DNA from: a virus
Strand: one strand, 5' to 3'
Length of the DNA stretch: 35,849 bases
Virus record (IMG/VR): IMGVR_UViG_3300048833_000178
Coordinates: 1 to 35,849 of that record
The notes under the pieces are model-generated. The model ran no database searches and had not been told where the DNA came from. It saw nothing but the letters and a program-made list of their open reading frames with translations. The position numbers and the translations under genes were made by a program. Shown here in pieces: positions 1 through 35,849 of the stretch (the first letter of the stretch is position 1; each line of letters starts with the position of its first letter).

Positions 1-962
1 GACGCGGGCTGGGGGATCGGGTCGTCGTGCCCGGGAAGCCCGAGGTCGCCGCCGATGCCGGCGGAGAGGCGCTCGACGTCGACGGTGAGCGTGATGTGGG
101 GGCGTACGTCGTGGCGGGTGCCCAGCGCCCCGGTGTCGAGCAGGCGGACGGCGAGGTGGCCGAGGGCGACCGCGAGCAGGTGCGGACGACGGCGTCGGCG
201 CTCCCGGTCGGCCACCGGCCCGTCGCCCTCGACCCGGTCGCGCTCGGGCAGCGTGCCGGCGCGGTGCCAGGAGTCGATGGTCTGGTCGAGCGCGGTGAGC
301 AGCGCGGCCGCGGTCTCGGCGGAGAGGTAGCCGTCGACGAGGAACCCGGGACCGGACTCGGTCAGCCGCAGCCGCTGGTCGTCGTAGGAGTCGAGGACGG
401 CTTGCGCTGCCCCCTCGGGATCGACGAGGTGCTTGATCCGGCGGGCCGCCCGGCGTACGTCGGACACGGTGGCCCGCTCCGCCAGCGGCAGCAGGATCGC
501 CTCCGCCTCGGCCCGCCGCTGAGGCCGCTCGACCGCCGGGACGGTGCGCAGGGAGGTCTCGATGCCGGTCGTGATCGCGCGGACCTCGGCCCCGGTGACC
601 CGGCCGGCGAGCCAGGCCGACCCGGTGGTGGGGAAGTGGTGGGCGAGCTCGCTCGAGCGGGCGACGACGCCCGCGGCCTCGCCGGCGGACAGCCCCACGG
701 CGTCCTGCAGCCAGCGGGAGGTCGAGGTGTGGCCCAGGGGCAGGGTGGCGCTGGCGTGGGCGACCCCGGCCGCCACGGTGGCCACCGCTGAGGCGCGGTC
801 CGCGGCGCGGAAGACGGTCGCCGCGACCTCCGGGACAGCCGAGGGGTGCAGCCGGCTCAGCCCCCCGAGCGCGACCAGCTCGGCGAGGTGGGCAGCGGCC
901 CGCTCCAGCGCGGCCGCCGCATCGGCGACCGTCTGCGCCGGGGGTGCGGCCGTCGTGGTCAT
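1..962 (-). CDS. 13E12 repeat family (DUF222) protein, partial
   Basis: This is a leftward reading frame that starts at 962 and runs off the window edge; at least 320 residues are visible. The translated protein is Ala-rich and helical, with segments such as RPHLLAVALGHLAVRL and DVRPHITLTVDVERL, typical of the DUF222 part of actinobacterial 13E12 repeat proteins. Those proteins usually end in an HNH nuclease domain, which would lie outside this window. The ATG has no clear Shine-Dalgarno. A TAGGTT hexamer ends six bases before it, which suggests a leaderless transcript, and a damage-type promoter motif lies at 969-991. The gene is host-encoded and diverges from ssrA. Family assignment is from recognisable sequence style; its biochemical role is not established. 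Confidence 0.85.
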   Translation of the reverse strand, partial: MTTTAAPPAQTVADAAAALERAAAHLAELVALGGLSRLHPSAVPEVAATVFRAADRASAVATVAAGVAHASATLPLGHTSTSRWLQDAVGLSAGEAAGVVARSSELAHHFPTTGSAWLAGRVTGAEVRAITTGIETSLRTVPAVERPQRRAEAEAILLPLAERATVSDVRRAARRIKHLVDPEGAAQAVLDSYDDQRLRLTESGPGFLVDGYLSAETAAALLTALDQTIDSWHRAGTLPERDRVEGDGPVADRERRRRRPHLLAVALGHLAVRLLDTGALGTRHDVRPHITLTVDVERLSAGIGGDLGLPGHDDPIPQPA

Positions 963-968
963 GGGTCC

Positions 969-991
969 AACCTAGGGAGGGGGTCTGACAG
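969..991 (-). promoter_or_regulatory. Putative PafBC/RecA-independent damage-type promoter of the 13E12 gene
   Basis: Read leftward it shows TGTCAGAC, an 8-base spacer CCCCTCCC and TAGGTT, followed by six bases and the ATG at 962. The published RecA-independent DNA-damage promoter of mycobacteria is TTGTCRGTG-N8-TANNNT, bound by PafBC. The core TGTCRG, the spacer length and TANNNT all match; the last two bases of the first box do not. Confidence 0.6.
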
Positions 992-1118
992 CGGAACCCC
1001 CGCCGAACGCCTGAGAACCCTGTATCCACAGGCGATTGCGCTGATGGCGGAATCGGCGTACGGCGTCGGCGCGACGGGGCCGAGGCGATCGACGTCGCGG
1101 TGAGGGGGTGCGGACCCG

Positions 1119-1124
1119 TACACT
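1119..1124 (+). promoter_or_regulatory. Candidate -10 box of ssrA
   Basis: TACACT lies 18 bases before the mature tmRNA 5' end, the right place for a -10 element if the transcript carries a short leader removed by RNase P. I see no convincing -35 hexamer at 16-18 bases. The rest of 992-1118 holds no recognisable gene. Confidence 0.4.
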
Positions 1125-1141
1125 GGTCGCACAACTGCACA

Positions 1142-1508
1142 GGGGGTGATCGGTTTCGACTTCGTCTGTCGTGACGGGAGAAGCGGGCCGAGGACGCTGG
1201 TCATCTCGTGAACGATCCAGCACCTAAATACAAGTGCCAATTCTCAGCGCACTGACTTCGCCCTCGCCGCCTGAGCGAGCCCCGAAGTCCGTCAGCCCGG
1301 GGGCGTTCCCGCTCCGGATCCTGGCGTCAGCTAGGGAACTCACTGAAGCACCCGGTCACGGGGTGCGACAGGACATCACACAGTGACTGAGCCCGTCGGC
1401 AGCTTGCCTGCGTGACTGCCGGGGCCGAGAAACACACAGCAGGCTGCGCCCGGAGAATGCCCCGATCGCCAACGAAGGACGCGGGTTCGATTCCCGCCAC
1501 CTCCACCA
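1142..1508 (+). ncRNA. ssrA: Transfer-messenger RNA (tmRNA)
   Basis: tmRNA rescues stalled ribosomes with SmpB by adding a degradation tag. The 5' end GGGGGTG pairs with CACCTCC near the 3' end (one G-U pair) to make the acceptor stem. The T arm is GCGGG-TTCGATT-CCCGC at 1482-1498, and a CCA is encoded at 1506-1508. The tag frame at 1236-1274 reads ANSQRTDFALAA followed by TGA; the ALAA end is diagnostic. The length of 367 bases is normal. The last bases come from the phage side of attL, so the prophage rebuilds the gene. The exact resume codon (GCC at 1236) is inferred. Confidence 0.95.
1481..1506 (+). repeat. attL core (26-bp direct repeat, left copy)
   Basis: These 26 bases cover the T arm and 3' acceptor strand of ssrA. 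They are repeated without mismatch at 35428-35453, and flanking bases differ on both sides. Integration into the 3' end of tRNA or tmRNA genes is the usual choice of tyrosine integrases, and the integrase gene begins 100 bp inside this end. Confidence 0.93.
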
Positions 1509-1530
1509 CATCACCGCAGGTCAGAGGCCA

Positions 1531-1553
1531 TGTCAGGCCCCACCCGATACGCT
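1531..1553 (+). promoter_or_regulatory. Weak candidate integrase promoter
   Basis: TGTCAGGC is followed after nine bases by TACGCT, close to the damage-type layout seen elsewhere in this window but with one extra spacer base. It lies on the phage side of the att core, so it would also sit ahead of int in the circular phage. Evidence is the motif alone. Confidence 0.3.
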
Positions 1554-1606
1554 AGGCAACAGTCCCGGGCAACATCCGGGAAGGTCGCCAGCGACTCGGA
1601 GGACCC

Positions 1607-2755
1607 GTGGCGAGCATCCACCCGCGCCCCAGCGGCTCCTACAAGGTCGCGTTCCGCCTCGAAGGGCGGCAACGGTCCATCACCGTCGCGTCCCTCGACG
1701 ACGCGGTGAAGGTCGTCGACCTCATCGACCGCTTCGGGCCCGCTGACGCGCTGCGCCTGGTCGATGCGCACGCCTCCACCCCTGCCTCTGTGCCCACCGT
1801 GGCCGAGCACCTGCGCGACTACGTCGCCCGCCTCGACGGCATCACCGACGGCACCCGCAAGGACTACCTCGCGCAGGTCGAGAACCGCGTCGCCGGCACA
1901 CCGCTCGGCGACCTGCCCATCACGCTCGTCACCCGCGACGCCGTGGCTGCGTGGCTTCGCGACCTGCCCGGCGCGACGAAGACGAAGCGCAACTACCACG
2001 CCCTCGTCTCCGCCGGCCTCGCCGCGGCCGTCGAGGCCGACCTCATCCCGAACAACCCGGCCAAGGGCATCCGCATCCGCCAGGCCGAACCCGTGCACGA
2101 CATGGTGATCCTCACTCCCGGCGAACTCGCCGTGCTCGTGGCCGAGATCGACCCGCGTTTCCAGCCGCTCGTCATCACCCTCGCGGGCACTGGACTGCGC
2201 TGGGGAGAAGCCACCGCGCTCCGGGTCGGCGACGTCGACCTGGACGCGCGCGTCCCCGTCGCTCACGTCACGAAGGCGTGGAAGCGCACCGGCTCGGGGC
2301 GCATGGAGCTCGGGCCGCCGAAGACTCGCGCCGGCGTTCGGACGGTGTCCCTCCCGCCAGAGGTCGTCGGAGTCATCCGCCCACTGGTCGAGGGGCGGCG
2401 CCAGGATGCCTGGCTGTTCTCCGGCGTGCAGGGGAATCCAGTGCGCGGCAACAACTTCCACGACCTCGTGTGGGGACCAGCGCTCGACCGCCTGAACGCC
2501 GACCGTGACGCAGAGGGGAACCTGGTCACGCCGCGCCTGACGAAGCGCCCACGTGCGCATGACCTCAGGCACTTCCACGCCTCGCAGCTCGTGGCGGCCG
2601 GCGTCCCGCTGAACGTCGTGCAGCGACGCCTGGGCCACGAGTCGATCAAGACGACGGTGGATCGCTACTCGCACCTGGCGCCCGACCACCTCGAGGTGTC
2701 CGCTGCCGCCGCCTCGCTCGGCCTGGTGCAGGCGGTCCCCGCGATCGAGTCCTAG
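1607..2755 (+). CDS. int: Tyrosine recombinase / phage integrase
   Basis: This 382-residue enzyme catalyses attP x attB integration into ssrA and, with a directionality factor, excision. Residues 1-50 form an arm-binding type N-terminus, about 62-160 the core-binding SAM-like domain, and 165-365 the catalytic domain. The catalytic set is visible: R198 (GTGLRWGE), K239, H318 and R321 (HDLR), H344 (LGHES) and the nucleophile Y354 (DRYSH). The start is GTG at 1607 with GGAGGA just upstream. It sits 100 bp from attL, the normal arrangement. No terminator is obvious between ssrA and int, so read-through from ssrA could contribute to expression in the lysogen (inference). Confidence 0.97.
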   Translation: MASIHPRPSGSYKVAFRLEGRQRSITVASLDDAVKVVDLIDRFGPADALRLVDAHASTPASVPTVAEHLRDYVARLDGITDGTRKDYLAQVENRVAGTPLGDLPITLVTRDAVAAWLRDLPGATKTKRNYHALVSAGLAAAVEADLIPNNPAKGIRIRQAEPVHDMVILTPGELAVLVAEIDPRFQPLVITLAGTGLRWGEATALRVGDVDLDARVPVAHVTKAWKRTGSGRMELGPPKTRAGVRTVSLPPEVVGVIRPLVEGRRQDAWLFSGVQGNPVRGNNFHDLVWGPALDRLNADRDAEGNLVTPRLTKRPRAHDLRHFHASQLVAAGVPLNVVQRRLGHESIKTTVDRYSHLAPDHLEVSAAAASLGLVQAVPAIES

Positions 2756-2832
2756 CGGCGCGTCCCTCAGATCGGTACGGTCGGATTTGCCTGGCCGAGC
2801 GGCCGACCCGGGGCGAGTACGAGGGGGACCCC

Positions 2833-3453
2833 ATGCGGCGCGTCATGATCGCGGCGGTTGCAGTGTCGATCGTTCTGGCCGGATGCGGGACGGCCGGCGA
2901 GCCAGGGACTAGCACCTCGCCCACGACGGCCGCGCCCACGACTTCGGCAGTCGAGTCGCCCAGTCCGCCCGCTGCACCGGCCACTCCCGCGGACGGAGGC
3001 ATGGTCGGCCCGTGGGTCGCAGACTCCGCTGGGCTGAAGGTCTCGGTGGCGTTCGACCTCGCGGCCGCCGCGGCGACGACGCAGGCAGCCGAGTTGTGCC
3101 GGAAGGCCATGAAGGGCGACCCGGTCGTGTGGGTGCTGATCCAGGTGGAGAACGCGTCTGGCTCGGCCGCGACTGTGTCCGCGCCGACGGTGGTGACCGG
3201 TGACGGGCGCCAGGTGAGCACCGACAACGCCGTGACGACGATCGGCGACTGGTACGTCGACGCCCCCGACTCGAAGGCGCGTGAGGACTGCGTGGCGACG
3301 GCGCAGGCGGTGGCGGAGAGTCAGATCGAGTCAGGGACCCAGCCCGGCGCGACCTTGCTCGCACTTCACTCCCTGCCTGCCGACGTCGAGACCGTCAAGC
3401 TCGTCACCGCGGGCGGACCGGCCGGTCCCCTGGAGTTCGTCTACACGCCGTAG
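2833..3453 (+). CDS. Secreted lipoprotein, lysogen-expressed candidate
   Basis: The 206-residue product starts with a short charged MRR, a hydrophobic stretch and the lipobox LAGC, giving lipidation at C18. A Thr/Ser/Pro/Ala-rich linker (about 20-55) follows, then a globular domain of about 150 residues with VWVLIQVENASGSAATV, reminiscent of DUF4352-like immunoglobulin-fold lipoproteins. GAGGGGGA precedes the ATG. It lies directly downstream of int, where temperate phages of actinobacteria often carry lysogeny-expressed surface proteins, some of which exclude superinfecting phage. That role is only an inference from position; no catalytic motif is seen. Confidence 0.8.
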   Translation: MRRVMIAAVAVSIVLAGCGTAGEPGTSTSPTTAAPTTSAVESPSPPAAPATPADGGMVGPWVADSAGLKVSVAFDLAAAAATTQAAELCRKAMKGDPVVWVLIQVENASGSAATVSAPTVVTGDGRQVSTDNAVTTIGDWYVDAPDSKAREDCVATAQAVAESQIESGTQPGATLLALHSLPADVETVKLVTAGGPAGPLEFVYTP

Positions 3454-3473
3454 TCAGACCCCCTCCCTACCCT
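3451..3473 (+). promoter_or_regulatory. Putative damage-type promoter of the DUF3263 gene
   Basis: The stretch GTCAGACCCCCTCCCTA (3453-3469) is identical over 17 bases to the sequence ahead of the host 13E12 gene. It reads TAGTCAGAC, N8, TACCCT, then seven bases to the ATG at 3481. It overlaps the stop codon of the lipoprotein gene. The first box lacks one T of the TGTCRG consensus. Confidence 0.55.
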
Positions 3474-3480
3474 CAGCCAC

Positions 3481-3726
3481 ATGCCCCTCTCCGACCTCGA
3501 GCGCGACGTCCTCGACTTCGCCGGCACGACCTGGCGGTACGCGGGCGCGCGCGAGGCGGCCATCCGGGAGCGCTTCGGGCTCTCGGCGACGCGCTACCAC
3601 CAGCTGCTCAACGGCCTGCTCGACCGGCCGGAGGCGTGGGCCTACTCACCGGTCACGGTGAAGCGGCTGCGGCGGCTGCGGGAGCAGCGGACGGCCGCGC
3701 GGTCCGTGGCTAGGGTGCGGACATGA
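3481..3726 (+). CDS. DUF3263 domain protein
   Basis: The 81-residue product matches the actinobacterial DUF3263 family: LDFAGTTWRYAGAREAAIRERF, then LSATRYHQLLNGLLDRPEA and a basic VKRLRRLREQR tail. The family resembles a small HTH-like DNA-binding protein and has no established biochemical function. No Shine-Dalgarno precedes the ATG; TACCCT ends seven bases upstream, so a leaderless mRNA is likely. The TGA overlaps the next start (ATGA), so the two genes are translationally coupled. The promoter shared with the host 13E12 gene suggests damage-linked expression. Confidence 0.85.
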   Translation: MPLSDLERDVLDFAGTTWRYAGAREAAIRERFGLSATRYHQLLNGLLDRPEAWAYSPVTVKRLRRLREQRTAARSVARVRT

Positions 3727-3932
3727 ACTCGGAGGCTGAGTACCGCGCGGCCGGCTACGTGCGAAGCCATGAGCGGACGCGTCAGACGCGCCCGTGTGGC
3801 CGTTGTGGCGGTCCGGCCGACCTCGAGTGGGTCAAGTCCGGTCACCTGGGTGAGGAGTGGTGGCGCGTGGGAGTGAGGGCCACGTGTCGCGATGAGGACT
3901 GCCGAAAGGGGCGCACGTCACGCGACGCGTGA
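3723..3932 (+). CDS. Small zinc-ribbon-like protein
   Basis: The 69-residue product has a CGRCGG knuckle at about 26-31 and a second cysteine pair, CRDEDC, at about 57-62. It probably binds one zinc ion. The start overlaps the stop of the DUF3263 gene by four bases (ATGA), implying coupled translation. TAGGGT lies six bases before the ATG, so a secondary leaderless transcript is possible. Its 3' end overlaps the convergent gene at 3918 by 15 bases. Function unknown. Confidence 0.75.
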   Translation: MNSEAEYRAAGYVRSHERTRQTRPCGRCGGPADLEWVKSGHLGEEWWRVGVRATCRDEDCRKGRTSRDA

Positions 3933-4103
3933 CTCGACCGCCGAGGCTGGCAACACCCGCTCGTAGTTGAGCACGTGCCCCTCGGGGCTAGGCCTGGCGT
4001 AGCGCACGACCGCGCGCCAGTCGCCGGCCTCCTGGTACCAGCCGAGCACGTGGCCGGGGTAGCGCTGGCCGCCCTCGAGCACGTAGCAGGGCCTGGGGTC
4101 CAT
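3918..4103 (-). CDS. Small hypothetical protein (61 aa)
   Basis: The product reads as a compact beta-rich domain with PCYVLEGGQRYPGHVLGWYQ followed by WRAVVRYA and LNYERVLPASAV. Similar short YxPGxVxG(W/F)xR-type proteins are common in actinobacterial phages but have no assigned role. There is no Shine-Dalgarno; TACCCT ends six bases before the ATG, suggesting leaderless expression. It converges on the zinc-ribbon gene with a 15-base overlap of the 3' ends. Confidence 0.7.
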   Translation of the reverse strand: MDPRPCYVLEGGQRYPGHVLGWYQEAGDWRAVVRYARPSPEGHVLNYERVLPASAVESRVA

Positions 4104-4246
4104 GGCGCGAGGGTACGACTGAGCGCCACTGCTCCGAACGGGTGACCGGGCTCAGTCGAAGCGCCCCGGCGGGTCGATGAGCCAGGTGTCGGCCTCGGAC
4201 TGTGGCAGGGATGCCCTCCGGGGCCGGCGCCGCTAGGTTCGCGTAG

Positions 4247-4296
4247 CGCGCACTCCCTGGCCGGTGTCTCCCCCGTCGCCTACCGGGGAGTGCGCG
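4247..4296 (-). terminator. Candidate terminator of the toxin-antitoxin operon
   Basis: An 11-bp perfect inverted repeat (4247-4257 with 4286-4296) brackets the stop codon of the HTH gene ending at 4280. There is no clear U tract, so termination is inferred from position and stem strength. The remainder of 4104-4246 shows no supported gene. Confidence 0.45.
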
Positions 4297-4831
4297 TCTT
4301 CTTGGCCTTGGCCGCCCGCTTCGCGCGGGACTTCTCGTTCACGTCGATCAGAGCGGCGATAGAGACGTCCTCGAGCGGCTTGATCTCGGCCGGCGCACGC
4401 AGGATGTCGATGAAGTCGCGCTCGATCACCGACTTGGGGATGGCCCACGAGTTGCCGATGCGCGATGCCTCCAGCCGGCCGCCCTCGATGCGCTGAAGAA
4501 CGGCCTGGCGGGAAACGCCGAGGCTCTTGGCCGCGTCTGTGACGCTGAGCAGCTCGGGCACCGGCTGGACCCACGAGCGCCGGTCGAACTCGACGGTGGG
4601 CATGACCTCGAGACGGATGGCCGGCAGGTCCAACTCGGCGAGCAGCGCGGCCGTGGTGCGCATCACCTGACCGAGGTCCTCGCCGGGCATGGTGATGGTG
4701 AGCTCGAGGTTGCCGGTCAGGCTGCGACCGGTGGCGGGGTGATAGGCGGCCATCTCGTCCAGGAGGCGCTCGGCACGGGTGGGCTCCATGGGCAGGTCGA
4801 ACTCGATGATGGCGTTGTACGAGGTGGTCAT
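4280..4831 (-). CDS. HTH protein, likely antitoxin/autoregulator partner of the HicA-like toxin
   Basis: The 183-residue product has an N-terminal alpha/beta domain (about 1-85, with YNAIIEFDLP and NLELTITMPG strands), an excisionase/MerR-type helix-turn-helix (about 93-137, LSVTDAAKSLGVSRQAVLQ), and a Lys/Arg-rich tail. The ATG at 4831 is preceded by GGGAGGACC, so I reject the longer in-frame start at 4909. It is the second gene after the HicA-like toxin, the usual hicAB order. A DNA-binding domain fused behind a small folded domain fits HicB-like antitoxins that repress their own operon. The N-terminal domain is not a textbook HicB, so the role is inferred from context. Confidence 0.7.
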   Translation of the reverse strand: MTTSYNAIIEFDLPMEPTRAERLLDEMAAYHPATGRSLTGNLELTITMPGEDLGQVMRTTAALLAELDLPAIRLEVMPTVEFDRRSWVQPVPELLSVTDAAKSLGVSRQAVLQRIEGGRLEASRIGNSWAIPKSVIERDFIDILRAPAEIKPLEDVSIAALIDVNEKSRAKRAAKAKKTRTPR

Positions 4832-4866
4832 TGGTGGTCCTCCCTGGGGTGTTGCATCCTTGAGGT

Positions 4867-4918
4867 GACCCGATGGGGGACGGGAGCGATTCGAGCGCTC
4901 CCGTCCCACCGTCGGGTC
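4867..4918 (-). promoter_or_regulatory. Long intercistronic hairpin between toxin and antitoxin genes
   Basis: A 12-bp perfect stem (4877-4888 with 4896-4907, loop of seven) is extended by a second 7-bp arm pair, gacccga (4867-4873) with tcgggtc (4912-4918). The stem begins at the toxin stop codon. It could terminate, pause or stabilise the transcript between the two genes; no U tract is seen. Confidence 0.7.
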
Positions 4919-5120
4919 AGCGGCGGGGCGGCCACTGGAAGCCCGCCCTCTTGAGCGGCGCGAGTCCGTTGAGCAGCGCCCGACGATCGCCTGGTGTCCC
5001 CGAGAGGGTCGAGAGCAGGACGCCGTCCTTGTAGACGCGGAGGTGCCCGCGCTTGGTGGGGACGACGTCGAATCCCTGATCCTCGAGGGCCTTGACGATC
5101 TGCCTGACCTCGTTCGCCAT
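4917..5120 (-). CDS. HicA-like mRNA interferase toxin
   Basis: The 67-residue product shows the dsRBD-like HicA layout: helix (VRQIVKALEDQGF), strands VVPTKRGHLRVYKDG with the conserved catalytic-type histidine H26, then STLSGTPGDRRALLNGLAPLKRAGF. HicA proteins cleave mRNA and are neutralised by a HicB-type partner encoded downstream, here the HTH gene at 4280-4831. GGAGGTG precedes the ATG. The upstream region contains a perfect palindrome and a repeated TTGACAAGG box. The family's usual GxSHxxF motif is altered to KRGHLRVY, so activity is uncertain. Confidence 0.75.
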   Translation of the reverse strand: MANEVRQIVKALEDQGFDVVPTKRGHLRVYKDGVLLSTLSGTPGDRRALLNGLAPLKRAGFQWPPRR

Positions 5121-5140
5121 TCTGTATCACCTCCTTTGGT

Positions 5141-5183
5141 TTGACAAGGTCAAGCGTATCACATGCCTTGCTATTTGACAAGG
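5141..5183. promoter_or_regulatory. Operator/promoter region of the toxin-antitoxin operon
   Basis: The perfect palindrome TTGAC-AAG-GTCAA lies at 5141-5153 and the box TTGACAAGG is repeated at 5175-5183, 34 bp away. A second inverted pair, CCTTG and CAAGG, spans 5166-5183. Leftward, TTGTCA with GATACG about 15 bases downstream gives a plausible -35/-10 pair overlapping the repeats. The HTH gene product is the natural candidate repressor. Confidence 0.6.
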
Positions 5184-5270
5184 CGCCATGAGGGGGACCT
5201 GCCGGGACGCTCTGGTACGTTGCGTCGTGCGCAGGCGGGGGCCTCGCGCACGGGGATGAGGGGGCTCATC

Positions 5271-6125
5271 GTGAAGCGCTTCTGGGCGGCTGCCGCTGCC
5301 ACCGCCATGCTCTCTCTGGGGCTCGCCGCCGTGCCGGCGCCCGCTCAGGCAGCCACGACGACGGCCAAGAACCTGCTGTCGAAGTTGACCGTGGCCGCCG
5401 AGGCCGGGTCCAGCACCTACGCACGCTCGAAGTTCCAGCACTGGGTCGACGCCAATCGCGACTGCCAGGACGCTCGCGCCGAGGTCCTGATCTCGGAGTC
5501 GAAGGTTCGACCCTCGTTCACCAGCGCCTCGCGGTGCGCCGTCGTCAAGGGCCGTTGGGTCAGCTGGTACGACGGACGGACCTGGACGCTCGCCTCCGAC
5601 GTGGACATCGATCACATGGTGCCCCTCAAGGAGGCCTGGGAGTCGGGCGCGCGCAAGTGGAACGCCGACACCCGCAAGCGCTACGCCAACGACCTCGCCT
5701 TCGGCGGGAGCCTCGTCGCGGTAACGGACAACGTCAACCAGTCGAAGGGCGACAAGGACCCCGCCGCGTGGCTGCCCACCAAGAACCGCTGCCTGTACGC
5801 GACCACATGGGTCCAGGTGAAGTACCGCTGGAAGCTCACGATCAACTCGGCTGAGAAGACCGCTCTCTCGCGGATCCTGTCGGGGACCTGCGGGGCCAAG
5901 AAGGTGACGGTGCCCACGCGCGCCACTGTCGTCCTGGGTTCGACCACTGGCGGCGGTGGTGGCGGCGGGGGCGGCGGGGGTGGCGGGGGTGGTGCCGGCC
6001 TCGACCCGCGCTTCGCCACCTGCACCGCTGCGAAGGCTGCGGGCTACGGGCCCTACTACCGCGGCATCGACGCCGAGTACGCGTGGTACGACGACCGCGA
6101 CAACGACGGCATCGTCTGCGAGTAG
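5271..6125 (+). CDS. Secreted DUF1524-type HNH nuclease with polyglycine linker and excalibur domain
   Basis: The 284-residue product begins with a signal peptide (1-27, ending APAQA). A DUF1524/HNH nuclease-like domain follows, with the D-x-D-H motif DVDIDHMVPL (110-119), a downstream VTDNVNQSKGDKDP and four cysteines. Fifteen consecutive glycines (227-241) lead to a C-terminal excalibur calcium-binding module with DxDxDG (DDRDNDGIVC) and its two cysteines. The export signal places it outside the cytoplasm, so it would act on extracellular DNA or on the cell surface. GTG 5271 is chosen because GAGGGGG sits seven bases upstream; ATG 5256 adds five residues. It lies divergent from the toxin gene in the accessory cassette, so it is not a packaging nuclease. 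Confidence 0.85.
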   Translation: MKRFWAAAAATAMLSLGLAAVPAPAQAATTTAKNLLSKLTVAAEAGSSTYARSKFQHWVDANRDCQDARAEVLISESKVRPSFTSASRCAVVKGRWVSWYDGRTWTLASDVDIDHMVPLKEAWESGARKWNADTRKRYANDLAFGGSLVAVTDNVNQSKGDKDPAAWLPTKNRCLYATTWVQVKYRWKLTINSAEKTALSRILSGTCGAKKVTVPTRATVVLGSTTGGGGGGGGGGGGGGGAGLDPRFATCTAAKAAGYGPYYRGIDAEYAWYDDRDNDGIVCE

Positions 6126-6142
6126 GACTGGCCCCGGCCAGG

Positions 6143-6673
6143 TCAGCGACGTGAGGGGAAGGGCAGCGGGTAGCGCCACTCTCGCGGCGCATCCTCCCCC
6201 TCGGTGATCCATGAGACCGTGATCGTGAAGTCCGACGTCGCCAGTGACGGCGCGGCCATGAAGGACAGAGCCTCGCCAGGGTCCAGGCGGTCGGGCTGCG
6301 GTCCCGTGGCGAGCAGGGGAAGCGTGTCATCGGCGGAGACGGCAAGGCTTGTGGCCGCTGCGGTCCCAACGTTCTCGACGATGTAGGTGTCACCCGCCTG
6401 GTGGCTCAGGCTCCATCGGACAGCGGATGGGGCCATAGGTGCGCCACCTATGCCCTGTCGTGCCATCGCCTCGAGAGCATCCACGACGCGCGCGGTGTAA
6501 CCCTCCGTGAGCCGGGCGGCCGCTTCCGCGCGCGAGGCCGTGTTCTCGGCGTTCTCTCGCTCGAGCTTCTGCCCACGCAGGGTCAGGACGAAGGACGCCA
6601 CCACGCCGGACAGGGCCACGATCGTGGCGAGGGCCTCCCAGTCGACCGGGGAGTTGATGAGGCTCAGCAGCAT
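6143..6673 (-). CDS. Single-pass membrane protein with coiled coil and beta domain
   Basis: The 176-residue product has one membrane segment (about 11-33, WEALATIVALSGVVASFVL), then a charged helical stretch rich in Glu/Arg/Ala (about 35-70) likely to form a coiled coil, and a C-terminal beta-sandwich-like domain (about 80-170). The ATG at 6673 has no Shine-Dalgarno; TACCTT ends seven bases upstream and a damage-type first box precedes it, so a leaderless message is likely. It lies between the late-operon terminator and the convergent secreted nuclease, with only 17 bp between the two stops. Function unknown; a superinfection-exclusion or sensor role would be speculation. Confidence 0.75.
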   Translation of the reverse strand: MLLSLINSPVDWEALATIVALSGVVASFVLTLRGQKLERENAENTASRAEAAARLTEGYTARVVDALEAMARQGIGGAPMAPSAVRWSLSHQAGDTYIVENVGTAAATSLAVSADDTLPLLATGPQPDRLDPGEALSFMAAPSLATSDFTITVSWITEGEDAPREWRYPLPFPSRR

Positions 6674-6680
6674 GACGCTG

Positions 6681-6703
6681 AAGGTACCGGTGGTGGCCGA
6701 CAC
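6681..6703 (-). promoter_or_regulatory. Putative damage-type promoter of the membrane-protein gene
   Basis: Read leftward: TGTCGGCC, an 8-base spacer ACCACCGG, TACCTT, then seven bases to ATG 6673. TGTCRG, N8 after the 8-base box and TANNNT match the RecA-independent damage promoter consensus. Confidence 0.55.
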
Positions 6704-6734
6704 GTCGAGGGTCGTGCGGGCTCCGGCAACGACG

Positions 6735-6779
6735 AAAGCCCCCGCCCGCCCGCAGCCTCTGCTACGGACAGACGGGGGC
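6735..6779 (-). terminator. Terminator at the end of the late operon
   Basis: Stem GCCCCC at 6774-6779 pairs with GGGGGC at 6738-6743 on the leftward transcript, followed by UUUCGUC. It lies 16 bp beyond the stop of the last lysis-cassette gene and just before the separately promoted membrane-protein gene. Confidence 0.75.
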
Positions 6780-6794
6780 ATCGTTCGGGCGGGG

Positions 6795-6893
6795 TCAGGT
6801 TCGGCTCGGGGGCTCGTGGCGGCAGTCTCGTGCCAGCGACGGCACGGGCCAGAATCGCCCGCACACCTGGCAGACGTAGGGGTCGGCGGTCAC
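6795..6893 (-). CDS. 32-residue CxxC zinc-knuckle peptide, coupled to the endolysin gene
   Basis: The frame starts at GTG 6893, whose last two bases form the endolysin stop (GTGA overlap), so it is probably translated by re-initiation. It contains CQVCGRFW and a later CRH, a plausible C-x2-C...C-x-H zinc site. A terminator follows 16 bp downstream, so it is the last gene of the late operon. Function unknown. Confidence 0.65.
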   Translation of the reverse strand: MTADPYVCQVCGRFWPVPSLARDCRHEPPSRT

Positions 6894-7591
6894 GGCGCTG
6901 CGGTGACCTGGCCGTAGAGGTCGGCCAGGTGGCGGAGCAGCTCCAGGCGGCGCTTGCCGCCGGACTTGACCACCGCAGCGGCCCAGGCGCGCTGCGTCGG
7001 ACGGTCCCAGCGGCCCGTCACCTTCAGCCGCGGCGCGACGTAGCGGCGCAGGTGGCGCTGGACCCGCTTCACGTCCTCGGAGGCGGGCTTGCCGCGACCG
7101 AGCCGGGACAGGGACACGACCGGCTTGGGCTTGCGGTAGGCCTCCCACGTGATCGGCGCGACACCGAGCCCGGCGTGCGGGTCGACGCGGTTGCCGGCCA
7201 GCCCGTCGCGGCCGTCGTAGTAGGCCGTCACCTGGCGGCGCGCGGAGGCCGCGAGGACGCCCTGGTCGTACTTGCCGCCGGGCTGGATCGCCACGGCATG
7301 GATGTGCTCGCCCCACACGCCCGGGACGTAGGGGCGGATCCAGGCGGCGAACCCGACCTGCCGCAGAGCCTTCACGGCGGCGAGCTTCTTCGCGCGCGGG
7401 CCCATCGGGATCGTGCGGATGTCGACGACACCGCCGCCGGCGTGGGTGCCGGCGGAGGCCGACACGGCAGTCCCGTTGTAGGACCCCTGGGCGTAGAGGA
7501 AGTCGAAGCCTGCGATCCGCTGCGCCTCGGCAAGCATGTTCGCGGTGCGGGCGTCGGTGAGCCTCCCGCCACCGAGGTCGACGGGCTTCAC
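6890..7591 (-). CDS. Endolysin: M15-like peptidase with C-terminal peptidoglycan-binding region
   Basis: The enzyme likely cuts the peptide part of peptidoglycan at lysis. The zinc-site pattern of M15-type peptidases is present: GTHAGGGVVDI gives H50 and D57, and GEHIHAV gives H96/H98. Residues about 150-215 (DVKRVQRHL to TGRWDRPTQRAW) resemble a PG_binding_1 repeat. The product is 233 residues from GTG 7591, which starts one base after the holin stop. A much longer in-frame extension upstream overlaps the holin gene and has shadow-like composition, so I reject it. No signal peptide, so it depends on the holin. Confidence 0.88.
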   Translation of the reverse strand: MKPVDLGGGRLTDARTANMLAEAQRIAGFDFLYAQGSYNGTAVSASAGTHAGGGVVDIRTIPMGPRAKKLAAVKALRQVGFAAWIRPYVPGVWGEHIHAVAIQPGGKYDQGVLAASARRQVTAYYDGRDGLAGNRVDPHAGLGVAPITWEAYRKPKPVVSLSRLGRGKPASEDVKRVQRHLRRYVAPRLKVTGRWDRPTQRAWAAAVVKSGGKRRLELLRHLADLYGQVTAAP

Positions 7592-7592
7592 C

Positions 7593-7862
7593 TCAGTGCT
7601 CGCCGTCGCCGAAGTAGTCCGCGTCCGCGGGCAGGACCGGCTCGTCGCGAGCGGGCAGGGTCGCCGCGGTGCCGGTGCCGAACTGCTGGGCGATGACGGC
7701 CTTGAGCGCGGCGAGGCCGGCGGCGATCGCGGCGGCCTTGAGCGCGGCGCCGTCGAGGTTGGTCGAGTCCAGGACACCTGAGGCGACGAAGACGGCGACG
7801 AAGGTCTGGAGGAAGGTCCAGACAGAGCGCTCGAGCAGGTCGAGCAGCTGAGCCTTGGTCAT
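7593..7862 (-). CDS. Holin (r1t-like)
   Basis: The 89-residue product has an N-terminal amphipathic segment, a membrane segment (about 13-32, WTFLQTFVAVFVASGVL), a second hydrophobic Ala-rich segment (about 40-60, LKAAAIAAGLAALKAVIAQ) and an acidic C-terminus. This matches the two-helix r1t-type holins of actinobacterial phages, which permeabilise the membrane and release endolysin. GAAGGAGC precedes the ATG by five bases. It is directly upstream of the endolysin gene. Confidence 0.85.
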   Translation of the reverse strand: MTKAQLLDLLERSVWTFLQTFVAVFVASGVLDSTNLDGAALKAAAIAAGLAALKAVIAQQFGTGTAATLPARDEPVLPADADYFGDGEH

Positions 7863-7925
7863 GGGGTGCTCCTTCGTGCGGGCGTGCGGAAGCCGCGACC
7901 CGAACGGATCGCGGAGTATGGCGGG

Positions 7926-8228
7926 TCAGCTGAAGATGAGGCTGAGAAGCCACGCCTCGACCGGCACGGCCAGTGCCAGCACGATCGAGACGACGAGCGC
8001 CGTGCGCCGGGAGCGCTCTCGCTGCGACGCTTCGAGGTCGGCCTTCGTCACGTTGTCGCTGGACTCCAGCGCGCGGATGCGATCCTCGTGGTCGTCGACC
8101 TGGTCGGAGCGATGCTGGATCCGCTCGACGGCCTGCGCGACGGTGATCTCGATGCCGGACACCTTCGCGCCGACGGCGCGGACCTCGGCGAGGATCTGCG
8201 CGGCGAGCGCGTCGTTCATGTCCGACAT
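7926..8228 (-). CDS. Coiled-coil, C-terminally membrane-anchored lysis-cassette protein
   Basis: The 100-residue product has a long heptad-like helix (about 5-70, QILAEVRAVGAKVSGIEITV and following) and one C-terminal membrane segment (about 77-98). Small proteins of this shape, such as XhlA/DUF2746-type proteins, commonly accompany holins. The ATG overlaps the stop of the upstream gene (ATGA), so translation is coupled. It is probably a second holin or holin-associated protein; this is an inference from shape and position. Confidence 0.75.
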   Translation of the reverse strand: MSDMNDALAAQILAEVRAVGAKVSGIEITVAQAVERIQHRSDQVDDHEDRIRALESSDNVTKADLEASQRERSRRTALVVSIVLALAVPVEAWLLSLIFS

Positions 8229-8749
8229 CAGGAGGCCGCCACCCAGCGTGCCTGCATCGTCGTACCGGACGCGCCGGCGGACGACGCGAGCGCGCCGCCA
8301 GAGGTCTGCGTGCCCCACAGCTCGAGGTAGTCGCCGGCGGCGAGGTACACGTCGAACGCGCCCCCACATGCGGCGATGCCCGCCGACGTGGCAGGCGTGC
8401 GCGCGAACGTCACCTCGGTGCCGTTCTTCCGAAGCGACGCCGTGCGGATCCCGGTCGCGTTGGCAGCGAAAGCGAGGTTGAACCTCACCGAGTAGAGCCC
8501 TGCCGTGGTCGCCGTGATCCGGCCCGTGTTCGACGACGTCGAGTGCATGCCGTCCGAGTCGTACTGCTCGGTGTCGAACAGCATCAGCGCCGCCGTGCCC
8601 GACGTCGCCATGTTCGTCGTCGCCGTCTGGTAGATCGAGCACCGCGGCACGTCGGTGAGGAAGTCGACGGCGTCGCGGACGTCGTCGTTCCACAGTGATG
8701 CCGCGATGAACTGGCCGACTGCGGCCGTCTCCTGGCTCGGAACAGCCAT
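8228..8749 (-). CDS. Tail tip protein with C1q/TNF-like jelly-roll fold
   Basis: The 173-residue product has a short N-terminal helix (VGQFIAASLWNDDVRDAVDFL) and then alternating strands with TAGLYSVRFNLAFAANATG and FDVYLAAGDYLELWG, a pattern typical of C1q/TNF-like trimeric beta domains in phage receptor-binding or decoration proteins. Both ends overlap neighbours by ATGA. It sits at the 3' end of the tail module. It may contact host surface polymers; this is inferred from the fold. Confidence 0.72.
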   Translation of the reverse strand: MAVPSQETAAVGQFIAASLWNDDVRDAVDFLTDVPRCSIYQTATTNMATSGTAALMLFDTEQYDSDGMHSTSSNTGRITATTAGLYSVRFNLAFAANATGIRTASLRKNGTEVTFARTPATSAGIAACGGAFDVYLAAGDYLELWGTQTSGGALASSAGASGTTMQARWVAAS

Positions 8750-10860
8750 CAGCCAACCCCTCCGTCTGCGAACGATGAACGTGCGGTGAACCGACCCGCG
8801 TCCCACACCTCGACCGGCTCGCCGGACTCGTGGGCGCGGGCGACAGTCGGGGCGACGCCACGAGCTGACAGGGTGAGCGTCTGCGGCGACGTGGACCCGG
8901 ACGGCGCAGTCGAGACGGTGACCCGTTCGCCGTTGATGTCCAGATCCATCGGGTAGTCGCCGGAGTCCGTGGACAGCGTCGAGGTTCCCGTCCACGTCAC
9001 GGTCACCGACGTGTCGTCGGCGTCGATCGCGGAACAGGTGGCGACGCCGGGGCCGAACGCGAACCGTGCCGTGTCGAACAGGGATGCGGGCGGAGCGTCG
9101 GCGGCCGAGAGGTCGAACGTGACGGCATAGCCGTCGATCCCGGCGCGCTCGACCCAGCCCTCGACGTACCCATCCATGTGGGTGACGCCGAAGTAGGTCG
9201 GCGGGAGACCGCTGATTCGCACGCGTCGGCCGGGGGTGAGCCCGAACACGTCCGCGTAGAGGTCGTTGATCGCTGTCGCGAGGTCGACGGTGAACCGGGC
9301 CGGCCGGAGTCGCTGGTACTTGCCGAGCGCGATCCGGGTCGTGGCGATGGCTTCGAGCTCGACGGGCGACGCGGCGGTGACGTCGACGCCGGCGGTTGCG
9401 TCCGTGTCCGTGGTCGCGTCATCGACGGTGACCTCGACAGCGCCGTTGCGGACGGTCACGGATCGGACCAGAGGCGCAGCGGTCCGGGCCATCTCGATGC
9501 CGCCCACGAGGTCGTCCTCGGCGTCAACCGTCAGGCTCGGAGTCGACTCGTGTGCGTTGACCGCGGACTCGAGGACGATCTCGTCGGTCTCGTAGTCGTG
9601 CCAGAGTCGCCCGGTCTCGTTGTTCGCGATGATCTGCGCGAAGTCGAGCGCGGACATCCCCTCGGTGGGGATCGCCGTGATGGTCCGGGTCGACGACGAC
9701 TGAGTGTCGACCGTGACGCCGACCCACTGGGAGAGGTAGGCGAGCAGTTCGTCCTGGTCCAGCGTCCCAGCCGACGGCTTGGCGATGCCGTACACGTCCA
9801 CGCCGAGCGCGGCCGTGGGGATGGAGTTCGTCGTCCGCTTGACGACGAACAGATGGCCGAACGACATCTCACCCACTGTCGGCGGGCCGACTGTGAAGGC
9901 CGACACGATGGGCCTGGACTCAGTCGGGACGTCTGTGAAGATGTTGACGCCGTCGAGGTCGAGGCTGTGGATCGGAGCGGGGAAGCCGCCGTCGTACCAG
10001 TGAAGGTAGTGGACCCCGCCGTCGTCGACCTTAGTGCCCAGCGCCGTCGTTCCCGGCAGGTCGACAACCCCGGTCGAGAGCACCCGATAGAGGCGCAGGT
10101 AGCCGTCGGAGCCGACGGAGACGCGGACAGTCCCGCCGACGCCCGAGGCGTTCCACACCGTGCCGTATGCCCCGGGCGGACACGAGAACCAGATCCCGAC
10201 CTGCTCCAGCTCGAACGCCGAGGCGGACCCGCGCAGGCGGGTGCCAGCGGCGAGCGTGACGTTGGACGAGCCGTCCGACGCGATGCCGGTGGCGTTGCCC
10301 CACGACGGAGCCCCGCCCTGCGGCGTGAGCCTGCGCAGCCCACCGCCGGGGAGCGCCGATAGCGCCGCCGTCGACCCGTCCGGGTCGGTCAGCGGGAAGT
10401 AGTCGACCAGCGTCTCGGCGAACGTGACTCCGAGGCCGTTGTCCGACCCGAGGAAGTGCTCACGCAGCATCGTCTGCAGTCGGCGACGCCCCAGGGCCCC
10501 CAGGCCGTCCACGGCCGTCACGTGCGTGCGCGATGCGGCGGGATCCCTGGGGAAGTCCGGCTCGAGCGCGACGATGCGGCCACGGAAACGGGTGACCTGG
10601 AGGACGCCCATGGTGACGACGACGCGAACGGCGCGGCCTTCCACGACGTCGGGGTAGTACGCCGACAGTGGGTTGTCGGGCGTGTAGGTGCCGGCCGAGT
10701 TGTCCAGCGAGAACGCGAGCGTCCCGGGCTGCGCGGTGTCCGTCGCGCCGGCGCGGCCGACCGCGATCTCGACCGCGTCGACATCCTCGGAGACGTCCGT
10801 CCAGACGCCGGGGGTGAACTCGATCTCGACGGCGATGTAGTCGGGGAGTCCGGTGGCCAC
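8749..10860 (-). CDS. Large minor tail protein (tail tip/hub component)
   Basis: The 703-residue product starts with YIAVEIEFTPGVWTDVSEDV and FSLDNSAGTYTPDNP, and has a VVVTMGVLQVTRFRGRIVALEP segment seen in actinophage minor tail proteins that assemble at the tail tip. A central region (about 160-345) has jelly-roll/LamG-like strands with FSCPPGAYGTVW and LHWYDGG. It is the largest tail gene here and follows the tape measure by 12 bp. GTG start with AGGAGG seven bases upstream. Precise subdomain roles are not assigned. Confidence 0.83.
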   Translation of the reverse strand: MATGLPDYIAVEIEFTPGVWTDVSEDVDAVEIAVGRAGATDTAQPGTLAFSLDNSAGTYTPDNPLSAYYPDVVEGRAVRVVVTMGVLQVTRFRGRIVALEPDFPRDPAASRTHVTAVDGLGALGRRRLQTMLREHFLGSDNGLGVTFAETLVDYFPLTDPDGSTAALSALPGGGLRRLTPQGGAPSWGNATGIASDGSSNVTLAAGTRLRGSASAFELEQVGIWFSCPPGAYGTVWNASGVGGTVRVSVGSDGYLRLYRVLSTGVVDLPGTTALGTKVDDGGVHYLHWYDGGFPAPIHSLDLDGVNIFTDVPTESRPIVSAFTVGPPTVGEMSFGHLFVVKRTTNSIPTAALGVDVYGIAKPSAGTLDQDELLAYLSQWVGVTVDTQSSSTRTITAIPTEGMSALDFAQIIANNETGRLWHDYETDEIVLESAVNAHESTPSLTVDAEDDLVGGIEMARTAAPLVRSVTVRNGAVEVTVDDATTDTDATAGVDVTAASPVELEAIATTRIALGKYQRLRPARFTVDLATAINDLYADVFGLTPGRRVRISGLPPTYFGVTHMDGYVEGWVERAGIDGYAVTFDLSAADAPPASLFDTARFAFGPGVATCSAIDADDTSVTVTWTGTSTLSTDSGDYPMDLDINGERVTVSTAPSGSTSPQTLTLSARGVAPTVARAHESGEPVEVWDAGRFTARSSFADGGVG

Positions 10861-10872
10861 GGTTCCGTCCTC

Positions 10873-12669
10873 CTAGATGCCGAAGGCTTCGCGCGCGCCG
10901 GTGTAGGGGAGGCCCCCGATCGTGCCGATGCGACGCATGGTGCCGCGGCCGGACGAGTCTCCGAGCGCCGCTCCGACTGCGCGCCCGATCTGGTCGGGCG
11001 TGCCGAGCGGGGTGGTCACGTAGACGTTGGTGACGTTCCCGCCCAACCCGCCGCGTCGCCACCCGTTGGGCAGAGGCACGACGGCCTCGTCGTAGCGGCC
11101 CTCACCGACGACGGCGAGTGTTCCGCCGCGGCGGCGCTGGACGATGCCGCCCGCAGCGAGCATCGGGAGGTTCGGGGTGTCGAGCGTCCACCCACCGACG
11201 GTGAACTGGCCGCCGGGCAGCGGCCCATTCCAGTCGCCGTCGAACGACGGGAACGTCAGGCTGAAGCCGTTCCAGGCGCGGATGATCCCGTTGAGTGCGT
11301 TGCGGAAGCCGGTCTTCATCCCGTCCCACATGCCCGAGATGGCACCGCTGATCTTCCCCGGCAGCTCGGTGAACCAGGTGACGAGCGAACGGCCCTTCTC
11401 CAGCACCCAACGCACGACGTTGGAGAACGTCGTCCACAGGAACCGGTAGTAGCCGACCACGAGATCGATCACGCGCTTGATGACCGGCCAGAGCGTGCTC
11501 GTGAACCAGGCGACGAGCGTGCGCCCCTTCTCGACGATCCATCCGACGACGGCTCGGAAGGTGTTCCACAGGTAGCGGTAGTAGCCGGCGATGAAGTCGA
11601 TGACGCGCTTGAGCAGCGGCCAGAGGGTGTCGCTGAACCACGACGCGACCGCGGACGCCGCAGCCTTGATCCCCTCCCACGCGGCGGTGACGATCTTCCG
11701 GAACGTCTCGGACTTGTTCCACGCGAGCACGAGCGCAGCGACGAGAGCGGCGATGGCGACGACGACGAGCCCGATCGGGTTGGCGCTCATCGCAGCGTTG
11801 AACAACCACTGAGCCGCGGTCCACGCCTTCGTCAACCCCGACACGAGAACCTGCGCCGCAGCCCAGGCCTTCATGGCCACGTTCGCCGCGACGATCGCAC
11901 CCGCGACGACACCCACGCCGATCGCGAGCTTCTGGATCAGGTCCGTGTTCTCCTGAACCCACTCCGCCGATCGCTGCAGGATCGGCAGGAGCAGATCGAA
12001 CACGGGCAGCAGCGCCCCGCCGATCGACTCCTGAGCCTCACCGACCGCGACGTCCAGGCGCTGCATCTTGCCGGCCTGGGTGTCGGCGGCGGTGGCGGCC
12101 GCGCCCCCGACCATCTTCGAGAGTTCACCCTGGACCTTCTCGAAGTCGCCGGACTTGAGGATCGCCTTGTCCATGCCAGGGAGCAGTCGACCCAGGGCGG
12201 TCGTGTTCCCGGCGTAGGCCTTCGCAATGCCCGTGGCGGCCTGCTCGAGCGGGATGCCCTTGGCCGCGGCGACGTCCATCGCCAGCGATGCGAGCCTCTG
12301 GGCCTCGCCAACGTCCTTGGTGGCGGTCGCCAGGGTGGACAGCGCTGGGCGCAGCTGCTCGTCGGCGACTCCGAGCGCCTTGCCCTGGGCTGCGATCCAG
12401 TCCTCGACGCCGGCGACCTGGTCGCTGGTCGCGCCGGTGAGGTTCTTCAGCGAGTTGGCCAGGGTCGCGGCCTGCTTCTCATCCTCGGCGGCAGCCTTCC
12501 CGAAGGTGAACGCCGCTGCGGCCAGCCCGCCGAGCGCGGCCGTGGCCGGAACGAAGGCCTTCTCGAGAGCGAGCTTGGTCTTGCCTGCCGCGCCCCCCAC
12601 GTCCTTGAACGTCTTCGAGGCGTTCACGTCGCGGCCGAAGATCGAGAAGATCAGGCGGGACTCGCTCAT
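10873..12669 (-). CDS. Tape measure protein
   Basis: The 598-residue product is long and helical, with an N-terminal coiled region (KTFKDVGGAAGKTKLALEKA), hydrophobic segments near 270-325 (IVAANVAMKAWAAAQVLV, LVVVAIAALVAALVLAW), and a Gly-rich C-terminus. It sets tail length, and the short protein implies a short flexible tail. Residues about 344-435 contain two copies of a 44-residue repeat (WFSDTLWPLLKRVIDF..., WFTSTLWPVIKRVIDL...) and a third partial copy. ATG 12669 overlaps the stop of the chaperone frame by ATGA. Confidence 0.92.
   Translation of the reverse strand: MSESRLIFSIFGRDVNASKTFKDVGGAAGKTKLALEKAFVPATAALGGLAAAAFTFGKAAAEDEKQAATLANSLKNLTGATSDQVAGVEDWIAAQGKALGVADEQLRPALSTLATATKDVGEAQRLASLAMDVAAAKGIPLEQAATGIAKAYAGNTTALGRLLPGMDKAILKSGDFEKVQGELSKMVGGAAATAADTQAGKMQRLDVAVGEAQESIGGALLPVFDLLLPILQRSAEWVQENTDLIQKLAIGVGVVAGAIVAANVAMKAWAAAQVLVSGLTKAWTAAQWLFNAAMSANPIGLVVVAIAALVAALVLAWNKSETFRKIVTAAWEGIKAAASAVASWFSDTLWPLLKRVIDFIAGYYRYLWNTFRAVVGWIVEKGRTLVAWFTSTLWPVIKRVIDLVVGYYRFLWTTFSNVVRWVLEKGRSLVTWFTELPGKISGAISGMWDGMKTGFRNALNGIIRAWNGFSLTFPSFDGDWNGPLPGGQFTVGGWTLDTPNLPMLAAGGIVQRRRGGTLAVVGEGRYDEAVVPLPNGWRRGGLGGNVTNVYVTTPLGTPDQIGRAVGAALGDSSGRGTMRRIGTIGGLPYTGAREAFGI
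11371..11640 (-). repeat. 132-bp in-frame tandem repeat in the tape measure gene
   Basis: Similar sequence recurs at exactly 132-bp steps: gaaccaggtgacgagcg at 11371, gaaccaggcgacgagcg at 11503 and gaacca at 11635. The unit encodes 44 residues and the copies have diverged, mostly conservatively. Gain or loss of a unit would change tail length without a frameshift. Confidence 0.9.
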
Positions 12670-13237
12670 CGGCGGCGCGCCTCCTCACGGCGTCGGGCGT
12701 GCTCGGACTTGGCTGCGGCGACGAACAGTTCCCACTCGTCGAGGCTCATCGACCAGACGTTGATGGGGGTGATCCCGGGCCAGTTCGACGAGTGGGAGAT
12801 GAAGACGATGTGCTCTAGGACCGACGCTTCGACGTCGTCGACTTGCCCTTGCCCTGCCCCCGAGCGCCGCTGGAACCTGCCCGAGCGGAACCCGGCGACC
12901 GAGGGTCCGGCCCCGCCTCGGTGTCGTCCACCACGGCGAGGTCGTCGCCGTCCTCGGTGAGGACCTCGAGCTCGTCGAGCGGGAAGGAGCAGGCCTCCTC
13001 GAAGGTGACCTTCTCCCCGGCGCGGCGACGGGTCAGGAAGATCAGCGCACCGAGCGCCATAAGCGCCTGCTCGTCGTCGAGGGCGTCGCCGGACTTGAGC
13101 CGCTGGGCGTTGGCGAGCCCCTCGCGCAGGGCACCGAGGCCCATGCCGGTCTGCACCTTCAGGGCCACCAGGTCGGCCAGGGAGGCCTTCCCGATGCTGC
13201 CGACGTCGTACTCGGTTCCGGAGATGACGAGCTTCAT
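12666..13237 (-). CDS. Tail assembly chaperone, -1 frameshift product (G-T type fusion)
   Basis: The chaperone frame starting at 13237 ends at 12815, but a second frame in the -1 register runs through its tail to a stop at 12666. The second frame contains VLEHIVFISHSSNWPGITPI and DEWELFVAAAKSEHARRREE, typical of the T part, which has no start of its own. Slippage on GGGGG at 12857-12861 would give a protein of about 190 residues. A conserved -1 shift in this position between tail tube and tape measure is the rule in siphoviruses. The exact slip site is inferred. Confidence 0.78.
12815..13237 (-). CDS. Tail assembly chaperone (G-type, unshifted product)
   Basis: The 140-residue product starts MKLVISGTEYDVGSIGKASLADL, then has a helical region (ALREGLANAQRL, DEQALMALGALIFLTRRRAG) and an acidic stretch, and ends in a low-complexity Ser/Gly/Lys tail. 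The tail is the part replaced in the shifted product. Chaperones of this family bind the tape measure protein while the tail tube grows. GAGAGGCC precedes the ATG. Confidence 0.85.
   Translation of the reverse strand: MKLVISGTEYDVGSIGKASLADLVALKVQTGMGLGALREGLANAQRLKSGDALDDEQALMALGALIFLTRRRAGEKVTFEEACSFPLDELEVLTEDGDDLAVVDDTEAGPDPRSPGSARAGSSGARGQGKGKSTTSKRRS
12857..12861 (-). other. Candidate -1 ribosomal slip site
   Basis: On the leftward mRNA the chaperone frame reads CGG-GGG-CAG. A Gly tRNA on GGG can slip one base back onto another GGG and continue as GCA-GGG, the register that stays open to 12666. No longer heptamer of the A-AAA type is present. Confidence 0.6.
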
Positions 13238-13269
13238 GGATGGCCTCTCGTGGTCGGGTCGTGCAGTGG

Positions 13270-13803
13270 TCAGCGCTTTCGGGTGGCCTCGGCGATGGCC
13301 TCGGCCAGAGCGGCCTCGACGGCCGCGTGCAGGGACTTCTCGTGGCGGAGGATTACCGGGCCGAAGTACGGGGTGCCCTTCTGTGCCACCCAGCGCTCGG
13401 TGTCGCCGAACACCGGGTGGCGGAAGGAGCGCTTGTTGTAGGCGCGCACCATCGGCGCGCGATCGGGCGGGAGTCGGCGCGCGTCGGTGGTGATGGTCAC
13501 CGTGCCGCCCCTCGCGCGGGCGGTGATCCGCAGCGACGTGCCGGCCGCCAGGGCGGCGCGGAGGTTCGTGGTCCGCTCCTGGCCTCGCCTGACCACCCGC
13601 ACCTTGGCCGAGCGCTTGCCGCCACTGCGGGGGGTCTTCTGGACCTCCCGCTTCACCTCTGCCACCGCGGGCTTCGCGGCCTCGCGGATGTTGCGCCGGA
13701 TCCGCTTGACGAGCTCCTTGTCGAACTCCTTGGCCATCCGGAACACGCGCGAGAACTCGGTGGCGTCGGCCTCGAGCTCCGCGCGCCCGCGCTTGCCAGG
13801 CAT
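13270..13803 (-). CDS. HK97 gp10-like head-tail/tail completion protein
   Basis: The 177-residue product is basic and has the layout of the HK97-gp10 family: helical N-terminus (FSRVFRMAKEFDKELVKRIRRNIREAAK) and a beta-rich part with VRAYNKRSFRHPVFGDTERWVAQ and GTPYFGPVILRHEKSLHAAVEAAL. Such proteins complete the head-tail interface. ATG 13803 lies four bases after the tail tube stop; a longer in-frame extension overlaps that gene and is rejected. Confidence 0.8.
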   Translation of the reverse strand: MPGKRGRAELEADATEFSRVFRMAKEFDKELVKRIRRNIREAAKPAVAEVKREVQKTPRSGGKRSAKVRVVRRGQERTTNLRAALAAGTSLRITARARGGTVTITTDARRLPPDRAPMVRAYNKRSFRHPVFGDTERWVAQKGTPYFGPVILRHEKSLHAAVEAALAEAIAEATRKR

Positions 13804-13807
13804 CGAC

Positions 13808-14818
13808 TCAGAGAGCGGTGTCGGCGGTGCGCTGGCAGACGTAGATCGGCTGCGCGGCGGTGAGGTTGTCGAGCACGGTGAACGGGTGCGCGACGGTGAT
13901 GAGCTCGCCGTTGTTCGCCACCGGGATGGCGCCGTCGAACTTGGTCTCCGACAGGACGATCTGCAGCTGAGCGAAGCCGGTGGACAGTGCCTCCTCGCTG
14001 GTGAGCGTGAGCACGATCGGCAGCGCGGTGTCGGCGATGAAGGCGTCACGGTAGGTGGCGACGTCGTACTCGACGACGATCTCGCCGGTGATCTCCCCGC
14101 CGCCGACGAGCTGCTGCTTCTTCAGGCCGGAGTTGCCGAAGTTGAAGCGCTCCTTGTTGATCTTCCGGTTCCCGCCGACCTTGAACGAGCGCACGTTCGT
14201 GACGGCGGTGCCGCCGGATGCGAGCGTCGTGGTCGTCGGCGCGGTGACGGAGCCGCCGACGGTGATCGCCGCGTGCCCGAAGTGGAACAGGTTCGGGGTG
14301 GTGACGTAGGACGGCGTGGCGTAGGACTGCGCCGTGGTCATGTCCCGGGCGTCCCAGGTAGTCCTCAGCGTTGCGAGCTCGTCCTCGAGGACGAACTCCC
14401 ACTCGTCGACCGTGCAGCCGAGGAAGGAGTACGGGTCGACGGTGCCGTCGGCCCGGACCAGGCCCTTCTGGATCGTGCGGCTCACGATCGTGGGCCCGGC
14501 GGCCAGCGTGTGGTTCTGCTGGTACGTCGAGCCGGACACCAGCGTCGAGGCGGACGTGCCGAAGATCGACTGCCAGAGCAGGCCCATCCCCTTGCTGATG
14601 CAGGGCACCGTGAACGAGCCGGCCGCCTGCTTGCGGGTCGTGACCCGGCGCCCGGAGCGAGGCAGGATCCCACCGACCCGCAGGCCCTCGCCCTGGACGC
14701 GGATCGGCTCGAAGCTGAAGTCCTCGTCGGTGAACTCGTAGAACCGCGTCGGCGCCACGTAGGTGCCGAACGTGGTCTCGTTGGCGAGTCCGATCGACAG
14801 GTCGGTCAGTGCAGCCAT
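13808..14818 (-). CDS. Major tail tube protein
   Basis: The 336-residue product begins LSIGLANETTFGTYVAPTRFYEF and continues with alternating strands rich in Thr, Gly and Val, including GSFTVPCISKGMGLLWQSIFG and a long FVLEDELATLRTTWDARD. This pattern and position, upstream of the chaperones and tape measure, are those of tail tube proteins. It would polymerise around the tape measure. A central insertion (about 185-235, TAPTTTTLASGGTAV) may be a surface domain. Confidence 0.85.
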   Translation of the reverse strand: MAALTDLSIGLANETTFGTYVAPTRFYEFTDEDFSFEPIRVQGEGLRVGGILPRSGRRVTTRKQAAGSFTVPCISKGMGLLWQSIFGTSASTLVSGSTYQQNHTLAAGPTIVSRTIQKGLVRADGTVDPYSFLGCTVDEWEFVLEDELATLRTTWDARDMTTAQSYATPSYVTTPNLFHFGHAAITVGGSVTAPTTTTLASGGTAVTNVRSFKVGGNRKINKERFNFGNSGLKKQQLVGGGEITGEIVVEYDVATYRDAFIADTALPIVLTLTSEEALSTGFAQLQIVLSETKFDGAIPVANNGELITVAHPFTVLDNLTAAQPIYVCQRTADTAL

Positions 14819-14821
14819 GGA

Positions 14822-15049
14822 TCAGCCCTCCGAGGGGGTGGTGTCGGTCTTGCGCTTGGTCCCGCTCTCGACGAGCGCGTAGTTGTCGGGCTGCTCGAGC
14901 AGGCGCTCGGCAGCCTCGGCCGAGACCTCGAACACCTCACCGGGCTCCAGGCAGCCGACCCCCTCGCCCTCGACGTCGCCCACGCGGGCGATCAGGGGCA
15001 GGTCGACCCGGCCGAGCGGGTTGGTGTTGCGCAGGCGGACGGTTGCCAT
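14822..15049 (-). CDS. Small head-tail region protein (75 aa)
   Basis: The product reads MATVRLRNTNPLGRVDLPLI, with RVGDVEGEGVGCLEPGEVFEV and SAEAAERLLEQPDNYALVE, a small beta fold with a terminal helix. Short proteins of this type, with the phrase 'E-A-A-E-x-L-L-x-Q-x-x-N-(W/Y)', regularly precede or follow the tail tube gene in actinobacterial phages. The role is unknown and probably structural or in assembly. ATG 15049, four bases before the tail tube start on the transcript. Confidence 0.72.
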   Translation of the reverse strand: MATVRLRNTNPLGRVDLPLIARVGDVEGEGVGCLEPGEVFEVSAEAAERLLEQPDNYALVESGTKRKTDTTPSEG

Positions 15050-15057
15050 GGGGGCTC

Positions 15058-15522
15058 CTAGACGAGTCGGGCGCGGGCTTCGATGACGGCGGTGACCTCG
15101 GACGTGCGGCCCATGGCGAGCTCGTCCTCGTCGGCGAACTCCACGAGCAGCGTGGAGACGATCCCGGCGTTGCTGCGCACCGTGCCGCCGACGGTGGGGT
15201 CGGTCTCGCGCAGGTAGGTCGCCAGGGCGTCGAGCAGGGCGTAGGCGCGTTCGGTGACGGTGCGCTGCGCCTCCCCGCCCCCGCCCCGGTAGGAGTGGGC
15301 GGTGACCGTGGCGCGCAGGGTCTCCTCGCGCTGGCGGGCGGTGCTCATCGGCCCGCGCTCCTGCTCGGTCTCCACGTCGAGGACCAGCAGCACGTCGTCG
15401 GCTTCGAGCTCGGCGTTGGAGACGGGGCCGTAGCAGACTTGGACGGTGCCGCCGTACAGGGTGGCTGCGGCAGCCACCAGGGCGGCCTTGAACGCCGGGG
15501 CGGCTGAGGCCAGGACGCTCAT
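15058..15522 (-). CDS. Tail terminator-like protein
   Basis: The 154-residue product has a helical N-terminus (VLASAAPAFKAALVAAAATLY), strands VQVCYGPVSNAELEADDVLLVLDV and ETLRATVTAHSYRGGG, a helix ERAYALLDALATYL and a C-terminal strand pair. This alpha/beta layout and the position between the connector and the tail tube gene fit the tail terminator family. ATG 15522 overlaps the stop of the connector gene (ATGA). Assignment rests on context more than on motifs. Confidence 0.65.
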   Translation of the reverse strand: MSVLASAAPAFKAALVAAAATLYGGTVQVCYGPVSNAELEADDVLLVLDVETEQERGPMSTARQREETLRATVTAHSYRGGGGEAQRTVTERAYALLDALATYLRETDPTVGGTVRSNAGIVSTLLVEFADEDELAMGRTSEVTAVIEARARLV

Positions 15523-16352
15523 GCGATCCCCGGCATCCGACGGCTCTGCGAGGCCGAGGCGAGTTCGATGACGCGGGTGGGCACGGCGAACCCGGACGGG
15601 GTCCAGGCGGTCGTGTCCGGCACGCCGCCGCCGACACCGGGGCGCGCGCCCTGCTGGCCGACGCGGTAGAGGAACGCGACCTCCTCGCGGGCGGCGAGGA
15701 TGATGTTCGGGTCGATGCTGGCCTGGCCGGTGGAGTAGGTCACGACCACGTTCCCGCGGCCGGTCGCGAAGGTCGACGGTGCGCGGGAGGACCCGGCGTA
15801 GACGATCCCGGCGCCCTTCTTGACGTGGTAGCCGCTGCCCTCGGTCAGCGTCACCCCGTCCACGACGACGGAGGCGACGGCCACGACGGCCTGGTCGAGC
15901 AGGACGCCGGACTTGCCGCCGTCGTGCTCCTCGACGACGGTGCGCGCCAGGACGGTGCCGACGATGTCCTCGATGACCAGGGTCGTCGCCGCGATGTAGA
16001 GGCGCAGCTCGTCGTCGGCGACGTTGGCCGTGCGGTTCAGCGCGGCGCGGGCGTCGGCGAGGCTGATGATCAGTCGCGGGTCGGCCGGCCACACGTCGAC
16101 GGTGTCCGACCACGGCAGGGCACCGCTGTTCGCGCCGGACCCGGTGAAGGTGAAGCGGTGACGTCCCGCCTGCGTGGTCGACAGTGCGCCGAGGTAGGAG
16201 CCGATGGCCGGGTTGGTGACGGTGGCAGCGGTCGTGGTGCCGTCGGGCCGGGTGACGGTGCACGCGCACGAGCCAAGGTTCGCGGCGGCGCCGGCGGAGT
16301 CGACGACGGCGAGGGCGACGCTGGCGGTCTGGCCGAGCTCGAACGTCGTCAC
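15519..16352 (-). CDS. Head-tail connector with N-terminal Ig-like domain
   Basis: The 277-residue product has a beta N-terminal part (about 1-90, TTFELGQTASVALAV and RHRFTFTGSGANSG), then a helical connector-like part (LISLADARAALNRTANVADDELRLYIAATTLVIEDIVG) typical of gp6-type head-tail connector proteins, and a strand-rich C-terminus. The fusion of a BppU-like/Ig domain to a connector domain is uncommon. Start is GTG 16352 with AGGAGG eight bases upstream; it overlaps the upstream stop (GTGA). Confidence 0.7.
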   Translation of the reverse strand: MTTFELGQTASVALAVVDSAGAAANLGSCACTVTRPDGTTTAATVTNPAIGSYLGALSTTQAGRHRFTFTGSGANSGALPWSDTVDVWPADPRLIISLADARAALNRTANVADDELRLYIAATTLVIEDIVGTVLARTVVEEHDGGKSGVLLDQAVVAVASVVVDGVTLTEGSGYHVKKGAGIVYAGSSRAPSTFATGRGNVVVTYSTGQASIDPNIILAAREEVAFLYRVGQQGARPGVGGGVPDTTAWTPSGFAVPTRVIELASASQSRRMPGIA

Positions 16353-16564
16353 GTCGGTCCTCCTGACGCTCGTGGCCCGGTGACGGTGCCGAGGGTGGCT
16401 CGGGATGCTGGCGTGGTCGCACCGCTGCGGACGGCGGGACCGGCGATGAGGGCGCCGCGTGCGCGGCCGTACTCGAGGACCGCCGGCGGCCCGTCGTCGA
16501 AGAACCCGTCCCACGTCCGGGCCGAGTCCCACGGCTGCGCGTTGTCCCACGTCAGCACGGCCAC
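16349..16564 (-). CDS. Small hypothetical protein (71 aa)
   Basis: The product begins AVLTWDNAQPWDSARTWDGFFDDGPPAVLEY, with a repeated W-D-x-A-x-x-W-D pattern, and ends in a flexible Thr/Pro/Gly tail. GTG 16564 has GGAGGG upstream. Its stop overlaps the next start (GTGA). Short Trp-Asp proteins like this occur beside connector genes in phages and may be minor tail or decoration components; no function is assigned. Confidence 0.65.
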   Translation of the reverse strand: MAVLTWDNAQPWDSARTWDGFFDDGPPAVLEYGRARGALIAGPAVRSGATTPASRATLGTVTGPRASGGPT

Positions 16565-16568
16565 GGCG

Positions 16569-16823
16569 TCACCCTCCGAGGATGTGCGGCCCGAACCACG
16601 CGAGCAGCCCGTAGAGCACGGCGGCGAACGCGGCTGCCCCTCCGACGCGGACGGCGCGGTTGGTGGAGTGCATCCCGATCCAGGAGCGGGTGCGCTCGGA
16701 GAGGGTGTCGCCTTCGACGCCGTTGGTCAGGGAGCGGCCTTCGAGCGCGGCGAACCCGGCGATGACGGCGAGCAGGTAGGCGGGCCACGCCCACCAGGGC
16801 AGGCCGGTGCGCTGTCCGGTCAT
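16569..16823 (-). CDS. Small membrane protein with two membrane segments
   Basis: The 84-residue product has hydrophobic segments at about 10-27 (WWAWPAYLLAVIAGFAAL) and 60-82 (VGGAAAFAAVLYGLLAWFG), with a polar loop of some 30 residues. The ATG overlaps the stop of the upstream gene (ATGA). A membrane protein between fibre and connector genes is unexpected; it could be a second holin or an injection-related protein, but nothing in the sequence decides this. Confidence 0.7.
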   Translation of the reverse strand: MTGQRTGLPWWAWPAYLLAVIAGFAALEGRSLTNGVEGDTLSERTRSWIGMHSTNRAVRVGGAAAFAAVLYGLLAWFGPHILGG

Positions 16824-17224
16824 CGCAGCACCCCGGCGCCGTAGAGCGCGGCGGCGTTGATCTCGTTGACGCGGGCGTTGATCCACATGATGTGCTCGTC
16901 GCACTCGGGGTCGCGGATGCCGGAGTCGCGGTAGTCGAGCACGGCGGTCTGGACGGGTGAGAGCACCTCGGGGAACGAGGGGGTGCCGGGTGCGCCGAAG
17001 CGGTAGTCGAGCAGGATCGCGCGGGCGGCGGCGAGGGCGTCGCGGTGGGCGTGGACGGCGGCGAACTCCAATGACCGCGCATCGTCGGCGTCCATAGCCG
17101 CGAGTTCCTCGGCGGTCGCGTCTCGCACGAACGCGAGCGGGCGGCCAGCCCACAGCCCCGAGCGGTCCAGCCGCTCGAAGACGCCCTCGTCATCCTGGCG
17201 CTCGTAGTATCCGGTCACGCTCAT
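16820..17224 (-). CDS. Hypothetical tail-associated protein (134 aa)
   Basis: The product starts MSVTGYYERQDDEGVFERLD and contains a helical middle (SLEFAAVHAHRDALAAARAIL) and a C-terminus with DECDEHIMWINARVNEINAAALYG. ATG 17224 is preferred over GTG 17227 because it forms an ATGA overlap with the fibre gene stop. It lies immediately after the fibre gene on the transcript, where chaperones of fibre assembly are often found; that role is a guess. Confidence 0.65.
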   Translation of the reverse strand: MSVTGYYERQDDEGVFERLDRSGLWAGRPLAFVRDATAEELAAMDADDARSLEFAAVHAHRDALAAARAILLDYRFGAPGTPSFPEVLSPVQTAVLDYRDSGIRDPECDEHIMWINARVNEINAAALYGAGVLR

Positions 17225-18663
17225 CACGCCCGCCCGATCGCCAGGTAGGGGACCGCGGCGGCGGTCACGCTGGCGAAGGTGCAGCCGGACGACGACGGCA
17301 GCGCACCCGTGAACCCAGACGTCTGCTCGTGTGGCGAAGCGAACGGCATGGCCGGGACGGAAGGCGCAGTCGCCAGGGGTGGGAGCAGGTATCCGCCGAC
17401 GAGGACGGGAGCCGTGGCGACCTGCGGCACGATGCAGATCCAGTACGGGTCGGTCCGCGCCGTGAACGAGTACGAACCTGAGCGGTACTTCAGTCCCGTG
17501 CCCGATGAGGTTGCGACCGTGCCCAGGTCGGAGAGCAGTGCGTCCGGGTAGGGCGCCCCCGCGTAGGCCACGTCGTAGACCCCGATGCGAACAACGGACC
17601 CTGCGGCGCCAACAGTGTTCACCCGGATCGCGACGTTGCTCATCGTGAACGACTTGGCGACGTAGACCGGGATGAAGTACGCGGTGTCCTTCGTCCCTGA
17701 GGTCGACGAACCGTACATGTTCGGCAGGGCGTACTCGCCGGACGCTGCGGGGGCTGCGTACAGACCGGGAACGAGCACCTGGATCTGGTCAGTCGCTGGC
17801 TCCGTCGCAGCGACACCCGGACCCACGAAGTCCAGCCGCGTCGCCGCGCTCGTCAGCGACGTGCCCTCGTCGCGCACGTCCAGCGCGCCACCAGCAGCAG
17901 CCGCTGCCCACTTCACACCCGACGCCGCAGCCGAATCCGCCGTGAGCACCTGGCCGTCCGTGCCGACGCCGAGGCGCGCCACAGTGTCCGCCGCCGTACC
18001 GACGAGCAGGTCACCCTTCGCGTCCACCAGCGTCGGCAGGACCGCTGAGGTCGCCACCGTGATCGTGTCCGCGCCGTCGTTCGGCGTCACCGTCATGCCG
18101 GTGCCAGCGACCAGCGCCGACCCGAGCGCGTCGCGGGCGCGCTCGTCCACGTCCGAGGTCGACAGCAGCGCCGCCGACCCCAGGCCCAGGTTCGTCCGCG
18201 CCGCCGCCGCGTCCGTCACGCCCGACAGGTCATCGACCAGAGCCGCAGCCGTACCAGCCGGGTCGTAAACACCCGAGTGCGTGTGGTCGCCAGCGGCCAC
18301 CGTGCCCGCCGTCGTACCCACGTCGAGGGTCGCCGCGTCACCCAGGTCGGTGACGTCCGCTGCGACGTGGGAGTGCGACGACGACGCCTTGCCCGCGAGG
18401 GCGGTGTCCAGGCCGGTCACGTCGGAGGTCGCGTGCGAGTGGACGGTGGCTGCCTTGCCGGACAGCGCCGTGTCGACGCCATCGAGGCGGGCCACGACCG
18501 TGGCCGAGGCACCGGAGGGGTTGACGCCGAGCTCCGTGGCGATGGCCTCGATCTCGTCCGCCTGGCCGTCGATGACCTCGGAGCCCTTGAACCCCGTCGC
18601 GTCCATCTGCGTGGACCCCGACGGGCGAGGCAGCGACGGGATGCCGCCGGGGTAGGTCGCCAC
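17224..18663 (-). CDS. Tail fibre-like protein
   Basis: The 479-residue product has an N-terminal region with SHATSDVTGLDTALAGK, SHSHVAADVTDLGDAA and GDHTHSGVYDP, the histidine/threonine-rich shaft repeats found in phage fibres. A segment AKGDLLVGTAADTVARLGVG typical of fibre knobs follows, then a beta-rich C-terminal domain (about 305-479) likely to bind the host surface. It lies in the head-connector region, away from the tail tip genes. GTG start, four bases after the upstream stop. Confidence 0.8.
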   Translation of the reverse strand: MATYPGGIPSLPRPSGSTQMDATGFKGSEVIDGQADEIEAIATELGVNPSGASATVVARLDGVDTALSGKAATVHSHATSDVTGLDTALAGKASSSHSHVAADVTDLGDAATLDVGTTAGTVAAGDHTHSGVYDPAGTAAALVDDLSGVTDAAAARTNLGLGSAALLSTSDVDERARDALGSALVAGTGMTVTPNDGADTITVATSAVLPTLVDAKGDLLVGTAADTVARLGVGTDGQVLTADSAAASGVKWAAAAAGGALDVRDEGTSLTSAATRLDFVGPGVAATEPATDQIQVLVPGLYAAPAASGEYALPNMYGSSTSGTKDTAYFIPVYVAKSFTMSNVAIRVNTVGAAGSVVRIGVYDVAYAGAPYPDALLSDLGTVATSSGTGLKYRSGSYSFTARTDPYWICIVPQVATAPVLVGGYLLPPLATAPSVPAMPFASPHEQTSGFTGALPSSSGCTFASVTAAAVPYLAIGRA

Positions 18664-18665
18664 GG

Positions 18666-18911
18666 TCAGCCCTGCGCGGTGTCTCGGCTCGCCGAACGCC
18701 GGCCACGCGGCGCAGCGGGCTGCGCTGCCGACCTGGCGACCGCGGCCTCGCGGTGGCCGAGACGCTCGAGCTCCCTGTCTACGTCTGCCACGCGGTCGGA
18801 TCGGCCGAAGGTGACGTAGCCCTGGCGCTCGACGAGCAGGGCGCGGAGGTAGTCCTCGCGCTTCTCCTCCTCGGTGCGGCCGGGGGTCTCGGTGCGCTGG
18901 TCGCCGATCAT
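18666..18911 (-). CDS. Small helical protein (81 aa)
   Basis: The product has EEEKREDYLRALLVERQGYVTFGRSDRVADVDRELERLG, a charged helical pair typical of small capsid- or connector-associated proteins, then a basic Ala/Pro/Arg tail. AGGAG lies upstream of the ATG. It sits between the capsid/HNH genes and the fibre gene. No function recognised. Confidence 0.65.
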   Translation of the reverse strand: MIGDQRTETPGRTEEEKREDYLRALLVERQGYVTFGRSDRVADVDRELERLGHREAAVARSAAQPAAPRGRRSASRDTAQG

Positions 18912-18927
18912 CGGGCGACTCCTCTCG

Positions 18928-19455
18928 CTACTTGGGTGGGTCGATGTAGTCGGCCGCCGCGCGCAACCGCTGTGGGTCGTCGTTGAAGCGGCCGATCAGA
19001 AGGTTGTGCTCGCCGCACAGGAGCCCGCGCACACGGCCCGTCGCATGGCAATGGTCAACGTGCAGATAGGTGCGGTACTTCGCCGACTGGGTCGCCGGCG
19101 TCGCGTCGCATAGGGCGCACGTCCCACCTTGAGCCGCAAGTAGGGCCTCGTAGTCGTCGATGGATATGCCGTACTTGCGCATCAAGTGGCCCGCGCGCTC
19201 GCGGCCGGAAGCCCGGCGCTCCGCGGCCTTGCACTCGGCGGAGCAGAACTTCGACGGCCGCCGAGTCTTGGGGCGGTACGACTCCCCACACCACACGCAC
19301 GGGCGTGGGGAGTCGTCCGCTCCGGTCATCGGTGTGTAGCGAGAGCGATGCCACTCCCGGTAGCAGGTCTTGCACCAGGACTGAGGCTTGCCGTTCTTCA
19401 GGTAGAAGTCCGACTCGTCCCTGACTTGCTCGCACTTGCGACACACCATCGTCAT
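18928..19455 (-). CDS. Endonuclease VII-like HNH nuclease inserted after the capsid gene
   Basis: The 175-residue product has three cysteine-paired zinc sites (C5/C8-C28/C31, C53/C56-C71/C75, C113/C116-C147/H150) and the beta-beta-alpha-metal motif LHVDHCHATGRVRGLLCGEHN (H132, D134, H135, H137, N151) of the recombination endonuclease VII family. The family includes DNA nickers that behave as free-standing homing enzymes. It interrupts the capsid-to-connector gene series and has its own upstream hairpin. ATG 19455 has GGAG inside that hairpin. Confidence 0.88.
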   Translation of the reverse strand: MTMVCRKCEQVRDESDFYLKNGKPQSWCKTCYREWHRSRYTPMTGADDSPRPCVWCGESYRPKTRRPSKFCSAECKAAERRASGRERAGHLMRKYGISIDDYEALLAAQGGTCALCDATPATQSAKYRTYLHVDHCHATGRVRGLLCGEHNLLIGRFNDDPQRLRAAADYIDPPK

Positions 19456-19483
19456 GGCTCCAGACTACTAGAATACTGGAACC
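19456..19483 (-). promoter_or_regulatory. Imperfect hairpin covering the ribosome-binding site of the HNH gene
   Basis: On the leftward transcript GGTTCCAG (19476-19483) can pair with CTGGAGCC (19456-19463), with one G-U pair. The GGAG ribosome-binding site lies in the 3' arm, next to the ATG. TAGTCT inside the loop ends six bases before the ATG and could be a -10 box for a leaderless transcript. Confidence 0.55.
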
Positions 19484-19495
19484 GTTGCTAGAAGG

Positions 19496-20893
19496 TCAGA
19501 ACGCAGGCGACACGAGGCCGGTGCCGTTGACCTTCTGCGCGTGCGTCACGCGGGTGAAGCAGTACGCGAAGTAGGCGTAGACCACGAGGTTCACGCCGAG
19601 GTTCTTCGCCGCCGGCTGCTCCGCGCGGATCAGCGTCGGGGCCGAGGGGTCCTCCCACAGGTGCGACTCCACCTGGGAGAGGAAGTAGATCTCGTCCTCG
19701 TTGGTGCCCGCGCCGAGGTTCGTGGCGATGTTGTTGTCCACGATCACGGGCACGCCCGACGGCAGGACGCCGCGGAAGCCCGCGCCGTAGCGCTCGGCGT
19801 AGTTGGTGCCCGCCGTGTTCACGAGCGCACCGGGCTGCCCGAACAGCGGCCAGGTGGACGTGAGCTGGGACTGGAGCCAGTACCAGCGACGGCTGTGCAT
19901 CACGGCGATCGTGTCGCCGGGGTGCGCGTTGAGCATCGCCGCCTCGACGGCGGCCGGACCGGCCAGCAGCTTCGGGTAGAGCTCGGCCGCGGTCGGCGAC
20001 GCGTCGGTGTAGGCGATCGCGGTGGCCACGTTGGTGAGGCCGGTGCTCGCCCGGTTGAGGATCAGCGAGTCGAGGTTGGCCCGCTGCGCCGACATCAGGT
20101 CCTCGATGACGGTGTCCTCGACGCCGACGCCCCGCTCGGACGCCTGACGGGAAACCGTCTGCGAACCGGCCGACGTCAGGATCGGGACGGTGACGAGGGT
20201 GTCGTCGGCGTCGGTCTCGGACACTGCCGAGTTCTCCGAGGTCTGCTCGGCCGCGGAGGTCCCCGTGGTGAGCTTCCCGAGGTAGGCGGTCATGCCGGTC
20301 TCGGGGAGGTCGTGGGATCGCATGGCGTCCGCGAGCGGGCGGTCCGCGCGGGGGAGCCCGGCGAAGGAGTCCGTGAGGTACGACGGCACGACCAGGCCGG
20401 TGAAGGCGCCGGAGCCGACGGCGCGCTCGATGCGGTCGAAGGCGTCCGCGCCGCGCTCGACGCGCTCCTCGTCCATGTGGCGCATCAGGCGCTGACTGGC
20501 CTGCACGTCGCCCATGAAGGCCCGGGCCACGTCGGAGGCGAAGCCGACGCCGCGGGGGTCGAGGTCGGGGCGGTAGGTGCGCTCCTCGGCGCCGACGCGC
20601 GCCGGGGCGCGCTCGGAGCCGGCCGGGGCGGTCTCGGTCTCGGTGACCTGGGAGGCGCGCTCGGCGGCGGCCTCATCGGCGGCGAGGTCGGCGCGCAGCG
20701 ACGCGATGTCCGCGTCGGCGGCGTCGATGCTGGAGTCGAGGCGGCCGACGGTGGCGCGGGCCTCGGTGATGGCGTTGTCGTCCCGCTCCTCGGCGGAGAG
20801 GACGTCGCGCAGGGCGGCGCTGGCCGCGTTGCGCTCGGCGACGAGAGCGGCGCGGGCCGCCTCACGCTTCGCGATGAGCTGCTTGAGGGTCAC
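19496..20893 (-). CDS. Major capsid protein, HK97 fold
   Basis: The 465-residue product has an N-terminal coiled-coil delta/scaffold region (about 1-90, KREAARAALVAERNAASAAL, SLRADLAADEAAAERAS) that the adjacent protease would remove. The HK97-type shell domain follows, with GLVVPSYLTDSF, TVPILTSAGSQTVSRQASERG, AMLNAHPGDTIAVMHSRRWYWLQ and GVPVIVDNNIAT. GTG 20893 is chosen because GGAAAGGGG lies seven bases upstream. The 131 bp between it and the protease stop carries no gene I can support. Confidence 0.93.
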   Translation of the reverse strand: MTLKQLIAKREAARAALVAERNAASAALRDVLSAEERDDNAITEARATVGRLDSSIDAADADIASLRADLAADEAAAERASQVTETETAPAGSERAPARVGAEERTYRPDLDPRGVGFASDVARAFMGDVQASQRLMRHMDEERVERGADAFDRIERAVGSGAFTGLVVPSYLTDSFAGLPRADRPLADAMRSHDLPETGMTAYLGKLTTGTSAAEQTSENSAVSETDADDTLVTVPILTSAGSQTVSRQASERGVGVEDTVIEDLMSAQRANLDSLILNRASTGLTNVATAIAYTDASPTAAELYPKLLAGPAAVEAAMLNAHPGDTIAVMHSRRWYWLQSQLTSTWPLFGQPGALVNTAGTNYAERYGAGFRGVLPSGVPVIVDNNIATNLGAGTNEDEIYFLSQVESHLWEDPSAPTLIRAEQPAAKNLGVNLVVYAYFAYCFTRVTHAQKVNGTGLVSPAF

Positions 20894-21024
20894 GGTGACC
20901 CCTTTCCGGCGTGACGGAGCCACACCTGTCGAAGGTGGGTGGTGCTGGGGGTGGTGCTCACCTGCGACTGGCGGTGCTCCTGGCCGGGGCGGCGGGGAGC
21001 CCTTGCGGGTCGGGGGGGTCGTGC

Positions 21025-21711
21025 CTAGCGGCGCGGCTGCGTGAACTCGTCGTCGACGACGAGCCGCGACCGGGCCACGGTCAGGGGGGCCGCGTTCTCG
21101 CGCAGGCCAGAGGTGGCGGCGGGGTTCGCGCCGAAGTTGCACGCGGACACGTCGCCGCCGTCGAGGTCGGTCTCCCCGATGTGGTACTCGGTCCAGTCCG
21201 GGGACCAGGAGCCGCGCACGATGCGGAACTTGAACGACGCCTCGACGAGGTCTCCGCGCTCGAGGGCGTAGAGCATGTCCATGACGTCGGCGCGGCGGGG
21301 GTCCACGAACGCCTCGTAACGCAGGCCGGTCTCGTCCTCGGCCAGGTCGAGCGTGCCGTTCGTGGTGCGCGCCATCGACGCGCCACCGCCGCGGCCATGG
21401 TTGAGGGCGAACTCCACGGTGGGGCTCGCGGCCAGGGTCTTGCCGAACGCACCGGAGACGACCTGCTCGGTGTAGGGGCCGAACATGTCGTACATCTCGT
21501 AGGGCGTGTCGGTGACCGAGGCGTGGCCGGTGACGCGGACGACGGTCAGGCCGTTGCGCTCCTCCGGCTCGATGCTCCGGGCCTCGACGCGGCAGCGGGC
21601 CGAGGTGGCGTAGCCGCGCGGGAAGTCCTCCCCGGCGCGGCGCTCCGAGGGCCGCGACGCCAGTGCGGGGTAACCCGCCTGGCGCTTGGCCGCGACGTCG
21701 CGAAGGTTCAT
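21025..21711 (-). CDS. Prohead maturation protease (HK97/U35 type)
   Basis: The 228-residue product cleaves the capsid delta domain during maturation. It shows the family's layout: VVRVTGHASVTDTPYEMYDMFGPYTEQVV, catalytic-type histidine in FALNHGRG, EDETGLRYEAFVDPRRADV and a serine in LVEASFKFR. ATG 21711 overlaps the portal stop (ATGA). It follows portal and precedes capsid, the standard order. Confidence 0.92.
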   Translation of the reverse strand: MNLRDVAAKRQAGYPALASRPSERRAGEDFPRGYATSARCRVEARSIEPEERNGLTVVRVTGHASVTDTPYEMYDMFGPYTEQVVSGAFGKTLAASPTVEFALNHGRGGGASMARTTNGTLDLAEDETGLRYEAFVDPRRADVMDMLYALERGDLVEASFKFRIVRGSWSPDWTEYHIGETDLDGGDVSACNFGANPAATSGLRENAAPLTVARSRLVVDDEFTQPRR

Positions 21712-22886
21712 GCGGGGGCTCCCTGCTCGGGCTTGGACGGTGTGGCGCTGCGGGTGGGGAACAGCCGGTCGAACTCGGCGAGCTGCTCGTCGGTGAACGG
21801 AGGCAGGTTCTTCTCGGCTCGAGCCTCGGACGGAGCCTTGATCCGGCCGCTGACCTCCTTGACCAGCACGTCGGTTCGTGTGGCCGGGTCCATGCGCAGT
21901 AGTGCGGCCTCGGTGTCGAAGCGGACGAACCGCGGCGCGGGCAGCATCCGAGAACTGATCGCCTGCTCGCGGCGGTAGATCGCCGGCCCCAGGTTGAGGA
22001 TGAGCAGCTGCAGGTTGCGCTGGGTGACGTTGGCGTAGGTGATCGAACCGGTCGAGACCTCGGCGTCGATCATGTCCGCCGGCACGCCCAGGAAGCGGGC
22101 GATGTCCGGGATGCTCGCCTTCTGTTGCTCGAGGAACGCGGTGGCCGCAGCATCCGCCGCCGCCGGCACGTACTCCCACTCCGAGCCAGTGACGAACACG
22201 TCGCGGCCCTCGACGGCGAGCTTGAAGCGCTCCTTCATCACCTGGGCGACGGTGGCCTTGATGGTCCGCTCGCTGGTGTTGCGAAGCACGCCGGAGGGTG
22301 CACCGCTGTTCGTGAACCAGTTCAGCGCGAACTGCTGGGCCGTGATGTGAGTCCCCACCGAGTACGCCGCGTGCGCGATCGGGGACAAGCCGACCGGCAG
22401 ACCCGGCACGACGTACTGGCGCTCGTGCCAGATCTTGTCCGGGGTGTAGGTCTTCCCGGCGATCCGGTACTCGCTGATCGTCGAGAATGATCCCCGGATG
22501 CTCACGCTCGCCGCGTCCTGCAGCTCGATGCGGGCAGGCTTTCCGTTCGCGTCGACCGCGGTGATGATGCCGATGGCGTTGCCGAGCCGGTCCAGGTCGA
22601 CCTGCGAGGCGTAGAGCCACTCGGTCATCGGCACCCGCTCACCGCCAGGGTTGAGCAGTACGGGCATGGACGGGATCTCCACGTCGATGCCGGAGTCGGT
22701 GGTCGTGCGGTAGCAGCGCACCGGCATCGTCGAGATGAGATCAGCCCGCAGGCGAAGGCACGCCCACACCGCCGAGGACCTCAGGGCGCTGGTCGCGGTG
22801 ACGTGCGCACCAGCCCCTGGCGAGGTCCGCGACGGGATGGTGCCGTCGCCCTCAGATCGCTCGGTGCGACCGAACAGAAGGCTCAC
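21708..22886 (-). CDS. Portal protein (HK97 family)
   Basis: The 392-residue product forms the dodecameric portal at one capsid vertex. Recognisable parts are TATSALRSSAVWACLRLRADLIS, LLNPGGERVPMTEWLYASQ, KIWHERQYVVPGLPVGLSPI, and IPDIARFLGVPADMIDAEVSTGSITYANV with the usual late QLLILNLGPAIYR. GTG 22886 overlaps the upstream small gene's stop (GTGA). Confidence 0.95.
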   Translation of the reverse strand: MSLLFGRTERSEGDGTIPSRTSPGAGAHVTATSALRSSAVWACLRLRADLISTMPVRCYRTTTDSGIDVEIPSMPVLLNPGGERVPMTEWLYASQVDLDRLGNAIGIITAVDANGKPARIELQDAASVSIRGSFSTISEYRIAGKTYTPDKIWHERQYVVPGLPVGLSPIAHAAYSVGTHITAQQFALNWFTNSGAPSGVLRNTSERTIKATVAQVMKERFKLAVEGRDVFVTGSEWEYVPAAADAAATAFLEQQKASIPDIARFLGVPADMIDAEVSTGSITYANVTQRNLQLLILNLGPAIYRREQAISSRMLPAPRFVRFDTEAALLRMDPATRTDVLVKEVSGRIKAPSEARAEKNLPPFTDEQLAEFDRLFPTRSATPSKPEQGAPA

Positions 22887-23035
22887 CGACTACCGCCCCT
22901 GGTCAGCGCGTAGGACAGGCCCAGGCAGGTGCCGCCGGCCACAGCCAGGCACGCCGCGAGCCCGAACGCGAGGTAGGCGGCGCCGATGAACAGGACTGCC
23001 GCTGTGATCTCCAGGACCGACGTCAGGACTCGCAC
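22883..23035 (-). CDS. 50-residue membrane peptide between terminase and portal
   Basis: The product is almost wholly hydrophobic, with EITAAVLFIGAAYLAFG and LAACLAVAGGTCLGLSYAL forming two membrane segments and a basic end. The GTG start has AGGAGGAG six bases upstream, a strong site, and the stop overlaps the portal start. Many actinobacterial phages carry a small membrane peptide here; the function is unknown. Confidence 0.7.
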   Translation of the reverse strand: MRVLTSVLEITAAVLFIGAAYLAFGLAACLAVAGGTCLGLSYALTRGGSR

Positions 23036-23048
23036 GGGCTCCTCCTGG

Positions 23049-24530
23049 TCAGTAGGCGGACGAGAGCAGCTCGTCATCGGTCATGGACACCTGCTCGCCG
23101 CCCACGGCCCACACGGCCAGGGCGAGGGCGTAGAGCGGGGACAGGTCGGGCAGAGACCCGGAGTGAGGGTCGGCGGGCGCGGTGAACACCCACTCCGGCC
23201 CGGTGCTCGAGCGGCGGGCGATCGCAGCGTTGTCGTCGAGATCGGGATGCGGGCGCACGGCAATCTCGGCACCATCGGCGGTGACGAGGTCGTGAAGCCG
23301 CGCGCAGGCTCGCTTCACGTCGCCGGCACCCAGGGCCTTGAAGCCGCGGATCCTCTCGAGGTCCGCCGCCAGGTGGCCGGCGGCCATCGAGCCGGCCAGG
23401 ACCAGCGACTCCGGCTTGTGCCTCGAGACACGCTCTCGCACGTAGGGGAGCGCCCACGAGACGCCGTCCTCGTGCGCGATCAGCTCGGCGTGGATCCGGC
23501 CGTCGCGCCGCCGGGAGGCGACGGCAACCGCCGCCGCGGAACGGTCCGGGGTGAAGTGCACGGCCATCGCCAGACGCGGCCCCGGCATCGACTTCGGCGC
23601 CTGCACCCGCTGCCAGGCCACCGCGCCCAGCAGGCGCTGGGTCGCGGTCGTCGACGTCCAGATCCCGAGGGCCTCTCGGCGGAACGAGTCGTCGTCGGTC
23701 AGGTTCGCCCGCATCCGCTTCATCGACGCGACCGGGGTGCGCGAGGGGAACGACGGGTTCGCCTTCGCCCACTGCTTCTGGTCGTCCAGGCCGGCGTCGG
23801 CGTCAGCGCTGAACTCGACGTAGACCGTGTCCTCGGTCTGCCCCTTCAGCGCCGCGTTGCGCCGGTTCGTGAACTCCGCGCCAGGGTCTGTCGGGCGAGG
23901 CGGCGTGCCCATGAAGAACAGCAGCGCGCCGCCGTCCATCTCGGCCTGGTTGGTCGCCGGGACGATGTCCTCGACACCCTTCTCCGAGAGGATCTGCGCC
24001 TCGTCGAACACGGCGATGTCGACCTTGTCGAAGCCGCGACCGAAGCCCTGCTCGCGGGCGCCGAACATGATCACGGATCCGTTGCGGAACCGGACCTCCT
24101 GCTCGCCGTTCGCGTTCCGGGGCTCGAGCATGTGCGGCTTGACCCGGGCGCGACTGGTCATCGCCTTGAGGGTCTGGAAGGTCTTCGTCGCCGTGCGCGT
24201 GCGGTGTGCCGTCCACACGACCGTGAGGCCGGGGAATAGCAGGCACAGGGCGACGACGATCATGCCGACCAGGAACGTCTTGCCGACCTGGCGCGGGATC
24301 GAGAGGACGACGCCGCCCACCGTTGCGGCGAACGACCCGTCAGCCCGCTTGCCGAGCGCGAGCCGACCGATGCCGTGCTGCCACTCGTCGAACTCGACCC
24401 CGAGCTCGCGGCACTTCGCCACGACGCGCGGCCACGACGTCGTGACGATCCCCGACGGGATGACGACGTGACGCGCGACCTCAGATAGCCGAGGCGTCGA
24501 AGGCTTCGTCGCTGGCTTCGCCCGCGGCAC
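23049..24530 (-). CDS. Terminase large subunit
   Basis: The 493-residue ATPase-nuclease motor packages phage DNA. The Walker A-like SIPRQVGKTFL lies at 77-87, and the Walker B strand IAVFDEAQ (172-179) supplies D176/E177. The C-terminal half holds the RNase H-like nuclease, with acidic candidates in HFTPDRSAAAVAV (about 325-340) and near HPDLDDNAA. GTG 24530 lies inside the 3' end of the small subunit gene, with a 50-bp overlap. Confidence 0.95.
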   Translation of the reverse strand: MPRAKPATKPSTPRLSEVARHVVIPSGIVTTSWPRVVAKCRELGVEFDEWQHGIGRLALGKRADGSFAATVGGVVLSIPRQVGKTFLVGMIVVALCLLFPGLTVVWTAHRTRTATKTFQTLKAMTSRARVKPHMLEPRNANGEQEVRFRNGSVIMFGAREQGFGRGFDKVDIAVFDEAQILSEKGVEDIVPATNQAEMDGGALLFFMGTPPRPTDPGAEFTNRRNAALKGQTEDTVYVEFSADADAGLDDQKQWAKANPSFPSRTPVASMKRMRANLTDDDSFRREALGIWTSTTATQRLLGAVAWQRVQAPKSMPGPRLAMAVHFTPDRSAAAVAVASRRRDGRIHAELIAHEDGVSWALPYVRERVSRHKPESLVLAGSMAAGHLAADLERIRGFKALGAGDVKRACARLHDLVTADGAEIAVRPHPDLDDNAAIARRSSTGPEWVFTAPADPHSGSLPDLSPLYALALAVWAVGGEQVSMTDDELLSSAY

Positions 24531-24777
24531 TCGCAGCCTCCTGCTCCTCGCGAGCGTCGATCTGCTCGATGTCGCGAACGACCTCGGCCAGGCGCCGGGT
24601 GAGCGCGGCCAGGTCGCGCGGTGAGGTCTTCTCGTCCTCGACCGCCACCGCGATCCGGTCCCGCATCGCGACGAGCAGCTCGCGCGGAGTGCCGGCCTTC
24701 GCTGCCTGGGTCACCGTCTTCTGGGCAACCTTCCGCTGGGGCGGGCCCTCGTCCTTCGGAACGACACGGAGCGCCAT
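24481..24777 (-). CDS. Terminase small subunit-like protein
   Basis: The 98-residue product is helical: VTQAAKAGTPRELLVAMRDRIAVAVEDE, then LAALTRRLAEVVRDIEQIDAREEQEAAS and an acidic tail. This size, charge pattern and position just before TerL are those of the short small subunits of actinophages, which recognise the packaging site. ATG 24777 has GGAGG five bases upstream. An in-frame GTG at 24885 overlapping the HNH stop would add 36 residues of Pro-rich sequence; I prefer the ATG. The 104 bp before it contains a hairpin at about 24835-24860. Confidence 0.8.
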   Translation of the reverse strand: MALRVVPKDEGPPQRKVAQKTVTQAAKAGTPRELLVAMRDRIAVAVEDEKTSPRDLAALTRRLAEVVRDIEQIDAREEQEAASAAGEASDEAFDASAI

Positions 24778-24881
24778 CGTCGACCTCCGCGAGTGGTGGG
24801 GGGTGGGTGGGGGAACGCCCGGAGGGAGAGAAATGGCGGTGGCGAGGGTCGCCAGCCGCCCACCACTGAAAACTCGGAGCC

Positions 24882-25205
24882 TCACCAGTCCCGTGACGGC
24901 TCGTACACGACCACTGCGCGACCGTTCGTGACCTCGCCGCCCTGCCTGCTCTGACAGCGGCGGTGCGCCACGCCCCACAGGCTGGTGTCGCAGGCGAGCG
25001 CGAGGGCCTCGGCCTGCGTCTGCGCCGTCGCGAGGATCGTGCGGATGGGCAGCCGGTGCTCCACCGTCGGTCCGTCGGGGATGGTGCCGGGTAGACGAGT
25101 GTCGACAGGTTCGCCGCATAGGGCGCACGCGGTGCCGGGCTCGTGGCTGGCGATGAAGGCTCGGGCTGCGGTGGCGTAACGCCGATGCCGGCGCGGGTCA
25201 CGCAT
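24882..25205 (-). CDS. HNH endonuclease of the packaging module
   Basis: The 107-residue product has CALCGEP (C27, C30), the TVEHRLPI strand with H50, and a distal AHRRCQSRQ, the arrangement of small HNH enzymes that sit beside terminase genes. In HK97-like phages such a protein is needed with terminase for cutting at cos ends. Location directly upstream of TerS supports that role. The ATG at 25205 overlaps the end of the upstream gene. Confidence 0.88.
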   Translation of the reverse strand: MRDPRRHRRYATAARAFIASHEPGTACALCGEPVDTRLPGTIPDGPTVEHRLPIRTILATAQTQAEALALACDTSLWGVAHRRCQSRQGGEVTNGRAVVVYEPSRDW

Positions 25206-25413
25206 GGGTGGACCGCTCGAGCGCGACGTACCGCTCGCGGACCTCGAGGTAGGTGAGCCACCGGCGCTCGGCGGCGAGGTGGGCGAGGGTGGCGCGCATG
25301 TGCGCGAGGGCCTCGTCGACGGGGTCTGTGTCGCGGTGCACGATCACCCCCGGACACAGCGAAGCCCCGCGCTCAGGCGGGGCTGGTGACAGACGGGATC
25401 CGTTGGCATCCAT
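25198..25413 (-). CDS. Small hypothetical protein (71 aa)
   Basis: The product ends in two helices, DEALAHMRATLAHLAAERRWLTY and LEVRERYVALERSTHA. The start is uncertain: ATG 25413 lacks a good Shine-Dalgarno, and TTG 25440 would add nine residues. Its 3' end overlaps the HNH gene by eight bases. No function recognised. Confidence 0.55.
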   Translation of the reverse strand: MDANGSRLSPAPPERGASLCPGVIVHRDTDPVDEALAHMRATLAHLAAERRWLTYLEVRERYVALERSTHA

Positions 25414-25449
25414 CGTGACAGTTCGGCCCGACAGGCGCAAGGTCGCCGA

Positions 25450-25677
25450 TCACGGCGTGTCGTGCCAGCGCCGCGCGAGCTCGCTGATGCGCTCCCGTTC
25501 GCGACGCGGGAGCCGCTCGCGGGCGCAGCGCCACACGTCGGCGGCGTGGAAGACCAGCGGCTTGGTGCCTCTGCGCAGGGGCTCGAGGTGACCGCGGACG
25601 ACCCACTGACGCAGCGTCGCCGTGCTGACGCCTACCTGCTCGGCGGCCTCGTCGATGGTGAGCAATCCACCGGTCAC
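25450..25677 (-). CDS. Excisionase/MerR-type HTH protein
   Basis: The 75-residue product carries LLTIDEAAEQVGVSTATLRQWVVRGHLEPLRRG, a winged-helix HTH_17-type fold, then VFHAADVWRCARERL. This is the second such protein in the prophage (the other is at 33863). GTG 25677 overlaps the upstream stop (GTGA). It may regulate the late genes that begin just downstream, or act as a directionality factor; context alone cannot separate these. Confidence 0.78.
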   Translation of the reverse strand: MTGGLLTIDEAAEQVGVSTATLRQWVVRGHLEPLRRGTKPLVFHAADVWRCARERLPRRERERISELARRWHDTP

Positions 25678-26345
25678 GCGGTCACCTCGTCGGAGAGCAT
25701 CCGAGTCCAGATGTCGTAGCGCTCCTGAGGGATGAGGGTCCCGCACTCGAGGCACTGGACGTCGTCCTGGCCGCCGAAGATCGCCAGCGCCATGGACTCG
25801 CAGTCGGGGCACGGGATGCCCTTGCAGCGCTTGAGCTCGGGACGCCATGGGGCCAGCGAGTGGGACTGGTGGGTGACGTAGGCGAGCTCCTCCCAGGCGT
25901 CGACCACCCAGGGCTGGCACTCGACGGCGGTGATGTGGGTGGCGAGGAAGCCGGCCAGGTCCTCGACGGCGTGACTGGTCGGTCCGGTGAGGCTCGTGTC
26001 GGCGACGAGCAGCCCGACCCAGCCGCTGAGGCTGGCGTAGATGGTCTCGCCCATGTCGAAGATGTCGAGGTCGATGGGCAGGGGCGGCTCGCCCTTGGTG
26101 CGGCGGATCCGGTCGGTGGAGACCTGGCGGGGCCGGGAGCCGCGGGGCAGGTGCACGGACACCCAGGCGTAGAGGGCCGGGAAGTCGTGGAGCATCAGCT
26201 CGAGGCGGCGGTGGCATGGCCAGCAGAGGTCGCCGTGCTCGGCTCGCCGCGGCCGGCAGCCGCGGCAGTCGTCGCCGGGGCAGTCGGGCCGGTGGCGGTT
26301 CGCGGAGCGGCAGCCGCGGGCGCAGGGGCGCAGCTCGTCGGTCAT
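25674..26345 (-). CDS. Zinc-finger protein of actinophage type
   Basis: The 223-residue product has an N-terminal Cys-rich segment (about 9-47, CARGCRSANRHRPDC, CRGCRPRR, CWPCHRRLE), a helical middle, and a C-terminal zinc ribbon (about 177-205, CPDCESMALAIF with CLECGTLI). Proteins of this form are common before the late operon in actinobacterial phages; function unproven, likely nucleic-acid binding. ATG 26345 with GAGGAG five bases upstream is chosen over GTG 26351. Confidence 0.75.
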   Translation of the reverse strand: MTDELRPCARGCRSANRHRPDCPGDDCRGCRPRRAEHGDLCWPCHRRLELMLHDFPALYAWVSVHLPRGSRPRQVSTDRIRRTKGEPPLPIDLDIFDMGETIYASLSGWVGLLVADTSLTGPTSHAVEDLAGFLATHITAVECQPWVVDAWEELAYVTHQSHSLAPWRPELKRCKGIPCPDCESMALAIFGGQDDVQCLECGTLIPQERYDIWTRMLSDEVTA

Positions 26346-26818
26346 GACCACTCCTCGCTGATGCTGCTCGCGGTCGTCGCGCGCGTTACGGAAGCCGCGT
26401 CTACAGCTCTGGGTGACTGACTTCTGGTGTCAGTTCGTTCTGTCCGTTCGTTATGTGCGACTCGCTCTAGCGACTCAGTGGACTGATCGGTGGAGCGATG
26501 CAGCCGAGTCGCCTGAGCCATGTCGTACTCGGGCGTCGACTTGACGTTGTGACGAGGACGCTCGGCTCGGATCACGGCGCGTTCGTGCTGGTAGGCGAGG
26601 TCTTCGTAGGCGAACCACTCGAGGCTGACTGTGGCGATGTCGACCGCCCAAGGGCTGCGCCGGCGGTGCTGCATCCACCTCGTGTAGGGCTCGGCCGTGG
26701 TGCCGACGTAGAGCAGATCCCCGGCCGAATCGAAGTACCGGTAGACGTAGAACCACCGCTCGAACGACAGATTCTCGACAGGAAACGGCACGCCGCGGGG
26801 CGCTCGAGGCTCCGTCAT
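26342..26818 (-). CDS. GIY-YIG nuclease
   Basis: The 158-residue product has the GIY-YIG core: FYVYRYFD (strand with Y26/Y28), DLLYVGTT and the arginine-containing TRWMQHR (R47), followed by EWFAYEDLAYQHERAVIRAERPRHNV with the acidic residue and asparagine. The C-terminal third (about 105-158) is low in structure and rich in Ser/Thr/Arg. Free-standing GIY-YIG enzymes in phages are often mobile. Both ends overlap neighbours by ATGA, so it is fully built into the operon. Confidence 0.85.
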   Translation of the reverse strand: MTEPRAPRGVPFPVENLSFERWFYVYRYFDSAGDLLYVGTTAEPYTRWMQHRRRSPWAVDIATVSLEWFAYEDLAYQHERAVIRAERPRHNVKSTPEYDMAQATRLHRSTDQSTESLERVAHNERTERTDTRSQSPRAVDAASVTRATTASSISEEWS

Positions 26819-27207
26819 GACGCCTCCTCGGTCTGCCAGCAGCCGCAGTCGGGGCCGTGCCAGCGTCGACAGTTGGCCTTCTTCGCGCCCATCGTCTGCA
26901 TGGTTCGGCGGACCTCGCGGACCACTGCGGTCTCCTGGCGCCGAGCCCAGTTGCGGATCTGGTAGGCCCCACCCTCGGCGTGCTCCCAGAGTCCGACGTC
27001 CACGAGGGTGTCGGCGAGCCGACGGTTGCCGTGGTTCACGGCGAGCGCGCCGACCGGGACTCTCCCGTCGGTGCCCTGACCCCCGCACCATCCGAGCGCG
27101 CAGACGTAGAGCACGAACGCCTTGTGCCCGTCCTTGCGCGAGAGCAGGTCGAGGATCTTGTCGTGCGTGGCGATGTTCGAGTCCAGCCGGACCCAGGGCA
27201 GCGCCAT
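26815..27207 (-). CDS. Replisome-organiser-like winged-helix protein
   Basis: The 130-residue product starts PWVRLDSNIATHDKILDLLS, with FVLYVCALGWCGGQGTDGRV and VGALAVNHGNRRLADTLVDVGLW, resembling the N-terminal winged helix of phage replisome organisers and DUF1376-like proteins. It ends in a Cys/Trp/His motif (CRRWHGPDCGCW) that could bind zinc. ATG 27207. A replication-start role is inferred from similarity of the fold only. Confidence 0.65.
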   Translation of the reverse strand: MALPWVRLDSNIATHDKILDLLSRKDGHKAFVLYVCALGWCGGQGTDGRVPVGALAVNHGNRRLADTLVDVGLWEHAEGGAYQIRNWARRQETAVVREVRRTMQTMGAKKANCRRWHGPDCGCWQTEEAS

Positions 27208-27377
27208 CAGGCGGTCTCCTTGGTGGGGTAGATGTGCAGCCGGCCCTCGTTCCACGCCTGGCGCGCGGCGTCGGTGCCGGTGTGCTGAGTGCCTGTCCAC
27301 CCGCAGATGCAGGTGGCGGTGTAGCGGGTCCAGGGGTTGTCGACGCGGTCGATGGTCACGTCGTGTGCGGCGCTCAT
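27207..27377 (-). CDS. Small CxC protein (56 aa)
   Basis: The product contains YTATCICGWTGTQHTGTDAARQAWNEGRLH, a recurring actinophage motif in which a C-x-C-GW knuckle and two histidines may bind zinc. The TGA shares its A with the next ATG, and the ATG overlaps the upstream stop. Function unknown. Confidence 0.72.
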   Translation of the reverse strand: MSAAHDVTIDRVDNPWTRYTATCICGWTGTQHTGTDAARQAWNEGRLHIYPTKETA

Positions 27378-27583
27378 GGCGCCTCGAAGGTGACGTTGCA
27401 GAGCAGCTCGTCCCAGGTGCTCGCGGTCCGCGCGCTGCCGACCATGAGCGCCTTCCGCGCTCGGCCTTCGAGCTGCTCGAGGTCGCGCGCGATCGCAGCT
27501 CGGGTGACCTCGTCGCAGTGGTCGACGTCGCCGGCCAGGAAGTCGATGACGCGCATGGTGGCCTGGGCCTCGCCGATGTTCAT
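27374..27583 (-). CDS. Small helical protein (69 aa)
   Basis: The product is acidic and helical (EAQATMRVIDFLAGDVDHCDE, RAAIARDLEQLEGRARKALM). It overlaps both neighbours by ATGA. No domain recognised. Confidence 0.62.
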   Translation of the reverse strand: MNIGEAQATMRVIDFLAGDVDHCDEVTRAAIARDLEQLEGRARKALMVGSARTASTWDELLCNVTFEAP

Positions 27584-28701
27584 GAGGCCTCCTGGTGGCT
27601 TCGGAGCGCCGCGTTGAGTGCCGCGGTGAGCTGCTGCTGGTTGATGTGGCAGGCGGCGTGGATCTGGTTGCGGCTGTAACCGAGGCGCTGCATGCGGATC
27701 GCGGCCTCGGTGCGCTCGTCGACGCTGAGCGCGTTCCAGGCGATGTCCCCGGCGATGAAGCGCTCGATCGCGATCTCGTCGAAATCGGGGCCCTCGCCCA
27801 GCTCGCTGGTGACATTGGCCCAGGCGGCCGGGTCGTCGATGGACTCGTCGTCCCAGGCGAGCGGGGGCATCCATCCGTTACGCCGTGCGTGGGAGCGAGC
27901 GCGGGACGCAGCGATGCGGTCGCGCCACTCCTCCTCGGGCGGTGCGGCGTCCCACATCTGGTCGTAGAGGTCGCGGACAGCGCGGGCGGTCGAGGCCTGG
28001 ACGAGGTCGCTGTGGTTGATGACGCGGCCGAGGTTGGTCCCGGTCATGCCGAGTCGCTCGGCGACCTTCGCCTGGGACCAGCCGGCCGCGACGAGGGCCT
28101 GCAGGCGGCGGCGGGTGCCGGTGCCGTCCACCAGGGCCTTCGCGCCGAGCAGCTCGAGGTCGGGCCGGACGGCGAGCAGACGCGCCGCGGCGTCGTGACG
28201 CATGCGCTTGCTCGGCGCGCGCCTAGTGCCGTCGGCCTGGATCTTCCCGCCGTAGAGCAGCTTGGTCATCGCTCCGCTCGAGATCCCTGCGATGCGCGCG
28301 ATGCGCTGCCAGCCCATGCCCTGGCTCATCAGCCAGCGGACGTGCGCGCGGACGGGCTCGGCGTCGGTGTAGGGGTTCCAGGTGCCGTAGGCCTTGGCCC
28401 TGTCGATGCTGGCCTGGTAGGCGGCGTTGGCGTCGCGGCACGGCCGGCACCTGCAGCGGTCGCGGATGTAGGCGAGGCGGTGGCCGTGCTCGTGGTGGAC
28501 GTGGGTGTGCTGGCAGTCGCGGACGGGTCCGGAGGCGGCCTTGCGTGCGGCGACGCGCTCGGCGCGCGCTGCGCGGGCCCGGGTCAGGTCGCAGGAGTGC
28601 AGGCGCAGCGACCGCTCGGCCTGGCCCTCGGTGGTTGGTCGGGTCTGGTAGCCGCACTCGTCACAGGTCAGGACGACGCCGCGGGCGACGCGCTTGGTCA
28701 T
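27580..28701 (-). CDS. Multi-domain HTH DNA-binding protein
   Basis: The 373-residue product has an N-terminal zinc knuckle (CDECGY with a distal HSC, about 13-38), a second Cys cluster (CRCRPCRDANAAY, about 83-95) and at least two helix-turn-helix units: GWQRIARIAGISSGAMTKLLYG (about 130-151) and GWSQAKVAERLGMTGTNLGRVINH (about 210-233). A third, GYSRNQIHAACHINQQQLTAAL, lies near the C-terminus. It is the largest early-middle gene, so it may be a replication or late-gene regulator. Coupled to neighbours by ATGA. Confidence 0.75.
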   Translation of the reverse strand: MTKRVARGVVLTCDECGYQTRPTTEGQAERSLRLHSCDLTRARAARAERVAARKAASGPVRDCQHTHVHHEHGHRLAYIRDRCRCRPCRDANAAYQASIDRAKAYGTWNPYTDAEPVRAHVRWLMSQGMGWQRIARIAGISSGAMTKLLYGGKIQADGTRRAPSKRMRHDAAARLLAVRPDLELLGAKALVDGTGTRRRLQALVAAGWSQAKVAERLGMTGTNLGRVINHSDLVQASTARAVRDLYDQMWDAAPPEEEWRDRIAASRARSHARRNGWMPPLAWDDESIDDPAAWANVTSELGEGPDFDEIAIERFIAGDIAWNALSVDERTEAAIRMQRLGYSRNQIHAACHINQQQLTAALNAALRSHQEAS

Positions 28702-29012
28702 GCCGCCACCCACTCCCATGCTCGAGCGGGACGGCCGGCGTTGCCGCCGCGGACGTCGTCGTTGCGGTCGATCCACCCGAGCGAGCGGATGACGCCCTGC
28801 GACGCCAGCGCGGAGTAGGTGGCCGACAGGGCCCGGGGGGACACGATGAGGCCGTGCTCGTTGGACAGCGCGGCGCGGACGCGGTTGGTGCTGATCCGGC
28901 CGTCGTGGGCGTCGGCGTCGGCCTTGATGGCCGCGCGGATCAGAGCCCGGTCGCGCTCGGCGAGCGGGTGGGGGTTCTCGGCGATGGCGAGGAGGTCGAG
29001 CTGCGTGGTCAC
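28698..29012 (-). CDS. Winged-helix-like protein (104 aa)
   Basis: The product has DRALIRAAIKADADAHDGRISTNRVRAALSN and ALSATYSALASQGVIRSLGWIDRND, the pattern of phage winged-helix proteins with N-R-V-R-A-x-L recognition. It ends with GGNAGRPARAWEWV. GTG 29012 overlaps the RusA stop (GTGA). A DNA-binding role is likely; the target is unknown. Confidence 0.72.
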   Translation of the reverse strand: MTTQLDLLAIAENPHPLAERDRALIRAAIKADADAHDGRISTNRVRAALSNEHGLIVSPRALSATYSALASQGVIRSLGWIDRNDDVRGGNAGRPARAWEWVAA

Positions 29013-29374
29013 GGGGTCACCTCCTCGATGGTCAGGACGATGCGGGGGTCGCCGTCGGGGGCGTGGATGACTGGGAAGTCGCGGGTGACGTACTGCGGCG
29101 TGTCGTCGGGCACGACGTCGGCCGTGACCAGTGCGTCGACGCAGGCCTTGAAGAACGGGACCACGAGGTTGTCCGGGTCGCGGTGGCGCCGGTCGCGGGG
29201 CCAGTAGTGCAGGCCGACGCGGATGTGGGACGCCTCGATGGGGATGCCGGCGCCGACCAGGCGCGCGACGGTCTCGCGGATGTCGGCGACCTTGCGGGCC
29301 TTGACGCGCCAGTGGTCGCGGTCGTTGGCGTTGGCCGGCGGCGTCGTCCACGGCAGGCGGAGCTCGTGGATCAT
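29009..29374 (-). CDS. RusA-family Holliday junction resolvase
   Basis: The 121-residue product shows the RusA signature: RHRDPDNLVVPFFKACVDALV, with the acidic residues D and the DPDN motif at about 66-69, lysine 76 and VVPDDTPQYV near 88-97. The enzyme cuts four-way junctions made during phage recombination and replication. Start ATG 29374 overlaps the WhiB stop. Confidence 0.9.
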   Translation of the reverse strand: MIHELRLPWTTPPANANDRDHWRVKARKVADIRETVARLVGAGIPIEASHIRVGLHYWPRDRRHRDPDNLVVPFFKACVDALVTADVVPDDTPQYVTRDFPVIHAPDGDPRIVLTIEEVTP

Positions 29375-29685
29375 GCGACACCGCCGCGGCGTCGCAGCTC
29401 GTCGCGCTCACGCGGCGTGAGCCCACCCCAGACGCCGTGAGCCTCGCTGTTGCGGATGGCGTAGTCGAGGCATTCGGCGCGGACCTGACACCCGGAGCAG
29501 ACGGCGCGGGCGTGGGTGTAGTCCGCGACGCCGCGACCGGCGCGCTCGACGGGGAACCAGAACTCCGGGTAGTCGCCGGCGCAGGCGGCGCGCGCGGCCC
29601 AGGACTGGTCCTCACCGTCGAGGCCGAAGGCGTTGGCCAGGCCGTCGACCGGGTTGATGGATCGGGCGGTTCGTGGGCCGGTCAT
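29371..29685 (-). CDS. WhiB-family iron-sulfur regulator
   Basis: The 104-residue product has the four WhiB cysteines C35, C63, C66 and C72 (AACAG, CSGCQVRAEC), which hold a [4Fe-4S] cluster, and the GVWGG turn at 84-88 followed by a basic tail. Phage WhiB proteins such as TM4 WhiB act on host WhiB functions, including division and superinfection exclusion. The role here is inferred from family. ATG 29685. Confidence 0.93.
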   Translation of the reverse strand: MTGPRTARSINPVDGLANAFGLDGEDQSWAARAACAGDYPEFWFPVERAGRGVADYTHARAVCSGCQVRAECLDYAIRNSEAHGVWGGLTPRERDELRRRGGVA

Positions 29686-29921
29686 CGGGTTCCCTCCGGT
29701 GCTGGTGCGAACGTGTACGACACGCCGTCGGGTGACTGCCACGTCACGGCGACGGCGGGTGCCGGCTCCCAGGCGCGGGGCGGCTGGATGCGGTGCGTCG
29801 CGGCTTCGTGGTCCTCGACGGCGCGTTGGGTGGCGATGACGTCGTCTTCGGCGTGGCTGCGTCGGACGCGGGCGTCGCGGGCGGCGGCGATGAGGAGGGC
29901 GCAGGTTGGGCAGTCGGTCAC
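29682..29921 (-). CDS. Small CxxC protein (79 aa)
   Basis: The product begins TDCPTCALLIAAARDARVRRSHAEDD, with one CPTC knuckle, a helical centre and a C-terminal beta stretch ending TWQSPDGVSYTFAPA. GTG 29921; the stop overlaps the WhiB ATG. Function unknown. Confidence 0.65.
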   Translation of the reverse strand: MTDCPTCALLIAAARDARVRRSHAEDDVIATQRAVEDHEAATHRIQPPRAWEPAPAVAVTWQSPDGVSYTFAPAPEGTR

Positions 29922-30139
29922 GGCTGGTCACCGCCGATCGAGCGACGCTCAGCGGTCAGCCGGGCGCGCGCTACGACTGCGGCGTCGACCCATGCCTGGT
30001 GGTAGGAGGCAGCCCCGGCCAGCGACTCAAGGGCGAGGTCGAGCTGCTCGGCCCGCATGTCGTCGGTGAAGAACGATGGGCGCTGCGGCCACCACTCCGG
30101 CCATCCGACGTTCGGCCATCCGAGGTTCGTGTCGGTCAC
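29918..30139 (-). CDS. Small hypothetical protein (73 aa)
   Basis: The product begins TDTNLGWPNVGWPEWWPQRPSFF, an aromatic-rich segment with GWP and EWWP, and then has a helical part (AEQLDLALESLAGAASYHQAW). GTG 30139 is chosen because it overlaps the stop of the 14-codon frame upstream (GTGA); TTG 30145 is the alternative. No domain recognised. Confidence 0.6.
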   Translation of the reverse strand: MTDTNLGWPNVGWPEWWPQRPSFFTDDMRAEQLDLALESLAGAASYHQAWVDAAVVARARLTAERRSIGGDQP

Positions 30140-30180
30140 GGCCAACGTGCCTTGATCGCGTCGAGGTCGATGTCGGTCAT
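30136..30180 (-). CDS. 14-codon coupled mini-gene
   Basis: The frame reads MTDIDLDAIKARWP and then stops. Its ATG overlaps the upstream stop (ATGA) and its TGA overlaps the downstream GTG (GTGA). The start resembles the opening of longer phage proteins (M-T-D-x-D-x-I-K-A-R), so it may be a truncated remnant or a re-initiation relay. Confidence 0.45.
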   Translation of the reverse strand: MTDIDLDAIKARWP

Positions 30181-30509
30181 GGCGTGTCCTCTCGGATCAG
30201 GCGGGCGGCGTTGTCGAGCCCTGCGTTGTAGGCGATGGACGACGGCCACGTGAGGTCGTGGTGTCGGTGCGCCTCCACCGCTGCCGCCAGCCGTTCCCGT
30301 TCGGCTGCGAGGTCGCCCCAGCCCACCGCGATCAGGGCATCGACGGCGGCGCGCCCAGCAGACAGCGGCGGCGCGTACACCTCGGTCACGGTGCCGTCGA
30401 TGATGGACGCCGCGAGGATCGCATCCTCGGCCGCGACCTCGGGCGGCTCCTCGCAGGCTCGCACCAGCGTCTCGGCCACGACGCGGACGGCTTCGTCGCG
30501 GTCAGTCAT
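30177..30509 (-). CDS. Helical hypothetical protein (110 aa)
   Basis: The product is helical and Ala-rich (EAVRVVAETLVRACEE, LAAERERLAAAVEAH) and ends in a region with WPSSIAYNAGLDNAARLIRED, which recurs at the C-terminus of small actinophage proteins. ATG 30509 lies within the end of the upstream small frame. Function unknown. Confidence 0.65.
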   Translation of the reverse strand: MTDRDEAVRVVAETLVRACEEPPEVAAEDAILAASIIDGTVTEVYAPPLSAGRAAVDALIAVGWGDLAAERERLAAAVEAHRHHDLTWPSSIAYNAGLDNAARLIREDTP

Positions 30510-30624
30510 TGCCGCCGCCGTTCCGCACCCAGCAGCCGAAGCAGCCCGGCGTGTAGGCGTCGTGGTCGCCGCAGCCGACGCGCTCGGCGACGGGTGGCAT
30601 GGGCGGTTGTGGCTGGTGTCCCAT
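30502..30624 (-). CDS. 40-residue Cys/Gly-rich peptide
   Basis: The product reads GHQPQPPMPPVAERVGCGD, then DAYTPGCFGCWVRNGGG. Two cysteine groups (C18, and C31/C34 with H21) could bind zinc. Similar 'DAYTPGCFGCRV' peptides are recurrent in actinophages. ATG 30624 shares its A with the stop of the mini-frame upstream. Confidence 0.6.
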   Translation of the reverse strand: MGHQPQPPMPPVAERVGCGDHDAYTPGCFGCWVRNGGGND

Positions 30625-30677
30625 CACGTCCACCGCCACGGCCGGACCCGCAGGACGCGGGCGACGAGGCGGGTCAT
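30624..30677 (-). CDS. 17-codon basic coupled mini-gene
   Basis: The frame reads MTRLVARVLRVRPWRWT, strongly basic and hydrophobic, with the look of an amphipathic helix. The ATG overlaps the stop of the gene at 30674 (ATGA) and its TGA overlaps the next ATG (TGATG). Such a peptide could be real or simply a coupling device. Confidence 0.45.
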   Translation of the reverse strand: MTRLVARVLRVRPWRWT

Positions 30678-30964
30678 GCCGCACCGCCGTGCGACTCGAT
30701 GAGCGCGTCGATGACGTCGACCGGCACCCGGCCGTACACGGTTTGCGTCGGCTCGTTCGGCTCCTCCGCGTACTGCCCCCACGTCTCCCACGGCTCGGGC
30801 CGCTCAGACGGGAAGCCGACCTCCATCGACAGCCAGGGGCCGTCGTTGTCGCGCGGCGTGCAGTAGTGGTACTCAGACGCCTGCACGGACAGGCGGAAGC
30901 CGTCGGCGCAGGTGATGACCGGCCGGACGCGGGGGTTCGGCTCCCCCAGCCATGCGGGCCTCAT
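30674..30964 (-). CDS. Small hypothetical protein (96 aa)
   Basis: The product has VRPVITCADGFRLSVQASEYHYCTPRDNDGPW, SMEVGFPSERPEPW and EEPNEPTQTVYGRVPVDVIDALIESHGG. The Y-x-x-P-R-x-x-x-G-P-(W/Y) phrase occurs in a common actinophage family of unknown function. ATG 30964 overlaps the upstream stop. Confidence 0.68.
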   Translation of the reverse strand: MRPAWLGEPNPRVRPVITCADGFRLSVQASEYHYCTPRDNDGPWLSMEVGFPSERPEPWETWGQYAEEPNEPTQTVYGRVPVDVIDALIESHGGAA

Positions 30965-31149
30965 GCCGCACCGCCGCGCGTGTGCTCGTCGAGGACGACG
31001 CGCAGGGACTCCCGGCGTCGCAGCTCGTCCCGGTCACGGCGGGCCGCGTCGCGGGCCTGCGTGTCGGTCACCGCCCGCAGTGTCATCGCGAGGGCGAGGG
31101 CGGCGAGGAGGACGACGGCGGTGCCGACCGCCACGGCGAGGGCGGTCAT
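30961..31149 (-). CDS. Small N-terminally anchored membrane protein (62 aa)
   Basis: The product has one membrane segment (about 3-25, ALAVAVGTAVVLLAALALAM) followed by a strongly charged helix (DTQARDAARRDRDELRRRESL). It would sit on the cytoplasmic face of the membrane. ATGA overlaps occur at both ends. Function unknown. Confidence 0.65.
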   Translation of the reverse strand: MTALAVAVGTAVVLLAALALAMTLRAVTDTQARDAARRDRDELRRRESLRVVLDEHTRGGAA

Positions 31150-31331
31150 CGGGTGCCCCGGGCACGCATGTGCGGCACGATCCGGCGACGCAGGTACTCG
31201 GCGACATACCAGCCGCGAGCGTCGGCCGCAGCCTTGACGCGAGCGTGCTGCGCCGGAGTGAGTCGGGTGACGAGCAGGCCGGTCAGCCGCACCTCGTCCG
31301 CGTCGAACAGGGTCACGGTCACGGCATTCAT
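31146..31331 (-). CDS. Small ribbon-helix-helix-like protein (61 aa)
   Basis: The product has a short strand (NAVTVTLFDADEV) and two helices (TPAQHARVKAAADARGW, VAEYLRRRIVPHMR), the layout of a ribbon-helix-helix DNA binder. ATG 31331 is chosen because it overlaps the stop of the 28-codon frame and has AGAGG upstream; GTG 31340 is also possible. Assignment tentative. Confidence 0.58.
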   Translation of the reverse strand: MNAVTVTLFDADEVRLTGLLVTRLTPAQHARVKAAADARGWYVAEYLRRRIVPHMRARGTR

Positions 31332-31414
31332 CGGGTCCACCTCTCGGGCCAGAGGGCAGCGCCGCCGAACAGGACGGCGAGGGCGAGCAGGGTCAGGGCG
31401 GTCTCAGCGATCAC
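31328..31414 (-). CDS. 28-residue membrane peptide
   Basis: The frame reads VIAETALTLLALAVLFGGAA and then LWPERWTR, a single membrane span with a basic end. GTG 31414 overlaps the RecT stop (GTGA) and its TGA overlaps the next ATG (ATGA). The double overlap and the clear hydrophobic profile support a real gene. Confidence 0.6.
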   Translation of the reverse strand: MIAETALTLLALAVLFGGAALWPERWTR

Positions 31415-32355
31415 GACGGCTCCTCAGTCGGCGGGATCTCGCCCAGCGCGAGAGCCATGTGGTCGATCAGGCGGGAGGCCTCCGACGCGGTCAGGTCGTT
31501 GCGGGACTCGATCGGGCGGCCGATGACGTCGGCGACGTAGGCGAGGGCCTCGTCGCGGTCGGTGATGCCGAGGTCTCCCATCTGCGCGGCGATCTTCGTG
31601 AGCTGGTCGCGGGTGACCGAGTCGCTGCGCACCGCAGGCTCGTCGTCGAGCGGCGGCTCGTCGTGCACCGGCTCCGGGGCGGCCGGGGCGTCGACCCGCT
31701 CCACCTGGGTGGCCGGGGCCGCGGCGCGGCGCGCAGTCCTCCGCTTCGGCGCGATCGGCACGACGTCCGCGGCCGCCAGGTCGTCGCCATCGACGAGCTC
31801 CTCGATGGAGTACGGCAGGCCGAGGATCGCGTCGGAGGCGATCAGCCGGCAGAGCTCAGAGGTCGCGCGCGCCACGAGCATGGCCTGCGGCTGCGCCTGC
31901 CAGTTCTTCTTGCCGGTCAGCCCGAGCCGCTTGGCCCGGTCGATCGTCCACGTCGAGGTCTGCTCCTGCGCCGACCCGCGACGGCGGCCGGCGACGATCG
32001 CTCGAGTCTCAGTCGACTCGACGACCCAGACCTCGTGACCCTGGGACTGGACGATCGCACGCAGGGTGTTCGCGCGCGGCGCCGCCGTGCCCTGGATGAC
32101 GTCGAAGGACCGCAGCGCGGCCATCGGCTGCAGGCCGACCTCGATGCCGGCCAGGATGGCGGCGGTGGCCTCGTCGGGCTTCCCGCGGAAGCCCTCGGGG
32201 ACGAAGGACGTGCGCACGAGGTGCTGGGCGATCTCGTGGGCGGCCGAGGCCGACTGTGCCCACTCCATGAGAGCGCCGACGGCGACGGACGGAGTGGCCA
32301 CCGGGTCGGTGGTGGCGATGGCGGTGCGCTCGCGGCGGATCTCGAGCTCGGTCAT
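31411..32355 (-). CDS. recT: RecT-like single-strand annealing protein
   Basis: The 314-residue product matches the RecT family core (about 25-190): LVRTSFVPEGFRGKPDEATAAILAGIEVGLQPMAAL, VIQGTAAPRANTLRAIVQSQGHEVWV and QPQAMLVARATSELCRLIASDAILG. The C-terminal 100 residues are acidic and of low complexity, ending in a helical domain (RDQLTKIAAQMGDLG). It anneals single strands made by the exonuclease encoded just upstream. The genes overlap by ATGA. Confidence 0.87.
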   Translation of the reverse strand: MTELEIRRERTAIATTDPVATPSVAVGALMEWAQSASAAHEIAQHLVRTSFVPEGFRGKPDEATAAILAGIEVGLQPMAALRSFDVIQGTAAPRANTLRAIVQSQGHEVWVVESTETRAIVAGRRRGSAQEQTSTWTIDRAKRLGLTGKKNWQAQPQAMLVARATSELCRLIASDAILGLPYSIEELVDGDDLAAADVVPIAPKRRTARRAAAPATQVERVDAPAAPEPVHDEPPLDDEPAVRSDSVTRDQLTKIAAQMGDLGITDRDEALAYVADVIGRPIESRNDLTASEASRLIDHMALALGEIPPTEEPS

Positions 32356-33146
32356 GCGGAGGCCTCCAGGGCGGGCGGGGTCAGCGCGTCGCCGACCCAG
32401 GACTTGGCCTCCTCAGCGGCGCGCGCGACCACGCCGACGTGACGGAAGCGGGTGAAGACGTGCTCGTCGGCCCGGACGGGCACGACGTCGTAGCCGTCGG
32501 CGCGGACGTGGATGACCACGACGCGGTCGATGGGCGGCATGGGCTGCTCGGTGCCGTCGTCGGCCACGTAGAACTCGGCGTAGCGGTAGGCCGCCAGCTG
32601 CATCCCGGTCTCGCCGTAGACCCCCGAGCGGGAGGTCTTGAGGTCGGCCAGGACGAGCTCGCCGGGCCAGCACGGGAACCGCGCAGCGAGGTCGAGGGTG
32701 CCGGCGTACCCGACGGTGTAGTTGACGACGGTGCGCTCGACGAGGACGGGCTCGGGCTGCCACTCGTCGAGGAACCGGACGTAGGACTCGACATGGCCGG
32801 CGAGCTCGTCGGGGACCTCGACCTCCTGGCCGCGCACGAGCTGCTCGGCGAGGTCGTGCACGAGGGTGCCGCGGTTGGCTGCGGCGTCGCGGTCGGCGTA
32901 GGGCGAGCCCTTGAGCACCTTGAGCCGCTCGGACGGCTTCTCGGTGGCGAGGTCGTCCCAGTGGTCGACGGCGTACTCGGCGACGGTCTTGATGCCCCAG
33001 CCGACGAGGGCGGGCTTGGGCATCCCGTCCTTGAGGATCGTGGTGACGCCGGGGACCTTGAGGCCGTTGGCGTCCACGTACCAGTGAGTGGCGCGGCCGA
33101 ACGACCGCCCCTCGCGGCGCTGGATCGGTGCGGTGAAGGCGCTCAC
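32352..33146 (-). CDS. RecB/Cas4-like PD-(D/E)XK exonuclease
   Basis: The 264-residue product has the RecB-family motifs: GYAGTLDLAARFP with the first metal-binding aspartate, LVLADLKTSRSG (D-x-K catalytic pair) and the QLAAYRYAEFY motif, all between about residues 165 and 215. An N-terminal region contains GVTTILKDGMPKPALVGWG and RGTLVHDLAE with the histidine. It probably resects DNA ends for RecT. GTG 33146 overlaps the upstream stop. Confidence 0.88.
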   Translation of the reverse strand: MSAFTAPIQRREGRSFGRATHWYVDANGLKVPGVTTILKDGMPKPALVGWGIKTVAEYAVDHWDDLATEKPSERLKVLKGSPYADRDAAANRGTLVHDLAEQLVRGQEVEVPDELAGHVESYVRFLDEWQPEPVLVERTVVNYTVGYAGTLDLAARFPCWPGELVLADLKTSRSGVYGETGMQLAAYRYAEFYVADDGTEQPMPPIDRVVVIHVRADGYDVVPVRADEHVFTRFRHVGVVARAAEEAKSWVGDALTPPALEASA

Positions 33147-33448
33147 CGGACCACCGCCAGGTGCCGGCCGCTCATCGACGGGTGCGCGGTCTGCGCGGGA
33201 ACCGTGATCGAGCAGGTGAACTGGACCCCGTTGAACCGTCCGCGGATGGTGCCGACGCCGACCTGGACGCCGGTGTCGTCGAGCTCGCGGACGATCGCGG
33301 CGGTCAGCGCCATGCGGTCGATGCCGTCGAGCTCGTCGGTGATGATCCAGCTGATCGACGCCGGGCTGATGACCATGTCGATCACGGCGGGCGCGTCGAC
33401 CAGGCGACCGAGCGCAGCGCTGAGCTCGCAGTTGCGGAGGCTGCTCAT
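33143..33448 (-). CDS. Hypothetical protein of the recombination operon (101 aa)
   Basis: The product has a helical N-terminus (LRNCELSAALGRLVDAPAVIDMV) and a strand/helix region with WIITDELDGIDRMALTAAIVREL and GVGTIRGRFNGVQFTCSITV. It directly precedes the exonuclease gene and is coupled to it (GTGA). It may be a partner of the recombination proteins; no motif confirms this. Confidence 0.65.
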   Translation of the reverse strand: MSSLRNCELSAALGRLVDAPAVIDMVISPASISWIITDELDGIDRMALTAAIVRELDDTGVQVGVGTIRGRFNGVQFTCSITVPAQTAHPSMSGRHLAVVR

Positions 33449-33708
33449 CAGTCCTCCCAGTGGAGGACGGGCTGGCGGACGGTGAGCCGCAGCCGGTAGG
33501 CGATGGCCTTGTCGAGGTAGCGGTCACGCTCGGCGGTGGTGTCGACGAGGGCCTGGTGCAGGCGCTCGGCGTAGACCGACAGCCACCCGATGACGAGGAG
33601 CACCAGGGCGTTGAGCCAGAGGCCGGCGTAGAGGCTGACGGCGAGGGCGACCAGGGTCAGCGCCCAGATCGGCACGAGCCAGCGGGCTCGGCGCAGGAAG
33701 CGGGACAT
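33448..33708 (-). CDS. Small membrane protein, first gene of the early operon (86 aa)
   Basis: The product has two membrane segments (about 11-28 and 30-46, WLVPIWALTLVALAVSLYA, LNALVLLVIGWLSVYAE), then a charged helix rich in Arg/Asp (TTAERDRYLDKAIAYRLRL). The ATG at 33708 has GGAG eight bases upstream. Three inverted repeats lie between it and the switch genes. Function unknown. Confidence 0.7.
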   Translation of the reverse strand: MSRFLRRARWLVPIWALTLVALAVSLYAGLWLNALVLLVIGWLSVYAERLHQALVDTTAERDRYLDKAIAYRLRLTVRQPVLHWED

Positions 33709-33731
33709 CGACTAGACTCCGATCAGTTCGT

Positions 33732-33859
33732 GAGACCCGGTGCTGCTTGGCGGTGGTGCCGGGTCTCTCGGCGTTCAGGGGGGTGGTGACGGGTCGAGGC
33801 CGGGGGAACCCCGACCCGTCACCAGGTCCGGCTGCGCGACGGGGGAGACGCGCAGCCGG
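33732..33859. repeat. Three consecutive perfect inverted repeats
   Basis: Stem 1: GAGACCCGG (33732-33740) with CCGGGTCTC (33759-33767). Stem 2: GGTGACGGGTCG (33785-33796) with CGACCCGTCACC (33812-33823). Stem 3: CCGGCTGCGCG (33828-33838) with CGCGCAGCCGG (33849-33859). None has a U tract. They fill the 154 bp between the excisionase-like gene and the early operon and could terminate or attenuate leftward transcription, or bind protein. Confidence 0.85.
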
Positions 33860-33862
33860 GGC

Positions 33863-34084
33863 TCATGCGGATCGCCCGCGACGGATGACGTTGATGCGCG
33901 GCGTGGAGTCGCCGCCCTCGCGCACGGAGTCGAGGTAGGCCTCGAGGTCGGCCTCGGTGAAGCGGCGGTAGCGGCCGACCTTCCGCGAGGGGACGATCCC
34001 GGCGCGGGCCGCGCGGACGAGCCACTGAGGGGTGACGCGGAGTCGAGCTGCGGCCTCGGTGGCGGTCAGGGCATCGGTGGACAT
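33863..34084 (-). CDS. Excisionase-like HTH protein
   Basis: The 73-residue product reads ALTATEAAARLRVTPQWLVRAARAGIVPSRKVGRYRRFTEADLEAYLDSVREGG, the HTH_17/excisionase fold with a wing (KVGRYRRF). Proteins of this form act as recombination directionality factors or as small regulators. It is the second gene of the leftward switch operon and overlaps the first by TGATG. No arm-site motif can be matched to it here. Confidence 0.8.
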   Translation of the reverse strand: MSTDALTATEAAARLRVTPQWLVRAARAGIVPSRKVGRYRRFTEADLEAYLDSVREGGDSTPRINVIRRGRSA

Positions 34085-34380
34085 CAGGCCACCGCCTCGT
34101 GGTCGAGCGAGGTGACCTGGGCGCGCGGCGCGTAGTCCGTCCAGAGCTCCACGGCCTCGAGCCCGAACACGCCGGCGATGTCCTCGAGGAACTGCTCGGA
34201 TCCGCCGCGGTGCCCCTTCTCGAGCGCGGACAGCGCACCCACGGTGTAGGCGCGGCCGGTGGCGTCCTTCACGCGAGCCAGGACCTCGGGCTGGGTCAGG
34301 CCGTGAGACTTGCGCAGGGCTGCCAGGGGAACGACGGGTGGCTGGCGCTTGGGGCGCTGCTGGTCGTAGTTGCGAGGCAT
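34084..34380 (-). CDS. XRE-family regulator at the switch (Cro-like candidate)
   Basis: The 98-residue product has a helix-turn-helix (about 28-57, GLTQPEVLARVKDATGRAYTVGALSALEKG) and a helical C-terminus containing LEDIAGVFGLEAVELWTDYA. ATG 34380 has no Shine-Dalgarno; TAGGTT lies six bases upstream, so a leaderless mRNA is likely. It is the first gene of the leftward operon and diverges from the repressor gene. A Cro-like role is inferred from that. Confidence 0.8.
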   Translation of the reverse strand: MPRNYDQQRPKRQPPVVPLAALRKSHGLTQPEVLARVKDATGRAYTVGALSALEKGHRGGSEQFLEDIAGVFGLEAVELWTDYAPRAQVTSLDHEAVA

Positions 34381-34386
34381 GACGCA

Positions 34387-34415
34387 AACCTAGGGCAAAG
34401 ATTTGCCAGTGTCCA
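34387..34415 (-). promoter_or_regulatory. Leftward switch promoter with operator in its spacer
   Basis: Leftward, -35 TGGACA (34410-34415), a spacer of exactly 17 bases and -10 TAGGTT (34387-34392) precede the leaderless ATG. The operator GGCAAAGATTTGCC occupies 34394-34407, inside the spacer, so a bound repressor would block RNA polymerase directly. Confidence 0.75.
34394..34407. promoter_or_regulatory. Operator O1 (GGCAAA-N2-TTTGCC)
   Basis: A perfect 14-bp dyad within the leftward promoter. The same arms recur at 34436-34449 with a different central pair. The centres are 42 bp apart, four helical turns, so two bound dimers would sit on the same DNA face. Confidence 0.85.
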
Positions 34416-34435
34416 CCACTTGAGTGACAGAAGTG

Positions 34436-34449
34436 GGCAAACATTTGCC
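34436..34449. promoter_or_regulatory. Operator O2 (GGCAAA-N2-TTTGCC)
   Basis: The second perfect dyad with arms identical to O1. Its position, upstream of both promoters, would suit cooperative binding. Single TTTGCC half sites also occur at 34519-34524 and 34539-34544. Confidence 0.85.
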
Positions 34450-34569
34450 TGACCTGCGGAAGCACACGGCTGTCAGTAGTCCCAGCGGGGTCAACGATTC
34501 CGACTTACACGGGCGACGTTTGCCCCCTGCGAGTGGACTTTGCCGAAACTTTGGCGTCATCCTCGGCAC

Positions 34570-34893
34570 GTGGACACCGCAGCCGAGATCCGTCGCCGAA
34601 GAGTCGACCTGATGTGGTCCCAGGCCGACCTGGGCAACCGCGCTGGGTACAGCGAGGAGACGATCCGCAAGATCGAGGCCGGGATCCATGTCCGACCCAA
34701 GACTCTCCAGGGCGTCCTCGGCGCACTCGACGCGGGGGAGGCCGGTGTCGTACCCGGTGGGCAGAGTGGGCGACCAGCGCTGAACATCCCCGAGGCTGCA
34801 CTCGAAGGACTCAGCGCCGAGCAGCTGGCAGAGCTCGAGGCTCGGCTGACCGCCGAAGCATGGCGAGCGCGACGGGAGTTCCTGGGGGGTTGA
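34570..34893 (+). CDS. Phage immunity repressor (XRE family)
   Basis: The 107-residue product has an N-terminal helix-turn-helix (about 17-38, SQADLGNRAGYSEETIRKIEAG) and a C-terminal helical part (ALEGLSAEQLAELEARLTAEAWRARRE) for dimerisation. GTG 34570 is preferred; CATCCT lies six bases upstream with TGGACT as a possible -35. It overlaps the ImmA-type protease gene by TGATG, the ImmR/ImmA arrangement in which protease cleavage relieves repression after DNA damage. It is the natural binder of the two operators. Confidence 0.83.
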   Translation: MDTAAEIRRRRVDLMWSQADLGNRAGYSEETIRKIEAGIHVRPKTLQGVLGALDAGEAGVVPGGQSGRPALNIPEAALEGLSAEQLAELEARLTAEAWRARREFLGG

Positions 34894-35318
34894 TGCGCTA
34901 CGACCCGTGGCGGGATGCGGGGGAGCGTCACGCGGACGTCGTCATCAGACGCACCAACTGCCTGCCTGCGCGCGGGGCGTGGCTCGAAGGCCCTCGCGTG
35001 ATCCTCATCGAGCGGTCACTGCATCGACCCGAGCGCAACAGCGTCCTCGCCCACGAGATCGCGCACGTCGACCTCGGTCACCGGGTCACAGGCCGGCGCT
35101 GGTTCGACCGCCGCCAGGAGCGCGACGCCGACAACCTCGCGGCACTGCGCCTCGTCGACCTAGAGCGCCTGGCCGACGCGCTGCGCTGGGCGCTGTGCCC
35201 GGAGGAGGTCGCGCACGAGCTCGAGGTCACGGTCGACGTCGTGCGCCGGCGCATCCGGTCGCTGACGGACGAGGAGAAGGCGAGGATCGAGCAGCTGCTC
35301 GAGCGCAAGGCCTCCTGA
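34893..35318 (+). CDS. ImmA/IrrE-family metallopeptidase
   Basis: The 141-residue product carries the zinc motif HEIAH (H54, E55, H58) and a downstream ERDAD acidic pair (about 76-80). The C-terminal half has a winged-helix look (PEEVAHELEVTVDVVRRRIRSLT). Peptidases of this family cleave the adjoining repressor, as ImmA does in ICEBs1, to induce excision. The ATG shares a base with the repressor stop, so the two are co-translated. Confidence 0.9.
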   Translation: MRYDPWRDAGERHADVVIRRTNCLPARGAWLEGPRVILIERSLHRPERNSVLAHEIAHVDLGHRVTGRRWFDRRQERDADNLAALRLVDLERLADALRWALCPEEVAHELEVTVDVVRRRIRSLTDEEKARIEQLLERKAS

Positions 35319-35329
35319 GGCCCGATCCG

Positions 35330-35347
35330 GTGTTGCCCGGGCAACAC
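35330..35347. terminator. Perfect 18-bp palindrome after the protease gene
   Basis: GTGTTGCCC directly abuts GGGCAACAC, 12 bp beyond the protease stop. With no loop and no U tract it would make a poor RNA hairpin, so it may be a protein-binding site at the att end. The rest of 35348-35427 holds no recognisable gene; it is the phage arm of attR. Confidence 0.5.
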
Positions 35348-35427
35348 ATCGAGGGCGTTTCAGGGGTCCCGAGCAGCCCCCTACGGCCTCATCTCGTGCT
35401 CAGAACCCCATGAGTCCGTGGGATTTG

Positions 35428-35453
35428 GCGGGTTCGATTCCCGCCACCTCCAC
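35428..35453 (+). repeat. attR core (26-bp direct repeat, right copy)
   Basis: Identical to 1481-1506. It is the displaced end of host ssrA: T arm and acceptor strand, then TCACTAG instead of the CCA found at attL. The host copy therefore did not encode CCA. Confidence 0.93.
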
Positions 35454-35456
35454 TCA

Positions 35457-35631
35457 CTAGTTCGGCTAATAGGCGAGTTGTCTGGTGCGCCTTTCGGAGG
35501 GCGGTTCATTCCGTCGCAAACCCTTGTCCACCCTTGGTGGGCAAGGGTTCTCCCGTTCGGCCTTGATGTCGGGTGCGCACCCGGGGTGCCCGACGGACGC
35601 GCACCATGAACTCGCCTATTCGCCGAAACAG
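35457..35631. mobile_element. MITE-like 175-bp element beside attR
   Basis: Terminal inverted repeats: 35461-35479 pairs with 35609-35627 over 19 bp with one mismatch, and a partial match continues inward (TGGTGCGC near both ends). The 9-bp sequence CTCCACTCA flanks it at 35448-35456 and 35632-35640, each four bases outside the repeat, as a target duplication would. It has no coding capacity and holds an internal 31-base hairpin at 35519-35549. Confidence 0.7.
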
Positions 35632-35643
35632 CTCCACTCAGGG

Positions 35644-35681
35644 GACTTAGAAGGATTCCCTCGATCGACTTAGAAGGATTC
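35644..35681. repeat. 15-bp direct repeat pair
   Basis: gacttagaaggattc occurs at 35644-35658 and 35667-35681, a 23-bp period. It lies between the MITE-like element and the terminator in host DNA. Possibly a regulator site; nothing more can be said. Confidence 0.7.
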
Positions 35682-35707
35682 GGCTGAGTTCTGACCCCCA
35701 TGCAGCT

Positions 35708-35739
35708 CGAGGCCCACCCCCAAACGGGGGTGGGCCTCG
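35708..35739. terminator. Strong bidirectional terminator hairpin
   Basis: A 14-bp perfect stem (35708-35721 with 35726-35739) with loop AAAC. It sits downstream of the original ssrA end and of the leftward gene ending at 35752, so it can serve both. Confidence 0.85.
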
Positions 35740-35751
35740 TTGCGTTTCTGG

Positions 35752-35849
35752 TCATGCGACTTCCCGCGCGGCGGCTGCGAGCTGCGCGATGGCGTGGGTG
35801 CGGTCGATGCGGGCTGCCTGGTTGGCGTCGAGGCGCTCGAACCCATGGT
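35752..35849 (-). CDS. Partial host protein, C-terminal end only
   Basis: The frame is open from the window edge to TGA at 35752 and encodes HGFERLDANQAARIDRTHA and then AIAQLAAAAREVA, a helical Ala-rich end. A strong terminator follows 13 bp downstream, which supports a real gene. Too short to identify. Confidence 0.5.
   Translation of the reverse strand, partial: HGFERLDANQAARIDRTHAIAQLAAAAREVA

Follow-up and report, generated by a model that had tools for sequence, protein, structure and literature searches.

PafBC binds single-stranded DNA (ssDNA), is activated by it and adapts sigma-A RNA polymerase to a distinct type of promoter (PMC11804915), in mycobacteria RecA-NDp or recA P1. The published consensus is tTGTCRgtg-8nt-TannnT (PMC5656591), thus ten nucleotides lie between TGTCRG and TA; an alternative consensus reads TGTCGG/TGTCAG/TGTCAC-10xN-TA-3xN-T, and M. 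tuberculosis tolerates TGTCAG and TGTCAC too (PMC8151990). NapA (Rv0430) of M. tuberculosis is a transcription regulator with a preference for AT-rich DNA, on which it forms a coat that turns the DNA into rigid rods (PMC7177045). Both DNA protection and transcription regulation are ascribed to it (PMC10665949, PMC7177045), and PDB entry 9n2n presents NapA in complex with AT-rich DNA. The ImmR/ImmA switch of ICEBs1 and Gram-positive phages combines an XRE repressor with a following HExxH peptidase of the IrrE/ImmA family. In lambda-type SOS induction, the prophage reads the DNA-damage signal of the host via RecA/LexA, with RecA as co-protease.

The window, the whole analysed stretch of 35,849 nucleotides from the IMG/VR record IMGVR_UViG_3300048833_000178, shares elements with each of these systems. 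Its sites have the 10-nt spacing and the TANNNT hexamer of mycobacterial PafBC promoters and, with one mismatch at the DUF3263 gene, their TGTCRG box, as found before recA, uvrB and ssb in the relative G001, but here a promoter is owned by a prophage, its dependence on PafBC is proposed, and the box is followed by ACC in this lineage and by TG in mycobacteria. The DUF3263 protein of the phage shares with NapA a 74-residue homology and, as predicted, an all-helical DNA-binding fold; it differs in its phage origin, its length of 81 aa, its position outside the chromosomal clade and a damage-type promoter, which is missing from 29 of 30 chromosomal copies. The window resembles the ImmR/ImmA switch in its XRE repressor and HExxH peptidase (34540-35318). 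Other actinophages have the peptidase gene downstream of a PafBC-type promoter, in one operon with DUF3263; the phage of the window has it coupled with the repressor gene. Like a lambda-type prophage, this one would read a host damage signal, but the proposed signal is the activation of PafBC by ssDNA and not the RecA co-protease. We consider it quite probable that positions 3452-3473 are a prophage-owned, damage-inducible promoter, dependent on PafBC and independent of RecA/LexA.

Gene order and promoter-like sites in the prophage

The DUF222 gene at the left end lies beside the tmRNA gene. Its ortholog in the Micrococcales MAG Ww176 (L003/G001) is 84% identical, also adjoins tmRNA and is preceded by an identical 22-mer promoter; the left flank is evidently host DNA. 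In the circular phage DNA, the order would be repressor, ImmA, attP, integrase, lipoprotein, DUF3263 and Cys-rich protein (Table 1). The DUF3263 gene and the gene of the Cys-rich protein, for which family searches gave no match, form one predicted transcription unit. As the initial annotation had recognized, this unit stands apart from the repressor of the phage: repressor and ImmA are encoded at the opposite prophage end, and no PafBC motif was present at this pair in the window. A placement of ImmA under a PafBC motif was rejected for this phage, as its start overlaps the repressor stop. The ImmA-DUF3263 operon of other actinophages is absent from the window; the two genes are separated, and the promoter is located at DUF3263 only.

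Table 1. Coordinates of host, phage and promoter features in the window
Feature	Position	Strand	Remarks
Host DUF222 (13E12) gene, N-terminal part	3..962	minus	PF02720, E 1e-15; runs off the window
Host PafBC-type promoter of the DUF222/13E12 gene	969..990	minus	TGTCAG-ACCCCCTCCC-TAGGTT-GGACCC-ATG; 9/9 key bases; 6 nt from -10 hexamer to ATG 962-960
tmRNA gene, prophage attachment site	1142..1508	plus	
attL core, 26 bp	1481..1506	plus	repeat of the tmRNA 3' end, identical to 35428-35453
Tyrosine integrase	1607..2755	plus	PF00589
Putative lipoprotein	2833..3453	plus	weak PHROG match only
Phage PafBC-type promoter of the DUF3263 gene	3452..3473	plus	AGTCAG-ACCCCCTCCC-TACCCT-CAGCCAC-ATG; 8/9 key bases; 7 nt from -10 to ATG 3481
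DUF3263 gene	3481..3726	plus	PF11662, E 2e-32
Small Cys-rich (zinc-ribbon-like) protein	3723..3932	plus	start overlaps DUF3263 stop (ATGA)
Protein of 176 aa, putative single membrane helix at the N-terminus	6143..6673	minus	start proposed at 6673 rather than 6781
Third PafBC-type site, perfect	6681..6702	minus	TGTCGG-CCACCACCGG-TACCTT; whole site (6702-6681) TGTCGGCCACCACCGGTACCTT; 7 nt ahead of ATG 6673
Strong terminator-like hairpin	6715..6790	minus	directly upstream of the third site; MFE -52.3 kcal/mol, z -5.2
XRE-type repressor	34540..34893	plus	HTH_3; PHROG transcriptional regulator
ImmA/IrrE metallopeptidase (HEIAH)	34893..35318	plus	PF06114, E 1e-10; phrog_87; start overlaps repressor stop
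attR core	35428..35453	plus	identical 26-bp repeat

Two exact copies of the 17-bp block GTCAGACCCCCTCCCTA are present in the window, at 973-989 on the minus and at 3453-3469 on the plus strand. None of 100 dinucleotide shuffles of the window gave two matches to it, even with three mismatches permitted. The initial annotation had described this identity correctly, with the host copy displaced by two positions (975-991). It had also assigned both copies the same distance to their ATGs; the two distances are close, but not identical (6 nt for the host, 7 nt for the phage gene). The pattern it had used, TGTCRG-N8-TANNNT, goes back to a misread consensus: eight nucleotides placed directly behind TGTCRG match nothing, whereas both sites fit N10. 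With this correction, the promoter type and the near-leaderless spacing were supported, and the family names were confirmed, 13E12 corresponding to DUF222 (PF02720) next to DUF3263 (PF11662).

The 10-nt spacing between box and TANNNT hexamer is common to the host, DUF3263 and 6702 sites. The box is perfect at the host and 6702 sites; the DUF3263 site has its sole mismatch in the first box base (AGTCAG, A for T), and the TAG stop of the upstream lipoprotein gene overlaps this box. Four starts in the window had a site with at least 8/9 key bases at leaderless spacing, against a mean of 0.52 in Markov-resampled windows, and three of the four open real genes; two starts had a 9/9 site, against a mean of 0.03. 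An 8/9 site at 5200 is followed only by a 10-codon frame and was put down to chance.

The membrane protein behind the third site belongs to no Pfam family. The hairpin, absent from the list of a simple terminator scan, stands between the third site and the upstream gene, which is taken as an endolysin from its sequence though it has no Pfam match. Separated in this way, the membrane-protein gene is apparently an independent transcription unit, and probably a leaderless one. A weak similarity (E 0.01) connects its product to gp41 of PrincePatrick, encoded between repressor and ImmA in PrincePatrick. Inverted repeats GGCAAA-NN-TTTGCC at 34390-34455, between a divergent HTH gene and the repressor, are probable immunity operators. 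A small gene at 4917-5147 (minus), weakly similar to HicA toxins below the Pfam cut-off, adjoins an HTH_17 gene and has a promoter-like TTGTCA-N17-CAGAAT site upstream.

DUF3263, NapA and the distribution of the motif

The DUF3263 protein of the window scored 111.5 bits against PF11662 (cut-off 22.3) and matched M. tuberculosis NapA (PDB 9n2n/9n2g) over 74 residues with an E value of 3e-21. Its predicted structure is all-helical (pLDDT 86). In a fold search with this model, NapA was the sole family clearly over background, the remaining rows being weak and uninformative. Predicted fold and sequence alike point to NapA (Rv0430) as a homolog, which would give a family without a function in PHROGs a named relative. 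A solved DUF3263 homolog carries the label Fis-family regulator. By homology to the solved NapA-DNA complex, the phage protein is a putative binder and stiffener of AT-rich DNA. In a tree of few columns and weak resolution, its neighbours were L120 and further copies of phage or mobile type, and the chromosomal clade did not include it; a recent acquisition from the host chromosome was rejected on this placement, with the same caution as to the tree.

DUF3263 was present in 260 phage records, nearly all from phages of Gordonia, Arthrobacter and Mycobacterium, usually in the order repressor - ImmA/IrrE - DUF3263 - integrase; in many phages the gene adjoins or overlaps the integrase gene. Among 22 phage records sampled for diversity, 20 had a site with at least 8/9 key bases 5-9 nt ahead of an in-frame ImmA or DUF3263 start (9/9 in 13, 8/9 in seven), a count that overstates independence, as the rows are partly related. 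In Faja, Shoya and MinS1, where ImmA was not found, the site precedes DUF3263 itself. A perfect site was present in 15 of 17 related IMG/VR viral contigs, largely of one kind and including L011 and L020, which the automated scan had passed over through its choice of a different frame. Only one of 30 chromosomal DUF3263 genes reached 8/9, at a TTG start, the other 29 being without the promoter; second DUF3263 copies in Micrococcales genomes reached at least 8/9 in five of nine cases. For 20/22 against 1/30, Fisher's test gave a p of 4e-11, a value that describes the difference but is no true probability, because the rows share ancestry in part. A scan upstream of DUF3263 genes had been suggested as a check in the initial annotation, and the comparative evidence exceeds by far what was claimed there.

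Within whole phage records, the site before DUF3263 or ImmA is normally the sole strict site or one of two, and the reversed pattern gave two matches in 27 records. The 10-nt spacers vary widely between phage groups, box, -10 hexamer and spacing being constant, which suggests selection on the motif. The site was absent in GMA4, one fecal phage, L005 and several second DUF3263 copies, and L004 reached 6/9 only. For six loci (L037, L049, L035, L046, L038, L051), the annotated ImmA or DUF3263 starts lie apparently too early or too late, and a leaderless in-frame start past the motif fits better. Phages of Gordonia and Mycobacterium with differing repressors (L035-L050, L052, L053, L056, L006, L007, L011) have in common an element of roughly the form TTACA-N5-TGTAATTCCTGGTCA, located some 20-45 nt ahead of the PafBC-type box; the window, Faja, Shoya, L119, L120, L124 and L004 lack it. 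Before the ImmA promoter, its GTAATT begins 24-26 nt ahead of the box; the element may be an operator, recognized by DUF3263 or by a factor of the host. In L123 and L124, from different genomes, second-copy DUF3263 genes adjoin a gene for a DnaQ-like exonuclease.

The relative G001 (Micrococcales MAG Ww176), standing in for the host of the window, has two adjacent WYL-domain genes; among solved structures, their products matched PafB and PafC best, with E values of 2e-63 and 3e-52 against the PafBC chains in the RNA polymerase complex (9fnd/7p5x). Fourteen strict motif sites were detected in G001 and none with the reversed control pattern. These sites precede recA, uvrB, sbcD, ssb and DUF222 genes, two further ones have an SOS-box-like sequence nearby, and the gap from the -10 hexamer to ATG is 6 nt for uvrB and the readable DUF222 genes. 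G018 resembles G001, with the motif ahead of recA and radA; repair genes in both were identified by their translated N-termini. Strict sites before repair genes in both genomes imply that TGTCRG-N10-TANNNT marks a damage regulon in the host lineage. The initial annotation had counted 13E12 genes as known members of the mycobacterial PafBC regulon; by sequence, the association of DUF222 genes with the motif holds for the Micrococcales relatives only, and a study of M. tuberculosis places five putative HNH endonuclease genes among the RecA-dependent ones (PMC8151990). In G008, G009 and G019-G021 the reversed control was as common as the motif, so that in such genomes of the family a lone strict match is no proof and genome-wide counts are uninformative.

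Proposed damage response and competing explanations

From motif, spacing, conservation, gene order, the PafB and PafC genes of the host relative and the NapA homology, we infer PafBC binding, induction by damage, a leaderless start and a role in prophage induction. Damage would expose ssDNA, which is bound by PafBC; with PafBC as adaptor, sigma-A RNA polymerase would recognize the TGTCRG box together with the TANNNT hexamer. Transcription from or beside ATG 3481 would yield a leaderless mRNA for DUF3263 and the small Cys-rich protein, and the same PafBC signal would act on the membrane-protein unit (6673-6143) and on the neighbouring DUF222 gene of the host. In the wider actinophages, the promoter would drive ImmA/IrrE and DUF3263 beside repressor and integrase. 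ImmA may then lower the repressor by cleavage, as ImmA relatives do, and the NapA-like protein may open or rearrange the prophage DNA for early transcription, excision or both. Since ImmA is coupled to the repressor in the phage of the window, what both arrangements place behind the proposed damage promoter is DUF3263. In our best reading, temperate actinophages have linked a NapA-like protein, mostly in combination with the ImmA protease, to the RecA-independent damage response of the host. That the ImmA-DUF3263 module couples the departure from lysogeny to this second damage response has, in our judgement, an even chance of being correct. We are equally divided over the broader proposal that the large actinophage set of the 260 DUF3263 records may sense damage via PafBC and not RecA, with ImmA and NapA-like effectors ending lysogeny.

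The promoter may be real and DUF3263 nevertheless a lysogenic accessory which aids the damaged lysogen by nucleoid protection, regulation of host repair or superinfection control. Such a role agrees with the DNA protection and transcription regulation by the chromosomal homolog NapA (PMC10665949, PMC7177045), with the separation of the DUF3263 unit from the repressor in the window and with the membrane-protein gene under the same signal; the position of DUF3263 in actinophages, always close to the genes for repressor, ImmA and integrase, speaks against it, and we find this explanation rather doubtful. The frequent contact or overlap with the integrase gene, the Fis-family label of a solved homolog and its binding of AT-rich DNA would suit a damage-induced architectural helper of the integrase, a Fis-like excision factor. 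However, DUF3263 accompanies tyrosine as well as serine integrases, whose accessory proteins differ, and excisionase-like genes are also present, thus we regard a helper function as unlikely. A chance resemblance of two C-rich intergenic stretches in a GC-rich genome could be argued from the mismatch in the phage site and from the random appearance of the 8/9 window sites at 5200, 30171 and 31062, but the shuffling and resampling controls and the comparative phage counts make it highly improbable.

A conserved PafBC-type promoter on a lysogeny operon allows a direct and cheap test in M. smegmatis lysogens. If it is confirmed, phage genes join the PafBC regulon, and many annotated phage start codons have to be corrected. 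No paper joining PafBC with a phage or prophage was found in a search of open-access literature, and a use of the PafBC alarm by viruses is not known from earlier work.

Origin of the promoter sequence

The initial annotation had suggested that the phage may have captured a host damage promoter. As a one-off event in this phage the capture does not hold, because the promoter position is common to most sampled phage DUF3263 operons; moreover, the two copies diverge immediately on either side of the block. What stands is the association of the exact 17-mer with DUF222 genes and the low probability of an independent origin of the spacer. In 166 genomes of the order, GTCAGACCCCCTCCCTA was found at four places. 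Three of these lead into DUF222 genes; the gene at the fourth is truncated where the contig stops and has a frame with a DUF222-like beginning. IMG/VR contained no exact copy beyond the record of the window; as an exact sequence, the block is therefore not common to phages at large. A search for close relatives by the Cys-rich protein or the integrase yielded none useful for footprinting within the same phage species.

These findings leave room for a local borrowing, with a host DUF222/13E12 promoter as the source of the phage promoter sequence, which perhaps replaced an older phage promoter at this place. The DUF222 gene adjoins the prophage, and the spacer has a probability of about 2e-4 to 9e-4 under mobile-DUF3263 or repair-gene sites against 3e-2 by matrix (7/16 by count) under DUF222 sites, all from small matrices. 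Against a borrowing, the identity breaks off at both ends of the motif, with A against T in front and CCCT against GGTT behind, and the recA spacers of the lineage differ at only two of ten positions, in small samples; we put it forward tentatively, as the less probable course. It concerns the origin of the sequence and is compatible with a PafBC promoter, which does not need it. Other phage DUF3263 genes have the promoter at the equal place with other spacers, thus the promoter itself is older than any borrowing.
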